45,577 nt of DNA from positions 1 to 45,577 of the IMG/VR virus record IMGVR_UViG_3300011440_000028; one strand, 5' to 3'. The notes under the pieces are model-generated. The model did not search any database and was not told the DNA's origin. It was given only the letters and a program-made list of their open reading frames with translations. Each line of letters starts with the position of its first letter. Position 1 is the stretch's first letter. This document shows, in pieces, positions 1 through 45,577 of this stretch. The translations under genes and the position numbers were made by a program. Source of the stretch: a virus.

Positions 1-182
1 CCGAAGCCATCCTCATGACGCGGCTGCCGCAGAATGTGACGGAGAGCTACCAGTTCCTCAAGAAGCTCCGCGCCTACTCCACGCTGCAGGAGATGACCTA
101 CAACCGCTCGATGAAGGGATACATGGACCGCTATAAGAAGGAGCAGGAGGAGGGCCCCAGCGTGCCCTTCTCGACGCAGTAA
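1..182 (+). CDS. 3' end of a phage protein, cut by the left edge
   Basis: This frame is open from position 3 and gives 59 residues ending VPFSTQ before TAA at 180-182. No start lies in the window, so it is the C-terminus of a longer rightward gene. The visible part is charged and helical, with several Lys/Glu/Arg/Tyr stretches and no recognised domain. Its stop overlaps the ATG of the next gene by one base (TAATG), the coupling seen throughout this genome, which supports the frame. By position it probably belongs to the structural/internal-protein block that continues at the right end of the window. Function unknown. Confidence 0.7.
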   Translation, partial: EAILMTRLPQNVTESYQFLKKLRAYSTLQEMTYNRSMKGYMDRYKKEQEEGPSVPFSTQ

Positions 183-1699
183 TGGCCAGCCCCTTTGACC
201 AGCTAGTTCCGGCCGCGGACCCCGTCTCGGGAGGAGAAGAGGACCCCCTCTCGACCCTCCGTCGCGCGCACCCGCGTTTCGACACGGTCATGCGGATGTT
301 CACCGATCCCGGCAGCCTCGCCTCCGTTCGGGGGCTGAAGGCGCTAGGGGGGAAGATGGCCGACCTCTACTCGGCACCGCCCGGCCAGCAGTCGACCGTC
401 TACAACCAGCGGCTACCGACCGAGAACCAGCCTTTCCCCGACCAGGACGCGCCGAACCCCTTCGCCGGGGCGGCCGACCTCGCCGTGGGGACGGCCAAGC
501 ACGTCTCCGAGAAGGGGATGGACATCGCCCGCAACTACCGGCCAGGCGAGCAAGACCCCAACTCCCCGGTCGGTCGCGAGGGCCTAGGCACCATCCTGGA
601 GTCGGTCGGCCCGGCGGGCTCAGTCCGGGCCGCGGCCGGTGGCCGCGGCCTCTCCAGCTTCGCGGGGAAGCCGCCACCGGCGGGCCCCGAGGCCATCGCC
701 GCGATGAAGCAGGCGGCCCCGGCCGAGTTCAACACCGAGCTTCAGGCCGTCGTTAAGGAGATGCAGGCCCTCCAGGGCGAGGGCCGCGCAGCGGCCCAGG
801 GCGCGAAGGAGGCGGGCTCCCACCCCTCCGTCGATAAGCTAGCGAAGAGCGCCGAGGACCCCGCCCTCATGGAGATGGCAGACAAGGCCGCCGCGTGGCG
901 GGTGTGGATGAAGCATAACAGCGGCGGGACAGAGTTGGGCGCCTTCGGCGCCATCCCGAAGGGGAAGAAGGGGCCCGCCACCGTCCAGACGCCCGAGGGT
1001 GAGGTCCCAGCAACAGGGCTGGGCGGCCGCACCAGCGCGGCGGATCGGGCTAGGATGCAAGAGAATAGAGGGGTGGCCCGCACCAAGATGCTGACTATGC
1101 GTGAGCAAGCCCAGACGCAGATAAACCACCCTCCGATTGAGGACCTCCTCATAAAGGAGCACCTCGCCGGCGCCAACCACGCGGAGCTAGCGCAAAGGTT
1201 GCAAAGAGAGTTGGGCATCCCTACCACGGGCGACCCCGTCATTACCGGGAAGATGATTAAGAACAAGCTGAAGGAGTTGTCCGACAAGGGCCGCGTCGAG
1301 TTGCTGGGAGGCGCGGGCGCCGCAGCGGGCGTCGCTGCCGGAGGCAGCGACGCAGAAGCGAAGGTCGCGGAGGGGGAGGAGGAGGTACAGGGGACGGCCG
1401 TCTCGCGCGCACATGATCGGCTGAAGGGCCAGATCGAGACCGTCCAGGGGGAGGCGTCGCGGCTGGAGAAGGCCTTCCTGACGGAGAAGGACTCGACGAA
1501 GAAGCGCGAGCTGTTCCGCGATATGATCGAGGCGCAGGATGCCGCGATCCGCCTGATGCAGACGGGGTCTGAGCGCCGGCCCTTTGGGCCCGGCCTCATG
1601 CAGTTTATGAACACTGAGCACAAGGGCTGGTTGAAGAAGCCCCTCATGACGCCGCCGAAGGGGCGGGAGCCCCGCTACCGGAGAGGAGATGTGGAATGA
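182..1699 (+). CDS. Hypothetical phage protein, probably a virion/internal protein (505 aa)
   Basis: A 505-residue protein, rich in Ala, Gly, Pro and charged residues, starts on the ATG that overlaps the preceding stop. The first 150 residues look poorly ordered (GGEEDPLSTL, PPGQQSTVYN). The middle and C-terminus carry long charged helices, with possible coiled coil around residues 410-465. A small Ala/Gly-rich hydrophobic patch lies near residues 375-390. No catalytic motif is recognised. The gene closes the rightward block and its stop overlaps the next ATG by four bases. Length, composition and position fit a podovirus-type internal or ejection protein, but that is inference; I do not recognise the family. 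Confidence 0.7.
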   Translation: MASPFDQLVPAADPVSGGEEDPLSTLRRAHPRFDTVMRMFTDPGSLASVRGLKALGGKMADLYSAPPGQQSTVYNQRLPTENQPFPDQDAPNPFAGAADLAVGTAKHVSEKGMDIARNYRPGEQDPNSPVGREGLGTILESVGPAGSVRAAAGGRGLSSFAGKPPPAGPEAIAAMKQAAPAEFNTELQAVVKEMQALQGEGRAAAQGAKEAGSHPSVDKLAKSAEDPALMEMADKAAAWRVWMKHNSGGTELGAFGAIPKGKKGPATVQTPEGEVPATGLGGRTSAADRARMQENRGVARTKMLTMREQAQTQINHPPIEDLLIKEHLAGANHAELAQRLQRELGIPTTGDPVITGKMIKNKLKELSDKGRVELLGGAGAAAGVAAGGSDAEAKVAEGEEEVQGTAVSRAHDRLKGQIETVQGEASRLEKAFLTEKDSTKKRELFRDMIEAQDAAIRLMQTGSERRPFGPGLMQFMNTEHKGWLKKPLMTPPKGREPRYRRGDVE

Positions 1700-2064
1700 C
1701 CGATGAAGTTATAACAGTCGATACGGTGACCCTAAAGGAGCATCTTCTCCAGCGGGTGGACCACACCCTCCGCATCCTCGACGAGCGGGCCTCGGCCCTG
1801 AAGCTGGCCCTCGACCTACAGGCGACGGAGAACCACCGGCGGTTGGAAATCCTCAACGGGGAAGCGGAGCGGCTCCGGACGATGCAGGCGACCTACTACC
1901 CGAGGGAGCTGGCCGACCTCGCCACCGCGTCCATCCAAGAGCGGCTCATCATCATCGAGAAGGCGCTAGTGGCGCAGGAGGCCCAGGGCAAGGTGATAAC
2001 GGCTGTCATCTCGGCCGTCGTCTCACTGTTCGTCGCTTTTGGGGGGAAGCTGTTCGGCCTCTAG
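1696..2064 (+). CDS. Membrane-anchored coiled-coil protein, holin-like (122 aa)
   Basis: The ATG overlaps the upstream stop (ATGA). Residues 12-95 form a long amphipathic helix (RILDERASALKLALDLQATE), followed by a C-terminal hydrophobic segment at about 100-118 (VITAVISAVVSLFVAFGGKL) and almost no tail. Many phages carry a protein of this design near their lysis or late genes: an extended cytoplasmic coiled coil with one C-terminal membrane anchor, often annotated as holin-like. A lysis role is inferred from architecture and position only, and a second holin candidate exists at 42755. The last 42 bases overlap, tail to tail, the leftward gene ending at 2023. Confidence 0.75.
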   Translation: MTDEVITVDTVTLKEHLLQRVDHTLRILDERASALKLALDLQATENHRRLEILNGEAERLRTMQATYYPRELADLATASIQERLIIIEKALVAQEAQGKVITAVISAVVSLFVAFGGKLFGL

Positions 2065-2328
2065 CCGGTCATCGACGAGCTTCGCATAGCCGGCGATGTC
2101 GTGCCAGTTGTCGGGGTAGTTGGGGTCCCCATTCAATATACGGGCCACCTTGTCCATGATGGTGTCTAGGGCCTGCTTCTGGTCGGGGGCGAGCCGTTCC
2201 CAGGCCCCGCCATCGGGGCCCGGCCCGAACCGGAGTGTGTCCTTCAGCTTCTGCGCCAGATAAGCGTGGTCAGCGAAGCGCCCATAACGGGCGCCGCGCT
2301 CTTTCAGCGTCTCCTCGATGTCGCTCAT
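2023..2328 (-). CDS. DUF6378-like phage protein (101 aa)
   Basis: A strong ribosome site (GGAGGCGGGA) sits directly before the ATG at 2328. The protein has the layout I associate with the DUF6378 family of phage proteins: an N-terminal ETLKERGARYGRFADHA segment, a middle LAPDQKQALDTIMDKVARIL helix, then GDPNYPDNWHDIAGYAKLV. The conserved Asp/Trp/His-Asp cluster suggests a functional site, but no biochemical role is established that I know of. It is the last gene of the long leftward block and overlaps the 3' end of the rightward block by 42 bases. Confidence 0.85.
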   Translation of the reverse strand: MSDIEETLKERGARYGRFADHAYLAQKLKDTLRFGPGPDGGAWERLAPDQKQALDTIMDKVARILNGDPNYPDNWHDIAGYAKLVDDRLEAEQLPPKSDEQ

Positions 2329-2343
2329 TCCCGCCTCCGTCAG

Positions 2344-2619
2344 TTAGTACTTCCAACGCTCCACGGCCTGCCAGTCGAAGACGGCCGGATCATAGGTGAC
2401 GATGGCCTTGGCAGGGGGTGCCTTCTTCTTCTGGGTTGGGGCCTTCTTGATGGCCGGCTTCGGGGCCGGCTTGGTTACCGCCGCAGGGGTGCCCTTGTCC
2501 CGGCTACACTGCAGCATGGAATAGCCGCCCGCCAGCACGACTGCGATGGCGACGAAGCCGAGGGCGGCCCCTCTCGCGGCGCCTCCGGCGCGCAGCTTGG
2601 CCTTGTCATAGGTACGCAT
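2344..2619 (-). CDS. Small single-pass membrane protein with Lys/Pro/Ala-rich linker (91 aa)
   Basis: I chose the ATG at 2619 because GGAGAGAG lies six bases upstream; an in-frame GTG at 2691 lacks such a site. The protein begins with a short basic stretch, then a transmembrane helix at about residues 12-36 (GFVAIAVVLAGGYSMLQC). A periplasm- or cytoplasm-exposed tail follows, alternating Pro, Ala and Lys (residues 45-75), and it ends VERWKY. The design resembles anchored spacer proteins, but no family is recognised. It lies between two other small early genes. Confidence 0.65.
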   Translation of the reverse strand: MRTYDKAKLRAGGAARGAALGFVAIAVVLAGGYSMLQCSRDKGTPAAVTKPAPKPAIKKAPTQKKKAPPAKAIVTYDPAVFDWQAVERWKY

Positions 2620-2683
2620 AGCTCTCTCCGTTATTGGTGGGGTCCAGCTTACATCATTGTATCGGTAATATCTATAGAGGGCC

Positions 2684-2896
2684 TTAATCACGTTTTACCT
2701 CCATATTTGCGCCGCGAGGCGGCGTCAGCGGGTTAGCCTCGTCATAGAAGATTTCACAGGAGGGTAAGGGGCGGTGGTCCAGTATCGCCGCCTCCTTCGC
2801 GCCCCAGCCAAGTCGGAGGGCATAAGCCAGCCAGTTAAGGGTGTCGAGAGGGTTATCCTCGCTGTCTATGTCGAGGGTGTAGCGGTAGCGTGGCAT
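2684..2896 (-). CDS. Hypothetical small early protein (70 aa)
   Basis: An AAGGAG ribosome site lies about ten bases before the ATG at 2896. The product (MPRYRYTLDIDSEDNP...) is soluble and acidic in its first third, with a Trp/Tyr-rich central helix (TLNWLAYALRLGWGAKEAAI). I recognise no domain. Position in the tail of the leftward operon suggests a dispensable host-interaction protein; that is inference. Confidence 0.65.
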   Translation of the reverse strand: MPRYRYTLDIDSEDNPLDTLNWLAYALRLGWGAKEAAILDHRPLPSCEIFYDEANPLTPPRGANMEVKRD

Positions 2897-2911
2897 CTGT
2901 CGTTCTCCTTT

Positions 2912-3121
2912 CTACGATAGTAGCACAATCGCGGCCGCCAGGAGAAGGGTCTGCCCGCGGGTGGGCCTATTGTAGCCGGCCATCTCCGCCACCCCCATCC
3001 TGATGGCGACGTCGAGGACGACGAGGGTCACGGGGAAGGTGATGAAGACCTTGACGAGGGTCGCCATCGTGCTATCGACGGCGATCTGCCGCACTTGGTC
3101 CCAGACCGACATCGCCCCCAT
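2912..3121 (-). CDS. Small membrane protein (69 aa)
   Basis: The ATG at 3121 overlaps the stop of the cupin gene by one base (TGATG), a better-supported start than the upstream in-frame codons. Residues 20-42 form a hydrophobic segment (LVKVFITFPVTLVVLDVAI) and the C-terminus (TLLLAAAIVLLS) is a second one running to the last residue. A two-pass membrane protein with a short basic loop (YNRPTRGQ) between helices is the simplest reading. Function unknown. Confidence 0.65.
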   Translation of the reverse strand: MGAMSVWDQVRQIAVDSTMATLVKVFITFPVTLVVLDVAIRMGVAEMAGYNRPTRGQTLLLAAAIVLLS

Positions 3122-3597
3122 CAATCGCACCCCTTCCCTATCCGCGTCGGGTCCCCATCGGCGTGGAATTCGGCGTTGTGGCGCCAGCCCTTCGGGCACC
3201 AGAAGCCCCACTCTCTAACCTTGGGACCCGTGAGAAAGAGGGTAACGGGCGCAACAGGCCGCTTATCAAACAGCTCAATCCGATGGGCGGCTTCTGGTCT
3301 TCGCCGAACCACGTCCCCCTGCACGCGCAGAAAAACACCCCCTTCGTCGTAGGGTCCAGACCATTCCATAAAACCACCTCGAAGGACGAAGGACAGGTTC
3401 CACCAGGGGTGGTCGTGGTTGGCTCGGTCATCGTCGCTCCGGTGGTACTCGTGGACCATGATGTTGAAGTAGTAGTTCTTCGGGAGGAGATACCACCGCG
3501 AGAGGTAGGGGTTCTCCTCGCCGCCGATCACCAGATCGGGGGCCCGTGAGGGCGGCAGAAGCCGCGCCAGTAGCCTAGCCGTCCGTCTTAGTCTCAT
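3121..3597 (-). CDS. Cupin-fold protein, possible metal-dependent dioxygenase-like (158 aa)
   Basis: The start at 3597 has GGAGAAGG just upstream. The sequence shows a cupin pattern: an N-terminal basic helix, LSRWYLLPKNYYFNIMVHEY, then metal-ligand motif 1 around HDHPWW (about residues 60-66) with GGFMEW, and motif 2 around GDVVRRRPEAAHRIEL (about 94-109) supplying a further His. The closing part (WGFWCPKGWRHNAEF) is typical of small phage cupins I have seen. Such proteins share the fold of cysteine-dioxygenase-like enzymes, but substrate and activity are unknown. It sits directly downstream of the Acb2-like gene, in a region that may hold counter-defence genes. Confidence 0.75.
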   Translation of the reverse strand: MRLRRTARLLARLLPPSRAPDLVIGGEENPYLSRWYLLPKNYYFNIMVHEYHRSDDDRANHDHPWWNLSFVLRGGFMEWSGPYDEGGVFLRVQGDVVRRRPEAAHRIELFDKRPVAPVTLFLTGPKVREWGFWCPKGWRHNAEFHADGDPTRIGKGCD

Positions 3598-3817
3598 CGA
3601 CCTTCTCCACCTTCCACCCGTCCTTCTCTAGCTGACGGATCACGTAGCCGGCGTTCATTCCCGCAGAACGAACGCGCTTGCGAAAGACGGGCGCGCAACC
3701 CGTCACCTCCCCGTTGTAGACGGTGAACCCTCCACAAACGGTTCCCTTCTCAGCCCGCCAAAGCTGGTCGATTGATAGGGAGACGCCGCCGATGTCAGCG
3801 CGCAGGGGGTGTGGCAT
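3575..3817 (-). CDS. Hypothetical protein next to the Acb2-like gene (80 aa)
   Basis: AAGGAGG lies nine bases before the ATG at 3817, which decides this start over longer in-frame alternatives. The gene overlaps the Acb2-like gene by 23 bases upstream and the cupin gene by 23 bases downstream. The protein is small, mixed alpha/beta and basic, with two Cys (TVCGG, TGCAP) and a C-terminal RQLEKDGWKVEKV that could be a helix-strand unit. No family recognised. Confidence 0.65.
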   Translation of the reverse strand: MPHPLRADIGGVSLSIDQLWRAEKGTVCGGFTVYNGEVTGCAPVFRKRVRSAGMNAGYVIRQLEKDGWKVEKVDETKTDG

Positions 3818-4106
3818 CGGGGCCGCCTCCTTGAGGGGGCGTCGCGTTTTCGGTGTCGCTAGGTAGGGCCACACGCCCAGGCTGGAAGATAGCACGATTG
3901 AGCGCCATAAAGCCCTTCTCAAGGTCCGTCCGGGCGATGTTCAGCCAACGCTTGTCGACGGCCGGGTTCTTCTTGTAGGCGTCGATGATGCGGAGGAGCT
4001 GCTCCTCCATCTCTTTATGCAAGTTGACCGTCGCGACGGCCGAGGCGGGCTGCGCCTTGTAGCCCTTCACGGGGAGTCCGTCGTGCATCTTCGCGTCTTC
4101 AGACAT
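3795..4106 (-). CDS. acb2: Acb2/Tad1-hairpin-like cyclic-nucleotide sponge (predicted anti-CBASS, 103 aa)
   Basis: AGAGGAGAAG precedes the ATG at 4106. After a short N-terminus and GYKAQ the protein is a helical hairpin: HKEMEEQLLRIIDA, then VDKRWLNIARTDLEKGFMAL with NRAIF. This pattern (GY..., N..K..EE..LR, then D.R.L.IARTDLE.GFMALNRA) is that of the Acb2/Tad1 hairpin family. Characterised Acb2 proteins form hexamers that sequester cyclic di- and trinucleotides and so silence CBASS. Length is close to Acb2 plus a disordered Pro/Gly-rich tail. Sponge activity here is inferred from sequence. The reading frame stays open upstream through a Cys/His-rich domain (see the next entry), so a longer fused form is possible. 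Confidence 0.8.
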   Translation of the reverse strand: MSEDAKMHDGLPVKGYKAQPASAVATVNLHKEMEEQLLRIIDAYKKNPAVDKRWLNIARTDLEKGFMALNRAIFQPGRVALPSDTENATPPQGGGPDATPPAR

Positions 4107-4277
4107 CGTCTTCTCCTCTATCTCGATCAGTCCGGTTAAGTTCACTGCGAAACATGGTAGCAAGATGCCGCCTAGGTCCGGGTCACAGTGGTGGCCTTGG
4201 GGGCCGATGTGGGTCGCTCTGCGGTTGTGAGAGTTACACCACCACGTCTCGCCCGATGTGTCCTTCTCATACAACAT
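3795..4277 (-). CDS. Long form: Cys/His-rich domain fused in frame to the Acb2-like hairpin (160 aa)
   Basis: From an ATG at 4277, inside the end of the metallophosphoesterase gene, the frame runs with no stop into the Acb2-like protein. The first 45 residues (LYEKDTSGETWWCNSHNRRA, then THIG, HHCDPDLGGI and PC) hold a WC-x2-H, a HHC and a later Cys spaced like a small metal-binding module. They look like a genuine conserved phage micro-domain rather than random sequence. A linker VNLTGLIEIEEK joins it to the internal Met at 4106. The SD before 4277 is weak (GGCGAGC) while that before 4106 is strong, so both a fusion and a separate short sponge may be made. Which is real cannot be settled from sequence alone. 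Confidence 0.5.
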   Translation of the reverse strand: MLYEKDTSGETWWCNSHNRRATHIGPQGHHCDPDLGGILLPCFAVNLTGLIEIEEKTMSEDAKMHDGLPVKGYKAQPASAVATVNLHKEMEEQLLRIIDAYKKNPAVDKRWLNIARTDLEKGFMALNRAIFQPGRVALPSDTENATPPQGGGPDATPPAR

Positions 4278-5226
4278 ACAGCTCGCCACGCCACCAAATC
4301 TCCCCCGCCTTCTCATCCATTACCGTGACCAGCTCCGGGGGGAGGAGGGCGCCGTCACGGAAGGTTAGCACACAGAAGCCCCCGCGCCAATTCTGGGGGT
4401 TCGACTCCGCGTAGTTGAACTGCGGGCCCCCCACCGCAGCCAGACACCCAGCGTCAACCCCCCACCGTGTTCCGTTGTAGTCGGTGAGGGGCGTGACCTT
4501 CTGGCTATGAAGGTGGCCCGTAACCATCGTCCGCCCGGACCAAAGCGCATTGTTATGCGGCGCATGGATGCCTCCCTTGAAGCGATGCTTGACCACCGCG
4601 CCCCTCGCCCCGCCCACCTCTGCGGACCAACAAGGCTCCCAGAGGGGGAAATGTTCGACGAGACGAGTCCCCGGTACGCCACGGTACTCCGGCGCAACCG
4701 ACGCGAGGCGATTATTAAATCGAGCATCGTGATTGCCGAGAGGCCAAAGCCTTCGCGCCTTCGCAGACGCTCGTTCAATCTCACCAAGCCTTTCCGAGAC
4801 AACCGCGAGTTCATCAGCAAGGCTAGGTATATTTTCCCACCCAATCGGGGGGAAACGCGATATCGTGCCTGCATCGACAGCGTCTCCGTTGAAGATGACC
4901 ACCTTCGGCTTCATCTCCTCGATGAAGGCGACGAAGGCGCGGTGGGCGGTTGAGGAGACCCCAGGCCAGTAGTGGCCGTCTCCTCCCACCATGCAGATGC
5001 CGTCCTCCAGGGGGGCCTCGACGTGGGATTGGCTGACCTCAACGGGGGGCGCCGGGGAGTTTGGGCCGGTGAGGCGGACCCCCAGCCGGGCCTCGACGTT
5101 GAGCTTCCGCTGGTTGACCGATTGGACGGCGACGCCGAAGCGCTGGGCCATGGAGGCGGGCCCCAGTTGCTGGAAGAGGCCGGCGAAGTCGTTGTCGGAT
5201 AGCTGAGCGAGGGGACGATGTGCCAT
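4267..5226 (-). CDS. Calcineurin-like metallophosphoesterase with N-terminal HTH-like segment (319 aa)
   Basis: I chose the ATG at 5226 because AAAGGAG lies five bases upstream. A GTG at 5340, overlapping the polymerase stop as GTGA, would add 38 Arg/Ala-rich residues. Residues 10-55 resemble a helix-turn-helix (SMAQRFGVAVQSVNQRKLNV). The enzyme core follows with the family's metal motifs in order: GDGHYW (82-87), NGDAVD (113-118), GNHDA (164-168) and GHLHS (237-241). Such phage enzymes hydrolyse phosphodiesters or nucleotides; the substrate is unknown. It lies between polymerase and the Acb2-like gene, so cleavage of signalling nucleotides is worth considering, but that is inference. Confidence 0.85.
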   Translation of the reverse strand: MAHRPLAQLSDNDFAGLFQQLGPASMAQRFGVAVQSVNQRKLNVEARLGVRLTGPNSPAPPVEVSQSHVEAPLEDGICMVGGDGHYWPGVSSTAHRAFVAFIEEMKPKVVIFNGDAVDAGTISRFPPIGWENIPSLADELAVVSERLGEIERASAKARRLWPLGNHDARFNNRLASVAPEYRGVPGTRLVEHFPLWEPCWSAEVGGARGAVVKHRFKGGIHAPHNNALWSGRTMVTGHLHSQKVTPLTDYNGTRWGVDAGCLAAVGGPQFNYAESNPQNWRGGFCVLTFRDGALLPPELVTVMDEKAGEIWWRGELYVV

Positions 5227-5336
5227 GGGACTCCTTTGGGGTAGTCCCGCCACCGCCACCCTAGCAGGAGCCCGTCGCGTGGTCGAGGCCTTCGCCCGGC
5301 GCTTGGGAGGCGCCGCCCGTCTTGCCGCCTGTCTGC

Positions 5337-6956
5337 TCACACCGCCTCCTTCAACCCGAGTGGGTTCTCTTTGCTAGCCTTACCCCAATTAGTGCCAGTA
5401 GCTATTTCAATCGGAATGACCATCTCGCGGGTGACGCCCTGGAAGTCTGTCACGGGGTTGACAACGCGCATGAGCCGGCGCAGGGCCGCCAGCGCAGCAT
5501 CACGTTCAGGCGTCGGAAACTGCCCTAGGATGGCATCGTGAACCTGAGCAAGAAGCTGAACCAACCAAGGGTCGCACTCTTTCCAGACCCTGTACAAACC
5601 GATGTTCAAGATGTCGCCCACCCCGCCCTGGGGGGAGAAGGAGAGGCCCTGCTTCCGGGTGTGATCGTCCCAGGGGCGGCCCATCAGCCAGACCACGCGG
5701 CGGAGGTGGTTGTATAGGGGGCGGGACTCCTTCACCTCGCCCGCGATCCACTTCTGCCACTCGCGGATCATGGGGAAGGCCTCGAAGTAGCTCTTCTGGG
5801 CCGCCGCAGCCACTGCGACTGGGATATGCGCAATTCGCGCCATCCCGTAGGGTGTAAGGCCATAATTCGACCCGTGCTGCACCCGTTTCGATTGAAAACG
5901 AAGATCATGGCCCGGCACGGCGTCCCATGTGGGAAGCGTCGTCGACGCAATCTTCTTATCACGCAGAATGTCGCCAGTCCATGCGACATCTGGCCACAGC
6001 AGCCTGCAGACATAGGTGTGGACGTCCCCTTTGTGTGCCTCGATATAGCCCAGCTCACCACTCAGGTAGGCGACCAGGAGGCTCTCCGCCGTCTTGAGGT
6101 CGGCATAGAACATGGTATATCCTGGGTCGGCGAGGAAGATATGGCGATGCTGCTCGCCAACATTCTGTAAGTTGGAGCCAACTCCAAACGGGTCCTTCGA
6201 AGATGACCACCTTCCCGTCCACGCCGCAGCTACATTGAAGCTCGCATGAAACCGGCCTGCCGGGGATAACTTCGCATTTAAGAACCCAAGTTGTTTCACT
6301 AGGTCCCGGTGGTCCAGAAGGGCCTGACATAGCGCTTGCGTTCCTTTCCACTTCCGCGGGGACTCCATCTCGACTAGCGAGGAGAGGGCCTCCTCATTCG
6401 TCGTCAGGTTCCCCTCCTTGTTGTAACGGTGGGGCATTTTGTGCAAGTCGTACAGCAAATGCTTTACTTGATCGTCGGAACCGGGCTCGAACGGTTTGTA
6501 CTTTCGGCGTGGCGCGAGGCACACTAAGCAGGTCATATTCTCGGTAGGCAACTTCTCGCTTTTGACGGATGGACGCGGCCATTTGTGCAGTTTCCTCTTA
6601 CCACTGGGGGCGAAGCCTACCACGTCGCAGGGGCCCGTCTCCAGCTCCCACCCGTCCCACAGCTCCAGCACGGCAGGAAGCTGCCCGATCCGGGCCTCTA
6701 GCCGCTCCTTCTCTTTCCCAAGCCGCTTCGCGGCTTGGGTCCGCGCGGTCACGTCCACCCGGAGGCCTCGGAGGGTCATCGCGAGGGACGGGGCCAGCTG
6801 CCGCTTGTTCCACTCGTAGATGCGGTGCTGGTCCGCGTTGAGGCGCGGCTTGAGGACGTCGAAGATTTCCCTCGTCCCCGTCGTGTCGAGGCAGGAGTAT
6901 GCGGCGAACTTCAGCTCGCCGCTAAGGGCCTGGGCCTGCTCTAGGTCAACCTTCAC
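5337..6956 (-). CDS. polA: Family-A DNA polymerase, polymerase part of a split enzyme (539 aa)
   Basis: The GTG start at 6956 follows GTGAGGG and overlaps the upstream gene by 11 bases. Palm and finger motifs are clear: TGRWSS...NLQN (247-265), motif A YADLKTAES (285-292, Asp286), motif B RFQSK....GSNYG (353-366) and motif C QVHDA (471-475). The N-terminus begins at the end of an exonuclease domain: YSCLDTTGTREI carries the Y-x3-D of Exo III. The preceding Exo I and II motifs are not in this protein but in the gene at 8428-9489. The polymerase therefore seems divided inside its proofreading domain. It would replicate phage DNA with the nearby recombination and nuclease proteins. Confidence 0.93.
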   Translation of the reverse strand: MKVDLEQAQALSGELKFAAYSCLDTTGTREIFDVLKPRLNADQHRIYEWNKRQLAPSLAMTLRGLRVDVTARTQAAKRLGKEKERLEARIGQLPAVLELWDGWELETGPCDVVGFAPSGKRKLHKWPRPSVKSEKLPTENMTCLVCLAPRRKYKPFEPGSDDQVKHLLYDLHKMPHRYNKEGNLTTNEEALSSLVEMESPRKWKGTQALCQALLDHRDLVKQLGFLNAKLSPAGRFHASFNVAAAWTGRWSSSKDPFGVGSNLQNVGEQHRHIFLADPGYTMFYADLKTAESLLVAYLSGELGYIEAHKGDVHTYVCRLLWPDVAWTGDILRDKKIASTTLPTWDAVPGHDLRFQSKRVQHGSNYGLTPYGMARIAHIPVAVAAAAQKSYFEAFPMIREWQKWIAGEVKESRPLYNHLRRVVWLMGRPWDDHTRKQGLSFSPQGGVGDILNIGLYRVWKECDPWLVQLLAQVHDAILGQFPTPERDAALAALRRLMRVVNPVTDFQGVTREMVIPIEIATGTNWGKASKENPLGLKEAV

Positions 6957-7242
6957 GGACGTCCCTCACTTCACCGTCCCAAGTCTCCTGCACACGGCTC
7001 ACCCTAATGTCGAGCGGGACGCCCTCTACCTGCCAGTCGCTGTGCCCCGAGCCCAGCTTGTCAGGCGAGGTGAGGGCGAACCGCACGTCGGTTTTCATCG
7101 TGGCGATGATGAAATCGCGGCACGCCTTGTCCGGGCAGTAGAGGACAATCCGGAAGCCGTCCCCATCATAGATGCCGGCGCTAGCATGCCGAACCGTCGT
7201 CTTGAGGGCCACGACGAAACCATAAAGCATCTTGAACAGCAT
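6946..7242 (-). CDS. Hypothetical early protein between the two polymerase parts (98 aa)
   Basis: The ATG at 7242 overlaps the upstream stop by one base (TGATG), so I prefer it to a longer frame. The protein opens MLFKMLYGFVVALKT (possible short amphipathic or membrane-skimming helix) and continues as a soluble mixed alpha/beta fold with two Cys (YCPDKACRDF). No family recognised. It is one of five small genes that separate the exonuclease and polymerase genes, and it overlaps the polymerase start by 11 bases. Confidence 0.6.
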   Translation of the reverse strand: MLFKMLYGFVVALKTTVRHASAGIYDGDGFRIVLYCPDKACRDFIIATMKTDVRFALTSPDKLGSGHSDWQVEGVPLDIRVSRVQETWDGEVRDVREG

Positions 7243-7577
7243 CAGTACCCCGCTCCGTCGTAGATGCAACGTGGTGCTACGCCGGTAGCTGGACGCACGA
7301 CACAAAGGTGAAGGGCGCCATCGGGCGCCGGGTAAACAGGCTTGAAGCCCCACGGGACGAAGACCCTCCCGTGGATGGTGGTCATCCATCGTCCGTTATC
7401 GGCATTTTCTACCCGCGTGACAGGGGCGCAGTCATTATCGTGGCAGCACTCCTTCGAGTAGAAGGAGTGGGCTTGGGCCGGTGCTGAGCACCGGCCCAGA
7501 AGGGAGCCCACTACGAAGACGAGGAGAATAAGCGCAAAGAGCCCGACGTTACCGTCATCATCGTTTCCGAGTTGCAT
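7242..7577 (-). CDS. Exported or anchored Cys-rich protein of the CC...DC type (111 aa)
   Basis: A short N-terminus leads into a hydrophobic segment at about residues 12-29 (VGLFALILLVFVVGSLLG). Then comes APAQAHSFYSKECCHDNDCA, the start of a Cys-rich domain of the kind seen in small secreted proteins of alphaproteobacteria (HS.Y...CC...DC.PV). Later Cys (LHLCVV, PRCIY) could complete two disulphides. An AQAH signal-peptidase site or a membrane anchor are both possible. The domain looks host-derived, which is a weak pointer to an alphaproteobacterial host. Role in infection unknown; envelope modification is a guess. Confidence 0.7.
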   Translation of the reverse strand: MQLGNDDDGNVGLFALILLVFVVGSLLGRCSAPAQAHSFYSKECCHDNDCAPVTRVENADNGRWMTTIHGRVFVPWGFKPVYPAPDGALHLCVVRPATGVAPRCIYDGAGY

Positions 7578-7968
7578 GGTCCCACCCTCTGAAGTTGCCG
7601 CCCAGCGCGTATTGCAGGGCCTCGACTATCTCTCGCTGGGTTGCCCTATTTGGGATGTGTATCTTCACCGCGTCCTCTAGGTCGGGAGGGAGCGGCTTAG
7701 GCGCTTCTCGTGCCATAATCGCCGCCTTCTGAATAGCCTCGTGCTCCTTATAAAGCTGCGCGTTGACCAGCTGCCGGAGGGTGATGGCGATGCTGGTTAG
7801 GGCCGCCTCGGTCGATAGGTGGGGTCCGGTGAGGGAGAGGCCGAGGAAGCCCGCGAGGGCTTCCACCTTATCGTTGATAGAGCGGCCGTCCCAGGGATCG
7901 ACCCGCCAGCTTCCGTCTGGCTGGCGGGTGTACTCGCGGTGGGCGCCGAGTGCGCGTTCAGTAGGCAT
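7558..7968 (-). CDS. Hypothetical early protein (136 aa)
   Basis: A soluble protein with a basic N-terminus (TERALGAHREYTRQPDGSW), a central helical region (STEAALTSIAITLRQLVNAQ) and a C-terminal section ending NFRGWDHATRKR. It overlaps its neighbours by 20 and 11 bases. The SIAITLRQL stretch resembles segments of the next two proteins upstream (AISAKRQAD, SIAISLRRIAD), so the three may share an interaction helix. No domain recognised. Confidence 0.6.
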   Translation of the reverse strand: MPTERALGAHREYTRQPDGSWRVDPWDGRSINDKVEALAGFLGLSLTGPHLSTEAALTSIAITLRQLVNAQLYKEHEAIQKAAIMAREAPKPLPPDLEDAVKIHIPNRATQREIVEALQYALGGNFRGWDHATRKR

Positions 7969-8251
7969 CCTTCGGGCCCTCCAGCTTTTCTAGCTTCGCC
8001 TTTTCCACCGCAGCGACGGCCTTCTCTGGAAACCTCTCCGCCATCATGACGACGCCAATGGCGGCGAGGATTTTGCTGATCTTCGCAAGGCTGTCCGCCT
8101 GTCGTTTAGCGCTGATCGCCGCCGAGAGGGCGATGGCGTCGTCGGCGGCGGCCATCTTCTGTTCATAGGTCGTGTCGCTTATTTTCAGGAAGACCCTAAG
8201 CGACTCGACGATAACCGGCTCTAGTAGGGAAAATCCGCTCTTCTCACTCAT
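7958..8251 (-). CDS. Hypothetical helical early protein (97 aa)
   Basis: Almost entirely helical by composition: SLLEPVIVESLRVFLKISDT, then AADDAIALSAAISAKRQADS and a Lys/Glu-rich C-terminus. Starts at ATG 8251, overlapping the next gene upstream by eight bases. A helix with the pattern A.ALS.AIS..RQAD.LAK recurs in the product of 8244-8435. Function unknown. Confidence 0.6.
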   Translation of the reverse strand: MSEKSGFSLLEPVIVESLRVFLKISDTTYEQKMAAADDAIALSAAISAKRQADSLAKISKILAAIGVVMMAERFPEKAVAAVEKAKLEKLEGPKDAY

Positions 8252-8435
8252 CTCCGTCTCCTTTTCTCTTCGCTAGACCGTCTGCGATACGCCTCAAGCT
8301 GATCGCGATTGACAGGACGTTCGCCTGGAACACCGCCTTCTCCGCATCTTTAATAGTTTCGGGCCCCGGAAGGTGTGCGAAGAACTCCAACGCACCTTTT
8401 TCGAGCCCTGCTAGAGGTCCATTCTCCTTACTCAT
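8244..8435 (-). CDS. Hypothetical small helical protein (63 aa)
   Basis: The ATG at 8435 follows GAGGAGAAG and lies eight bases inside the end of the UDG-exonuclease gene, so translation is probably coupled. The product ends in a helix NVLSIAISLRRIADGLAKRK that matches a motif in the two following small proteins. No recognised domain. Confidence 0.6.
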   Translation of the reverse strand: MSKENGPLAGLEKGALEFFAHLPGPETIKDAEKAVFQANVLSIAISLRRIADGLAKRKGDGDE

Positions 8436-9489
8436 CACGCTTCTCCTCTCGCTCAACCTTCTTCGTTCCGCCGTGGCTCACCCAGGCTTTCCACGCACCT
8501 TGTTCCGAGTAGGCGCTCGCCATGAAGGCGAGGCTCGCCGGTAGTTCAGGGGCAAGCGCCTTGTGGAGGAGGCGAAGGTCCTCGCGAACTTGATTTGGCT
8601 TAATGCCCATCTTCGCGAGAAGCCAGACGACGTCGTAGTTGACGAAGTTCTGACCAAGCTTAGGTGTCGCACTCTCCAGACAACCCTTGACCGCGAGCCA
8701 GGCCCGCTTCTCCAAGGCAGCAGTCGGCCAGTAGCTCCGATTAATGGTCGCCAGACTGATGAAGGGGACATAGATCGCTTCCTCTGCATTGGGGGCGAAG
8801 CTGACGCCGCGGACTTGGCCCCAGCCAGTCTCAATGTCGCAACTGAGGAGGTCGGCCATCGCATAGCGGGCCAGGGTCTCCTCGACTTCCTCTATCGTCG
8901 GGGCGATGTTCAAGCTACGTTTCGGGTAGGCGATCCGCGGGCCCCGCTCCGCCTCCATCGCCGCCTTGATGTAGTCCCCGATGCAGATGGGGAACTGGTT
9001 CCACTGGCGGAGCACCGCGGCCGGGTGCCAGGTCGGGAGCAGTTTGGTGCTGGCGTAGACGCCAGCACCATAGCAGAGGCCGCCCCTCCACTTCGCGATG
9101 GACGGGGTGCCGAGCAGGGCCAGTAGGGCGGTGCCGCCTAACGGCACCACTACGTTCGGCCTTACTGTCGCGAGTTCGCCCGCCAGACGCTCGCAGTTTC
9201 GAGCCACGAACGGCTCCCACCCGGCACCCCGCTTCGCCCGCTCCTTCGAGACCTTGTTCTCCTCCAGCTTCGTTGAGAAAACATTACCCACGAACACGGA
9301 AGACCTATCGATACTTGCAGCTCTCAACAGGGCGTCAAACACGCGACCACTCGGCCCAACGAAGGGGCGGAACTTCTCACACTCTTCCTCCCCCGGGGCC
9401 TCCCCGACAAAGGCTAGCTTGCAGTGCCCGCTCGCGGGCATCTGCGATGGCACCTCTCGGAGGGCGACTGGGGGAAGACCGTCGTTCAC
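8428..9489 (-). CDS. Uracil-DNA-glycosylase-like domain fused to a truncated DnaQ-type 3'-5' exonuclease (353 aa)
   Basis: The GTG at 9489 overlaps the upstream stop (GTGA) and follows AAGGAGAAGAA. Residues 25-165 show the family 4/5 UDG-like fold: FVGEAPGEEE (28-36), RPFVGPSGRVFD (41-52), a central VVPLGGTAL and LPTWHPAAVLR (151-161). From 215 an exonuclease begins: CDIET (Exo I, D218/E220), GQNFVNYD (Exo II, to D286), then DLRLLHKALAPELPASL. It stops before the Exo III Y-x3-D. That missing motif opens the polymerase gene at 6956. In many phages this exonuclease is continuous with the polymerase; here it ends up joined to the glycosylase instead. No N-terminal CxxC pair of iron-sulphur UDGs is visible. 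Confidence 0.85.
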   Translation of the reverse strand: MNDGLPPVALREVPSQMPASGHCKLAFVGEAPGEEECEKFRPFVGPSGRVFDALLRAASIDRSSVFVGNVFSTKLEENKVSKERAKRGAGWEPFVARNCERLAGELATVRPNVVVPLGGTALLALLGTPSIAKWRGGLCYGAGVYASTKLLPTWHPAAVLRQWNQFPICIGDYIKAAMEAERGPRIAYPKRSLNIAPTIEEVEETLARYAMADLLSCDIETGWGQVRGVSFAPNAEEAIYVPFISLATINRSYWPTAALEKRAWLAVKGCLESATPKLGQNFVNYDVVWLLAKMGIKPNQVREDLRLLHKALAPELPASLAFMASAYSEQGAWKAWVSHGGTKKVEREEKRDE

Positions 9490-9668
9490 TTCTTCTCCTT
9501 CCCCGGCTTGAAGCGCTTGGCGATGTTCACGGCCGCGTCGAAGCTGGACCGCTTCCGTGTGGTGCCCGCTTCCTTCCCGCGCAGGCCCGCCAGCTTCGCC
9601 GCCGTAGCGGCCCGGGCCCTGCTAGTGTGGGAGGATCGGTTCAGCATCCCTGTTTTACCTTTTGGCAT
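9486..9668 (-). CDS. Small very basic protein (60 aa)
   Basis: GGAGGAGGAGAAGG stands before the ATG at 9668. The product opens MPKGKTGMLN and is dominated by Arg, Lys, Ser and Ala, ending KRFKPGKEKK. Composition suggests nucleic-acid binding. Another basic micro-protein beginning MPKG lies at 9843-9992, so the two may be diverged copies. Confidence 0.65.
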   Translation of the reverse strand: MPKGKTGMLNRSSHTSRARAATAAKLAGLRGKEAGTTRKRSSFDAAVNIAKRFKPGKEKK

Positions 9669-9846
9669 TTGCCTTCTCCTCCTCCTTCCGCTCCTCAGCT
9701 ATAACCGCCTCGACCCAAGAGGCCCAGATCAGCATTAGGCCGCCCACAATCTGCGCGGCGGCAAGGCCGAGCCAGGTGTGGGCCCCGGAGGCTATCAGTA
9801 AGATGCCGCCGTAGCCGAGGGCCCGGACGTAGATACAGGAGCTCAT
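9655..9846 (-). CDS. Small two-pass membrane protein (63 aa)
   Basis: The ATG at 9846 overlaps the upstream stop (ATGA). Two hydrophobic helices are visible: ALGYGGILLIASGAHTWLGL and AAQIVGGLMLIWASWVEAVI, followed by a Glu/Lys-rich tail. A hairpin-like inner-membrane protein is likely. Function unknown. Confidence 0.65.
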   Translation of the reverse strand: MSSCIYVRALGYGGILLIASGAHTWLGLAAAQIVGGLMLIWASWVEAVIAEERKEEEKANAKR

Positions 9847-9992
9847 TTCTTCTTCCCCCTCATATGCTCGGCCATCTCGGCGGCCTTCATCATGGGGTTG
9901 CCCTTCATCTTGGGCGGGGCGCCCTTCCCTTTTCTCTTAGCGGCGCCTTTCCCCTTCTTGGGCAGGTAACCGGCTGGATTTCCTTTAGGCAT
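9843..9992 (-). CDS. Lys/Gly-rich micro-protein (49 aa)
   Basis: A short gene with AAGGAGAG upstream of ATG 9992 and a stop overlapping the next ATG. The product MPKGNPAGYLPKKGKGAAKR continues as Lys/Gly/Pro repeats and ends MAEHMRGKKK. The charge (about a third Lys/Arg) suggests DNA or RNA binding, like the MPKG protein at 9486-9668. Overlap on both sides and a good ribosome site make it a credible gene despite its size. Confidence 0.65.
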   Translation of the reverse strand: MPKGNPAGYLPKKGKGAAKRKGKGAPPKMKGNPMMKAAEMAEHMRGKKK

Positions 9993-10013
9993 TGTTCTCT
10001 CCTTAGAAGTAGT

Positions 10014-10044
10014 GGGGCGGCGGCCGGGTCCTTACCGCCGCCCC
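10014..10044 (-). terminator. GC-rich hairpin between the SSB-like and MPKG genes
   Basis: A perfect ten-base inverted repeat, GGGGCGGCGG (10014-10023) with CCGCCGCCCC (10035-10044), lies in the 88-base gap. No T-run follows in the leftward direction, so partial attenuation or RNA processing is as likely as true termination. Confidence 0.4.
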
Positions 10045-10080
10045 TAGGGGCCCGCTTGTCGCGCGTGCCGCGCTGCCCGT

Positions 10081-10539
10081 TCAGTCGGCCGCGACGAAGT
10101 TCTGCGGCTCGTTCTCCAGCTTCGTCTCGCCCGCGTTGTTGGTGAACTGCTTCTGGGTTAGGTAGGCCACCACGTCGGTGCCCTTCACCGCCTTCAGCGA
10201 CTCACCGATGGTCATCCCCTCGCAGGAGACCCCGTGCTTCTCGATGTGGGCGCGGATGCCGTCCTTGTCGGCGCCGGTCTCCACCCAGAAGCGCTTGAAG
10301 ATACGGTTTTCGGCATACTTGTAGTCCTTGCCCAGTTCATCGAGGGCCGCCTGCTCGACGTCCTCCATGGGTTCGACCGCCTCGTAGATGAAGAGGGCCG
10401 AGGGGGAGTTGCCCTCCTTCTTCGGGGGCTGCATCGAAGCGCCACGACAGCGCAGGAGCCAGCAACCGATGGGGAGGGTGGCCTGCTGCTGGATGTTGTC
10501 CCAGCTCTCGTTCAGGATGTCCTGATAGTTAGTGGTCAT
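10081..10539 (-). CDS. Putative single-strand DNA-binding / recombination accessory protein (152 aa)
   Basis: The ATG at 10539 overlaps the stop of the Sak4-like ATPase (ATGA), and the gene lies directly downstream of it. The protein has an N-terminal helix, a strand-rich middle (PIGCWLLRCRGASMQPPKKE, then SALFIYEAVEP), an insert DYKYAENRIFKRFWVETGAD, and a C-terminus GTDVVAYLTQKQFT ending with NEPQNFVAAD. This layout recalls phage OB-fold proteins that pair with annealing ATPases (DUF669-type). Assignment as an SSB rests on layout and neighbour; I see no diagnostic motif. Confidence 0.6.
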   Translation of the reverse strand: MTTNYQDILNESWDNIQQQATLPIGCWLLRCRGASMQPPKKEGNSPSALFIYEAVEPMEDVEQAALDELGKDYKYAENRIFKRFWVETGADKDGIRAHIEKHGVSCEGMTIGESLKAVKGTDVVAYLTQKQFTNNAGETKLENEPQNFVAAD

Positions 10540-11450
10540 GCTGCTTTCTCCGGTTGTGGCGGGTTAGCGCCGAGGGCCTTGAATAGGGTTAGCAGACCTG
10601 AACGCGGGCCCAACTCGCCCAGCTCTGCAATCTTCTTGACCGGCAGCTTGAGGTCCATGTCCGGGCGCGGGTAGAAGTTGAACCGCCGCGTTACCGTCTT
10701 GCCCCGCGCCACGTTCTCGATGTTGACCACGACGGGGAACTCTCCGGCGATGTTCTCCGGCAGGGCTCGGCCCAGGGCGGAGGGGTAGAAGCGGGTAGGG
10801 ACGAGGTCTGCCACTCTCTCCTTCAGGTCCCGCGTAAGGGCGTCGTCACTCGCCTGGATGTCCTTCGGGCCGATCATCTTCAGATGGGAGATGACGATGA
10901 CGTGATGTCTGTTCTGCGCGGAGGTGAGACGCTTGACGAAGGCCATCTGCTCCTCCATCGCGTGGCCCCAGACTGCCAGCGTGGTGTTCTGAGGCGTCTT
11001 ATTCGCCATGGCCCTGGCGCGAGCGAACGCGGCCGCGCCCATCCCCGTCAGCCCATCCACTACAACGATGGTGTCGGGGCCCCAGTCCTTACTCTTGCCC
11101 AGGTCCACCCACTTCTTACCCTTCCCATCATCGACGCCGTCTGGGTCTTCATAGCGCCACTGATCGAGCAGCCGCACGCCCTTCACGAAGGCGGTGGGGA
11201 CGCCCGAGACCCCTACGAATGCGCCAGACGCGGAGATCGGGTCCTCTAGCGAGACAATGTCGATGTTGGCTAGGGCCGACTCGTCCGTGAAGGCGAGTAG
11301 GGACTCGGGGTTCCCGTCGAAGTCGACAACGCGGAGTTTGAAGCCGGCATTGGCGAGAGAAGCGAGGGACCCCGTCTTGCCGGAACCGGGGAAGCCGGTG
11401 AGAAGCATGCGGACGCTGGGCTGCTCGGCGAGCTTAGCGGCGTTTGCCAT
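10536..11450 (-). CDS. Sak4-like RecA-fold ATPase, single-strand annealing/recombination (304 aa)
   Basis: The ATG at 11450 overlaps the preceding micro-gene's stop (TGATG). Walker A is GFPGSGKTGS (residues 18-27), Walker B DTIVVVDGL near residue 127, and VIVISHLK near 186 fits the sensor strand of RecA-like folds. Length and motifs match phage Sak4 proteins, which anneal or pair single strands with an SSB partner. The gene is followed at once by an SSB-like gene and lies near a Cas4/RecB-like nuclease, forming a plausible recombination set. A promoter-like sequence precedes the pair (11643-11671). Confidence 0.85.
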   Translation of the reverse strand: MANAAKLAEQPSVRMLLTGFPGSGKTGSLASLANAGFKLRVVDFDGNPESLLAFTDESALANIDIVSLEDPISASGAFVGVSGVPTAFVKGVRLLDQWRYEDPDGVDDGKGKKWVDLGKSKDWGPDTIVVVDGLTGMGAAAFARARAMANKTPQNTTLAVWGHAMEEQMAFVKRLTSAQNRHHVIVISHLKMIGPKDIQASDDALTRDLKERVADLVPTRFYPSALGRALPENIAGEFPVVVNIENVARGKTVTRRFNFYPRPDMDLKLPVKKIAELGELGPRSGLLTLFKALGANPPQPEKAA

Positions 11451-11617
11451 CACTGCTTTTCCACGCGGTCGATGAGGTTGTCGATCTTTTCCAATGCCTC
11501 GAACTTGAACATTGGGATGTTGTGGCAGGTTAGCTTTGCCACGTCGACATCGACCACCTCTCGTAGGTGCTTAAGGGCACAGGCGATCAGCTCGATGTCA
11601 TCTTCTGAGAGTGGCAT
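11450..11617 (-). CDS. Micro-protein upstream of the Sak4-like ATPase (55 aa)
   Basis: MPLSEDDIELIACALKHLRE opens an acidic, helical 55-residue product ending DRVEKQ, with a TGATG overlap to the ATPase. GGAG lies nine to ten bases before ATG 11617. It may act with the ATPase or only couple its translation. No family recognised. Confidence 0.6.
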   Translation of the reverse strand: MPLSEDDIELIACALKHLREVVDVDVAKLTCHNIPMFKFEALEKIDNLIDRVEKQ

Positions 11618-11642
11618 GGGGCGGGCTCCGTCTGTCTGAGGG

Positions 11643-11671
11643 AAGATAGTCGCTCAGCGGCCGTTTGACAA
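11643..11671 (-). promoter_or_regulatory. Predicted leftward sigma70-type promoter
   Basis: On the minus strand TTGTCA (11671-11666, five of six to TTGACA) and TATCTT (11648-11643, four of six to TATAAT) are separated by exactly 17 bases, 26 bases before the ATG at 11617. The -35 box lies at the edge of a TGCGACA...TGTCA element like those at 19204, 19245, 21983 and 23388, so it could be controlled by the same factor. Confidence 0.5.
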
Positions 11672-11691
11672 TGTGGCGCGGTGTCGCACCC

Positions 11692-11799
11692 TCAGTTGCC
11701 GCGGCGGCTCCGCGCCAGCCAGAAACCAACGACGACGCCGATGAGGGCGCAGACGGCAAACTGAAGGAAGGAGAGGGAGAAGGACTCAAGGCCGGTCAT
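11692..11799 (-). CDS. Single-pass membrane micro-protein (35 aa)
   Basis: ATG at 11799 overlaps the metallophosphoesterase stop (ATGA). The product MTGLESFSLSFLQFAVCALI continues GVVVGFWLARSRRGN: one transmembrane helix followed by an Arg-rich cytoplasmic end. It pairs in design with the 29-residue protein at 12599-12688, one gene away on the other side of the phosphoesterase. Confidence 0.6.
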   Translation of the reverse strand: MTGLESFSLSFLQFAVCALIGVVVGFWLARSRRGN

Positions 11800-12602
11800 G
11801 ACTGATGCTCCACTTCAAAGCTGACGTCGGGGTTGAAACCTTTGGCTTCGCCGTTGATGGCGTAGCCGCGGCAGTTGGCCATCACCTTGCACTGGGCCAC
11901 GTCGTAGCTGCGCCGGATATGGGTGTGGCCGTGGACCCAATAGCGGATGTTGGGGTGGGCGGTGATGAATGGCTCTAGATTGCTCGCGTAGCCCTCGCTG
12001 ATTTTACTTCCGCCGTGGCTGGGGTCTATGCCTTGCCACGAGGGGGCGTGGTGCGTCATGACGACGATGGTTTTGTCTTTATTTGTATTAGCGAGGTCAC
12101 CCAGCTTCCATAGGACGTTTTCGTGATGCTGCGCCGCATCATAGGTTGTCCATCGCTCATGGTCGTTCCTCGTGTATACGATCTGGAAATCGTTCATGTT
12201 GTATTGGATAAGACGGTGAACACGCGGGTCTCCGCGGCCCATATCGGTCCAAAGGGTGGCGCCGAATAGGAGGGTCCGCTCGTCCAACTCGACGGCCTCG
12301 CAGTCGAGCCATCGGACGGCGGGCATCATCTTTCGCAGACGCGGGAAGGTATCCTCGTAGTAGCCCCTATAGGGCTCGTGATTGCCGGGGACTCCGAAGG
12401 CTCGCTGGAAGCGATTGCCCACCTCGTTGTTGAGGGCGACCGTCGCCTTCCGGACGCTTCTCATTTCGGGGCTTGTCATCGCTGGATCGAGGGTGCGACA
12501 GATGGTGATGTCTCCCGCGAGGAGGAGGATGTCGCCATCGGGGAGGGGCTTCTTGAGGGCGCCGAACTCCAGGTGGAGGTCGCTCATGTAGTGGATTTTC
12601 AT
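11796..12602 (-). CDS. Calcineurin-like metallophosphoesterase (268 aa)
   Basis: ATG 12602 overlaps the upstream micro-gene stop (ATGA) and opens MKIHYMSDLHLEFG, the canonical first motif (D8, H10). The others follow in order: LLLAGDITI, VPGNHEPYRGYY, VMTHHAPS and WVHGHTHIRRS. This is the Icc/YkuE-like single-domain form that hydrolyses phosphomono- or diesters with two metal ions. It differs from the longer HTH-containing phosphoesterase at 4267-5226. Substrate unknown. It lies among DNA recombination genes, with membrane micro-proteins on both sides. Confidence 0.88.
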   Translation of the reverse strand: MKIHYMSDLHLEFGALKKPLPDGDILLLAGDITICRTLDPAMTSPEMRSVRKATVALNNEVGNRFQRAFGVPGNHEPYRGYYEDTFPRLRKMMPAVRWLDCEAVELDERTLLFGATLWTDMGRGDPRVHRLIQYNMNDFQIVYTRNDHERWTTYDAAQHHENVLWKLGDLANTNKDKTIVVMTHHAPSWQGIDPSHGGSKISEGYASNLEPFITAHPNIRYWVHGHTHIRRSYDVAQCKVMANCRGYAINGEAKGFNPDVSFEVEHQS

Positions 12603-12688
12603 TGACCGCACCCCGCTTGCAACCACACGGCCATGGCAAAACCGAACCAGTAGGTGAGGAAGACGCAGATTGCGATGTGCCAGTTCAT
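12599..12688 (-). CDS. Single-pass membrane micro-protein (29 aa)
   Basis: ATG at 12688 overlaps the nuclease stop and its own stop overlaps the next ATG, both as ATGA. MNWHIAICVFLTYWFGFAMA is a complete transmembrane helix, followed by VWLQAGCGQ. Its place between two overlaps, and the hydrophobic frame without a break, support a real gene. Confidence 0.6.
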   Translation of the reverse strand: MNWHIAICVFLTYWFGFAMAVWLQAGCGQ

Positions 12689-13938
12689 GTGAGAGGCTCC
12701 TGTTGCCGCGTGAGCGGGTTCCAACGATAGCGACTGAAGTTCCCCGCGAGGATGTGGGGCCGCGAGGCGGGGGCGGCTGAGCAGACGCTCTTGAACTCGC
12801 ACATGGCGCAGTGGGAGCGGTTCCTTGGCCACCACCCGCCCTTCGCGTACTGCCACGCTAGGCTGATGTAGTAGGATAGCTCGCGCACTAGCTCGGCCCG
12901 CCGCTCGGGGTCGCCCTTGTAGACCCTGAAGCCGAAGCGAACCCCATTCGCCAGCGTCTGGATCGCCTCGATGACGACGCCCGCATAGGGGAGGCCCTTC
13001 GACTTTAGGAAGGTCTCGGCCACGAGGTCGTAGGTGTCGACTTGGACATTGGGCGCATACTGGGAGAAGTACATCGCGCCCAGGGGCTTCTTCGTCGTCT
13101 TGTAGTCGGTGACGAGGACCTCGTCCCCTAGCCGCTTCACCGCATCGAACCAGCCCGTTAGGTAGACTTGCTCGCCCTCGGGCGTGGTGAAGAAGGGCAC
13201 CTTGAAGGGGACTTCCACTAGGGCTGTGTGGCGCTCCATGTAAGGTTCCGGGCCCTCGAATGTTGGACTCGGCGGCACTAGCGGAGTCTCTACACGCTCC
13301 GATATGGAGACGGGCTGCAAGGCGCCGCCCTTGATCTCCTCCCCGTACCAGACGAGGAGGCGCATCAGAGCCAGTCGATCCTTTCCAACCAAGAGCGGGA
13401 ACCACTCCTTCGACGTGATCGTTGGTGATCCGCAGCCGCAAGTGTCAGGGCCAGGAGCAGGATACAGCTTACCCTTGTGGGAGTAAGGGCACTTGGCGGC
13501 GTTGCCTTTGGCGTTCTTGAATTTGGTCGTGCCAGTGCAACGCCAGACCTCCTCATAGCTGCCCAGCGTCGGCTTTCCGGCGATCCACGTCGCTTCGAGG
13601 GCCTTTCGCATGGCCATCCGTAGCGCGCTGTCATGGTCCCAACCTCCCTCAATGATGGCGCGGTGGAAGGCCTCTAGCCCCTCGCCAGCCGCGCGGCCGA
13701 ACTCTAAGTGCACGCTGGCGCCGGGCGCGTGCCAGCCCTGCACCTGTCGGAGGTTATACTTCTCCGGGCACTCCTGGAGGAGGCTTGCCGAGGTGGCGTC
13801 CCAGTATTGCTGGAACGCGGGGTTCAGCGCGGAGAAGAGCCCGTCACCCGGGGAGGAAGCCTTTGGGGCCGGCAGTTGCACTACGTTTCCCGAAGCGGGG
13901 GGCGTCGGCGTCGTGTTGGGCGGCTGCTTTCCCTGCAT
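12685..13938 (-). CDS. PD-(D/E)XK nuclease, Cas4/RecB-like with Fe-S-type Cys cluster (417 aa)
   Basis: The ATG at 13938 follows AAGGAGAGAGCAG, which decides the start. After a disordered Pro-rich N-terminus, LLQECPEKYNLRQVQGW supplies the first Cys of a likely 4Fe-4S cluster. Residues 262-281 hold the nuclease core GWFDAVKR....VLVTDYKTTKK with the D...DYK signature, followed by YAPNVQVDTYDLV (QxxxY-like). The C-terminus has CAMCEFKSVC, the C-x2-C-x5-C of Cas4/AddB. A second Cys group (KCPYSHK, TCGCGSP) sits in an insert. The enzyme probably resects DNA ends for the Sak4/SSB pair or acts in genome processing. Confidence 0.85.
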   Translation of the reverse strand: MQGKQPPNTTPTPPASGNVVQLPAPKASSPGDGLFSALNPAFQQYWDATSASLLQECPEKYNLRQVQGWHAPGASVHLEFGRAAGEGLEAFHRAIIEGGWDHDSALRMAMRKALEATWIAGKPTLGSYEEVWRCTGTTKFKNAKGNAAKCPYSHKGKLYPAPGPDTCGCGSPTITSKEWFPLLVGKDRLALMRLLVWYGEEIKGGALQPVSISERVETPLVPPSPTFEGPEPYMERHTALVEVPFKVPFFTTPEGEQVYLTGWFDAVKRLGDEVLVTDYKTTKKPLGAMYFSQYAPNVQVDTYDLVAETFLKSKGLPYAGVVIEAIQTLANGVRFGFRVYKGDPERRAELVRELSYYISLAWQYAKGGWWPRNRSHCAMCEFKSVCSAAPASRPHILAGNFSRYRWNPLTRQQEPLT

Positions 13939-14296
13939 CTGCTCTCTCCTTCTTCCGCTTCTCGTACTGCTTCCGCGCCTCACTCCAGCCTTCCTGGGAC
14001 GAGGACGAGCTGGATGTCGAGGAAGCCGTTTTCTCGTACTTCGACTTGTCCGTGGCTGATGGTGTAACGGCCGACTTGTCCGGCTTCAGGTCCGCCAGCT
14101 TTTTCAGACAAATGGCCGCGTCCTCCAGCACCTTTGGGGCGAGGTACTTGCCCAGCTCGGCGCCGGCCTTTTCTAGCTCTCGGTTTCTTCGCCATAGTTC
14201 GGCCTCCACGGGGGTTGCGGGTTGCGTGCTGCCATTGGACCAGACGACTTGAAGGACGCCGGCCTTCTCTTCCAGTTTGAACTTTAGTTCGCTCAT
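13844..14296 (-). CDS. Hypothetical protein with Ser-rich linker (150 aa)
   Basis: ATG 14296 overlaps the preceding stop (ATGA). The N-terminal 70 residues look folded (ELKFKLEEKAGVLQVVWSNG, then a helix AELGKYLAPKVLEDAAICLK). A Ser/Thr-rich linker (SSTSSSSSSQ) and a Lys/Arg/Glu-rich tail follow. The last 95 bases overlap the nuclease gene in another frame, so the tail sequence is constrained by two proteins. Family not recognised. Confidence 0.6.
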   Translation of the reverse strand: MSELKFKLEEKAGVLQVVWSNGSTQPATPVEAELWRRNRELEKAGAELGKYLAPKVLEDAAICLKKLADLKPDKSAVTPSATDKSKYEKTASSTSSSSSSQEGWSEARKQYEKRKKERADAGKAAAQHDADAPRFGKRSATAGPKGFLPG

Positions 14297-14547
14297 TGGA
14301 GACTCACTTTCGCGCCCTTACGAACGAAGCGGGCGGCCCCGAGAAGGATGGACAGGCGGGAGAGCTTCGCGTTCTTGTAGGTGCGGGCCCGGCGGTTGGC
14401 CATCTTCCCGTTGTTGGCGCCGCCGCCCCACTTCTTGATGATGAAGATGCGCTCGCCCTTCTTGGAGATGGTGCCGGAGCGGGCGCCCCAGAACTCATTG
14501 CTCCGGAGCTTGATCCGACGCTTCATCCGGCGGTTGCGGTGGCTCAT
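14293..14547 (-). CDS. Small basic protein (84 aa)
   Basis: AAAGGAGC precedes ATG 14547. MSHRNRRMKRRIKLRSNEFW opens a strongly basic product with a hydrophobic middle (RIFIIKKWGGG) and a C-terminus AARFVRKGAKVSLQ. Nucleic-acid binding is likely from charge. It overlaps both neighbours. Confidence 0.6.
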   Translation of the reverse strand: MSHRNRRMKRRIKLRSNEFWGARSGTISKKGERIFIIKKWGGGANNGKMANRRARTYKNAKLSRLSILLGAARFVRKGAKVSLQ

Positions 14548-14719
14548 CTTTCGGTGCTCCTTTGTTGAGGTCGGCCTTGATGAAGAGGGCGCGGTCTTGC
14601 CGCAGCTTGGCGATCAGGGCATCCAACGCGCCATCGGTCACGCCAGCGGGCGGGACAGAGAGCACGCGCGAGATGACGTCGGTGTCGTCGGCAATGATGG
14701 GGTCGAGGGGGTCACTCAT
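14495..14719 (-). CDS. Small acidic protein (74 aa)
   Basis: ATG 14719 overlaps the stop of the two-HTH gene (ATGA). The product (MSDPLDPIIADDTDVISRVL...) is acidic and ends in a Pro/Glu/Asp-rich tail; the middle AGVTDGALDALIAKLRQDRA is helical. It overlaps the next, basic protein by 53 bases. Unknown function. Confidence 0.55.
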   Translation of the reverse strand: MSDPLDPIIADDTDVISRVLSVPPAGVTDGALDALIAKLRQDRALFIKADLNKGAPKDEPPQPPDEASDQAPEQ

Positions 14720-15141
14720 GCGGCTTTATTCCACCTTCCATATTGGGTTAGCTTTCCGAGTCCTAGCTTCTTACTAACCGACGTCGTCTGCCCTATGGTA
14801 AGCCCAAGCATCCGACCGGCCCTAGCGATAGAGATGCCGGATATGACTAGCTTCTGCATCTCAAAACCCTTTTCCGCCATTACTTTGGCGTTTAGGGTAT
14901 GCTCGCGCTCTCTTGCATAAGCGGCGTCTCGTCGCATCTTCCGTTTAATGTCTTGGCGGGCCGGCAAACCTAGCGCCTGGATAATTTGTCGAGCCCGTTC
15001 CCTCGTCATGCTGTACTTCTCACCAATAGTCTGAAGAGAGGCCCCGTCGAGGAACATATCGGCCATGTCTGCGTTGCGGGCAATCTTGGCCTCAAGCGCA
15101 ATCATCTGCTTTACTTGATCGTGGAGAACTTCTAGCTGCAT
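14716..15141 (-). CDS. Two-HTH DNA-binding protein, sigma-region-4-like (141 aa)
   Basis: GAGGAG lies eight bases before ATG 15141; an ATG at 15156 overlapping the previous stop is the alternative. Residues 25-60 hold a helix-turn-helix of the sigma-70 region 4 type (MFLDGASLQTIGEKYSMTRE, then RARQIIQALGL). A second HTH lies near residues 95-130 (ISGISIARAGRMLGLTIGQT, then TSVSKKLGL). The two are joined by a basic helix. Such proteins bind DNA as phage transcription regulators. The palindromic sites at 19204-19259 are natural candidates for its operators, but nothing in the sequence proves the pairing. Confidence 0.75.
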   Translation of the reverse strand: MQLEVLHDQVKQMIALEAKIARNADMADMFLDGASLQTIGEKYSMTRERARQIIQALGLPARQDIKRKMRRDAAYAREREHTLNAKVMAEKGFEMQKLVISGISIARAGRMLGLTIGQTTSVSKKLGLGKLTQYGRWNKAA

Positions 15142-15152
15142 AGTGAGTCTCC

Positions 15153-15632
15153 TCATAGGCTCATCAATGTTCGGGCACGGTCCATCGTCGCGTTCAGGGT
15201 GCCGCAGTTTCGCAACGAGTCGGGGCCGAGCTTGTGTGCGCCGCAGCGGCAGCGCAGGTTATTCTTCTGCCCGCCAAAGTCTATAACATATCGCATGGCC
15301 TCATCGAAATGTGACACAACGTCGCGGAGACATTTCTTGTAAAGTTGTATCTGCGCCGTTGCGCCCCTTGGCAGCCACTGCGTCTTTTTCATCGTGGCGA
15401 AACGCCCTTTTGCCAGCAGGGCATATTGCCCCTGAGTGGCAAGGGAGATGGTGAAGCGTGGCATCCCATCGCGATGCTCTATCACCAGCTGAATGAGTGC
15501 CTCGTCGTCTTCCCCATCTTTATAGTTGACGTTAAAGAAGACGGTTTGGTGGGGTTTGATGGGCATCCCTTTTACGGGGACGAACTTACCTAATATCTGA
15601 TTGTATGTCTCAAACTTGATCGCGTTTTTCAT
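15153..15632 (-). CDS. Hypothetical protein with C-terminal Cys cluster (159 aa)
   Basis: The frame is open further upstream, but that part overlaps the gene at 15640-15951, so I take the ATG at 15632, eight bases after that gene's stop, with a GAGG site. Residues 1-110 are strand-rich (VFFNVNYKDGEDDEALIQLV, then RFTISLATQGQY). Later come RYVIDFGGQKNNLRCRCGAH and RNCGT, three Cys and a His that could hold a metal. No family recognised. Confidence 0.6.
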   Translation of the reverse strand: MKNAIKFETYNQILGKFVPVKGMPIKPHQTVFFNVNYKDGEDDEALIQLVIEHRDGMPRFTISLATQGQYALLAKGRFATMKKTQWLPRGATAQIQLYKKCLRDVVSHFDEAMRYVIDFGGQKNNLRCRCGAHKLGPDSLRNCGTLNATMDRARTLMSL

Positions 15633-15639
15633 CGGCGCC

Positions 15640-15951
15640 TCATGTTTTGACTGCGAGGTAATCCCATCCATAAAGTGGGTTCCTCTTTTGGAAGAGGAGG
15701 CACCGTCCTTGGGCGCCGGCTCTCCAAGCGACTGATGCAACTTCATCAGCCCTTTCCATGAAACGCCAAGCGACGTCGGGTAAGAGGGTGCGAGGAGGAT
15801 TTTCTCTGTCGATGGATAGTTGGCCATGCCAGTAGCGGCACCACTGGCCACGCTTGGCGTACTTGAGCCACTGCTGGAATTGCGCCGCTTCATCTACGCG
15901 CCTTACCTTTAGATTACCCGACTGGATCAGGCTTGTCTTGTTCTGTGTCAC
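15640..15951 (-). CDS. Hypothetical early protein (103 aa)
   Basis: GTG start at 15951 after AGGAAAACAGG. A folded-looking protein: AAQFQQWLKYAKRGQWCRYW, then HGQLSIDREN and a C-terminal GRCLLFQKRNPLYGWDYLAV. The pattern of a short helical body ending in L.Q.R....WDYLAV is seen in many small phage proteins of unknown function. It overlaps the phosphatase gene by 38 bases. Confidence 0.65.
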   Translation of the reverse strand: MTQNKTSLIQSGNLKVRRVDEAAQFQQWLKYAKRGQWCRYWHGQLSIDRENPPRTLLPDVAWRFMERADEVASVAWRAGAQGRCLLFQKRNPLYGWDYLAVKT

Positions 15952-17197
15952 CCTGTTTTCCTATCACTATCTCGTCTTCGACGTCTCCAACGTAGGAGAG
16001 CCACTCGAACTTTCCCAAAATCGCATTCCACTCGAATAGGTTTCCGTCCACCACAACTTCGTGTCGGTCCTCCATCCCCTTGACGGTGGGCATCGCGTGA
16101 CCAGCCCTCCGCATTCTCGCGGCGAACTTCTTGTATTGGTTGTTGGACAGGGTGGGGACGGTATCGTCCTCGTCGTCGTCCCCTTCGGTGGCGACGACGG
16201 TGAGCTTAGTGGGGTTCGTGTTCGTGACGTTGCTCCAGAGTTGGCCCTGAGCGTAGCTCCCATAATGATTAGCGGGAAGGCTAATTACCTTCTGCCCCGT
16301 GATCTCCTCGATGTACTCGACCTGGGCCTCGCTCTCCACAGTCTCGGCACAGTAGGTGTCCCTCACCCATGCTACGGGGCAGTAGTCGGGATCGACCCAT
16401 CCGCAGAGGACGGCGAGGATCGAGGCGGCGGTCCCCGTCCTGCCGTGGCCTCCCATGCAGTAGAGGACGACGTCGCCGTCGATCCGCTTCAGGGCGGAGA
16501 CGAAGCTGGCCCACCAGTCCCGCCCTAGCGCCACGGCCCCGTAATCGGGCCAGCTGACGTGGAGGAAGGGGATCGGGGTGTCTTGGCGGAAGATGTCCTC
16601 GGGGAGCATGGCCTTCGCAGCGGCGTTGCCGGTCACGAGGAACTCGTCGCCCTTGTTCTCCTTCGACCAGTATCCGCCGTACTCGATGAGTGAGACGATA
16701 AGCTTGAAGTCGCGGGTTGAGTTGGTGTAGGGGCGGCGAGCGACTTGCGACTCCTTCCCAACGTAGATGTTGGCCTTGCCGCACTGACCGAGGTAGTAGA
16801 CGCCGGTGTGGCAATCCTTCTTGCGTTCCCAGGTTGTCATGCGGGTTGCGGGCTCCACTGTGGCGTTGGCGGCGGTTCCGGTCCCTTGTTCCGCAAGCAC
16901 CTTGCAAGCGGTGCATTGGACGACGCATTGGCCGGTGGTGTGGCAGCAGTAGAAGCCAACCGTGGCTAGCTTCGGACCGTTGCCCATGGCGGGGTCTCCG
17001 AGGTACTTGCAAACCCTAGTCGAGGTGCACTCGATGAGGCTGCAAGGGCAACGGTAGGTGGGGCACTCCATGAGCCCGACTGTGACTATGTTGCTATCCA
17101 CGGTGGCGGTCCTCATCGCGTTTGCGTTGTGCTTGCAGACCCCCAGGGGGACGCAAGCGTTGTCCATGCACCAGGCGTCGTCTAGGGGGCACCTCAT
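15914..17197 (-). CDS. Protein-tyrosine-phosphatase-like enzyme with Cys-rich N-terminal domain (427 aa)
   Basis: ATG 17197 overlaps the stop of the PPDK-like gene (ATGA), so the two are translationally coupled. Residues 1-105 hold about 20 Cys in short spacings (CPLDDAWC, CPTYRCPC, FYCCHTTGQC, CTACK), suggesting several metal sites. The catalytic domain follows: HVSWPDYG (213-220) gives a PTP-like WPD loop with Asp218. LYCMGGHGRTGTAA (245-258) is the CX5R phosphate loop with Cys247 and Arg253. The C-terminus is acidic (GDDDEDD) and ends with a small domain. This is a complete Cys-phosphatase active site. Substrate could be protein, RNA or a nucleotide; the partner gene next door suggests it may oppose a phosphotransfer step. 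Confidence 0.82.
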   Translation of the reverse strand: MRCPLDDAWCMDNACVPLGVCKHNANAMRTATVDSNIVTVGLMECPTYRCPCSLIECTSTRVCKYLGDPAMGNGPKLATVGFYCCHTTGQCVVQCTACKVLAEQGTGTAANATVEPATRMTTWERKKDCHTGVYYLGQCGKANIYVGKESQVARRPYTNSTRDFKLIVSLIEYGGYWSKENKGDEFLVTGNAAAKAMLPEDIFRQDTPIPFLHVSWPDYGAVALGRDWWASFVSALKRIDGDVVLYCMGGHGRTGTAASILAVLCGWVDPDYCPVAWVRDTYCAETVESEAQVEYIEEITGQKVISLPANHYGSYAQGQLWSNVTNTNPTKLTVVATEGDDDEDDTVPTLSNNQYKKFAARMRRAGHAMPTVKGMEDRHEVVVDGNLFEWNAILGKFEWLSYVGDVEDEIVIGKQGDTEQDKPDPVG

Positions 17198-19047
17198 GTG
17201 ATGTCACCGCCCTTCGCATAGGTCTTCTCGTCGGCCATGTCCGATTGCCAAGACTTCGCAATTATCGCCTTCTCCTCATCGCTAAGGGGCGGCGCCGGCT
17301 TCTCGAAGGGCTTCATGTATGTCTTAACCAGCTCAATGTCGTCCTTCGACAGCGGCGACTCCTCCAGCATAAGCTTCGTCTCTATGTGGCCGAAGTCTAG
17401 CGGAGGGGAGTTGTGCTTGGTCTTGCTCGACTTGATCGGCTTCCACCCTGCGGTCGGCGTCTTCGGCTTGGTGTCGGCCGGCTTCTTGGTCTCCGCGACG
17501 CATTCCATCGCCATCTTGCCGATGAAGCCGAACTGCGGGGCCTTGGCGCAGAGGTCGATGAAATTCCAATCGGTGAACTTGTCCAGGGCGCGGCCGCCGT
17601 TGTGCGCCGCGAGAACGCCACGGTTGTAGCAGCTCACCACATCGTTCCAACTGTTCTGGTTCGGCTTCTCCCTGAAGGTGAGGAGGGCGACGGCGAGCGA
17701 CTCGGCGATGCGGGCGCTGGCGGCCCATTTCGGTCCGCCGTAGCCATACTTTAGCCGCTCTTCGTCCTCGTCATTGGCGTTCTCGCCGCAGACACCGCAA
17801 TTGGGGTCGTTGCATCCGCCGTTCCCTTTATTGCCCGCCTCCCACCCGCGCTCCTCGAAGTCTTCCGCGCAAAGGCGGCAAAGGTCGCGCAGCTTGACGA
17901 GGTTTTGGGAGAGGACGGCGTCCTGGACGGCGCTTCGGCGTTGGCCTCGGATGTATATCGTATCCTCGGAGCCGATGAGTAGCTTCCAGGGAATTCGCGA
18001 GGTCCCCGGCGACTTTCCCCTTCGTTCCGCTTTGCCCGCAGCGCCGGGCCCCGAGTTGTAGTAGTGCCGGTCCTCGCCGATGCAGGAGGCGGCGAGGAGG
18101 CGCAGCATTGTCATCGCGCCGAGGATGCGGAGGCGGAGGAGGTGGGGTTCCCGCCCCCATAGCGGCATCGCGTGGAGGGTGGCGATTGCCAGGGGCGCTG
18201 CGCTTTGGCGATCTACGAAGGTCCGTTTCTTCCCCGCGTTGCGCATGTAGAGGAAATCGCGCCGTCTCAGTTTCGCGGGTTGGTCGTGCTCTGGCTGGAG
18301 GTGGTCGCCTATGGCGACCACTTTCGTCACCACTGCAAGGCCGTGTGTGATGGCTTGAACGGCTGCGTGGGAGGTTAGGGAGCTGGATGGGAGATAGACA
18401 GCCGTCCCCTTCTTCGCCATCTTACAGGTGGTTTCCCATGATAGGAGGTCGTCCAGGCTGCTCACAGTAGGGACCTCGACATGGGTTACGCGGTAGTCGG
18501 CATGGGGCACCCAGTTGCCCGACACCTTCGCCACCATTGGGCCATCGCGTAGCTGGACAACCTTCGGCTGGCCATCGTGCTCGACTATCTCCACATACGC
18601 GGCGCCTTTGATGTCGGCCTTCAGCGAGTAGTCCCATTTGCGGATGCTATCGGTGAAGTGGCCCGCGGGGCATGGGATCACTAGCTGTTTCCCCTTTCCG
18701 GCCGTGACGCCGTCGTTGCCCGTACCCCAGGTTACGCCCGCCTCGGTTGCCACCGCACTCGCGCGCCCGTTAAGGCGGCGCATTACCAACACTTCCCCAT
18801 TCTTATCCGCAGCTTTGGTCTCCATATAGACGTTGAGGAGGTCCTCGATGGTCTTGCACTCCCGCGACTCAACGAAGCCATGCCGGGGGGTCTCCGGGCA
18901 TGGGCGGGCGAAGATGGGGAAGTTGTAGTGGTCGGGGAAGCTGTATGGGAGGACGGCCTGGAAAGCCTCCGGCCGCACCCACGGCGGGAGGATGTATTGC
19001 ATAGAGTTCACCAACTCGACGCCGCGTGCCTTCTGCGTTTTAAACAC
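17194..19047 (-). CDS. Large protein with ATP-grasp-like region and PPDK-type phosphohistidine motif (617 aa)
   Basis: First gene of the leftward block. I prefer GTG 19047 (AGGAG ten bases upstream); ATG 19002 is the alternative. Residues 47-62 read ARPCPETPRHGFVESR, and 150-170 read AYVEIVEHDGQPKVVQLRDG, like the end of ATP-grasp domains in PEP synthase/PPDK-type enzymes. Residues 210-245 contain PSSSLTSHAAVQAITHGLAV, close to the PPDK swivelling-domain motif GGMTSHAAVVARGMG, placing a candidate phospho-accepting His at 227. The C-terminal half has CRLC (390-393) and CNDPNCGVCG (412-421) metal-type Cys, then helical and Lys/Pro-rich parts. The catalytic assignment is motif-level inference. 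Its gene overlaps the phosphatase gene. Confidence 0.6.
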   Translation of the reverse strand: MFKTQKARGVELVNSMQYILPPWVRPEAFQAVLPYSFPDHYNFPIFARPCPETPRHGFVESRECKTIEDLLNVYMETKAADKNGEVLVMRRLNGRASAVATEAGVTWGTGNDGVTAGKGKQLVIPCPAGHFTDSIRKWDYSLKADIKGAAYVEIVEHDGQPKVVQLRDGPMVAKVSGNWVPHADYRVTHVEVPTVSSLDDLLSWETTCKMAKKGTAVYLPSSSLTSHAAVQAITHGLAVVTKVVAIGDHLQPEHDQPAKLRRRDFLYMRNAGKKRTFVDRQSAAPLAIATLHAMPLWGREPHLLRLRILGAMTMLRLLAASCIGEDRHYYNSGPGAAGKAERRGKSPGTSRIPWKLLIGSEDTIYIRGQRRSAVQDAVLSQNLVKLRDLCRLCAEDFEERGWEAGNKGNGGCNDPNCGVCGENANDEDEERLKYGYGGPKWAASARIAESLAVALLTFREKPNQNSWNDVVSCYNRGVLAAHNGGRALDKFTDWNFIDLCAKAPQFGFIGKMAMECVAETKKPADTKPKTPTAGWKPIKSSKTKHNSPPLDFGHIETKLMLEESPLSKDDIELVKTYMKPFEKPAPPLSDEEKAIIAKSWQSDMADEKTYAKGGDIT

Positions 19048-19086
19048 GGTTCCCGTACTCCTGGTTACTGCTGCTGCAAGACAGTG

Positions 19087-19166
19087 CTGGCGTGGCGCCT
19101 TGGTGGCCTTGGGGTAACGCTCCCCTAACGCCGTCGCGGTGCCTCTTGGCAGGCCCGCCACGCCAG
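19087..19166 (-). other. Structured leader upstream of the PPDK-like gene
   Basis: CTGGCGTGGCG (19087-19097) and CGCCACGCCAG (19156-19166) form a perfect 11-base inverted repeat enclosing smaller stems (GGGG/CCCC around 19110-19125; GGTGCCTCTTGGCA at 19138-19151). The fold would sit in the 5' leader of the leftward transcript, 40-120 bases before the start. It could be an attenuator or RNA switch. It is not a tRNA: no T-arm consensus and no U33-type anticodon loop. Confidence 0.45.
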
Positions 19167-19203
19167 CCGCGCAGCTAAGCACGGCAAGGGGGGCCGAGCC
19201 TAG

Positions 19204-19259
19204 TTGACAAATTGTCGCAGGGGCCGCTCCTCGTGTACACGATGTGACAGTTTGTCGCA
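19204..19259. promoter_or_regulatory. Operator-like cluster in the divergent control region
   Basis: Three palindromes lie within 56 bases: TTGACAAATTGTCGCA (19204-19219), TCGTGTACACGA (19231-19242) and TGACAGTTTGTCGCA (19245-19259). The outer two share GACA-N3-TGTCGCA. The same two site types recur near 21933-21997 and 23335-23402. Leftward transcription toward 19047 and rightward transcription toward 19453 must start around here, so repressor or activator binding is likely. I could not place convincing -10/-35 boxes. Confidence 0.55.
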
Positions 19260-19272
19260 TTCTCAGCCGGGC

Positions 19273-19304
19273 CGAACTCGGGCAGTGTGCCCCGGCCTGA
19301 GTGC
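19273..19304. repeat. Direct repeat copy 1 in the rightward leader
   Basis: CGAACTCGGGCAGTGTGC...CTGAGTGC. It resembles copy 2 at 19403-19433 with a few mismatches and one length difference. Both precede the first rightward small gene. Confidence 0.45.
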
Positions 19305-19329
19305 CGGCCCCTAAGCTGGCCCGTGGCAA

Positions 19330-19368
19330 GCGGCGCGCTCCTGCAGCCTCCCCGGTAGAGCGCGCCGC
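19330..19368 (+). other. Hairpin in the rightward leader
   Basis: GCGGCGCGCTC (19330-19340) and GAGCGCGCCGC (19358-19368) are a perfect 11-base inverted repeat with a 17-base loop. No T-run follows. It lies between the two direct repeats. Confidence 0.45.
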
Positions 19369-19382
19369 ACCCTGCGGCGGAA

Positions 19383-19395
19383 TGTCGCAGCGACA
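19383..19395. promoter_or_regulatory. Inverted TGTCGC half-sites
   Basis: TGTCGCAGCGACA is a 13-base palindrome around a central A, built from the same TGTCGCA half-site seen in the elements at 19204 and 19245. It stands 58 bases before the ATG of the first rightward small gene. Confidence 0.4.
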
Positions 19396-19402
19396 CGGGG
19401 AG

Positions 19403-19433
19403 CGAACTAGGGCAGTCTGTGCGGACTGAGTGC
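19403..19433. repeat. Direct repeat copy 2 in the rightward leader
   Basis: CGAACTAGGGCAGTCTGT...CTGAGTGC, the partner of 19273-19304. It ends 20 bases before the ATG at 19453, close to where a ribosome or RNA polymerase would act. Confidence 0.45.
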
Positions 19434-19452
19434 GAGCGTAGGAGGTGGGAAA

Positions 19453-19593
19453 ATGGTCATGATGACGATAGCAGCACTTTTAGCGCTTGCGGTCTGGCTT
19501 TTGGCCAAGGGCGCTTCCCTCGTGGAACGGGCTGAAGCCAACGTGCACGAGCAACGCAAGGTGGCGCGCAAGCGGATGGTGCGCGTCCGCTAG
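19453..19593 (+). CDS. Single-pass membrane micro-protein (46 aa)
   Basis: AGGAGGTGGGAAA precedes the ATG, one of the best ribosome sites in the window. MVMMTIAALLALAVWLLAKG is a transmembrane helix; the rest is a basic amphipathic helix (RAEANVHEQRKVARKRMVRV). It is the first gene of the rightward small-gene cluster, so probably expressed early and strongly. Function unknown; a host-membrane or growth-inhibiting factor would fit. Confidence 0.65.
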   Translation: MVMMTIAALLALAVWLLAKGASLVERAEANVHEQRKVARKRMVRVR

Positions 19594-19603
19594 CTTTCGC
19601 AGC

Positions 19604-19628
19604 CTGGGGCCGGCTTTGCCGGCCCCAG
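19604..19628 (+). terminator. Strong GC hairpin after the first rightward micro-gene
   Basis: CTGGGGCCGGC, loop TTT, GCCGGCCCCAG: an uninterrupted 11-base stem. No T-run follows (TGTGGGG), so it is more likely an attenuator or transcript-stabilising end than a full intrinsic terminator. Confidence 0.45.
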
Positions 19629-19681
19629 TGTGGGGCAGCTAGCCTCGGGAGGCCGCTAGTCGGCCATGATAGGAGACGGAC

Positions 19682-20065
19682 ATGAGCAAGAACGTAGACA
19701 AGACGGAGGCGCCGCGCGTCCTCCCGGACTTGACGCCCAAGGCGATAAGGTGGGCGAAGCTGCCCCACAACTTGGCGGTCGCAATCGAGGGCGATTTCCT
19801 CCTCGTGCGGATGCCGGTTTCGGCCGCCGCAATGGAGGCCGCGCAGCCGAGCAAGAGCGGCGCTCTCTGCATGGTGGCCGGTGGCGCCAGCGCGTGGCAC
19901 AAGATCGACGAGGCAATCACCGATAGCGGCTTGCCGTCCGGCGCTCGCCTCAACATCTCATTTGGTATCCCCAATCCGCTGCACGACAAGGAGGCCGCGA
20001 AAAAGCGGCGCCTTCTCGCGCAGATGAAGGCAGCCGGCATCACGGCGGCGGACTTGGCCGCGTAG
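19682..20065 (+). CDS. Hypothetical early protein (127 aa)
   Basis: ATAGGAGACGGAC precedes the ATG. A soluble protein with an apparent alpha/beta core (KLPHNLAVAIEGDFLLVRMP, later ARLNISFGIPNP). It has a C-terminal Lys/Arg helix and ends MKAAGITAADLAA, a tail that resembles a small HTH-like or SAP-like end. It is the only mid-sized soluble protein in the small-gene cluster. No family recognised. Confidence 0.65.
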   Translation: MSKNVDKTEAPRVLPDLTPKAIRWAKLPHNLAVAIEGDFLLVRMPVSAAAMEAAQPSKSGALCMVAGGASAWHKIDEAITDSGLPSGARLNISFGIPNPLHDKEAAKKRRLLAQMKAAGITAADLAA

Positions 20066-20077
20066 AACGGAGGAAGG

Positions 20078-20114
20078 ATGCGAGACAGCTAGGGCCCTGC
20101 CGGAGCGGGGCCCT
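20078..20114 (+). promoter_or_regulatory. Four-codon leader ORF running into a hairpin
   Basis: GGAGGAAGG is followed by ATG-CGA-GAC-AGC-TAG (20078-20092). The stop overlaps a hairpin AGGGCCC (20091-20097) / GGGCCCT (20108-20114). A mini-ORF whose stop codon sits on a stem looks like a translational attenuator for the membrane genes that follow at 20137. Confidence 0.35.
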
Positions 20115-20136
20115 AATCGCGTTCAGGGAGGAGACT

Positions 20137-20241
20137 ATGTGTCACGAAGCGTTCTGGTTGTTCTTGTTGGGATCGTTTTGCGCGGGTATGCTATTAGGTG
20201 GTGGGCTCGTCGTAATGGTGCATCCCAACTATTGGAGGTAA
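20137..20241 (+). CDS. Single-pass membrane micro-protein (34 aa)
   Basis: GGGAGGAGACT precedes the ATG. The product starts MCHEAFWLFLLGSFCAGMLL and continues GGGLVVMVHPNYWR, one membrane helix with short ends. Its last codons carry the GGAGG site of the next gene, so the two are tightly linked. Confidence 0.62.
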   Translation: MCHEAFWLFLLGSFCAGMLLGGGLVVMVHPNYWR

Positions 20242-20242
20242 C

Positions 20243-20359
20243 ATGCGCAGAGTAATAATCGACGTTTGCCTTATGCTCGCCTGTTGGGCGATGCTTGTGG
20301 CGGCGGTTGCGCTATTGATCGCCGTTCTAATCGGAGGGACCGCGTTGTGGACAGGATGA
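20243..20359 (+). CDS. Single-pass membrane micro-protein (38 aa)
   Basis: GGAGGTAAC before the ATG lies in the end of the previous gene. MRRVIIDVCLMLACWAMLVA and AVALLIAVLIGGTALW form a long hydrophobic stretch with a basic N-terminus. The stop overlaps the next ATG (ATGA). Confidence 0.62.
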   Translation: MRRVIIDVCLMLACWAMLVAAVALLIAVLIGGTALWTG

Positions 20360-20598
20360 GCGATGAGCTAGCGTGGTTGATGTTCGCCAGCGGCGCGCTG
20401 GCGCGGCTTGACGGCGGATACGCGGCTATTGAGGCGGACCAACTGTTGGAGTCTTTCCGGAAACGCTATCCCCTATCCGTAGCCGCTTCCCGCGCCCCAG
20501 TCCGTAACCCGCACCCTTACGGTGAGGAAATTCGGCGCGGCATCAAGGCGCGGCGCAAGGGCCGCGTGCTGCCAGTCAACCCGGAGTGCCGGCCATGA
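20356..20598 (+). CDS. Hypothetical early protein (80 aa)
   Basis: ATG overlaps the upstream stop (ATGA). An N-terminal helical part (SDELAWLMFASGALARLDGG, then YAAIEADQLLESFRKRY) and a basic C-terminus (EEIRRGIKARRKGRVLPVN). The N-terminal layout is similar to that of the protein at 22140-22355 (ALQGGQGYEMDEADLALKRL), so the two may be related small phage proteins. Function unknown. Confidence 0.62.
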   Translation: MSDELAWLMFASGALARLDGGYAAIEADQLLESFRKRYPLSVAASRAPVRNPHPYGEEIRRGIKARRKGRVLPVNPECRP

Positions 20599-20822
20599 CC
20601 GCGATTGCACTAGGGCTAGGGTTCGCCCTTTGCCTCGTGCTGGCCTGGGCGTTCTCCCTCAAACAGCGGGAGGAGGAGGCCGCGGAAATAGCGGGCCGCT
20701 ATGCGGCGATGTTGGACCAGGCGCAGGCCGCCATTGAGGAGTTGGAGGAGCAACTTGACCGGCTCAGGGATGGGGCGCTTGAGCACAATCCGGGGCCGAA
20801 CGGAGCGGATAAGGTTCATTAA
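20595..20822 (+). CDS. Signal-anchor plus coiled-coil protein, i-spanin-like layout (75 aa)
   Basis: The ATG overlaps the previous stop (ATGA). MTAIALGLGFALCLVLAWAF is an N-terminal membrane anchor, and EEEAAEIAGRYAAMLDQAQA then AIEELEEQLDRLRD is a coiled coil. Inner-membrane spanins have this order, but they lie next to lysis genes and are longer, so a spanin role is doubtful here. More likely a small early membrane protein. Confidence 0.6.
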   Translation: MTAIALGLGFALCLVLAWAFSLKQREEEAAEIAGRYAAMLDQAQAAIEELEEQLDRLRDGALEHNPGPNGADKVH

Positions 20823-20846
20823 CGGGAGCGCGGTAGTCTGCTCTTT

Positions 20847-20866
20847 GGCGGGCCATTTGGCCCGCC
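20847..20866 (+). terminator. Perfect hairpin between early genes
   Basis: GGCGGGCCA, loop TT, TGGCCCGCC in the 62-base gap. There is no T-run after it, so attenuation or RNA stability is the likelier role. Confidence 0.4.
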
Positions 20867-20884
20867 ACAACTGGAGGTTGAGTT

Positions 20885-21124
20885 ATGACGGGAAGGGAAG
20901 CTAGGATAATCGCGCGGAGCCACACGGTCACGCACCGCGAGCCGGCCGCGCGTTGCGATTGGCTGACGGGCGTCACTATCGGCTTGTGCGTGGCGGGCAT
21001 TACGCTAGGGCTCGCCTTCGCTATCATCACGGATGGGTGGCACTCGGGGCAGACGCGCGAGCAGGCCGAGTGCCTGGGGGCGCTGGTGGGCGCCACGACC
21101 CCGCCTGGACCATGGGGGAAGTGA
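20885..21124 (+). CDS. Small membrane protein (79 aa)
   Basis: GGAGGTTGAGTT before the ATG. A basic N-terminus (TGREARIIARSHTVTHREPA), one membrane helix (LTGVTIGLCVAGITLGLAFA) and a short acidic tail. The stop overlaps the next ATG (TGATG). Unknown function. Confidence 0.6.
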   Translation: MTGREARIIARSHTVTHREPAARCDWLTGVTIGLCVAGITLGLAFAIITDGWHSGQTREQAECLGALVGATTPPGPWGK

Positions 21125-21411
21125 TGAGGCTACTACCGAACAAGTCGCGCTATAGCTACTGCGCGGGGGATACAGGGCCAAGGCTGGACAAGGGGCAGAT
21201 TGAGCTAGTGGAGCATGGGGCTAGCTTCTATTGGCGCCGGCGGGACTACCCGACGATGCTAGTCGGGCCCTACGCAACAATAGGCGGGGCTAGGTCTGGT
21301 GCCGTGTCGTGGTTGGACAACCTCGGGATTGGGCGTGGGCCTGTCAACAACGCCAAGGCTATCACTGTGCAGCTGCAACTCTGGGGGGCGGTCCGTGGCA
21401 AATCGAGTTAA
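21124..21411 (+). CDS. Hypothetical early protein (95 aa)
   Basis: Starts on the ATG of the TGATG overlap. MRLLPNKSRYSYCAGDTGPR, then a strand-rich body (GASFYWRRRDYPTMLVGPYA) ending in VQLQLWGAVRGKSS. Soluble; the layout of short strands and aromatic residues suggests a compact beta domain. No family recognised. Confidence 0.6.
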   Translation: MRLLPNKSRYSYCAGDTGPRLDKGQIELVEHGASFYWRRRDYPTMLVGPYATIGGARSGAVSWLDNLGIGRGPVNNAKAITVQLQLWGAVRGKSS

Positions 21412-21604
21412 GGTGGGCGACGTGGTCGCCGTCGTGCCGGTGCCGCCTTGCGATAGGTGCGGTGTGCAGCCGGTGTGGAAGGCGTTGAAGATGGTGAGGG
21501 ACGAGATTAGCGGCGCCACCGTCTCGCAGTTGCAGCACTACTGCAACCACTGCGCGCCGGCTAAGGTGCGCGCTTTTCTGCTAAAGCGCGGGCTGAGCCG
21601 CTAG
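21395..21604 (+). CDS. Small zinc-ribbon-like protein (69 aa)
   Basis: I chose GTG 21395 (GGGGGGCGG upstream); the frame is open further but overlaps the previous gene. PPCDRCGVQ and later HYCNHCAPAK give two CxxC pairs about 40 residues apart, a zinc-ribbon arrangement, with a basic end (FLLKRGLSR). Binding to nucleic acid or RNA polymerase is possible. It closes the rightward small-gene cluster before a strong terminator. Confidence 0.55.
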   Translation: MANRVKVGDVVAVVPVPPCDRCGVQPVWKALKMVRDEISGATVSQLQHYCNHCAPAKVRAFLLKRGLSR

Positions 21605-21632
21605 GGGGAGGGGGTCGCTGGTGCGCGATTGA

Positions 21633-21660
21633 GGGGCGGGCTAGGTAGCCCGCCCCTTTT
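21633..21660 (+). terminator. Intrinsic terminator of the rightward early cluster
   Basis: GGGGCGGGCTA (21633-21643), loop GG, TAGCCCGCCCC (21646-21656) followed by TTTT: an 11-base stem with a T-run, the clearest terminator in the window. It separates the rightward cluster from the leftward gene at 21702-21920. Confidence 0.8.
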
Positions 21661-21701
21661 GCGTTCTGCTCACCACGCGCCAACGTCGTGAGATTGGCGC
21701 C

Positions 21702-21920
21702 CTATCTGAGCCGGATCGAGCCTGCGGCCCCGAGCATGGGCCCTAGGTTGATCGCCAGCACGTAGATCACCACGAGCACGGCGATAACCCATAAAACGTG
21801 CATGACGCGGGCCGGGAGGGCGAGGCCCATCTGCTCTAGGAACCAGAGGATGAGATAGCAGACTCCGACGATACAGGCGATCTGTATCAGCAATAGGGCG
21901 ACGGATGCGATTAGGGACAT
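21702..21920 (-). CDS. Two-pass membrane protein (72 aa)
   Basis: AGGAGAACCACAAC precedes ATG 21920. MSLIASVALLLIQIACIVGV runs on into YLILWFLEQMG, and a second helix HVLWVIAVLVVIYVLAINLG follows. A single-gene leftward unit with its own control region (21932-21997) and a terminator-like hairpin just beyond its end. Confidence 0.65.
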   Translation of the reverse strand: MSLIASVALLLIQIACIVGVCYLILWFLEQMGLALPARVMHVLWVIAVLVVIYVLAINLGPMLGAAGSIRLR

Positions 21921-21931
21921 GTTGTGGTTCT

Positions 21932-21997
21932 CCTCGTGTACACGAGGGGGCACTATAGCCAGCCGCAGAGGGGCTGGCTAGGTGCGACATTCTGTCA
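21932..21997. promoter_or_regulatory. Operator-like pair upstream of the 21920 gene
   Basis: CCTCGTGTACACGAGG (21932-21947) is a perfect 16-base palindrome. TGCGACATTCTGTCA (21983-21997) is the second shared element. Between them AGCCAGCC/GGCTGGCT forms an eight-base hairpin, and TATAGT (minus strand, 21958-21953) could be a -10 box. The same two element types occur at 19204-19259 and 23335-23402. Confidence 0.5.
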
Positions 21998-22139
21998 CTG
22001 CAAGCGGGCCTCCTCCCCTAAGTGAATTGGCAGCCTGGCCACCCTATATTTCGACCCATCGAGGCTAGCGCCAGCTTGCTTGCGCAGCTGGCCGCGTTGC
22101 CGCCCCGTTTTGGGCTGTTCTAGTGCTGGAGGTACGAGA

Positions 22140-22355
22140 ATGACGGATCGAGAAGCATGGGCCATGTTCTATGCAGCTGCGCTGCAGGGTGGCCAAGGGT
22201 ATGAGATGGACGAAGCGGACCTAGCACTAAAGCGGCTCAATGCACGCTTTCCCGCCCCCAAAGGACGCACGCGCGCCGCGTCACGGGAGCAACGGCTATG
22301 GGCGAAAGAGCAGCGCTTGCGCGTGGCTGAGCAACGCAAAAGGGGCGCCATATAG
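22140..22355 (+). CDS. Hypothetical small protein (71 aa)
   Basis: GGAGGTACGAGA before the ATG decides the start. MTDREAWAMFYAAALQGGQG opens a helical N-terminus and an Arg/Glu/Lys-rich C-terminal helix follows (ASREQRLWAKEQRLRVAEQR). The layout repeats that of the 20356-20598 product. A single-gene rightward unit facing the SprT-like gene. Unknown function. Confidence 0.62.
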   Translation: MTDREAWAMFYAAALQGGQGYEMDEADLALKRLNARFPAPKGRTRAASREQRLWAKEQRLRVAEQRKRGAI

Positions 22356-22362
22356 GCGCCCC
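22342..22362. terminator. Hairpin between converging genes
   Basis: GGGGCGCC, loop ATATA, GGCGCCCC overlaps the end of the 22140-22355 gene. It is symmetrical and could stop transcription from both sides. T-runs are absent. Confidence 0.45.
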
Positions 22363-22396
22363 CCAGTGATTACTAGCGAATACTTGGCGCGGCAAC

Positions 22397-23062
22397 TCAG
22401 GTCCGCGCGAATACTTGGCCGCAATCGAGGCACCGGGCGCGGAGTGGCTTGGCGGACCTAATGCGCGGCCCCTTAGCGCATCCGCATAGGTACAGATTAT
22501 GCCTATTCGCCCCATAGCTTTTCCCGCCCTTCACGCCCTTGCCGGCGCCGCATGGGCGGATGGGGATAGGGCCGGCTGGCGGAATAGGCAAGCCCGTTAT
22601 GATGGGGCGATCCACGGTCACTCCTTCATTGGGGACAGGAAGACGTTGCAGCTGGGCAAGCATCCACGCGGAGAATGTCGGCGTGTCGCCGTGCTGATAG
22701 GTGGCCTTTGCGTCCACCAAGCCGAGACGCGCACATGCAGCCTTCCACTCTGGCCCGTGGCCGAAGCCGGGGCCGACAACCGCATGGCCTAACTCATGCA
22801 GCACGGTCTCGGCGATTAGATGCGGAGTCGAAGGGTGAGCGGTCGCGCAGACGGCGCACCAATGCGAGACGCCCCCATCCGCGCCGCGCCATTTGTTATA
22901 GCGGGTTATCCCCAACGTATTATCGGGCCCGTCGCCCCAGACTAGGCGCACCTTTCGAATGGTGGCTTTGTCGTCTGCCTTTGCCTCTGTGTGGCGCGCC
23001 GCTAGGCGCGCCACGGCCGCCACATAGGCGTCATGGGTGCGTGGCTTCCGTTTCGTGGTCAT
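22397..23062 (-). CDS. SprT-like zinc metalloprotease (221 aa)
   Basis: ATG 23062 overlaps the upstream stop (ATGA) and has AAAGG upstream. The active-site helix is TVLHELGHAVVGPGFGHGPE, with H89, E90 and H93 of HExxH and a third ligand near H102, as in SprT/SPRTN proteases. A CxxC (HWCAVCAT) precedes it, and the C-terminus carries LYLCGCAKG and ARCLDCGQ, a zinc ribbon. SprT-domain enzymes degrade DNA-crosslinked proteins; a phage copy might clear host proteins from DNA or attack a host factor. Its lone leftward unit has its own control region. Confidence 0.8.
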   Translation of the reverse strand: MTTKRKPRTHDAYVAAVARLAARHTEAKADDKATIRKVRLVWGDGPDNTLGITRYNKWRGADGGVSHWCAVCATAHPSTPHLIAETVLHELGHAVVGPGFGHGPEWKAACARLGLVDAKATYQHGDTPTFSAWMLAQLQRLPVPNEGVTVDRPIITGLPIPPAGPIPIRPCGAGKGVKGGKSYGANRHNLYLCGCAKGPRIRSAKPLRARCLDCGQVFART

Positions 23063-23286
23063 GGCTTGCCTTTCATTACTAGCTCGTGATTGAGCGCGCG
23101 GCATTTGTCCGCAGGATCGGCGCCCCAAAAGGTGCGCCAGACAAAGGTTCGACGCCCACTGTCGCTATAGTCTTGCGCCTCAGCCATTGCGTCGGCTCGA
23201 TTGTCGAAGCCGATTTCGTGGTGCCAGTATTGACCAAGGCCGTGCGCCCGGGTGAATACGTGCCAGTATGGTCTTGCTTTGCGCAT
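23059..23286 (-). CDS. Hypothetical protein coupled to the SprT-like protease (75 aa)
   Basis: ATG 23286 is preceded by CGGGGA and the stop overlaps the protease ATG. MRKARPYWHVFTRAHGLGQY opens a strand-rich, aromatic protein (IGFDNRADAMAEAQDYSDSG, later TFVWRTFWGADP). Small proteins of this shape are common in phage early regions. Possibly a partner or regulator of the protease. Confidence 0.62.
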   Translation of the reverse strand: MRKARPYWHVFTRAHGLGQYWHHEIGFDNRADAMAEAQDYSDSGRRTFVWRTFWGADPADKCRALNHELVMKGKP

Positions 23287-23334
23287 GCTAGTCCCCGTTC
23301 TATGGGCCGCGCGAATGCGCGGCCCTGGCCTCCC

Positions 23335-23402
23335 TTGTGTACACGAGGAGGCGGCAGCAAGCGAGGCGCGAGTGTGCCTCGCTGGTGTGGCAGAGTGTCG
23401 CA
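23335..23402. promoter_or_regulatory. Operator-like pair upstream of the SprT unit
   Basis: TTGTGTACACGA (23335-23346, one change from the perfect palindrome at 21932) and TGGCAGAGTGTCGCA (23388-23402). Between them GCGAGGC/GCCTCGC forms a small hairpin. Leftward transcription of 23286-22397 probably starts here. Confidence 0.45.
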
Positions 23403-23415
23403 CCCATCGGCCCTG

Positions 23416-23429
23416 GTCTTATATAAGAC
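23416..23429. promoter_or_regulatory. AT-rich palindrome
   Basis: GTCTTATATAAGAC is a perfect 14-base palindrome and one of the most AT-rich spots in a GC-rich genome. It could hold a -10 box in either direction (TATATA/TATAAG) or a duplex-opening site. Confidence 0.4.
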
Positions 23430-23566
23430 TGATGCCCTTTTGTTCCCTCAGGTTAACGTATAGGGCAACTTTGTCCCCGTTTTGTTCTCCCGCATAAGCC
23501 CGCCCGGGCCAGTCACTTTATGCGTGCTTTTGTCGACAGGATGGGGGCGGAGGGTGCGTGTACATA

Positions 23567-23591
23567 CAACGGGCCGCTCCGCGGCCCGTTG
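23567..23591. repeat. Perfect inverted repeat in the candidate origin
   Basis: CAACGGGCCGC, loop TCC, GCGGCCCGTTG: an 11-base stem with no T-run. Confidence 0.5.
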
Positions 23592-23705
23592 CAGAAGCAA
23601 CTTCCCCAGGCCGGCCGCCGGCCGGCGGGACCATGTCTTGGGGCCCCAGACGGTTTTCGCGAAACGGGAAATTCATTCCGGGGTGCACGGAGGACCCAGG
23701 GCCCC

Positions 23706-23755
23706 CGGGGTTAGCAAAACTGATAACCCCGCGACAACTTGCCTTCGGCAAGTTG
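23706..23755. repeat. Two tandem hairpins in the candidate origin
   Basis: CGGGGTTA (23706-23713) pairs with TAACCCCG (23724-23731). CAACTTGCC (23735-23743), loop TTC, pairs with GGCAAGTTG (23747-23755). Both are perfect and lie four bases apart. Confidence 0.5.
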
Positions 23756-23779
23756 GGCTCGCTGCGCTCGCCCCCGGCC

Positions 23780-23820
23780 GATAGGGGATAGGGGAAGAGG
23801 CAGTGGTGATAGGGGATAGG
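23780..23820. repeat. Iteron-like direct repeats GATAGGGGATAGG
   Basis: GATAGGGGATAGGGG at 23780-23794 and GATAGGGGATAGG at 23808-23820; start-to-start distance is 28 bases. Each copy is itself a doubled GATAGGG unit. Directly repeated initiator-binding sites have this look. Confidence 0.5.
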
Positions 23821-23978
23821 CCACGTGGCCCCTCGCCCCATATCAGGCGGCCTGCGCTGCGCCCGCTAGGGCGCGGGCGCTAGCCTGGAAGGGGTTTCTA
23901 CTGCCGATCTTCAGTACAGCAACTCTCGGCTCTGCTTCTAGACTGCCAAACGGCAATTCACTTAGGGGAGAGGGGACT

Positions 23979-24018
23979 TTGGCAGTGTGACCCCTGCGAC
24001 ACCCCGTCACATTGCCAA
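23979..24018. repeat. Inverted repeat upstream of the helicase gene
   Basis: TTGGCAGTGTGAC (23979-23991) and GTCACATTGCCAA (24006-24018) match at 12 of 13 positions. The spacer carries TGCGACA, the half-site seen at other control regions. Nearby TGCCAAACGGCA (23944-23955) repeats the TTGCC half. Confidence 0.5.
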
Positions 24019-24129
24019 GCCCGGCGCCGCCGTGCTACTTTCCGCTCAGCCAACGGCCCCAGCCGTCCCAGCATAGGGTCGTGCCCTTACGGACGGTGAC
24101 GGGCTGTTGGCCCCAAGACGGAGGGCGGG

Positions 24130-25284
24130 ATGACGACACCAGAAGAGCAGATGACCGAGAACATGCGTCAGCAGGCGCTTCGGCGCAGCGGGCCCGAGCG
24201 GGCGATGACGACTCAGCGGAGGGCGCCGCAAAGCGGCGCCCCAGACGATGCTCCCACCCCCAACCGCAACCCCCCGCCCAAACCCCGGAACAGGCTAGAG
24301 GCAGTGTGGTTAAGGGACGTGAAGAAGCGGCCGATAGACTGGCTCTGGCGCCCCTTCCTCCAGTGTCGGGCCATCAACCTGCTCACGGGCGACCCCAACG
24401 CGGGGAAGTCGACCATCGCCTGCGAGATCGCGGCCGCCCTCTCCACCGGGCGCCCCCTCCCGGGCGACCCCGTCTCCCTCAAGCGGCCGCCGATGAACAC
24501 CTGGATCATGAACGGGGAGGACGCAGCGGACGACACAATCGCGTGGCGGTTGGACAACCAGGGCGCCGACCGCAACCGTGTCCTCATCACCGACCAGCAG
24601 GCGACGATTGACATCGCCCTCGCGAGGGAGATCGAGCGAACCGTGAGGGAGGCGCAGATAAGGCTCCTCGTCATCGACCCGCTCCAGGCCTGGATGGGCT
24701 CCGACGTCGACATGAACCGGGCGAATGAGACCCGGGAGTGGGCCGGCATCCTCCGGAGGGTCGCGCTGGAGACTGGCTGCGCCGTCGTCTTCGTCCGTCA
24801 CAGAAGGAAAGGGCAACCAGGTGACAATAAGCTCTACTCAGGCCTCGGCTCCATTGACATTAGCGGATTTGCGCGCTGCGAAAGCAGCGCTATCGTCGGG
24901 AAAGACGGGCGTCGCTACCTGGCGCGTACCAAAGGCAATGTGGGACCGGATGGAGACGGCATCTCCTACGCTATTGAGCCGGTTGCGGAGGTGGGGAATG
25001 ACCACGGATGCCTCCGCTGGACCGGAAAGTACGTCGAAAAGGTGCCCACGACCATCTCGCGGACGCCAAAAGCGCTCCAAAACGCGGTCGAGTGGCTCTC
25101 CGGCTACCTGAAAGACGGTCCAAGGGCCGCAATTGACGTCCTTTCCGAGGCAAACCGACTCAACATCAGCGAGCGGACCCTCCGAAGGGCGAAAGATGGC
25201 CTCGCCGAGTCGATCCAGCTCGAACACCCGGACGGAACTAGCGATTGGGTGTGGCAGCTGGCCACCGAGGGTGGCCAGCGGTGA
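24130..25284 (+). CDS. repA: RepA-like hexameric helicase / AAA ATPase (384 aa)
   Basis: GGAGGGCGGG precedes the ATG. After a disordered Arg/Pro-rich N-terminus, Walker A is GDPNAGKST (87-95), Walker B RLLVIDPLQ (177-185), and VVFVRHRRKG near 212 fits the HH..K region of RepA/AAA_25 proteins. SGLGSIDISGFAR follows. A C-terminal winged-helix-like part (LNISERTLRRAKDGL) may bind DNA. Such proteins are replicative helicases or regulators of initiation. It is the first gene after the candidate origin and leads directly, with a GTGA overlap, into the packaging genes. Confidence 0.85.
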   Translation: MTTPEEQMTENMRQQALRRSGPERAMTTQRRAPQSGAPDDAPTPNRNPPPKPRNRLEAVWLRDVKKRPIDWLWRPFLQCRAINLLTGDPNAGKSTIACEIAAALSTGRPLPGDPVSLKRPPMNTWIMNGEDAADDTIAWRLDNQGADRNRVLITDQQATIDIALAREIERTVREAQIRLLVIDPLQAWMGSDVDMNRANETREWAGILRRVALETGCAVVFVRHRRKGQPGDNKLYSGLGSIDISGFARCESSAIVGKDGRRYLARTKGNVGPDGDGISYAIEPVAEVGNDHGCLRWTGKYVEKVPTTISRTPKALQNAVEWLSGYLKDGPRAAIDVLSEANRLNISERTLRRAKDGLAESIQLEHPDGTSDWVWQLATEGGQR

Positions 25285-26027
25285 GTGAAATCCTCCCCAT
25301 GCTACGCCCCCGCGAGGGGGAGCTGGTCGATCCCGAGGCCGTCTTCTCCTTCTGCGAGCAAGTCGCCTTCGGGATGGACCTCTCGGACATCGCCAACCTC
25401 CCCGGGATGCCCACCGTCCAGCAATTCCTCTCCCTCGTCATGCGGGAGCCGCAAGTTGGGATGCTGTACAACAAAGCGAGGGAGATGTCCGCATACGCAC
25501 AGGAGGATGAGGCCCTCACTCGGCTGCGGAAGTCGCTCACCCAGACTGGGATGACCCAAGTCGACGTCCGGAAGCTAGAGGCATACGTTGGGCAGCTGCG
25601 CTGGTCTGCGGCCAAGCGTAACCCTCAAGTCTTCAGCGAGCGCTCGAACGTCAACGTCACCGTCCCAATCCAGATCAACACCTCCCTCCCCATGGGCGGG
25701 GACAACCTAGCGGGTGGGACCGCCGAGCACCCCAACATATACGAGCTGAAGGCCGACGTGGAGAGGGCAACTACGTTGCCCTCTCCAGAGGAAGCCATCG
25801 AGGGACAGGCCACAGAGCGGAAGCAACGTCGGAAGGCGGGCCCTCAGAAGCGGGTCCTCACCCCGCGGGAGAGCATCGAGTACAAGACAAAGAAGGCCGC
25901 CCGGGAGAAGGTGCTCCAGCGCCGGGGCGCGCTAAAGCGCGCCCGTAGCGCGAGGGAGACCGCGACCGGGGCCGCCCTCGCGGTTGTAGCTACAGGGGAG
26001 TCCGATGGCCGCGCTCCACAAGGTTGA
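25281..26027 (+). CDS. terS: Terminase small subunit (248 aa)
   Basis: GTG at 25281 overlaps the helicase stop (GTGA). The N-terminal half fits small terminases: FCEQVAFGMDLSDIANLPGM then PTVQQFLSLV (HTH-type DNA recognition), followed by MLYNKAREMSAYAQEDEALT and a long helix TQVDVRKLEAYVGQLRWSAA. The second half is Lys/Arg-rich and probably disordered. The position directly before the large subunit and a 23-base overlap with it support the call. It should recognise the packaging site and regulate the large subunit. Confidence 0.85.
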   Translation: MSEILPMLRPREGELVDPEAVFSFCEQVAFGMDLSDIANLPGMPTVQQFLSLVMREPQVGMLYNKAREMSAYAQEDEALTRLRKSLTQTGMTQVDVRKLEAYVGQLRWSAAKRNPQVFSERSNVNVTVPIQINTSLPMGGDNLAGGTAEHPNIYELKADVERATTLPSPEEAIEGQATERKQRRKAGPQKRVLTPRESIEYKTKKAAREKVLQRRGALKRARSARETATGAALAVVATGESDGRAPQG

Positions 26028-27447
26028 GTTCATCCCCAACCCCGTCCAGAACAACTTCATCCAATCGCGGGCGAAGGCGGACCTCTTCTCCTCGCGGATG
26101 GGCGAGGGCAAGTCGACGGCCCTCGCATGGACCGCCCTCTTCCACACCCGCCATAACCCCGGCGCGAGCTGGGCCCTCATCCGCGACACCTACGAGAACA
26201 TCATCGGGACGACGCAGAAGACCTTCTTCACCTGGTTCCCGCCTGGCATTTTCGGCTCTTACAACGCTAGCCGCAAGACCTTCAAGTGGGCCTCGGGCGT
26301 CGCCGACGGCGAGGTCGTCTTCATGGGGATGGACGACCAGCAGGACGCGAGCAAGCTGATGAGCCGCGAGTTCGCCGGCTTCGGCATCGACGAGCCCGCC
26401 CCCGCGGTGGGCTCGGCCGGCGTCGACGAGATGATCTTCGACATTGGCATGTCGCGGCTGCGACAGCCCGGGATGAAGTGGTACAGCGCGAAACTAGCGG
26501 AGAACAACCCAGATGAGGCGCATTGGACCTATCGCCGTTTCGTCCAGCCCGGCGACCCCCAGTTCAAAGTCTGGCAGCCCCAGCTGCCCGAGAACTCCCT
26601 CCACCTCCCCGCCTCCTACTACGCCGAGCTGCGCAAGCTCTGGTCCCACCGCCCCGACCTCGTCCGCCGGTTCGTCGAAGGGGAGTTCGGCTTCCAGCAG
26701 ATTGGCAAGGCGTGTACGCCGCAGTGGGCCGACAAGCTTCACCTCTCTCTCGGCCTTACTCCACTTCCTCGCCTCGATGTCTATGCGCTGTGGGACTTCG
26801 GCCACAACCCGACTTGTATCCTTACCCAGCGCACTCCGCTTGGCCACTGGAATTTCCTCGACTGTATGGTCGGAGATGGGATCGGGGTCGAGGAGCTGAT
26901 CCTCAACTGGGTCAAGCCCCTCTGGACCGAGCGCTACAAGGGGCTCCGCTGCGAGCTGAAGCACATCGGCGACCCGGCCGGCCTCACCCGGGAACAGACC
27001 AGCACGTCCCGCTCCGCCGTTCGCGCCGTGAAGCTGATGCTGGGCGGGAGCTGGAGGAGCGGCCCCGTCAAGTTGGCCGAGCGGTTGAACCCCCTTCAGT
27101 CCGTCCTCACTCGGACGGTGGGCGGCCGCGGCCTCGTCCAGGTGGACAGAGAGCGTTGCGCCTCCGTCTGGCACGCCCTGCGGGGCGGTTACTACTTCCA
27201 CGTCTCCCGGGGCGGCATCACCTCCGGCGATCCGGTGAAGAACATCCACTCCCACCCGGGCGACGCCTGCGGCTACGGGGCCGCCATCCTCTACCCGATG
27301 GGCAGGGCGACGGGCGACAAGAAGCCGGGGCTGGACAAAGGGGCGCCTGGGGGGTACTTTAGCCGAGACATCCCACAGCCGATCATCGGCAAGAAGGTGC
27401 CGGCCCTCTGGACACCGCCGGCTCACGGAGCACCCCTAAATGGCTGA
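26005..27447 (+). CDS. terL: Terminase large subunit (480 aa)
   Basis: The ATPase domain shows Walker A SRMGEGKST (30-38) and Walker B FAGFGIDEPAP (123-133, D129/E130). The nuclease domain shows three acidic positions in the usual order: DVYALWDFGHNP (Asp264), HIGDPAG (Asp323) and HSHPGDACGYGA (Asp420). The motor cuts and drives concatemeric DNA into the prohead through the portal. Length is typical. The stop overlaps the next gene's start by eight bases. The call is secure. Confidence 0.96.
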   Translation: MAALHKVEFIPNPVQNNFIQSRAKADLFSSRMGEGKSTALAWTALFHTRHNPGASWALIRDTYENIIGTTQKTFFTWFPPGIFGSYNASRKTFKWASGVADGEVVFMGMDDQQDASKLMSREFAGFGIDEPAPAVGSAGVDEMIFDIGMSRLRQPGMKWYSAKLAENNPDEAHWTYRRFVQPGDPQFKVWQPQLPENSLHLPASYYAELRKLWSHRPDLVRRFVEGEFGFQQIGKACTPQWADKLHLSLGLTPLPRLDVYALWDFGHNPTCILTQRTPLGHWNFLDCMVGDGIGVEELILNWVKPLWTERYKGLRCELKHIGDPAGLTREQTSTSRSAVRAVKLMLGGSWRSGPVKLAERLNPLQSVLTRTVGGRGLVQVDRERCASVWHALRGGYYFHVSRGGITSGDPVKNIHSHPGDACGYGAAILYPMGRATGDKKPGLDKGAPGGYFSRDIPQPIIGKKVPALWTPPAHGAPLNG

Positions 27448-27826
27448 TGCAGCTTCCACCCCAGCAGGCACCCACGTCGTCACAAACGATGGCCTCATCG
27501 TTGTCACCTGGGCCGGCGCCCTCAACGGCGTCGCCACTGGCGGGATCGTCTCGCTGCCCCGGATCAAGCCGGGCTCGATGTCCGTCCAGTTCACCGGCAC
27601 CTTCGGGGGCGGCACTTATGTGTTTGGTGGAAGCAACGACGGGGTTAATTTCGTCACCTGCCGATACGCGAGATCGGTCGCCGTGGCGGGGACGCAGGAC
27701 GCGGTCTCAGTGACGGCCGCCGACGCGGGAAAGGTCCTCGATGACGCTTTCCGCTACTACCGTATGACTAGCTCAGGCGGCACCGGCTCGGCGGTCATCG
27801 CCACTCTAGTCGCCAAACGCGACTGA
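27440..27826 (+). CDS. Small beta-rich structural-type protein (128 aa)
   Basis: The ATG lies inside the end of the terminase gene. The product is Gly/Thr/Val-rich (VTWAGALNGVATGGIVSLPR, later VQFTGTFGGGTYVFGGSNDG) with a beta-sandwich look and ends FRYYRMTSSGGTGSAVIATL. Such small proteins between terminase and portal can decorate the head or form fibres. No family recognised. Confidence 0.7.
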   Translation: MADAASTPAGTHVVTNDGLIVVTWAGALNGVATGGIVSLPRIKPGSMSVQFTGTFGGGTYVFGGSNDGVNFVTCRYARSVAVAGTQDAVSVTAADAGKVLDDAFRYYRMTSSGGTGSAVIATLVAKRD

Positions 27827-27888
27827 GGGCCTTCCCTTCCCGCCTCGCCCATGCTACTCCTATCGCCTACCCGAACCCGGAGACCACT

Positions 27889-28239
27889 ATGGCCACGAAG
27901 ACTCAAATTCTAGACGCCCTTGCCGCCGAGAAGACCGTGCAGGAGGCCGATGTAGCCGTCGTCGACAAGAAGATTGCCGACGCCCAGCTGCTCACTGACG
28001 GCGTGAACTACCCGGATGCGATGCTCCCGGTCCCCGCTGGCCCGGCCGTCCCGCCGAAGTCCATCGAGGAGAAGGTAACCGACGCCGTCAAGCTCGCCCT
28101 TCCCTCGCAGGTAGAGCTGGATGCGATGATCGCGGCCGAGATCGAGGCCCAGGTCAAGCCGGCCGTTGAGGCGGCTGTCAAGGCCCGAGTGGCTGCTGCC
28201 GTTTCTGTGGCTGTTTCCACGGTCGAGAAGCCGGCGTAA
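27889..28239 (+). CDS. Helical hypothetical protein (116 aa)
   Basis: ATG with a weak upstream CCGGAG. Ala/Val/Glu/Lys-rich helices (TQILDALAAEKTVQEADVAV, later AEIEAQVKPAVEAAVKARVA) suggest a coiled coil. A 62-base gap precedes it. No recognised family; a head-assembly accessory is possible. Confidence 0.65.
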   Translation: MATKTQILDALAAEKTVQEADVAVVDKKIADAQLLTDGVNYPDAMLPVPAGPAVPPKSIEEKVTDAVKLALPSQVELDAMIAAEIEAQVKPAVEAAVKARVAAAVSVAVSTVEKPA

Positions 28240-28275
28240 AGGGAGTGGCGGGGACTCTGTCCCCGCCCTACGCCC
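28238..28275 (+). promoter_or_regulatory. Ribosome site separated from the portal start by a hairpin
   Basis: AAAGGGAG (28238-28245) is about 30 bases before ATG 28276, too far to work linearly. Between them GGCGGGGAC (28247-28255), loop TCT, GTCCCCGCC (28259-28267) can fold and shorten the effective distance to about nine bases. No other ribosome site precedes the ATG. Confidence 0.45.
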
Positions 28276-30120
28276 ATGGCGGATGACGTGGCCCTAAAAG
28301 GGCCCTCCACTGAGAATGCGGACAAGATCGTCCCGGTCCTGACTGGATACTTCCAGGAGGCCGATAACGCACGCAAGGGCGGCCTCAACCCAAGGGACGC
28401 TAAGTGGACCTCCAACCTCCACCTCTACTGGGGCCGCCAGGATTACACCACGAAGGCTAGCTGGCAGGCGAAGGAGCACCTGCCCGAAGTGCCAGCTTTT
28501 GTGGACCGCTTCGCCGCCGCCCTGAAAGAGGCCCTGGTCACGGGGCCCGATGGCTTCTACACCGTCGACGATCCGGCCGATGTGGAGGGGGACCTGACCT
28601 CCGCCGTTAAGCGGATGAATGACTGCTGGCTCTCCATGACGGGCCGCAACCAGATGGGCACCTGTCTGGGCTTCCCCGCCGTCTTCGAGGAACAGATCAA
28701 GCTCGGCGCGCTGATGGCGTGCAGCTCGGTCACCCGCTGGGACGACAGTTATGGCAAGTACGGGCGGGTCGCCATCGAGACGACCGATCCCCGCAACGTC
28801 TGGCTCGACCCCACCTACCGGAACTTGTACCGTATCCGCCGGATCGAGCTGGACAAGCACGAGCTGCGGGCGATGGCCCTGCAGAAGGACAAGGCGGGCT
28901 CACCCATCTACAACATGGAAGCCATCGATCAGATGGTTTCCCACATTGAGCTGGACAGCGAGCGCCAGAAGGAGGACCTGACCGGGCACGGCGCCGCGCA
29001 ATCCAGCACCCGGACCCCTATCACGATGGACGAATACCTCGCCACCGTGGTCGACAGCTCCGGGAAAGTCCTCGCGAAGGACGCGCTGATGGTGCTCGGC
29101 AACGGGCAGTTCCTCATCCGCGGGCCCGAGAAGAACCCCTACTGGCACGGGCGCGACTGGCTGACCTACTCGCCCCTCATCATCACCCCGCTCTCCGTCT
29201 ACGGCCGAACCTACATGGAGGACTTCGGCTCCCTCGCCCAAACCTTCAACATGCTGACCAACCTCATCCTGGACGCCGTCCAGGTGAGCACGATGAAGGC
29301 CTTCGTCTGCGTCCCGTCGATGCTCTCCGACCCCTCGCAAATGGCCGGCGGGTTGACGCCGAACAAGCTCTTCCAGCTGGAGGACGGGACCCGGGCCGAG
29401 GACTTCATGAAGGCCATCGACCTGGGCAATATGGGCCCCGACGCGATGGCTGTCTGGCAGGCGATCAAGAAGGAGCTGACCGAGGCGGCGAACCAGAACG
29501 AGATCGGCCTCGGCGGCTTCGCCCCGAAGGGGCGGACCTCCGCGACCGAGATCAGTCAGACCCAGGAGTCGAGCAGCGCCGTCATCCGCAGCATCGCCCA
29601 GACGGTCGAGACCAGGGTCCTCAACCCCCAACTCGACCTCGTCTGGAAGACCGGCCTCCAGCATATGTCGGTGAATGATCCCGTCCTCAAGGCGGCCTGT
29701 GGGGAGGACCTCTTCGGGCCGCTCATGGCGCGGCGCAAAGAGCTGGCCTCGCGCCCATTGACGTTCCAGGCGCACGGCATCAGCTCGATGATCCAAAAGA
29801 GCCGGATGCTGAAGTCCCTCCTCCAGCTGATGTCCTTCCTCTCCCAGTCGCCCGAGCTGCTCGGGGAGTTCATGAGGCAGGTTGACCTCGGGAAGTTCAT
29901 CAAACTCCTCTTCAAGCTGAGCGATGTCGACATCTCCAAGGTGACTATGTCGCAACGTGAGCAGATGATGCAGCAAACCGCGCAGGCCTTCCAGGCTGCG
30001 CAACAGCAGGCGCTGGGCGCGCAGGGGGTTCCGCCCGGACAGGGCGCGCCCGAGGCCCCAGGTGGGGCCGGGCCGGAGATGCAGCAGATGGTTCAAGCCC
30101 TCGGGGTGGCCAAACAGTGA
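28276..30120 (+). CDS. Portal (head-to-tail connector) protein (614 aa)
   Basis: Length, order (after terminase, before scaffold and capsid) and content fit the large portals of short-tailed phages. The N-terminal half has a wing-like domain with DPRNVWLDPTYRNLYRIRRI (about 175-195). The middle holds LITPLSVYGRTYMEDFGSLA (crown/clip helices) and QVSTMKAFVCVPSMLSDPSQ. Later come NEIGLGGFAPKGRTSATEIS and a long stem/barrel helix region. The last 50 residues are Gln/Pro/Gly-rich. It forms the dodecameric ring through which DNA enters and leaves. Confidence 0.9.
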   Translation: MADDVALKGPSTENADKIVPVLTGYFQEADNARKGGLNPRDAKWTSNLHLYWGRQDYTTKASWQAKEHLPEVPAFVDRFAAALKEALVTGPDGFYTVDDPADVEGDLTSAVKRMNDCWLSMTGRNQMGTCLGFPAVFEEQIKLGALMACSSVTRWDDSYGKYGRVAIETTDPRNVWLDPTYRNLYRIRRIELDKHELRAMALQKDKAGSPIYNMEAIDQMVSHIELDSERQKEDLTGHGAAQSSTRTPITMDEYLATVVDSSGKVLAKDALMVLGNGQFLIRGPEKNPYWHGRDWLTYSPLIITPLSVYGRTYMEDFGSLAQTFNMLTNLILDAVQVSTMKAFVCVPSMLSDPSQMAGGLTPNKLFQLEDGTRAEDFMKAIDLGNMGPDAMAVWQAIKKELTEAANQNEIGLGGFAPKGRTSATEISQTQESSSAVIRSIAQTVETRVLNPQLDLVWKTGLQHMSVNDPVLKAACGEDLFGPLMARRKELASRPLTFQAHGISSMIQKSRMLKSLLQLMSFLSQSPELLGEFMRQVDLGKFIKLLFKLSDVDISKVTMSQREQMMQQTAQAFQAAQQQALGAQGVPPGQGAPEAPGGAGPEMQQMVQALGVAKQ

Positions 30121-30401
30121 ACGAAGCACAGGAAATGGGCGAGGTTTCGCAGCTAGCGCGCCTCCAGGGCTTCCTCCCCTACCTGGAGGACGCCATCGCG
30201 AAGATGCAGCTAGCGGTCGTGAACCGCGCGAAGGCCGCCCAGACCCAGGGAACCCTCACTTCCGACCTCGCTCTCGCCCTTTGGATGGAGTTCCTGGCGA
30301 ATGAGCGGCTCCTCGCCCGCATGGGGGCCCGGGAAAGGGGCGCCCAGGGAAGCGCCGCCCGCTATGCCCCGCTATTGACACCCCCTACCACGGCGGCGTA
30401 A
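30117..30401 (+). CDS. Small helical protein after the portal (94 aa)
   Basis: GTG overlaps the portal stop (GTGA). The product is mostly helical (EVSQLARLQGFLPYLEDAIA, then KMQLAVVNRAKAAQTQG) with a helix LALALWMEFLANERLLARMG. A head-assembly accessory seems likely from position. A TTGACA sequence within its last codons may be a promoter for the scaffold gene. Confidence 0.68.
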   Translation: MNEAQEMGEVSQLARLQGFLPYLEDAIAKMQLAVVNRAKAAQTQGTLTSDLALALWMEFLANERLLARMGARERGAQGSAARYAPLLTPPTTAA

Positions 30402-30404
30402 GCT
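30375..30404 (+). promoter_or_regulatory. Possible promoter before the scaffold gene
   Basis: A perfect TTGACA (30375-30380) is followed, 18 bases on, by TAAGCT (30399-30404), three of six to TATAAT. It lies about 100 bases before the scaffold start. The -10 box is weak. Confidence 0.3.
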
Positions 30405-30410
30405 CCCTGG

Positions 30411-30477
30411 GCTGCGGCGGGCGTGGCAATATAGGCCGAGGGCCCGGGCCTCCGTGCCTCGCCGAGTCCGCCGCAGC
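30411..30477 (+). repeat. Long-range inverted repeat before the scaffold gene
   Basis: GCTGCGGCGG (30411-30420) pairs with CCGCCGCAGC (30468-30477) across a GC-rich loop. Within the untranslated gap it could regulate scaffold translation or protect the mRNA. Confidence 0.4.
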
Positions 30478-30503
30478 ACTTCCTCTGACGGAGAGACGAG
30501 ATA

Positions 30504-31310
30504 ATGGCCAAAGTGACGACTAGGCGGCGCCAACAGCCCGCCGAACAGCCCCAAAACGACGACATATTCGCCCACTTCGAGCGCCACGGCCGTAGCTTGA
30601 ACGAGGACGCCACACAAACCAGGAAAGAGGCGCCTGACGCGGGACAGACTGCCCTTCTTGAGCGAATTTCCAAGCTGGAGGGCTCCCTGGAGGAGGCCCG
30701 CGCCAGTCGCCAGTGGGCCGCACCACAGGCCGCGGAGCGGCCTGTGGCCCGAGTCGCGGCGAAAGACGTCAAATTCGACCCCACCGGGCTCCCAGACCCC
30801 CTCGAAGACAAAGACAAGTACAATACGGAGCTGGCCCTCCGCATTAACGCCGCTATGCAGGCCCAGGCCCAGGCGGTGCGGGAAGAGGTCACCTCCAAGT
30901 TCCAGGGCGAGGGCGCTTCCGAGCGCCTCTGGAACGGCTTCACCAAAGAGCACTCAGAGTGGGCCGAGTATCCAGAGCTGGTCGAGACCGTTGCGGTGAG
31001 GGTGACCCAGGAGGCCATCGCCAAAGGGATCGACCCCCAGAAGTATATGTTCCAAAACACCTCCGCCTTCTACGCCGACGTGGCGAAGCAGCTGAATGAC
31101 CGCTATGGGGCTGTCATCGAGTCCGATGGCGAGAGCCCCCGTCGCAGGGCAGAGCCCCGCGACCCCAACGAGGACGACGGCCGTGCCGTGGCCACCTTTG
31201 GCGGCCAGGAGAGCGGCGGCCGCCCCGCCCAGCGGCGCTCCGCCGAAAACGAGGGCCCCGGCATGATCGAGGACCTCCACGCAATCCAACGCAAGATGGG
31301 CCTGTTCTAA
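30504..31310 (+). CDS. Scaffolding-type head assembly protein (268 aa)
   Basis: GGAGAGACGAG precedes the ATG. The protein is highly charged and helical without hydrophobic core motifs: QTALLERISKLEGSLEEARA (coiled coil near 50-70), DPTGLPDPLEDKDKYNTELA and INAAMQAQAQAVREEVTSKF. It ends in a disordered Arg/Asp/Glu tail and MIEDLHAIQRKMGLF, a short terminal helix of the kind that docks on coat protein. Position between portal and major capsid gene is the usual place of scaffolding. Confidence 0.82.
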   Translation: MAKVTTRRRQQPAEQPQNDDIFAHFERHGRSLNEDATQTRKEAPDAGQTALLERISKLEGSLEEARASRQWAAPQAAERPVARVAAKDVKFDPTGLPDPLEDKDKYNTELALRINAAMQAQAQAVREEVTSKFQGEGASERLWNGFTKEHSEWAEYPELVETVAVRVTQEAIAKGIDPQKYMFQNTSAFYADVAKQLNDRYGAVIESDGESPRRRAEPRDPNEDDGRAVATFGGQESGGRPAQRRSAENEGPGMIEDLHAIQRKMGLF

Positions 31311-31405
31311 CGAGATCGGGGATGCCCAGGCGCAAGCTGGGCTGACCCGCGCCGGAGGCGGTCCCCCGTCGCCGCCTCCGGCACCCCTTCAGAGGAGTGA
31401 GAAAA

Positions 31406-31633
31406 ATGGCAGACGCAGAAGTTGGTCAAGACGTCATCTTCCTACTGGGCGGTGCACAGCACCCGGCCCGGGTGACCGCCTCCTTTGGGGGTGGCCTCGT
31501 CAACCTCCACGTCAACCCCGACTCATTCTCCTCGAACTGGTTCGAGAGCAACGTCCCTTTCCTCATCCAGGGCGGAAACCAGCCCAGGGCGTGGGTGGAA
31601 CGGCCCAGCCACACGATGGGATGGGCCAACTGA
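31406..31633 (+). CDS. Small protein between scaffold and capsid (75 aa)
   Basis: GAGGAG eight bases before ATG 31406. MADAEVGQDVIFLLGGAQHP then ARVTASFGGGLVNLHVNP: a small beta-rich protein, likely a single domain with an SH3-like look, ending RPSHTMGWAN. Size and location fit a head-decoration protein, but I do not recognise the family. Confidence 0.65.
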   Translation: MADAEVGQDVIFLLGGAQHPARVTASFGGGLVNLHVNPDSFSSNWFESNVPFLIQGGNQPRAWVERPSHTMGWAN

Positions 31634-31638
31634 CCCTA

Positions 31639-31667
31639 TTGACAGTACTGGCGGGATACTGCGATAA
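31639..31667 (+). promoter_or_regulatory. Predicted promoter of the major capsid gene
   Basis: TTGACA (31639-31644), 17-base spacer, CGATAA (31662-31667), 45 bases before the capsid ATG. The -35 box is perfect and the spacing optimal; the -10 box is weaker. An extra promoter here would explain high capsid expression. Confidence 0.5.
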
Positions 31668-31711
31668 CTGAAGCTAGGTCTGGCGGGACCCGATAACAGG
31701 AGCTAGACACA

Positions 31712-32638
31712 ATGTCTTGGACTTTCGACGCCCCGACCGGCACCTACCGCAACCACGCCCTGTCCTCGGACATCCGGCGTGAGGCGATTGCCGACACGCA
31801 GTTCATGAAGTTCTTCCGAGCCGAGCCCGGTTTCGGCAAGAAGAAGGGCGATACTGTCACCATCACCCGCATCATGAAGCTGCCGATTGCGAGCCGCGTC
31901 TCTGAGACCGATCGTCTGCCCAGCGGCCGCCCCGCCATCGAGACCAAGTCGGTCTCCGTCAGCCAGTGGGGCTACAAGGTGCCGGTCACCGAGTTCGAGA
32001 CCCACCTCACCCACTTCAACCTGATGGACCCGATCCAGCAGGTCCTCCGCGACCAGATCACGCTGACGATGGACGCGATGTGCGCGTCCGCCCTGAAGCT
32101 GACCCCGCTGAAGTACACCCCGCTCTCCACCGGCGGCGAGTTCGTGACGGACGGCAGCGCCGACTCCCTCTCGAACCGCAACCTGGAGGTGCAGGACCTT
32201 CGCCGTATCCACGACAGGCTCCACGGCGACCTCAAGGCCCCGAAGTTCAAGAACGGCCGCTACATCGGCATCCTCTCTACCCGCGCTGCGCGCGGGTTGA
32301 AGAACGATGAGACCTACAAGGACTGGTTCGCCCCGCACACGAAGGACCCCCTCGTGTCTGGCAAACTAGCGACCGGCCTCGAAGGCTTCGACCTTTACGA
32401 GTCAAACCACACCGACGCCCTTGCGGACCTGATCGGCTCTAGCACGACCACTGGCGACGGCGTCTTCTTCGGCGCCGACGCAGGCGGGCTCATCAAAATC
32501 ATGGACCCGGAAATCCGCACCGGACTGCCCGAGGAGCTGGGCACCTTCCGGGAGGTGGGTTGGGTTGGGACCATCGAGGCCTTCCTCGTCTGGGAGCGTC
32601 CGACGATGGCCCGCGTTGTTCACTTGGCCTCGACCTAA
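31712..32638 (+). CDS. Major capsid protein, HK97-like fold (308 aa)
   Basis: AGGAG lies before the ATG. Layout of N4-gp56/P22-type coat proteins: an N-terminal arm (SWTFDAPTGTYRNHALSSDI), KKKGDTVTITRIMKL (E-loop region), VSVSQWGYKVPVTEFETHLT (spine/P-domain), QVLRDQITLTMDAMCASALK, RRIHDRLHGDLKAPKF, and a late GTFREVGWVGTIEAFLVWER. Size, order after the scaffold gene and the promoter in front support the call. It forms the icosahedral shell. Confidence 0.88.
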   Translation: MSWTFDAPTGTYRNHALSSDIRREAIADTQFMKFFRAEPGFGKKKGDTVTITRIMKLPIASRVSETDRLPSGRPAIETKSVSVSQWGYKVPVTEFETHLTHFNLMDPIQQVLRDQITLTMDAMCASALKLTPLKYTPLSTGGEFVTDGSADSLSNRNLEVQDLRRIHDRLHGDLKAPKFKNGRYIGILSTRAARGLKNDETYKDWFAPHTKDPLVSGKLATGLEGFDLYESNHTDALADLIGSSTTTGDGVFFGADAGGLIKIMDPEIRTGLPEELGTFREVGWVGTIEAFLVWERPTMARVVHLAST

Positions 32639-32662
32639 GCCGGCCAGAAGGAGTAGCTTACT

Positions 32663-33235
32663 ATGTCTCATGATCTGATCCAGAAGCGCTTCTCGATGGC
32701 TGCGGCCGATACACCGAACGTCGACAGTGCCGGTGCCGTGGCGGAGTTCGTCTTCCCCGGCCCCGTCATTATCACGAAGGTGGGTTTGCTGGTTACGACC
32801 GCCATCGTGACCGACAACTCGGTGGCGATGTCCGCCACCCTGTCCCGTCGTCCCATCGTGGGCTCGACCGCGGGCGCGGTCTCTCTCGGCGTCTTCAACA
32901 TGATCGCAGCCGGCGTCGATCCCGCCGCCGGTGCGGTTATCTGGGCGCCCACTAACATCCCGGACCTCGACGGCGAGCAGCCCGAGGACTACAGCGCGGT
33001 CCAGGGCCGTGCCTCCAGGAATGAGGCTCCGAACTCGAACATCGTCGTGATCGAGGTAGGCGCCAATCCCTGGGCGATCTACCCGGGCCAGAGCTTCGCG
33101 ATGACCCTCGATACCAACGCCGAGGGAGACTCCGGCGCCGGGCGCGCCTGGGTCGAGTACATCGAGCTGCCGTTCAATGCCACTTTCATTGACCAGGCCA
33201 ACGTAACGCAGAAGACCGTCACTGCAGCCGCATAA
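32663..33235 (+). CDS. Beta-rich structural protein, probable head decoration or spike (190 aa)
   Basis: GAAGGAGTAGCTTACT precedes the ATG. The product is rich in Val, Ala, Thr and Gly with alternating strands (GPVIITKVGLLVTTAIVTDN, later ARAWVEYIELPFNATF-like end) and no enzymatic motif. Many phages place a decoration protein straight after the capsid gene. The exact family is not recognised. Confidence 0.72.
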   Translation: MSHDLIQKRFSMAAADTPNVDSAGAVAEFVFPGPVIITKVGLLVTTAIVTDNSVAMSATLSRRPIVGSTAGAVSLGVFNMIAAGVDPAAGAVIWAPTNIPDLDGEQPEDYSAVQGRASRNEAPNSNIVVIEVGANPWAIYPGQSFAMTLDTNAEGDSGAGRAWVEYIELPFNATFIDQANVTQKTVTAAA

Positions 33236-33241
33236 CTGATG

Positions 33242-33261
33242 GGGGCCCCGCAAGGGGCCCC
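33242..33261 (+). terminator. GC hairpin with GCAA tetraloop after the decoration gene
   Basis: GGGGCCCC, loop GCAA (a stable GNRA tetraloop), GGGGCCCC. No T-run follows; partial termination or protection of the capsid mRNA 3' end is likely. Confidence 0.5.
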
Positions 33262-33278
33262 TCATTAGGAGAACAAGA

Positions 33279-34025
33279 ATGAGCCTCTACGGCAGTTTCG
33301 CCCGCGACAAGCACTTCTCTGAGCTGGACACTCCGCTGCCGACCGCAGAGGGGGTGCTGACCCCGGCCCAGCGGAAGGCGCGTGCCCTCTTCTACCTCGG
33401 TCTGAACGCCTCCCTCACCGGCGGCAACTTCACCATCAATTCCAGCCCGACCTCGACCGACAACGCGGGACGGACCGTCCGTCTCAACTCCATCACAAAT
33501 ACCGGCACGGCCAACTCATTCATCGGCTTCCAGTCGAAGCCGCGGCAGGGCGTCTCGATGGCGAACAACGTCATCGGTGCCGAGGTTGGTGCTTCGATCA
33601 GCGACGGTGTCGCGCTCACCGGCTCCGGCTCTATCATCGGCCTCCACTCCGACGTCTATCTCCGCGGCACCGCCGCGGGGACCATCGCCGGCGACGTGCG
33701 CGGACATCAGATCGAGCTGGTTACGGATGACGCGGGTACTAGGACGATCACCGGCAAGGTGGTCGGACTGAGGATGCGCGCAGCCTTCTCCGCCACGACC
33801 GTCACCTCCGGCGTCATCGTCCCCTTCTCCATCGAGCGGATGGAGGCCCAGACCGGCTCGCAGTCTTGGACCCATCTCTTCGAGCTGCCGGGTGCGGGCG
33901 GTGGCGCTTGGAACAACGATCCGACGACCGAGAATGATGGCGCCCTCCAGGGGTACATCAAGGTCCTTATCAACGGTGTCGACAAGTACATCCGCCTCTA
34001 CGCGGTGGGTGCCACGGCCGACTAA
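33279..34025 (+). CDS. Hypothetical virion protein, beta-rich (248 aa)
   Basis: AGGAGAACAAG before the ATG. An N-terminal helix (MSLYGSFARDKHFSELDTPL, then TPAQRKARALFYLGLNASL) and a long strand-rich, repeat-like body (GVALTGSGSIIGLHSDVYLR, later DDAGTRTITGKVVGLRMRAA). It ends with LQGYIKVLINGVDKYIRLYA. The C-terminal IKV.INGV.KYI.LY resembles ends of virion surface proteins that fold as beta helices or sandwiches. Head fibre or decoration is plausible. Confidence 0.72.
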   Translation: MSLYGSFARDKHFSELDTPLPTAEGVLTPAQRKARALFYLGLNASLTGGNFTINSSPTSTDNAGRTVRLNSITNTGTANSFIGFQSKPRQGVSMANNVIGAEVGASISDGVALTGSGSIIGLHSDVYLRGTAAGTIAGDVRGHQIELVTDDAGTRTITGKVVGLRMRAAFSATTVTSGVIVPFSIERMEAQTGSQSWTHLFELPGAGGGAWNNDPTTENDGALQGYIKVLINGVDKYIRLYAVGATAD

Positions 34026-34039
34026 AAGGAGACGACGGG

Positions 34040-34216
34040 ATGACGCTTGAGAGATTGAAGCTGCGGCTTGAAGAGTTGATGGTTCAGAAAGAGAAGGCCG
34101 TCTGTCTAGTTCACGCAGTCGATGGCGCGTTGCAGGAGACGATGAACTGGATCGAGGAGTTTGAGAAAGAGGCGGCGAAGCCGGACCCGAAGAACGAAAG
34201 TGAGCCTACCCAATGA
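34040..34216 (+). CDS. Small coiled-coil protein (58 aa)
   Basis: AAAGGAGACGACGGG precedes the ATG. MTLERLKLRLEELMVQKEKA opens one long amphipathic helix that continues through ETMNWIEEFEKEAAKP. Its stop overlaps the next ATG (ATGA). A small assembly chaperone or spacer is possible. Confidence 0.62.
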   Translation: MTLERLKLRLEELMVQKEKAVCLVHAVDGALQETMNWIEEFEKEAAKPDPKNESEPTQ

Positions 34217-34320
34217 AGACCCTTCTGATCGTCCTTCTCCTCACCCTTTCCGCCGCCCCGGCTTCGGCCGACTTCGATGTCAAGCGGTTTTGGGACAGCC
34301 AAGACCGATGGAGTAAGTAA
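34213..34320 (+). CDS. Predicted secreted micro-protein (35 aa)
   Basis: MKTLLIVLLLTLSAAPASAD is a textbook signal peptide with an ASA-D cleavage site. The mature part would be only 16 residues (FDVKRFWDSQDRWSK plus Asp). It sits between two ATGA/adjacent junctions in the structural operon. A periplasmic peptide of this size from a virion operon is odd; it could have a lysis or superinfection-exclusion role. Confidence 0.6.
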   Translation: MKTLLIVLLLTLSAAPASADFDVKRFWDSQDRWSK

Positions 34321-34587
34321 ATGGCCAAGTACCTCAGCCCCGGTTACACCTACAAGGATTGCCCCGCCTGCGGCCGCGCTGGCTGCGAGGCCCCCTACGT
34401 GATGCTCCACGGCGACAGCAAGGTTCGCACCGGCCCGTGGGAGTGCGACCATTGCGGATGGGACTCCGAAGAGGTCGACGACGAGAAGGGCTACGAGTAC
34501 TATGAAGGGAACGGGGTCGAGTCGCCCCCAACAGTTGGGACGATCCTCTCAGACATGCTCGATGTAGTGACGAGGCCGCGCAGGTAA
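34321..34587 (+). CDS. Small zinc-ribbon protein (88 aa)
   Basis: The ATG follows the previous stop with no gap. CPACGRAGC near residues 14-22 and CDHCGW near 42-47 give two CxxC knuckles separated by a strand-rich loop, a zinc ribbon. The second half is acidic (SEEVDDEKGYEYYEGNG). Nucleic-acid or protein binding is likely; its role in the structural block is unclear. Confidence 0.68.
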   Translation: MAKYLSPGYTYKDCPACGRAGCEAPYVMLHGDSKVRTGPWECDHCGWDSEEVDDEKGYEYYEGNGVESPPTVGTILSDMLDVVTRPRR

Positions 34588-34604
34588 GTACGGAGACGGG
34601 AACC

Positions 34605-35120
34605 ATGGCTGAAAGAAAGATCGACTACGACAGGGGTGTCTTCATCAGGACCGCAACGGACCTGGGGATGGACATCTTCATGTACCGGGATGAGCCGGGC
34701 AAGTACCTCAACGCCCACGGGCATGAGGTGGGCGAGGAGCTGGCGAAGATGGCCGGCTTCGATACCGTGAGGTTCGCCATCCAACGGCGCCGCAAAGAGG
34801 CGATGTCGGCCGCAGCCAGGGCAGTGGACGCCGAACTCCTGGCCACTGAGGCGATTGAGCACAAGACCGTCGTCAAGGTGAAGAATGGGTATTCTATCGT
34901 GGCGCTGACCTCCGGGCGGCATCAGGTGAAGGACCCAGAAGGCAATGTTCTCACACAAGGCGTCGTTCTCACACTCGAAATGGCCGAAAAGGTCCTCGAT
35001 AGCATTGTCACGTCGGAGACGCAGCGTGCCCAGGCCGAGGCCAAGCCCGAGACCCCTTCTGGAGCTGGAATTCGATCCGGAATTCGAGCTGGAGGAGCTA
35101 CCCCTCTTCGGACCAACTAA
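34605..35120 (+). CDS. Hypothetical protein (171 aa)
   Basis: GGAGACGGGAACC precedes the ATG. Residues 1-60 hold ERKIDYDRGVFIRTATDLGM and EVGEELAKMAGFDTVRFAIQ. The middle is helical, followed by TVVKVKNGYSIVALTSGRHQ with VKDPEG, a small beta unit, and a long helix MAEKVLDSIVTSE. The last 25 residues are disordered. No recognised family; position suggests head completion or assembly. Confidence 0.68.
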   Translation: MAERKIDYDRGVFIRTATDLGMDIFMYRDEPGKYLNAHGHEVGEELAKMAGFDTVRFAIQRRRKEAMSAAARAVDAELLATEAIEHKTVVKVKNGYSIVALTSGRHQVKDPEGNVLTQGVVLTLEMAEKVLDSIVTSETQRAQAEAKPETPSGAGIRSGIRAGGATPLRTN

Positions 35121-35130
35121 GGGGTAGCCC

Positions 35131-35898
35131 ATGGCCACTTTCACCGAGCTGCAGACCGAGGTCGCCACCAACCTCATCGATGTCCCCACCGCCGTCTCCG
35201 CGCTCATCCCCACCTATCTCAACCGGGCGATGAAGACGCTGCAGACGCGGCACAACTTCGAGGTGATGAAGGCGGCCACCGCCGTCCTTGTCACAGCACC
35301 CGCTACGCGGGTGCTGGTCGCTACCCCAGCCGACTTCAAAGAGTTCCGCCTTGACCCCGTCACCGGGGTCGGCCCATACGTGATCCACGCCTCGGGCGAC
35401 ATCCAAGAGCTGCAGATCGGCCAGAGCCGCGCGGCCGTCGAGTTTGACGTCACCACCGATGCCGGCGGGGAGGCCGACTCCGCCCTGACGATTGGGCCGC
35501 CCCAGATGGTCCTCCGCAGCGAGCCCACCTCCGAGGCGGGCGCCTCCAATCTGGAGGTGTGGCCCCTCTCGGACAGCCTCTCCCTCTACGCCGACGGCGA
35601 GTACCGCATCCGGGTCCCCTACTGGAAGTACCTCACCGCCCTCTCCGCAGGGGGCGACACCAACTGGTTCACCACCAATGCGGAGGAGTGGCTCCTCCTC
35701 CAGGCGACCGCCTATGGGTTCTTCACCAACGAGGATGAGGAGCGGGCAACGATGTGGACCCAGCGGGCGGCCGAGAAGCTGCAGGAGGCGATAAATCGCG
35801 ACAAGCGCCTCCAGGTCAGCCGTATCCAGACCCTCGTCCCCCACAAGGACGCCTTTGGGGCCCGCCACACCCACCGCCGGGACCCTTGGCTCCGGTGA
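35131..35898 (+). CDS. Head-tail adaptor protein (255 aa)
   Basis: The N-terminal sequence (FTELQTEVATNLIDVPTAVS then ALIPTYLNRAMKTLQTRHNF) is the helical start typical of adaptor proteins that sit under the portal in short-tailed phages. A strand-rich middle follows (ATRVLVATPADFKEFRLDPV, RIRVPYWKYLTAL), then helices LLLQATAYGFFTNEDEERAT and RAAEKLQEAINRDKRLQVSR, matching the tail of gp4/gp11-type adaptors. A 41-base gap separates it from the collar gene. Connects portal to tail hub. Confidence 0.8.
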   Translation: MATFTELQTEVATNLIDVPTAVSALIPTYLNRAMKTLQTRHNFEVMKAATAVLVTAPATRVLVATPADFKEFRLDPVTGVGPYVIHASGDIQELQIGQSRAAVEFDVTTDAGGEADSALTIGPPQMVLRSEPTSEAGASNLEVWPLSDSLSLYADGEYRIRVPYWKYLTALSAGGDTNWFTTNAEEWLLLQATAYGFFTNEDEERATMWTQRAAEKLQEAINRDKRLQVSRIQTLVPHKDAFGARHTHRRDPWLR

Positions 35899-35939
35899 GC
35901 TGACCTGCTAGACTAGGGCCCCGCCATCTCGGAGCCACC

Positions 35940-36686
35940 ATGTCCAGCCCACCCTTCACCCCTAACGAGGCCCTCCCCGAAGATACCGGGGTCGTCTCTA
36001 TTTACCCCGGACAGGCCCGCACCTTCCGTGAGGTGATCGAGAGCTGGCTCCTCTACGAGCACGGCGCCTCGGGCCATCACAAGCTGCCCCAGAACAGTAC
36101 CGCCGTCCGAGACGCCGACACCACATGGGAGATCGGCTCCCTCGTCTATAACACGACCCTCGGCCGTGTTCAGATGACGACCTCGATTGACCCGGATGTC
36201 TGGCGCTCAATCGGCCCCGAGTTCACCTCCGGCGACCGCCTCCTCTTCGATATGACGGTGCCGCCCGTCGGTTGGACGAAAGAGACTGACGCCGCCTTCA
36301 ACGATGTCGCCCTGGGCCTCGGGACCAGCAGCGTCGGTTTCAACGGCGGGACCGGGCTGATGACCGCCCTCTGGGCCTCGCGGATCCCCACCGGCACCAT
36401 TACGGGCCACGCTATTACCGAAGCCCAGATGCCCGCGCATAAGCACTTTGTCGTCGCTGGCGCCACGGGCGACACCTCCCCAGGGTTGACCGCCTCCCGG
36501 CAGCTGGCCAGCAGCGTCGGCTCCCTAGGAGATAACTCCTACATCCTAACCGGCAGCGACACCGCCGCAACCATCGGCCTATCCTCGGAGAAGGGCGGCG
36601 GCGCAACCCACGACCATCCCTTCGTTGGGGTGGCAATGGACTTCAACATCAAGCGCCGTATTGTCGTGATCGGGATAAAGGACTGA
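35940..36686 (+). CDS. Tail collar-domain fibre protein (248 aa)
   Basis: The C-terminal half is a phage tail collar domain: WASRIPTGTITGHAITEAQM then PAHKHFV and later GGATHDHPFVGVAMDFNIKR with RIVVIGIKD. The paired H-x-H motifs (AHKH, THDH) bind a metal chain in trimeric fibres. The N-terminal half (WEIGSLVYNTTLGRVQMTTS) has a fibre-attachment look. Likely a trimeric baseplate or tail fibre that recognises or punctures the host surface. Confidence 0.85.
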   Translation: MSSPPFTPNEALPEDTGVVSIYPGQARTFREVIESWLLYEHGASGHHKLPQNSTAVRDADTTWEIGSLVYNTTLGRVQMTTSIDPDVWRSIGPEFTSGDRLLFDMTVPPVGWTKETDAAFNDVALGLGTSSVGFNGGTGLMTALWASRIPTGTITGHAITEAQMPAHKHFVVAGATGDTSPGLTASRQLASSVGSLGDNSYILTGSDTAATIGLSSEKGGGATHDHPFVGVAMDFNIKRRIVVIGIKD

Positions 36687-36690
36687 TGCC

Positions 36691-37068
36691 ATGACGGGAA
36701 AGATAGCAGGGCCGAAGGGCCAATACTGCCCACTTGTGAAGCGAGATTGCAGCCACCCCAAGGCCTGCCAGAGCTGCATGTTCTGGCGCCCCCTGCAGGT
36801 GACCCGGGGCGCGGAGACCGGACCAGAGTGGGACTGCGCCTTCGCCTGGCCCATCATGACGCAGGGCATTATGAACCAGCGCCTCGACGTCGTGGCGCAG
36901 TCGACCCAACAGATGCGGAACCAGTTCGCGGAGATGAAGGAGACGATGGGGCAGCTGATCGCGAAGATCGCGATGGCAAGGCAGCTGGCGATGGCTCCGC
37001 CACCGCCGCAACGGACGATTGCGCTACAGGCAGAAGATGGCGAAGAGCAGCGCAGTAATCAGCCCTAA
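36691..37068 (+). CDS. Hypothetical protein with Cys-rich N-terminus (125 aa)
   Basis: MTGKIAGPKGQYCPLVKRDC then SHPKACQSCMFW gives a compact Cys4 knot (C-x6-C...C-x2-C) seen in small phage proteins near the collar. A long helix follows (LDVVAQSTQQMRNQFAEMKE) with a Pro-rich tail. The end overlaps the next gene by 32 bases. A tail-assembly or metal-binding accessory is possible. Confidence 0.7.
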   Translation: MTGKIAGPKGQYCPLVKRDCSHPKACQSCMFWRPLQVTRGAETGPEWDCAFAWPIMTQGIMNQRLDVVAQSTQQMRNQFAEMKETMGQLIAKIAMARQLAMAPPPPQRTIALQAEDGEEQRSNQP

Positions 37069-38863
37069 CCTGGGCCTCTACTACGGGTTGGACGCCTTGA
37101 TGGTCCCCGCGCGGGGCCTGCAGGACGGCCGTAACTTCCGTATCAAGCAGGGTAAGGTGGGGAATGTGAACCTGGGGTGGCAGGAGCACAGCGCGATTGA
37201 CTTTGTCGACCCCATCATGTTGATCGAAACCTTCTACCTCCGGGCGGGGACCCAGAAGCAGATCATCGCCACCACCAAGAATGTCTTCGAGTATGACCCG
37301 GAGACCGACGTCGCGCTCCTCCTGAACCGCCGATACGGGACAGGGACCGTCGCTGTATCGGGGACGACAGTGACGGGGACAGGGACGGGGTGGTTCGCGG
37401 CCGGGGTGAAGGTTGGAGACTACTTCAAAGTCAGCACGGCTGACTACCGAACCTGGCCCGGCACCGGCTGGATCAGGATCACCGCCGTCGATGCGGGCGG
37501 CCTCCAGCTGACCCTCGCCACCACGGGCGGCACCGTAGGGGCGGGCGCCGTCTACACGATAAGCCGCACCTTCACCGGCGACATAACCACGTTCTGGGAC
37601 AGCGCGACCTTCGCCGCTCCCGACGACGGGGCGGGCGGGGTCGACCCCGATCTCTTCTTCCTCACCAACGGGGCCGAGTTCGTCCACACCTGGGACGGCA
37701 GCGCCACCCAGCTGGTCGAGCAGGCGGCGATGAACTTCCGCTGCAAGCAGCTCTTCGTCTACAAGAACATGATGATCTACGCCACCCTCACCTATGGGGG
37801 TGAGCTGCTGCCGACCGGGATGATTAACAGCGACATCGGGCTCCCCCTCAACGCGGGCGACACCGGGACGGGCCTCAGCGAGCAGTTCAGGGTGAACGAT
37901 GGCGTGTTTGATATCACTGAGGTCGAGGACATGGGGGACAGCCTTGTCTTCTACTCCCGCGACCACGTTACGCTATGCCAGTTCGTGGGCGACCCCCTCA
38001 TCTTCATCTTCCGCGAGGCGGGCGAGGGCGTGGGCCCCCTGGCGGGCCGGCTCGTGGCCGACTTCGGGGACTACCACGAGTTCATCGGCGCCGACGCGCA
38101 GTATCTCTTCGACGGGGTGACCCTCTCGACGATCAACCAGCAACTCTGGCGGGAGGTCCTCCGGACCAGGGACGCGGCTCGACAGCACTTCGGCTTCCAC
38201 CACTTCGATGAGGAGAACGGCGAGCTGATCTGGGGCATCCCTCTCACCTCCGACGCGGGGGTGGGGGACGAGCTGGAGCCGCCAGAGCAGGCCTTCGTCG
38301 AGCACTACCTGGAGGAGGTCGGTGACAAGACGCCCACTCCCTTCTCACGCCGCGACTTCCCCTTCCTCACCCCCGGCCTCGGCGTCGTGGGCTCTGCCCT
38401 GACCTGGGACGACATTACCGAGACGTGGGACCAGATGGTCATTCGGTGGAACGACTCCCAGCTCTTCTCCGCTTTCCCTCTCAACCTGGTTGGGGACGAG
38501 GCTGGGACGCTGTGGAAGATCAATACGATCCAGACGGGCGCCGGCGCCTTCCTCCCGTCCTTCATCAGGTCAGGCCGACGCGCCACTGGCGACGGGCGCA
38601 TCCGCAGCCTCCTCAAGCGCGTCTATGCCTTCGCAGAAAAGCTCAACTCTGTCCTCAATGTGACGGTGAGGATGATGGACCACGCATCGGGGCCCGCCAC
38701 CATCATCGACACCCAGGTCTTCGACACCTCCCTGCCCGAGGGCGGTCACTTCACCGTCCACTACCGACGCGGGCGCTTCTTCGAGAACCAGTTCGGGACC
38801 GATGGGGAGCCCTGGCAGCTGAGCGGGTGGGACAACGATGTGACGCAGGGAGGGATGAGATGA
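37037..38863 (+). CDS. Tail stabilisation / tubular-B-like protein (608 aa)
   Basis: I take ATG 37037; ATG 37019 is six codons upstream and also possible. The start (ISPNLGLYYGLDALMVPARG, then QDGRNFRIKQGKVGNVNLGW) is typical of podovirus tail-tube/stabilisation proteins that line the channel below the adaptor. A beta-propeller-like body follows (IETFYLRAGTQKQIIATTKN; DALVFYSRDHVTLCQF-type strands near 305-320; GAFLPSFIRSGRRATGDGRI near 525). The size of about 600 residues fits the family. The stop overlaps the next gene (ATGA). Confidence 0.82.
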   Translation: MAKSSAVISPNLGLYYGLDALMVPARGLQDGRNFRIKQGKVGNVNLGWQEHSAIDFVDPIMLIETFYLRAGTQKQIIATTKNVFEYDPETDVALLLNRRYGTGTVAVSGTTVTGTGTGWFAAGVKVGDYFKVSTADYRTWPGTGWIRITAVDAGGLQLTLATTGGTVGAGAVYTISRTFTGDITTFWDSATFAAPDDGAGGVDPDLFFLTNGAEFVHTWDGSATQLVEQAAMNFRCKQLFVYKNMMIYATLTYGGELLPTGMINSDIGLPLNAGDTGTGLSEQFRVNDGVFDITEVEDMGDSLVFYSRDHVTLCQFVGDPLIFIFREAGEGVGPLAGRLVADFGDYHEFIGADAQYLFDGVTLSTINQQLWREVLRTRDAARQHFGFHHFDEENGELIWGIPLTSDAGVGDELEPPEQAFVEHYLEEVGDKTPTPFSRRDFPFLTPGLGVVGSALTWDDITETWDQMVIRWNDSQLFSAFPLNLVGDEAGTLWKINTIQTGAGAFLPSFIRSGRRATGDGRIRSLLKRVYAFAEKLNSVLNVTVRMMDHASGPATIIDTQVFDTSLPEGGHFTVHYRRGRFFENQFGTDGEPWQLSGWDNDVTQGGMR

Positions 38864-39054
38864 CGAGGGAGATGAAGAGGGCCGCCATCGCTGTCGGGCG
38901 CCGCTACGGCGCGAGCCCCCAGGCTCGCGCCAGGATCATCGATGAGAACTCCCGCCTGACCTGGGTGGGCCACTGTCGCCTTTGCAAGGCGACAGTTAAG
39001 GGGACCCCAGCCAAGCTGCGGGCCCACGTCTGCGAGGGAGAGGATGGCAAATAA
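38860..39054 (+). CDS. Small zinc-finger-type protein (64 aa)
   Basis: ATG overlaps the preceding stop (ATGA). GHCRLCKATVKGTPAKLRAH then VC gives C-x2-C...H-x-C with a 14-residue spacer, a single zinc finger of a type found in small phage tail-region proteins. The N-terminal part is a basic helix (TREMKRAAIAVGRRYGASPQ). Its end overlaps the next gene by 11 bases. Confidence 0.65.
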   Translation: MTREMKRAAIAVGRRYGASPQARARIIDENSRLTWVGHCRLCKATVKGTPAKLRAHVCEGEDGK

Positions 39055-39787
39055 AGTCTTCATCTCCCCCAGCCAGGGGCGGCCCGGCTCTGACCTATCC
39101 AAGACGATGGCCGCCAGCGCGCTTGCCAACCAACGGACGCAGACCGACCACGCCACCCGCCTCAACCTCGCCTTCCCACTCGACGGGACAGAGCATATGC
39201 AGGGGCCGCTCCACTTGCAGCATGTCACTACGGCGGAGCTGCCGCCCGCGGCCGATAGAGAGGGGGGTCTTCTTTACGACACCACCCTGCAAACCATCGT
39301 CTGGTCCAACGGGGTGGCGTGGCTCCCTGCCTCCGTCACGCCATCCGCCTTCTTCGCCTACAATAGCGCAGCCATCCTAAACGTAACGGGAGACAACACA
39401 GACTACAGCATCATCTTCAACACCATCCTCTATGATCTTCTCGGGGAGTTCAACACCACGACGGGGAAGTTCACCACCGTAACGACGGGGACCTACGACT
39501 TCGGTGGGATCGTGTTTCTCGATGGCCTTTTGGCGGGGCACACGGCGGTCCGCGTCCGCCTCGTCACCTCGAATAGGACTTTCCTACTCCAATTCCAGAA
39601 CCCCGCCCCACTCCTCATAGGTGGCATGTTGAGTCTCAACTGGAACTGCCCAGGTGTCGATATGGACGCGGGAGACACGGCGGAGGTCCAGGTTACTGTC
39701 TACTTTGGGACGAAGGTGGTGGATATTTTCGAGTCGGGGAGCCCAACCAACCAGTTGACATACTTCTCCGGCAAGAGGGTGCGGTAA
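39044..39787 (+). CDS. Fibre protein with C1q-like C-terminal domain (247 aa)
   Basis: The first 100 residues form an attachment part (SKTMAASALANQRTQTDHAT, then LNLAFPLDGTEHMQGPLHLQ and GGLLYDTTLQTIVWSNGVAW). From about 105 a C1q/TNF-like jelly roll starts: FFAYNSAAILNVTGDNTDYS then IIFNTILYDLLGEFNTTTGK with FTTVTTGTYDF, the typical order of this fold. It ends VVDIFESGSPTNQLTYFSGK. Trimeric C1q heads serve as receptor-binding tips in several phages. The stop shares a base with the next start (TAATG). Confidence 0.82.
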   Translation: MANKVFISPSQGRPGSDLSKTMAASALANQRTQTDHATRLNLAFPLDGTEHMQGPLHLQHVTTAELPPAADREGGLLYDTTLQTIVWSNGVAWLPASVTPSAFFAYNSAAILNVTGDNTDYSIIFNTILYDLLGEFNTTTGKFTTVTTGTYDFGGIVFLDGLLAGHTAVRVRLVTSNRTFLLQFQNPAPLLIGGMLSLNWNCPGVDMDAGDTAEVQVTVYFGTKVVDIFESGSPTNQLTYFSGKRVR

Positions 39788-40023
39788 TGACCGGCGATGA
39801 GAATATTTTACTTGGAAAGCTGGTTGTCGATCCTGAAGCGTGGTGGGACAACGTTGTCGCGCTCTACGGGGAGACAATCGCGCAAGCCATGCTCCACGCG
39901 AAGCTACTGCGGCACCTTCCCCAATTCTGGTCAAATGGGGTGTGGGTTGCTGTGGTAGGGACATCGCGGGCCCAATCCGAAGCCGCTACTGAAGCGGCGT
40001 TTCTCGCGAAGATGGGGTTGTGA
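39787..40023 (+). CDS. Small hypothetical protein (78 aa)
   Basis: TAATG overlap upstream, TGATG overlap downstream. MTGDENILLGKLVVDPEAWW and NVVALYGETIAQAMLHAKLL give a helical protein ending TSRAQSEAATEAAFLAKMGL. Lies between fibre genes and may assist their folding. No family recognised. Confidence 0.65.
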   Translation: MTGDENILLGKLVVDPEAWWDNVVALYGETIAQAMLHAKLLRHLPQFWSNGVWVAVVGTSRAQSEAATEAAFLAKMGL

Positions 40024-40418
40024 TGCCACAAACGAGGCAAATTAGGGTTCCGCCCCTGCCGCAGATCATCACCATTGAGGATCGGGCGGACAGTACGGTC
40101 TGGCAACTGACCCACCGCGCCAGTGACAACCGTGTCGCTATCCGGGACGACGTAGTCCCGATCATGCTCCGCGGCCAAGTTACCCACTACTCCGCCTATG
40201 ACGGCCCGGTCCTAGGGGGGAAGCCCAAAATACGGCTGCTAATCAGGGGTGGTCGGATCGGCTATGAGGTGATAGACTTGGGGCAGGGCGTTACTGATCG
40301 AGACAACGCCCGCATCCTGACCCGGCGCAGCTTTGCCAACTTTGCGCTGGAAATACTGCCGCTAACCTGGGTCTCCGATGGGGACCGCATCGGCTACTCT
40401 ACAGTGGACTTCCCATGA
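40023..40418 (+). CDS. Hypothetical tail-associated protein (131 aa)
   Basis: ATG overlaps the preceding stop (TGATG). An N-terminal linker (PQTRQIRVPPLPQIITIEDR), then a strand-rich body (STVWQLTHRASDNRVAIRDD, later PKIRLLIRGGRIGYEVIDLG) and SDGDRIGYSTVDFP. A fibre-attachment or tail protein is plausible. Confidence 0.65.
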   Translation: MPQTRQIRVPPLPQIITIEDRADSTVWQLTHRASDNRVAIRDDVVPIMLRGQVTHYSAYDGPVLGGKPKIRLLIRGGRIGYEVIDLGQGVTDRDNARILTRRSFANFALEILPLTWVSDGDRIGYSTVDFP

Positions 40419-41875
40419 CCGAGTATCTCTTCGCCCGATACCCTGACGACATTGCCGACGCCGGAGCCGCTACCGCGTCTGAGCTTCCTTTCGTTCCGGC
40501 TGCTGGAGTGGCTGCGACTAATGTCCAAACCGCCATTGAGGAGGTTGCGGGCGATGTAACAGCGCACCTCGCGGACACCGTCGACGCCCACGACGCGAGT
40601 GCTATCTCCAACGTCCCGGCCGGCACTATAGCGGCGACAACGGTGCAGGCGGCCATTGATGAGCTGGCTGGCGATGCCGCCACAGACGATGCGGCGCTCG
40701 CCGCACACATCGCGGACACCTCGGCAGCGCACGCGGCATCGGCCATCGCCTTCACCCCAGCCGCCGGTATTGCCGCGACAGAAGTTCAAGCCGCTATTGT
40801 GGAGGACGCGGGCGACCTTGCCGCCCACCTCGCGGACGCGGCCGACGCCCACGCCGGGTCAGCGATCACGAACACCCCAGCAGGCAACATCGCCGCCACC
40901 ACAGTGCAAGCGGCCATTAACGAGCTAGACGGTGAAAAGTCCGCTGTCGGGCACACGCACGCCTCGACGGCGATCACCGACTTCACCGAGGCTGCCGAGG
41001 ACGCCATCGCCGCGCTGCTGGTCGCCACTGAGGCGACGGGCGACATCGATTGGACCTACGTTGACGGCACGCCCGCGCTCTCCGCCATCGTCAAGGCGGC
41101 CCGCTTCTCGTCACCCGGCGCCATCGGTGACGTGACACCCGCCCGCGGCTTCTTCACAGGAACAGGAACGAATGATAGCGCGGCGGCAGGCACCATCGGG
41201 GAGCTTATCGCGTCTCGGTTAGAGGACGCGGTCAACAACGCCAACGCCACGGCTACGCTGACTATTGCGAACCCGTGCGTTGGGACGTGGGTGGCGCACG
41301 GGTTTGCGGTCGGGGCGGTCACTGCCGTCAAATTCACCACAACCGGCACGCTGCCAAACGGCGGGACGACAACCATCGTCGCCGACATCACCTACTATCT
41401 CAAGGCCATCGACGCGAACACCTTCAATCTAGCGACGACGGTTGACAACGCAATCGCCGGCACGTTCATAAGTACCGCTGGTGGGTCGCAGTCTGGGACG
41501 CACACGGCCGACTCTCGTGTCTTCTTCGTTTCCGCCACAAGGCAAAATATCGCTGCGCTTCGGTTGACTGCGGGCAGTTGGTCGCTAAGTGCCGCCGCGC
41601 TGTTCTTCGGGTCAGGTACGACCGTGGTTGACAACTTTCTGGGCGCGATCAGGAAAACATCAGCTGCGACGGCTCCCGACCCTGTTGGTGCCGCACTCTC
41701 GCAGCAATATCCTACCGGATACACGCCGGGTACTGCCCAGTTCCAGATTTTCCCTGTCGGCCCCTTGTCTATGAAGCTGGCGGCGGCCACCACAATTTAC
41801 CTCGTGATGGAGTCGGGCTTCTCGGCAAGCACAATTCGTGGAACGGGCTACATAGCGGCGAGAAGAGTGTGGTGA
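40415..41875 (+). CDS. Tail fibre with four degenerate repeats (486 aa)
   Basis: ATG overlaps the preceding stop (ATGA). Residues 25-175 contain four copies of an about 40-residue unit: AAG.AAT.VQ.AIEE (first near 30), PAGTIAATTVQAAIDEL, PAAGIAATEVQAAI and PAGNIAATTVQAAINEL. Each is followed by AHLADT.DAH.ASAI-type segments. Such repeats are typical of fibre shafts. After GHTHASTAITDF a longer beta region follows (VKFTTTGTLPNGGTTTIVAD), with a C-terminal receptor-type domain (FPVGPLSMKLAAATTIYLVM). Probably the long host-recognition fibre. Confidence 0.85.
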   Translation: MTEYLFARYPDDIADAGAATASELPFVPAAGVAATNVQTAIEEVAGDVTAHLADTVDAHDASAISNVPAGTIAATTVQAAIDELAGDAATDDAALAAHIADTSAAHAASAIAFTPAAGIAATEVQAAIVEDAGDLAAHLADAADAHAGSAITNTPAGNIAATTVQAAINELDGEKSAVGHTHASTAITDFTEAAEDAIAALLVATEATGDIDWTYVDGTPALSAIVKAARFSSPGAIGDVTPARGFFTGTGTNDSAAAGTIGELIASRLEDAVNNANATATLTIANPCVGTWVAHGFAVGAVTAVKFTTTGTLPNGGTTTIVADITYYLKAIDANTFNLATTVDNAIAGTFISTAGGSQSGTHTADSRVFFVSATRQNIAALRLTAGSWSLSAAALFFGSGTTVVDNFLGAIRKTSAATAPDPVGAALSQQYPTGYTPGTAQFQIFPVGPLSMKLAAATTIYLVMESGFSASTIRGTGYIAARRVW

Positions 41876-41899
41876 TGAAAGACGGTAAGGAGACGGAAT

Positions 41900-43003
41900 A
41901 TGGCTACCTTCGCGTATATGGGCCCCCGCTACACGAGCTGGCTGAAGCTGGCTCAGGTCAAGCCGGAGTGGCAGGGCGCGATTGACCGCGCCGCTAGGGC
42001 CCTCCTAGCGGGAAAAGAGCGCTACCAGGGGATCGAGCGCCAAACCGGCGTCCCCTGGGCGTGGATCGCCGTCGCCCACTTCCGCGAGTGTAACGGGAAC
42101 TTCAAGGGCGTCCTCCACAACGGGCAGCTCATCGTCGGGACAGGCCGGAGGACGACCATCGTCCCCGTAGGCCGAGGCCCCTTCGCGACCTGGGAGGAGA
42201 GCGCCCTAGACGCCATCGCGATGATGGGCTGGGGGAAGCTCACCTGGACCATCGAGATGATGTGTTACAAGTGGGAGGCCTTCAACGGGTACGGGTATGC
42301 GCAGATGGGCCGCCCCTCCCCCTATGTATGGAGCGGGACTAACATCTACGTCCAGGGGAAGTACGTCTCCGACCACAACTACGACCCCAACCACGTCGAC
42401 CAGCAGGTTGGCTGCCTCCCCGTCTACCTCCGCCTCATCGAGCTGGCGGGCGAGACCACTGTCCGCGAACAGAGCACCAAGCTGGTCCTCCTCGACCGGG
42501 TGAAGACGGGGGCCCAGACGACCATTGGCACCGTGGCGACCTGGTTCGGCTCGACCCAGGCCCTGGACGGGCAGGCCTACTTCAACATCGGGGCCGCCCT
42601 CGCCATAGTGGGGATGGCCGCCATCGTCTGGTGGTTAGCGAACAAGCTCGACAATATGGTTATGCAAGACTACAATGATGGGCGCTATGTGCCGAGTGGC
42701 GCCACTATCCAACCCCCCGTGGCGCCCCCGGCAGCCCCACCAAAGGAGCCTGATATGAACTGGACGATCTTCCTCCCCCTCATCCAGCAGTTTCTCAACA
42801 GCATCCAGAGCGGCGTTAACCAGCTACCACCGCAACCGACGCCTGTTGTGCCGGTCCAGCCCCCGGTAATCATCCCGCAACCGGCCGAGACGGACGGCTC
42901 GATGGATGCCTTCCTGAAGAACCTCCTCACGGCCGTCCTCGTGGCCGCCGCGGCGGTGGTCATCAAGGAGCTGCCGCAGTTGATCGCGAAGCAGCGGGCG
43001 TAA
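41900..43003 (+). CDS. Endolysin (muramidase-type) with fused hydrophobic C-terminus (367 aa)
   Basis: AAGGAGACGGAAT precedes the ATG. The first 190 residues have the character of phage peptidoglycan hydrolases: QTGVPWAWIAVAHFRECNGN (likely catalytic Glu in FREC), LHNGQ, TTIVPVGRGPFATWEESALD and MGRPSPYVWSGTNIYVQGKY then VDQQVGCLPVY. From about 225 a membrane helix AYFNIGAALAIVGMAAIVWW begins and a Pro-rich linker follows. The end (LLTAVLVAAAAVVIKELPQL) is a second helix. The 3' part carries its own ribosome site (see 42755). Confidence 0.85.
   Translation: MATFAYMGPRYTSWLKLAQVKPEWQGAIDRAARALLAGKERYQGIERQTGVPWAWIAVAHFRECNGNFKGVLHNGQLIVGTGRRTTIVPVGRGPFATWEESALDAIAMMGWGKLTWTIEMMCYKWEAFNGYGYAQMGRPSPYVWSGTNIYVQGKYVSDHNYDPNHVDQQVGCLPVYLRLIELAGETTVREQSTKLVLLDRVKTGAQTTIGTVATWFGSTQALDGQAYFNIGAALAIVGMAAIVWWLANKLDNMVMQDYNDGRYVPSGATIQPPVAPPAAPPKEPDMNWTIFLPLIQQFLNSIQSGVNQLPPQPTPVVPVQPPVIIPQPAETDGSMDAFLKNLLTAVLVAAAAVVIKELPQLIAKQRA
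42755..43003 (+). CDS. Nested in-frame holin-like protein (82 aa)
   Basis: AAAGGAGCCTGAT stands directly before the in-frame Met286 codon of the endolysin gene. Translation from there would give MNWTIFLPLIQQFLNSIQSG and a Pro-rich linker. The terminal helix (SMDAFLKNLLTAVLVAAAAV) and a basic tail follow, a two-helix holin-like design. Such a site is unlikely to be chance in a coding sequence. A free holin and an endolysin-holin fusion could then come from one gene. Confidence 0.5.
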   Translation: MNWTIFLPLIQQFLNSIQSGVNQLPPQPTPVVPVQPPVIIPQPAETDGSMDAFLKNLLTAVLVAAAAVVIKELPQLIAKQRA

Positions 43004-43009
43004 CCAAGG

Positions 43010-43031
43010 TGGGGGCCCTAGCGGGCCCCCA
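43010..43031 (+). terminator. Hairpin after the lysis gene
   Basis: TGGGGGCCC, loop TAGC, GGGCCCCCA: a nine-base stem directly after the endolysin stop, similar in style to the one at 33242-33261. No T-run. Confidence 0.5.
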
Positions 43032-43045
43032 GACGGGAGTGGGAC

Positions 43046-43765
43046 ATGGAGACGGGACGGATCGAGAACCCCCTGGCCTTCGGGCTGGGGCCGGTCGTGG
43101 AGTGGTTGGAGAAGTGGACCCCGGACGCCGGAAAGTGGCTTCGTCTGGTGGCGGACGTTCAGGAGGGCCGCGCCGTGGTGTGGGGCGTTGGACGGACGAA
43201 ATCTCAGTTGGATGGCCTGCTGATCCTGGCCCTCCCCGAGATTGGCCTAACTGACCGTCCCCAGGTGGTTGGGCTACCCCACAGGGGCCCAGAGGCCCGG
43301 AATGCCCTCCTTTCGGCCATGGTAGCCTTCCTCCGTGAGAGGGGCTATACTAGCTTCGTGGCCGTTAATGAGACGGGCCGCGAGGACCCCATCTGGCTCC
43401 GCGCCTATCAGAAGGCAGGCCGGGCCGAGAAGGTGGCCTCCGTTTATCAGTTCGAGCTGGAGCCTGAAAATGGGCGAGTTGATGCGAACGATGTTCGGCG
43501 GGAGCGAGCAGAAGCAGCAGAGCACCTCGGCCCCCGTCGACCTGAACCCGTTCAAGGACCTCCGCGGCGACTTCGGGAGCACCCTGCAGTCGCTCTACAA
43601 AAGCGGTGGAGCCCCGGGGTACAGCGGGCCGTTTACCGGGGACATCAACGACGCCCAGAGACGGGCGATGGCGGGGAGCGAGTCACTCGCGTTCGACCCG
43701 ACCCGAAGTCAGTACCTGCAGGACTCGATGATGGGGAAGTTCCTGCCGGGCCAGGCGGGCGGTAA
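43046..43765 (+). CDS. GNAT-acetyltransferase-like protein with out-of-character C-terminus (239 aa)
   Basis: GGGAGTGGGAC before the ATG. Residues 1-145 look like a GNAT domain of phage tail regions: GRAVVWGVGRTKSQLDGLLI then GPEARNALLSAMVAFLRERG (acetyl-CoA-type helix) and YTSFVAVNETGREDPIWLRA. It should end near YQFELEP. Instead the frame stays open for about 95 more residues of Arg/Pro-rich sequence, overlapping the next gene (which starts at 43470 with its own GGAG site) by 296 bases. A frameshift in gene or sequence, or simply a long overlap in a GC-rich frame, would explain this. The reliable part is 43046 to about 43475. Confidence 0.6.
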   Translation: METGRIENPLAFGLGPVVEWLEKWTPDAGKWLRLVADVQEGRAVVWGVGRTKSQLDGLLILALPEIGLTDRPQVVGLPHRGPEARNALLSAMVAFLRERGYTSFVAVNETGREDPIWLRAYQKAGRAEKVASVYQFELEPENGRVDANDVRRERAEAAEHLGPRRPEPVQGPPRRLREHPAVALQKRWSPGVQRAVYRGHQRRPETGDGGERVTRVRPDPKSVPAGLDDGEVPAGPGGR

Positions 43766-44273
43766 TCCCTTCTTCACGGCCGCCGTCGAGGCGGCCCAGC
43801 GCCCAACCCTGCAGGGGCTCCAACGCACCCTCTCGCGCGGGCTCCCCTCCCAATTCGCCATGGCGGGCCAGCAGACGGGCCCCCGTGGCAGCTCCGCCTT
43901 CGATAGGGCGGGCAACATCGCCATTGAGGGCGCCCAGAACATGGTGGGCGACATCGCCACCAAGATGGGGAACGAGGCCTGGACCGGAGGCCGCGCCCTG
44001 CAGCAGAACGCAGTCCAGCTCCAGCAGCAGGACCTTGAGGGGATGATTAAGAACCTCACTGCCCAGTCCCTCCCGATGGAGGTCCAGGAGCGTGGCATCG
44101 GCCGCGCCATGGAGTCGCATAATAAGCGGTTGGAGTCGCTAATGCAGGCCCTGCAGCTGATGGCCGGCATCACCTCCCCGAACATCGCCAACCAGCAGCA
44201 GAGCACCGGCTCCGGCACCTCGGAGAAGGGGATCGTCCCCGGGCTCCTGCCGAAGGGACTCCAGGGCGGATAA
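43470..44273 (+). CDS. Internal virion-type protein (267 aa)
   Basis: GGAG lies seven bases before ATG 43470. MGELMRTMFGGSEQKQQSTS opens a Gln/Gly/Ser-rich protein with helices (FTAAVEAAQRPTLQGLQRTL, later NAVQLQQQDLEGMIKNLTAQ) and a C-terminal MESHNKRLESLMQALQLMAG. Proteins of this size and composition follow the tail genes of short-tailed phages and are carried in the head for ejection. The stop is three bases from the next start. Confidence 0.72.
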   Translation: MGELMRTMFGGSEQKQQSTSAPVDLNPFKDLRGDFGSTLQSLYKSGGAPGYSGPFTGDINDAQRRAMAGSESLAFDPTRSQYLQDSMMGKFLPGQAGGNPFFTAAVEAAQRPTLQGLQRTLSRGLPSQFAMAGQQTGPRGSSAFDRAGNIAIEGAQNMVGDIATKMGNEAWTGGRALQQNAVQLQQQDLEGMIKNLTAQSLPMEVQERGIGRAMESHNKRLESLMQALQLMAGITSPNIANQQQSTGSGTSEKGIVPGLLPKGLQGG

Positions 44274-44276
44274 GAC

Positions 44277-45577
44277 ATGGCAAACCCGTTCTCATTCATT
44301 ACCGACGCCTTGGGCATCACCACGCCCGAGCCGGCCCCGTCGTGGGACCCTCAAGTCTCCTACGGCGAGACGGCCCCGACGATGGGCGTCCCACAGATAC
44401 CAATCCCGCTTCCCGGGATGCCTACCGGCCCGGGCCCAAATACGACACCGGAGCCCTTCGGCTTGCTCGACGTCTTTGGGATTGGCTCCCATGCGCGAGG
44501 GCAGAGCCGCGCCTATGCGCAACAGAACGCCGTCGAGCAGCGCAAGACCGATGAGGGACTGCGCCAGACGGAGGCGCAGGGGCAGATCATGCGCCGCGTC
44601 GGCGAGCTGCGGAATGAGAACCCCGACGAACAGCCCTACCAGACCTTCAATCGGGCGATGCAGGACCCCGTTTTCCTGAAGAGCTTCCACCTGGTCCCGC
44701 CCGAGCAGGTTGGGGCCCTCATCAAGAGCGTCTCCGAGGCCACCCAGGCGCCGACGAAGACCATCTCTCAAGCGGCCGGCTCCCAGGCAACCACCTACAA
44801 CCCGAATACGGGCGAGCAGGTCGGGTCGACCCTAAAGGGCCCACCCGAGGCCCATGTCCAGCTCTACGAGTGGATGCTGAGCCAATCGGATGATGACCTG
44901 GTCAAGCTGGCCAAAGCCAGGGGCGCCCTCGGCACGGGCAAGACCGACTCCGATAAGGAGCAGGCCTGGGCCCGTCTCCGCGCGGCGGGGAAGGGTACGG
45001 ATGAGTACCGCGATAAGCTGATCGCCGGAACTGTGAAGATGACTTCCGTCCCCCTCGGCAACGGCCAGACCATGTCGATGGTTGTCGATGTGACCGACCC
45101 GGCGAATACGAAGGTGCTCTGGAAGGGCATCGCCGAGGCCGGGCAGATCACCCCTGTCGGCGGGCCGCTCTCCATGGGCCAGCCGGCGGCGCCTGCCCCC
45201 ACGCCGGCCGCCCCGTCCCTGGGGCCGCCGAAGACCGACCTTGGACCGCTGCCTCCTGCGGCCCCTCCCGTGCCCGTCCAGGCTCCTCCGGCTGCGCCCC
45301 CTGCCCCGGCCGCTCCAGCGGCGCCGCAAGCACCAGCGGCCCCTCCAGGGCCCGCTGCGACCCCTCCCATGGCGCCAGGGCTGATCCCGCCTGCGCCGGC
45401 CTTCACCCAGCCCGGGACCAGCCTACCCCCAGGCAGCTCGCCCCCGCCCGGGCCCACTACGCCGCAGGGCACCCCAATGGCGCCCCGTGTGCCATCCTTC
45501 ATGCCACCCCAGGGGACGCCCGCTAACCCGCTCTCGCCCCCAAATGCGCGGGACCCAATCGAGCCGTGGGACGTACG
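44277..45577 (+). CDS. Large internal virion-type protein, cut by the right edge (433+ aa)
   Basis: ATG 44277 follows the previous stop by three bases; the frame is open to the end of the window. An N-terminal segment MANPFSFITDALGITTPEPA (PFSFITD..G) is followed by a helical part with YAQQNAVEQRKTDEGLRQTE and MRRVGELRNENPDEQPYQTF. A middle domain holds KDKLIAGTVKMT-type strands, and a long Pro/Ala/Gly-rich region starts near residue 300 (GQPAAPAPTPAAPSLGPPKT and beyond). It probably belongs to the ejection or internal proteins. The C-terminus is missing. Confidence 0.75.
   Translation, partial: MANPFSFITDALGITTPEPAPSWDPQVSYGETAPTMGVPQIPIPLPGMPTGPGPNTTPEPFGLLDVFGIGSHARGQSRAYAQQNAVEQRKTDEGLRQTEAQGQIMRRVGELRNENPDEQPYQTFNRAMQDPVFLKSFHLVPPEQVGALIKSVSEATQAPTKTISQAAGSQATTYNPNTGEQVGSTLKGPPEAHVQLYEWMLSQSDDDLVKLAKARGALGTGKTDSDKEQAWARLRAAGKGTDEYRDKLIAGTVKMTSVPLGNGQTMSMVVDVTDPANTKVLWKGIAEAGQITPVGGPLSMGQPAAPAPTPAAPSLGPPKTDLGPLPPAAPPVPVQAPPAAPPAPAAPAAPQAPAAPPGPAATPPMAPGLIPPAPAFTQPGTSLPPGSSPPPGPTTPQGTPMAPRVPSFMPPQGTPANPLSPPNARDPIEPWDV

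Follow-up and report, generated by a model that had tools for sequence, protein, structure and literature searches.

A family-A DNA polymerase divided between two genes within its proofreading domain in a clade of largely uncultured phages

The window analyzed here is a whole 45,577-nucleotide IMG/VR virus record (IMGVR_UViG_3300011440_000028), and a nucleotide search of its first 25 kb against phage records returned no match. It encodes a DNA polymerase whose 3'-5' exonuclease domain is distributed over two genes. This locus raises the question of whether the division is genuine, how it came about, and whether two separate proteins can still furnish one proofreading site.

Domain content and collinearity of the two genes

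An earlier note, made from the sequence alone, had placed a UDG-like domain with Exo I and Exo II in one gene that ends before Exo III, and Exo III followed by a full polymerase in a second gene about 1.5 kb away. Profile searches bore out this assignment in each respect (Table 1). The UDG, exonuclease and polymerase have no common chain here, because they are encoded by two ORFs 1471 bp apart, which we call the N-fragment and C-fragment genes. All three DEDDy motifs (Exo I, II and III) are present, but are spread over two chains. Residues D218, E220, N281 and D286 of the N-fragment and Y20 and D24 of the C-fragment are all invariant among the nearest relatives. The C-fragment also contains the motif A and motif C catalytic carboxylates and the motif B lysine (its D286, D474 and K357, respectively), which are invariant in 51 sequences.

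Table 1. Positions of the two polymerase genes, their motifs and the intervening small genes in the window
Feature	Position	Strand	Evidence or remark
N-fragment, 353 aa: UDG domain and first two thirds of the 3'-5' exonuclease domain	8428..9489	-	Pfam UDG 5.5e-20
C-fragment, 539 aa, GTG start: Exo III and family-A polymerase domain	5337..6956	-	Pfam DNA_pol_A 7.4e-30
UDG superfamily domain, N-fragment residues 22-165, motifs GEAPG and HPAAVLR	8995..9426	-	
Exo I, DIET (D218, E220), in N-fragment	8827..8838	-	invariant; D and E in 48/48 split relatives
Exo II, NFVNYD (N281, D286), in N-fragment	8632..8649	-	invariant; N and D in 48/48 split relatives
Exo III, YSCLD (Y20, D24 of C-fragment)	6885..6899	-	invariant; Y and D in 48/48 split relatives
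KRDE, C-terminal tetrapeptide of N-fragment	8431..8442	-	clade motif K-[RK]-[DE]-[DEA]
Small gene 1	8244..8435	-	ATG 8435 overlaps N-fragment stop
Small gene 2	7958..8251	-	homologues in gaps of loci L013 and L014
Small gene 3	7558..7968	-	homologues in gaps of loci L013 and L014
Small gene 4	7242..7577	-	56% identity to a gap ORF of locus L018
Small gene 5	6946..7242	-	likely start ATG 7242; homologue in gap of locus L014

We modeled each fragment as a lone chain with AlphaFold2. Both predictions were of high confidence (N-fragment: pLDDT 91.1, pTM 0.86; C-fragment: pLDDT 91.8, pTM 0.84), with the last 15 residues of the N-fragment predicted to be disordered. The N-fragment model matched family-4 UDGs, the Klenow exonuclease and, over 301 columns, the solved structure 9qhs of the phiLo polymerase, which itself bears a UDG; the C-fragment model matched the Bst and Taq PolA enzymes (Foldseek to Bst PolA, 1.3e-22). 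The UDG domain itself gave an HMM match to family-4 UDGs and a Foldseek match to 1l9g (8.6e-13), and it carries the family-4 motifs GEAPG..E and HP....R. The four-cysteine pattern of the family-4 Fe-S cluster was not found in the N-fragment, which has cysteines only at positions 23, 37, 99, 139 and 169 and no CxxC before motif A. For this reason we describe the domain only as family-4-like; the removal of uracil during replication that the earlier note had suggested would be a possible role of this putative glycosylase.

Related phages with exonuclease and polymerase on one chain, which the earlier note had mentioned, do exist: they include Mel-JY34, ctMlz233, vir526 and many IMG/VR contigs. 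A profile of 787 columns was built from 23 such single-chain UDG-exo-Pol proteins. The 55 N-fragments aligned to columns 3–340 (E 3.9e-86), and the 51 C-fragments to columns 345–785 (E 1.7e-89). The breakpoint, which the earlier note had proposed to locate by alignment with unsplit polymerases, thus lies between columns 340 and 345. The two fragments together cover the single-chain homologue, with no part missing or duplicated. The PHROG 17 'DNA polymerase' profile gave the same picture, the N-fragment matching 479–786 and the C-fragment 806–1234 without overlap. The cut falls in a linker: Exo II and the WK motif behind it stay on one side, and the helix of Exo III lies on the other. These alignments show that both proteins derive from one ancestral chain, of which they are collinear pieces that do not overlap.

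Distribution and ancestry of the split

Because the window is a metagenomic virus record, an assembly error, a frameshift or a pseudogene might have produced two genes from one. We sampled IMG/VR with two profiles, which recovered a few contigs in common. Among the best 80 loci found with the N-fragment profile, 75 had the polymerase in a separate downstream ORF, 5 ended before the polymerase and none was single-chain; that is, all 75 evaluable loci were split. The polymerase profile gave the same result (72/72 evaluable loci split, 0 whole). Besides the window phage, more than a hundred uncultured relatives sampled from soil, lakes and the sea have the divided polymerase, and the same split, with conserved fragment ends, was seen in dozens of independent metagenomes, in one isolate genome and in a MAG contig. 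Single-chain proteins were found only outside the split clade. The case that the earlier note had named as a refutation, an unsplit relative combined with errors at this locus, was therefore not borne out. We concluded that the split is genuine and has become fixed throughout a large clade; an artifact at this locus is refuted by the locus sampling, and its probability is negligible.

The isolate is Caulobacter phage Kuura, in which two small genes separate the polymerase halves; our searches of 50,697 phage records yielded no other member of the split clade. The paper describing Kuura makes no mention of a split polymerase, and its UDG-exo half is annotated as 'hypothetical protein'. ctLwi270, annotated with two polymerase ORFs, is broken at another point, after Exo III, and does not enter the counts.

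A tree of the polymerase part placed 48/48 split sequences in one group (SH-aLRT 90), with fission as one change. This was a quick search on 89 sequences and 459 columns, and some branches are long, notably that of Tiera. Since the split lineages form a single clade, one ancestral fission is the simplest reading, at a support of 90 rather than above 95 and in a tree with long branches.

The junction, its cargo genes and the tail of the N-fragment

Each of the seven genes of the stretch has a purine-rich or coupled start and overlaps its neighbors by a few bases, and the stretch therefore reads as a single operon. The five overlapping small genes described in the earlier note were confirmed as ORFs with overlaps of a few bases, but two start positions were revised: relatives and start/stop coupling favor ATG 8435 as the start of small gene 1, and ATG 7242 over 7389 as that of the last small gene.

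Across 65 loci the gap between the two halves ranged from −4 bp (an ATGA overlap) to 2793 bp. Overlaps of ATGA or TAATG between the genes for the two halves occur in many loci and are typical of translationally coupled separate proteins. Frameshift read-through in this class was considered and rejected: in several loci a stop codon closes the downstream frame right at the junction. The presence of a gap was the parsimonious ancestral state, with 9 changes, and the site would mostly have carried inserted genes since the cut. One phage of a pair that is about 82% identical on both flanks has a 332-bp insert, placed exactly at the junction, that the other lacks.

The gap is filled with fast-changing cargo genes. 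The 48 gap-bearing loci held 90 gap ORFs, of which 59 were singletons and the rest fell into a few small families. Among 87 gap ORFs scanned, six contained HNH_3 endonucleases and one an endonuclease VII; others matched DNA ligase, metallophosphoesterase, dNMP kinase, RNase H and deoxyribosyltransferases. No homing endonuclease was recognised by Pfam among the five gap genes of the window. After the fission, homing endonucleases and other small cargo genes may have used the junction as a landing site, which would explain why gap content differs by lineage. In the simplest history, an insertion, perhaps of a homing endonuclease, would have cut the gene, and cargo would then have been exchanged or lost repeatedly.

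Could the gap instead be an intron or another spliced element, such that RNA or protein splicing yields one polymerase chain? Phage polymerase genes often contain group I introns or inteins, and the authors who described the split PolA of MEP401-type phages raised the idea of an intron for it (PMC10580990). No Rfam intron scored above the gathering threshold in the window region or in six relatives, where only sub-threshold chance matches were seen. Each fragment has its own tail, start codon and Shine-Dalgarno-like site, and the many loci in which the halves are adjacent or overlap by 4 bp leave nothing to splice. We regard splicing as very unlikely.

The N-fragment ends in K-[RK]-[DE]-[DEA] in 46/55 loci, whereas the background frequency of the motif in these proteins is 1.7e-4; given that the sequences are related and so not independent, this contrast is not to be read as a probability. 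Every one of the six Arg codons is in use at the second position across loci, and between 7 and 20 residues separate WK from the motif, which together argue that the tail is conserved as a peptide. Two simpler origins were considered. A mere Shine-Dalgarno footprint was ruled out as the sole cause, as the amino acids stay constant while all six Arg codons occur; a relic of the single-chain WKD[DE]GK motif was unsupported, as WK persists upstream. We propose that the disordered tail ending in K-R-D-E is a candidate docking latch. Alternatively, the strong conservation of this acidic terminus at the protein level might mean that the N-fragment is an autonomous exonuclease whose K-x-D-E tail supplies the fourth carboxylate, with Exo III of the C-fragment being structural only. 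The motif is missing in Kuura and several others, its distance from WK is variable, and the Exo III Tyr and Asp of the C-fragment are invariant; autonomy of this kind is thus scarcely credible.

Reassembly of the exonuclease and comparison with known systems

A genuine fission might still have cost these phages their proofreading, leaving the UDG-exo protein as a vestige or a free-standing repair protein. The N-fragment alone lacks Exo III and has a disordered tail, and exonuclease-less phage PolA variants exist (divPolA1/2; PMC11348598). Against this loss, all six catalytic residues of the three Exo motifs (D and E, N and D, Y and D) were kept in 48/48 dereplicated split pairs of the 89-sequence alignment, in a clade divergent down to about 30–35% identity. 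The sole exception, in one column, was a single-chain sequence that is apparently misaligned. Compared with the two nearest relatives, dN/dS was about 0.08–0.11 in the Exo I/II part and about 0.05–0.23 in the Exo III part, figures that are rough because some dS values were near saturation. Pfam DNA_pol_A_exo1 was still matched by 44/55 N-fragments. These data indicate that the catalytic residues of both fragments have been held by purifying selection. In divPolA1, a phage PolA judged to be exonuclease-dead, the aspartates are replaced (PMC11348598), unlike in the split pairs. Since here the residues are invariant, dN/dS is low and the exonuclease profile is still matched, a dead domain is not expected, and we consider loss of proofreading unlikely.

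We are fairly confident in a different account: a UDG-exo-Pol polymerase was cut a single time in an ancestor, has been inherited as two genes, and is rebuilt in trans. In detail, a family-A replicative polymerase would have been cut in the linker that joins Exo II to Exo III, and its halves would since have passed down as two genes of one operon-like stretch, translated separately. The two proteins would bind each other and so form one DEDDy exonuclease site adjoining the polymerase, to which the N-fragment contributes D218, E220 and D286 and the C-fragment Y20 and D24. Reassembly into one working enzyme is very probable, because every catalytic residue has been retained on both sides. The N-fragment, having no fourth carboxylate, would be inactive if it failed to bind the C-fragment. 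A point on the other side is that residues may be kept for other reasons, for example if each fragment acts with another partner.

The earlier note had offered three options, namely rebuilding from two proteins, an inactive exonuclease, or the cutting of an ancestral gene by an insertion of small genes. The first and third fit together, whereas inactivity is disfavored by the invariant residues of the 48 pairs and the low dN/dS. In T7 polymerase, a stretch of 28 exonuclease-domain residues presumably sits between the Exo II and Exo III motifs, close to where the split polymerases are cut. Deleting these 28 residues abolishes the exonuclease activity (PMC3997047).

The split might also be functional and not merely tolerated, with the UDG-exo protein acting as a detachable proofreading and uracil-scanning subunit that docks via the K-[RK]-[DE]-[DE] peptide. 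We put this forward as a tentative idea that is rather unlikely; if it were true, the replicase could run with or without proofreading.

Among the closest known systems are the single-chain UDG-exo-Pol proteins (Mel-JY34, ctMlz233, vir526; PHROG 17), which have the same domain order and catalytic motifs, can be aligned end to end with the two fragments, and have a solved relative in the phiLo family-A polymerase (PDB 9qhs). They consist of one chain of about 780–860 aa instead of two, and their linker, unlike that of the split clade, has neither a conserved K-x-D-E terminus nor a separate start. Jumbo phage PaBG likewise has a UDG-containing DNA polymerase I, described as one protein (PMC7412058); the UDG domain is joined to a phage PolA as in the split clade, but the enzyme is not split. 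OM43 phages of the MEP401 type have a split family-A PolA in two ORFs, found in most members of the group and with a small unknown ORF between the halves (PMC10580990). Their break falls inside the polymerase domain, separating the exonuclease and the polymerase N-part from the polymerase C-part, which leaves the exonuclease whole; no mention of a UDG was found for them, as opposed to the UDG of the split clade.

Our search of the open-access literature, with subscription journals outside its scope, found no earlier description of a UDG-PolA whose proofreading site is cut across a whole clade. Within that scope, such a cut, fixed in a clade with well over a hundred sequenced members and accompanied by a conserved tail, is new. 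If our account is correct, the DEDDy exonuclease is a natural split enzyme with an active site shared by two polypeptides. The clade would then make it possible to test directly how an active site outlasts its fission and comes together again, and whether phages regulate replication fidelity by subunit exchange. The tail peptide and the junction hotspot are new, concrete features, and annotation is mended as well, as the polymerases of these phages seem exonuclease-less when read alone.

Phage enzymes in pieces are known elsewhere, T4 topoisomerase being one (PMC2988022), and activity has been shown for two of them, gp43 and NrdA (PMC2988022), which serve as precedent for reassembly in the split clade. 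In the T4-type Aeromonas phages 25 and 44RR, PolB is split into gp43A and gp43B; phage 25 has a homing endonuclease at the gp43 split, and its two pieces co-purify and polymerise (PMC2988022). As in the split clade, a replicative polymerase was fissioned into two genes; gp43 differs in belonging to family B, in having no UDG and in being known from few phages. The NrdA of phage Aeh1 is split by the inserted HNH homing endonuclease mobE, and its two peptides form the active enzyme (PMC2988022). It resembles the present case as an essential enzyme in two pieces, but it is a ribonucleotide reductase described as split from one phage, whereas the split clade has many unrelated cargo genes at its junction.

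Phosphatase-like genes of the window and of a related locus

Two metallophosphoesterases and a phosphatase-like protein are encoded in the window. The latter matched the Pfam dual-specificity phosphatase domain PTP-SAK weakly (9e-6). A similar metallophosphoesterase was found at 8649–9593 of the related locus L013, where it lies in the polymerase gap.

Phosphatase-related features of the window
Feature	Position	Strand	Remark
Calcineurin-like metallophosphoesterase	4267–5340	−	Overlaps polymerase gene end
Calcineurin-like metallophosphoesterase, second of two	11796–12626	−	
427-aa protein	15914–17197	−	CX5R phosphatase motif CMGGHGRTG

Split pairs in other contigs

The largest junction gap, 2.8 kb in length, was that of relative L118 (8110–10907), and it contained an ATP-dependent DNA ligase, a HAD phosphatase and a gene that by eye resembled MazG. 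Together these genes make up a small replication/nucleotide cassette within the split polymerase. The split UDG-exonuclease/polymerase pair was also carried by a contig binned to an Anaerolineales MAG (L120, JANQED010000186.1), which may be a misbinned virus contig or a prophage.

Breaks and possible insertions at other positions

Among single-chain polymerases, the ORFs of L170, L172, L173, L176 and L205 had ~300 additional amino acids in frame, possibly inteins. Two relatives of single-chain type (L175, 679–3380; L196, 4995–7663) had the UDG domain separated from the exonuclease-polymerase part by about 240 bp; this break is an independent event at a different domain border. In L190, L191, L192, L195, L168 and L162/L163, the ORF was broken inside the polymerase domain, at approximately residue 530–550 of ctMlz233, a single-chain relative, and in some of these the pieces were 0.2–0.85 kb apart. 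Introns, independent fissions or frameshifts are possible explanations. Lastly, ctLwi270 (L004, 1727–4364) had two ORFs annotated as DNA polymerase, with the break 3′ of Exo III spanned by an ORF that by eye resembled an NrdR-type zinc ribbon (CxxC...CxxC).
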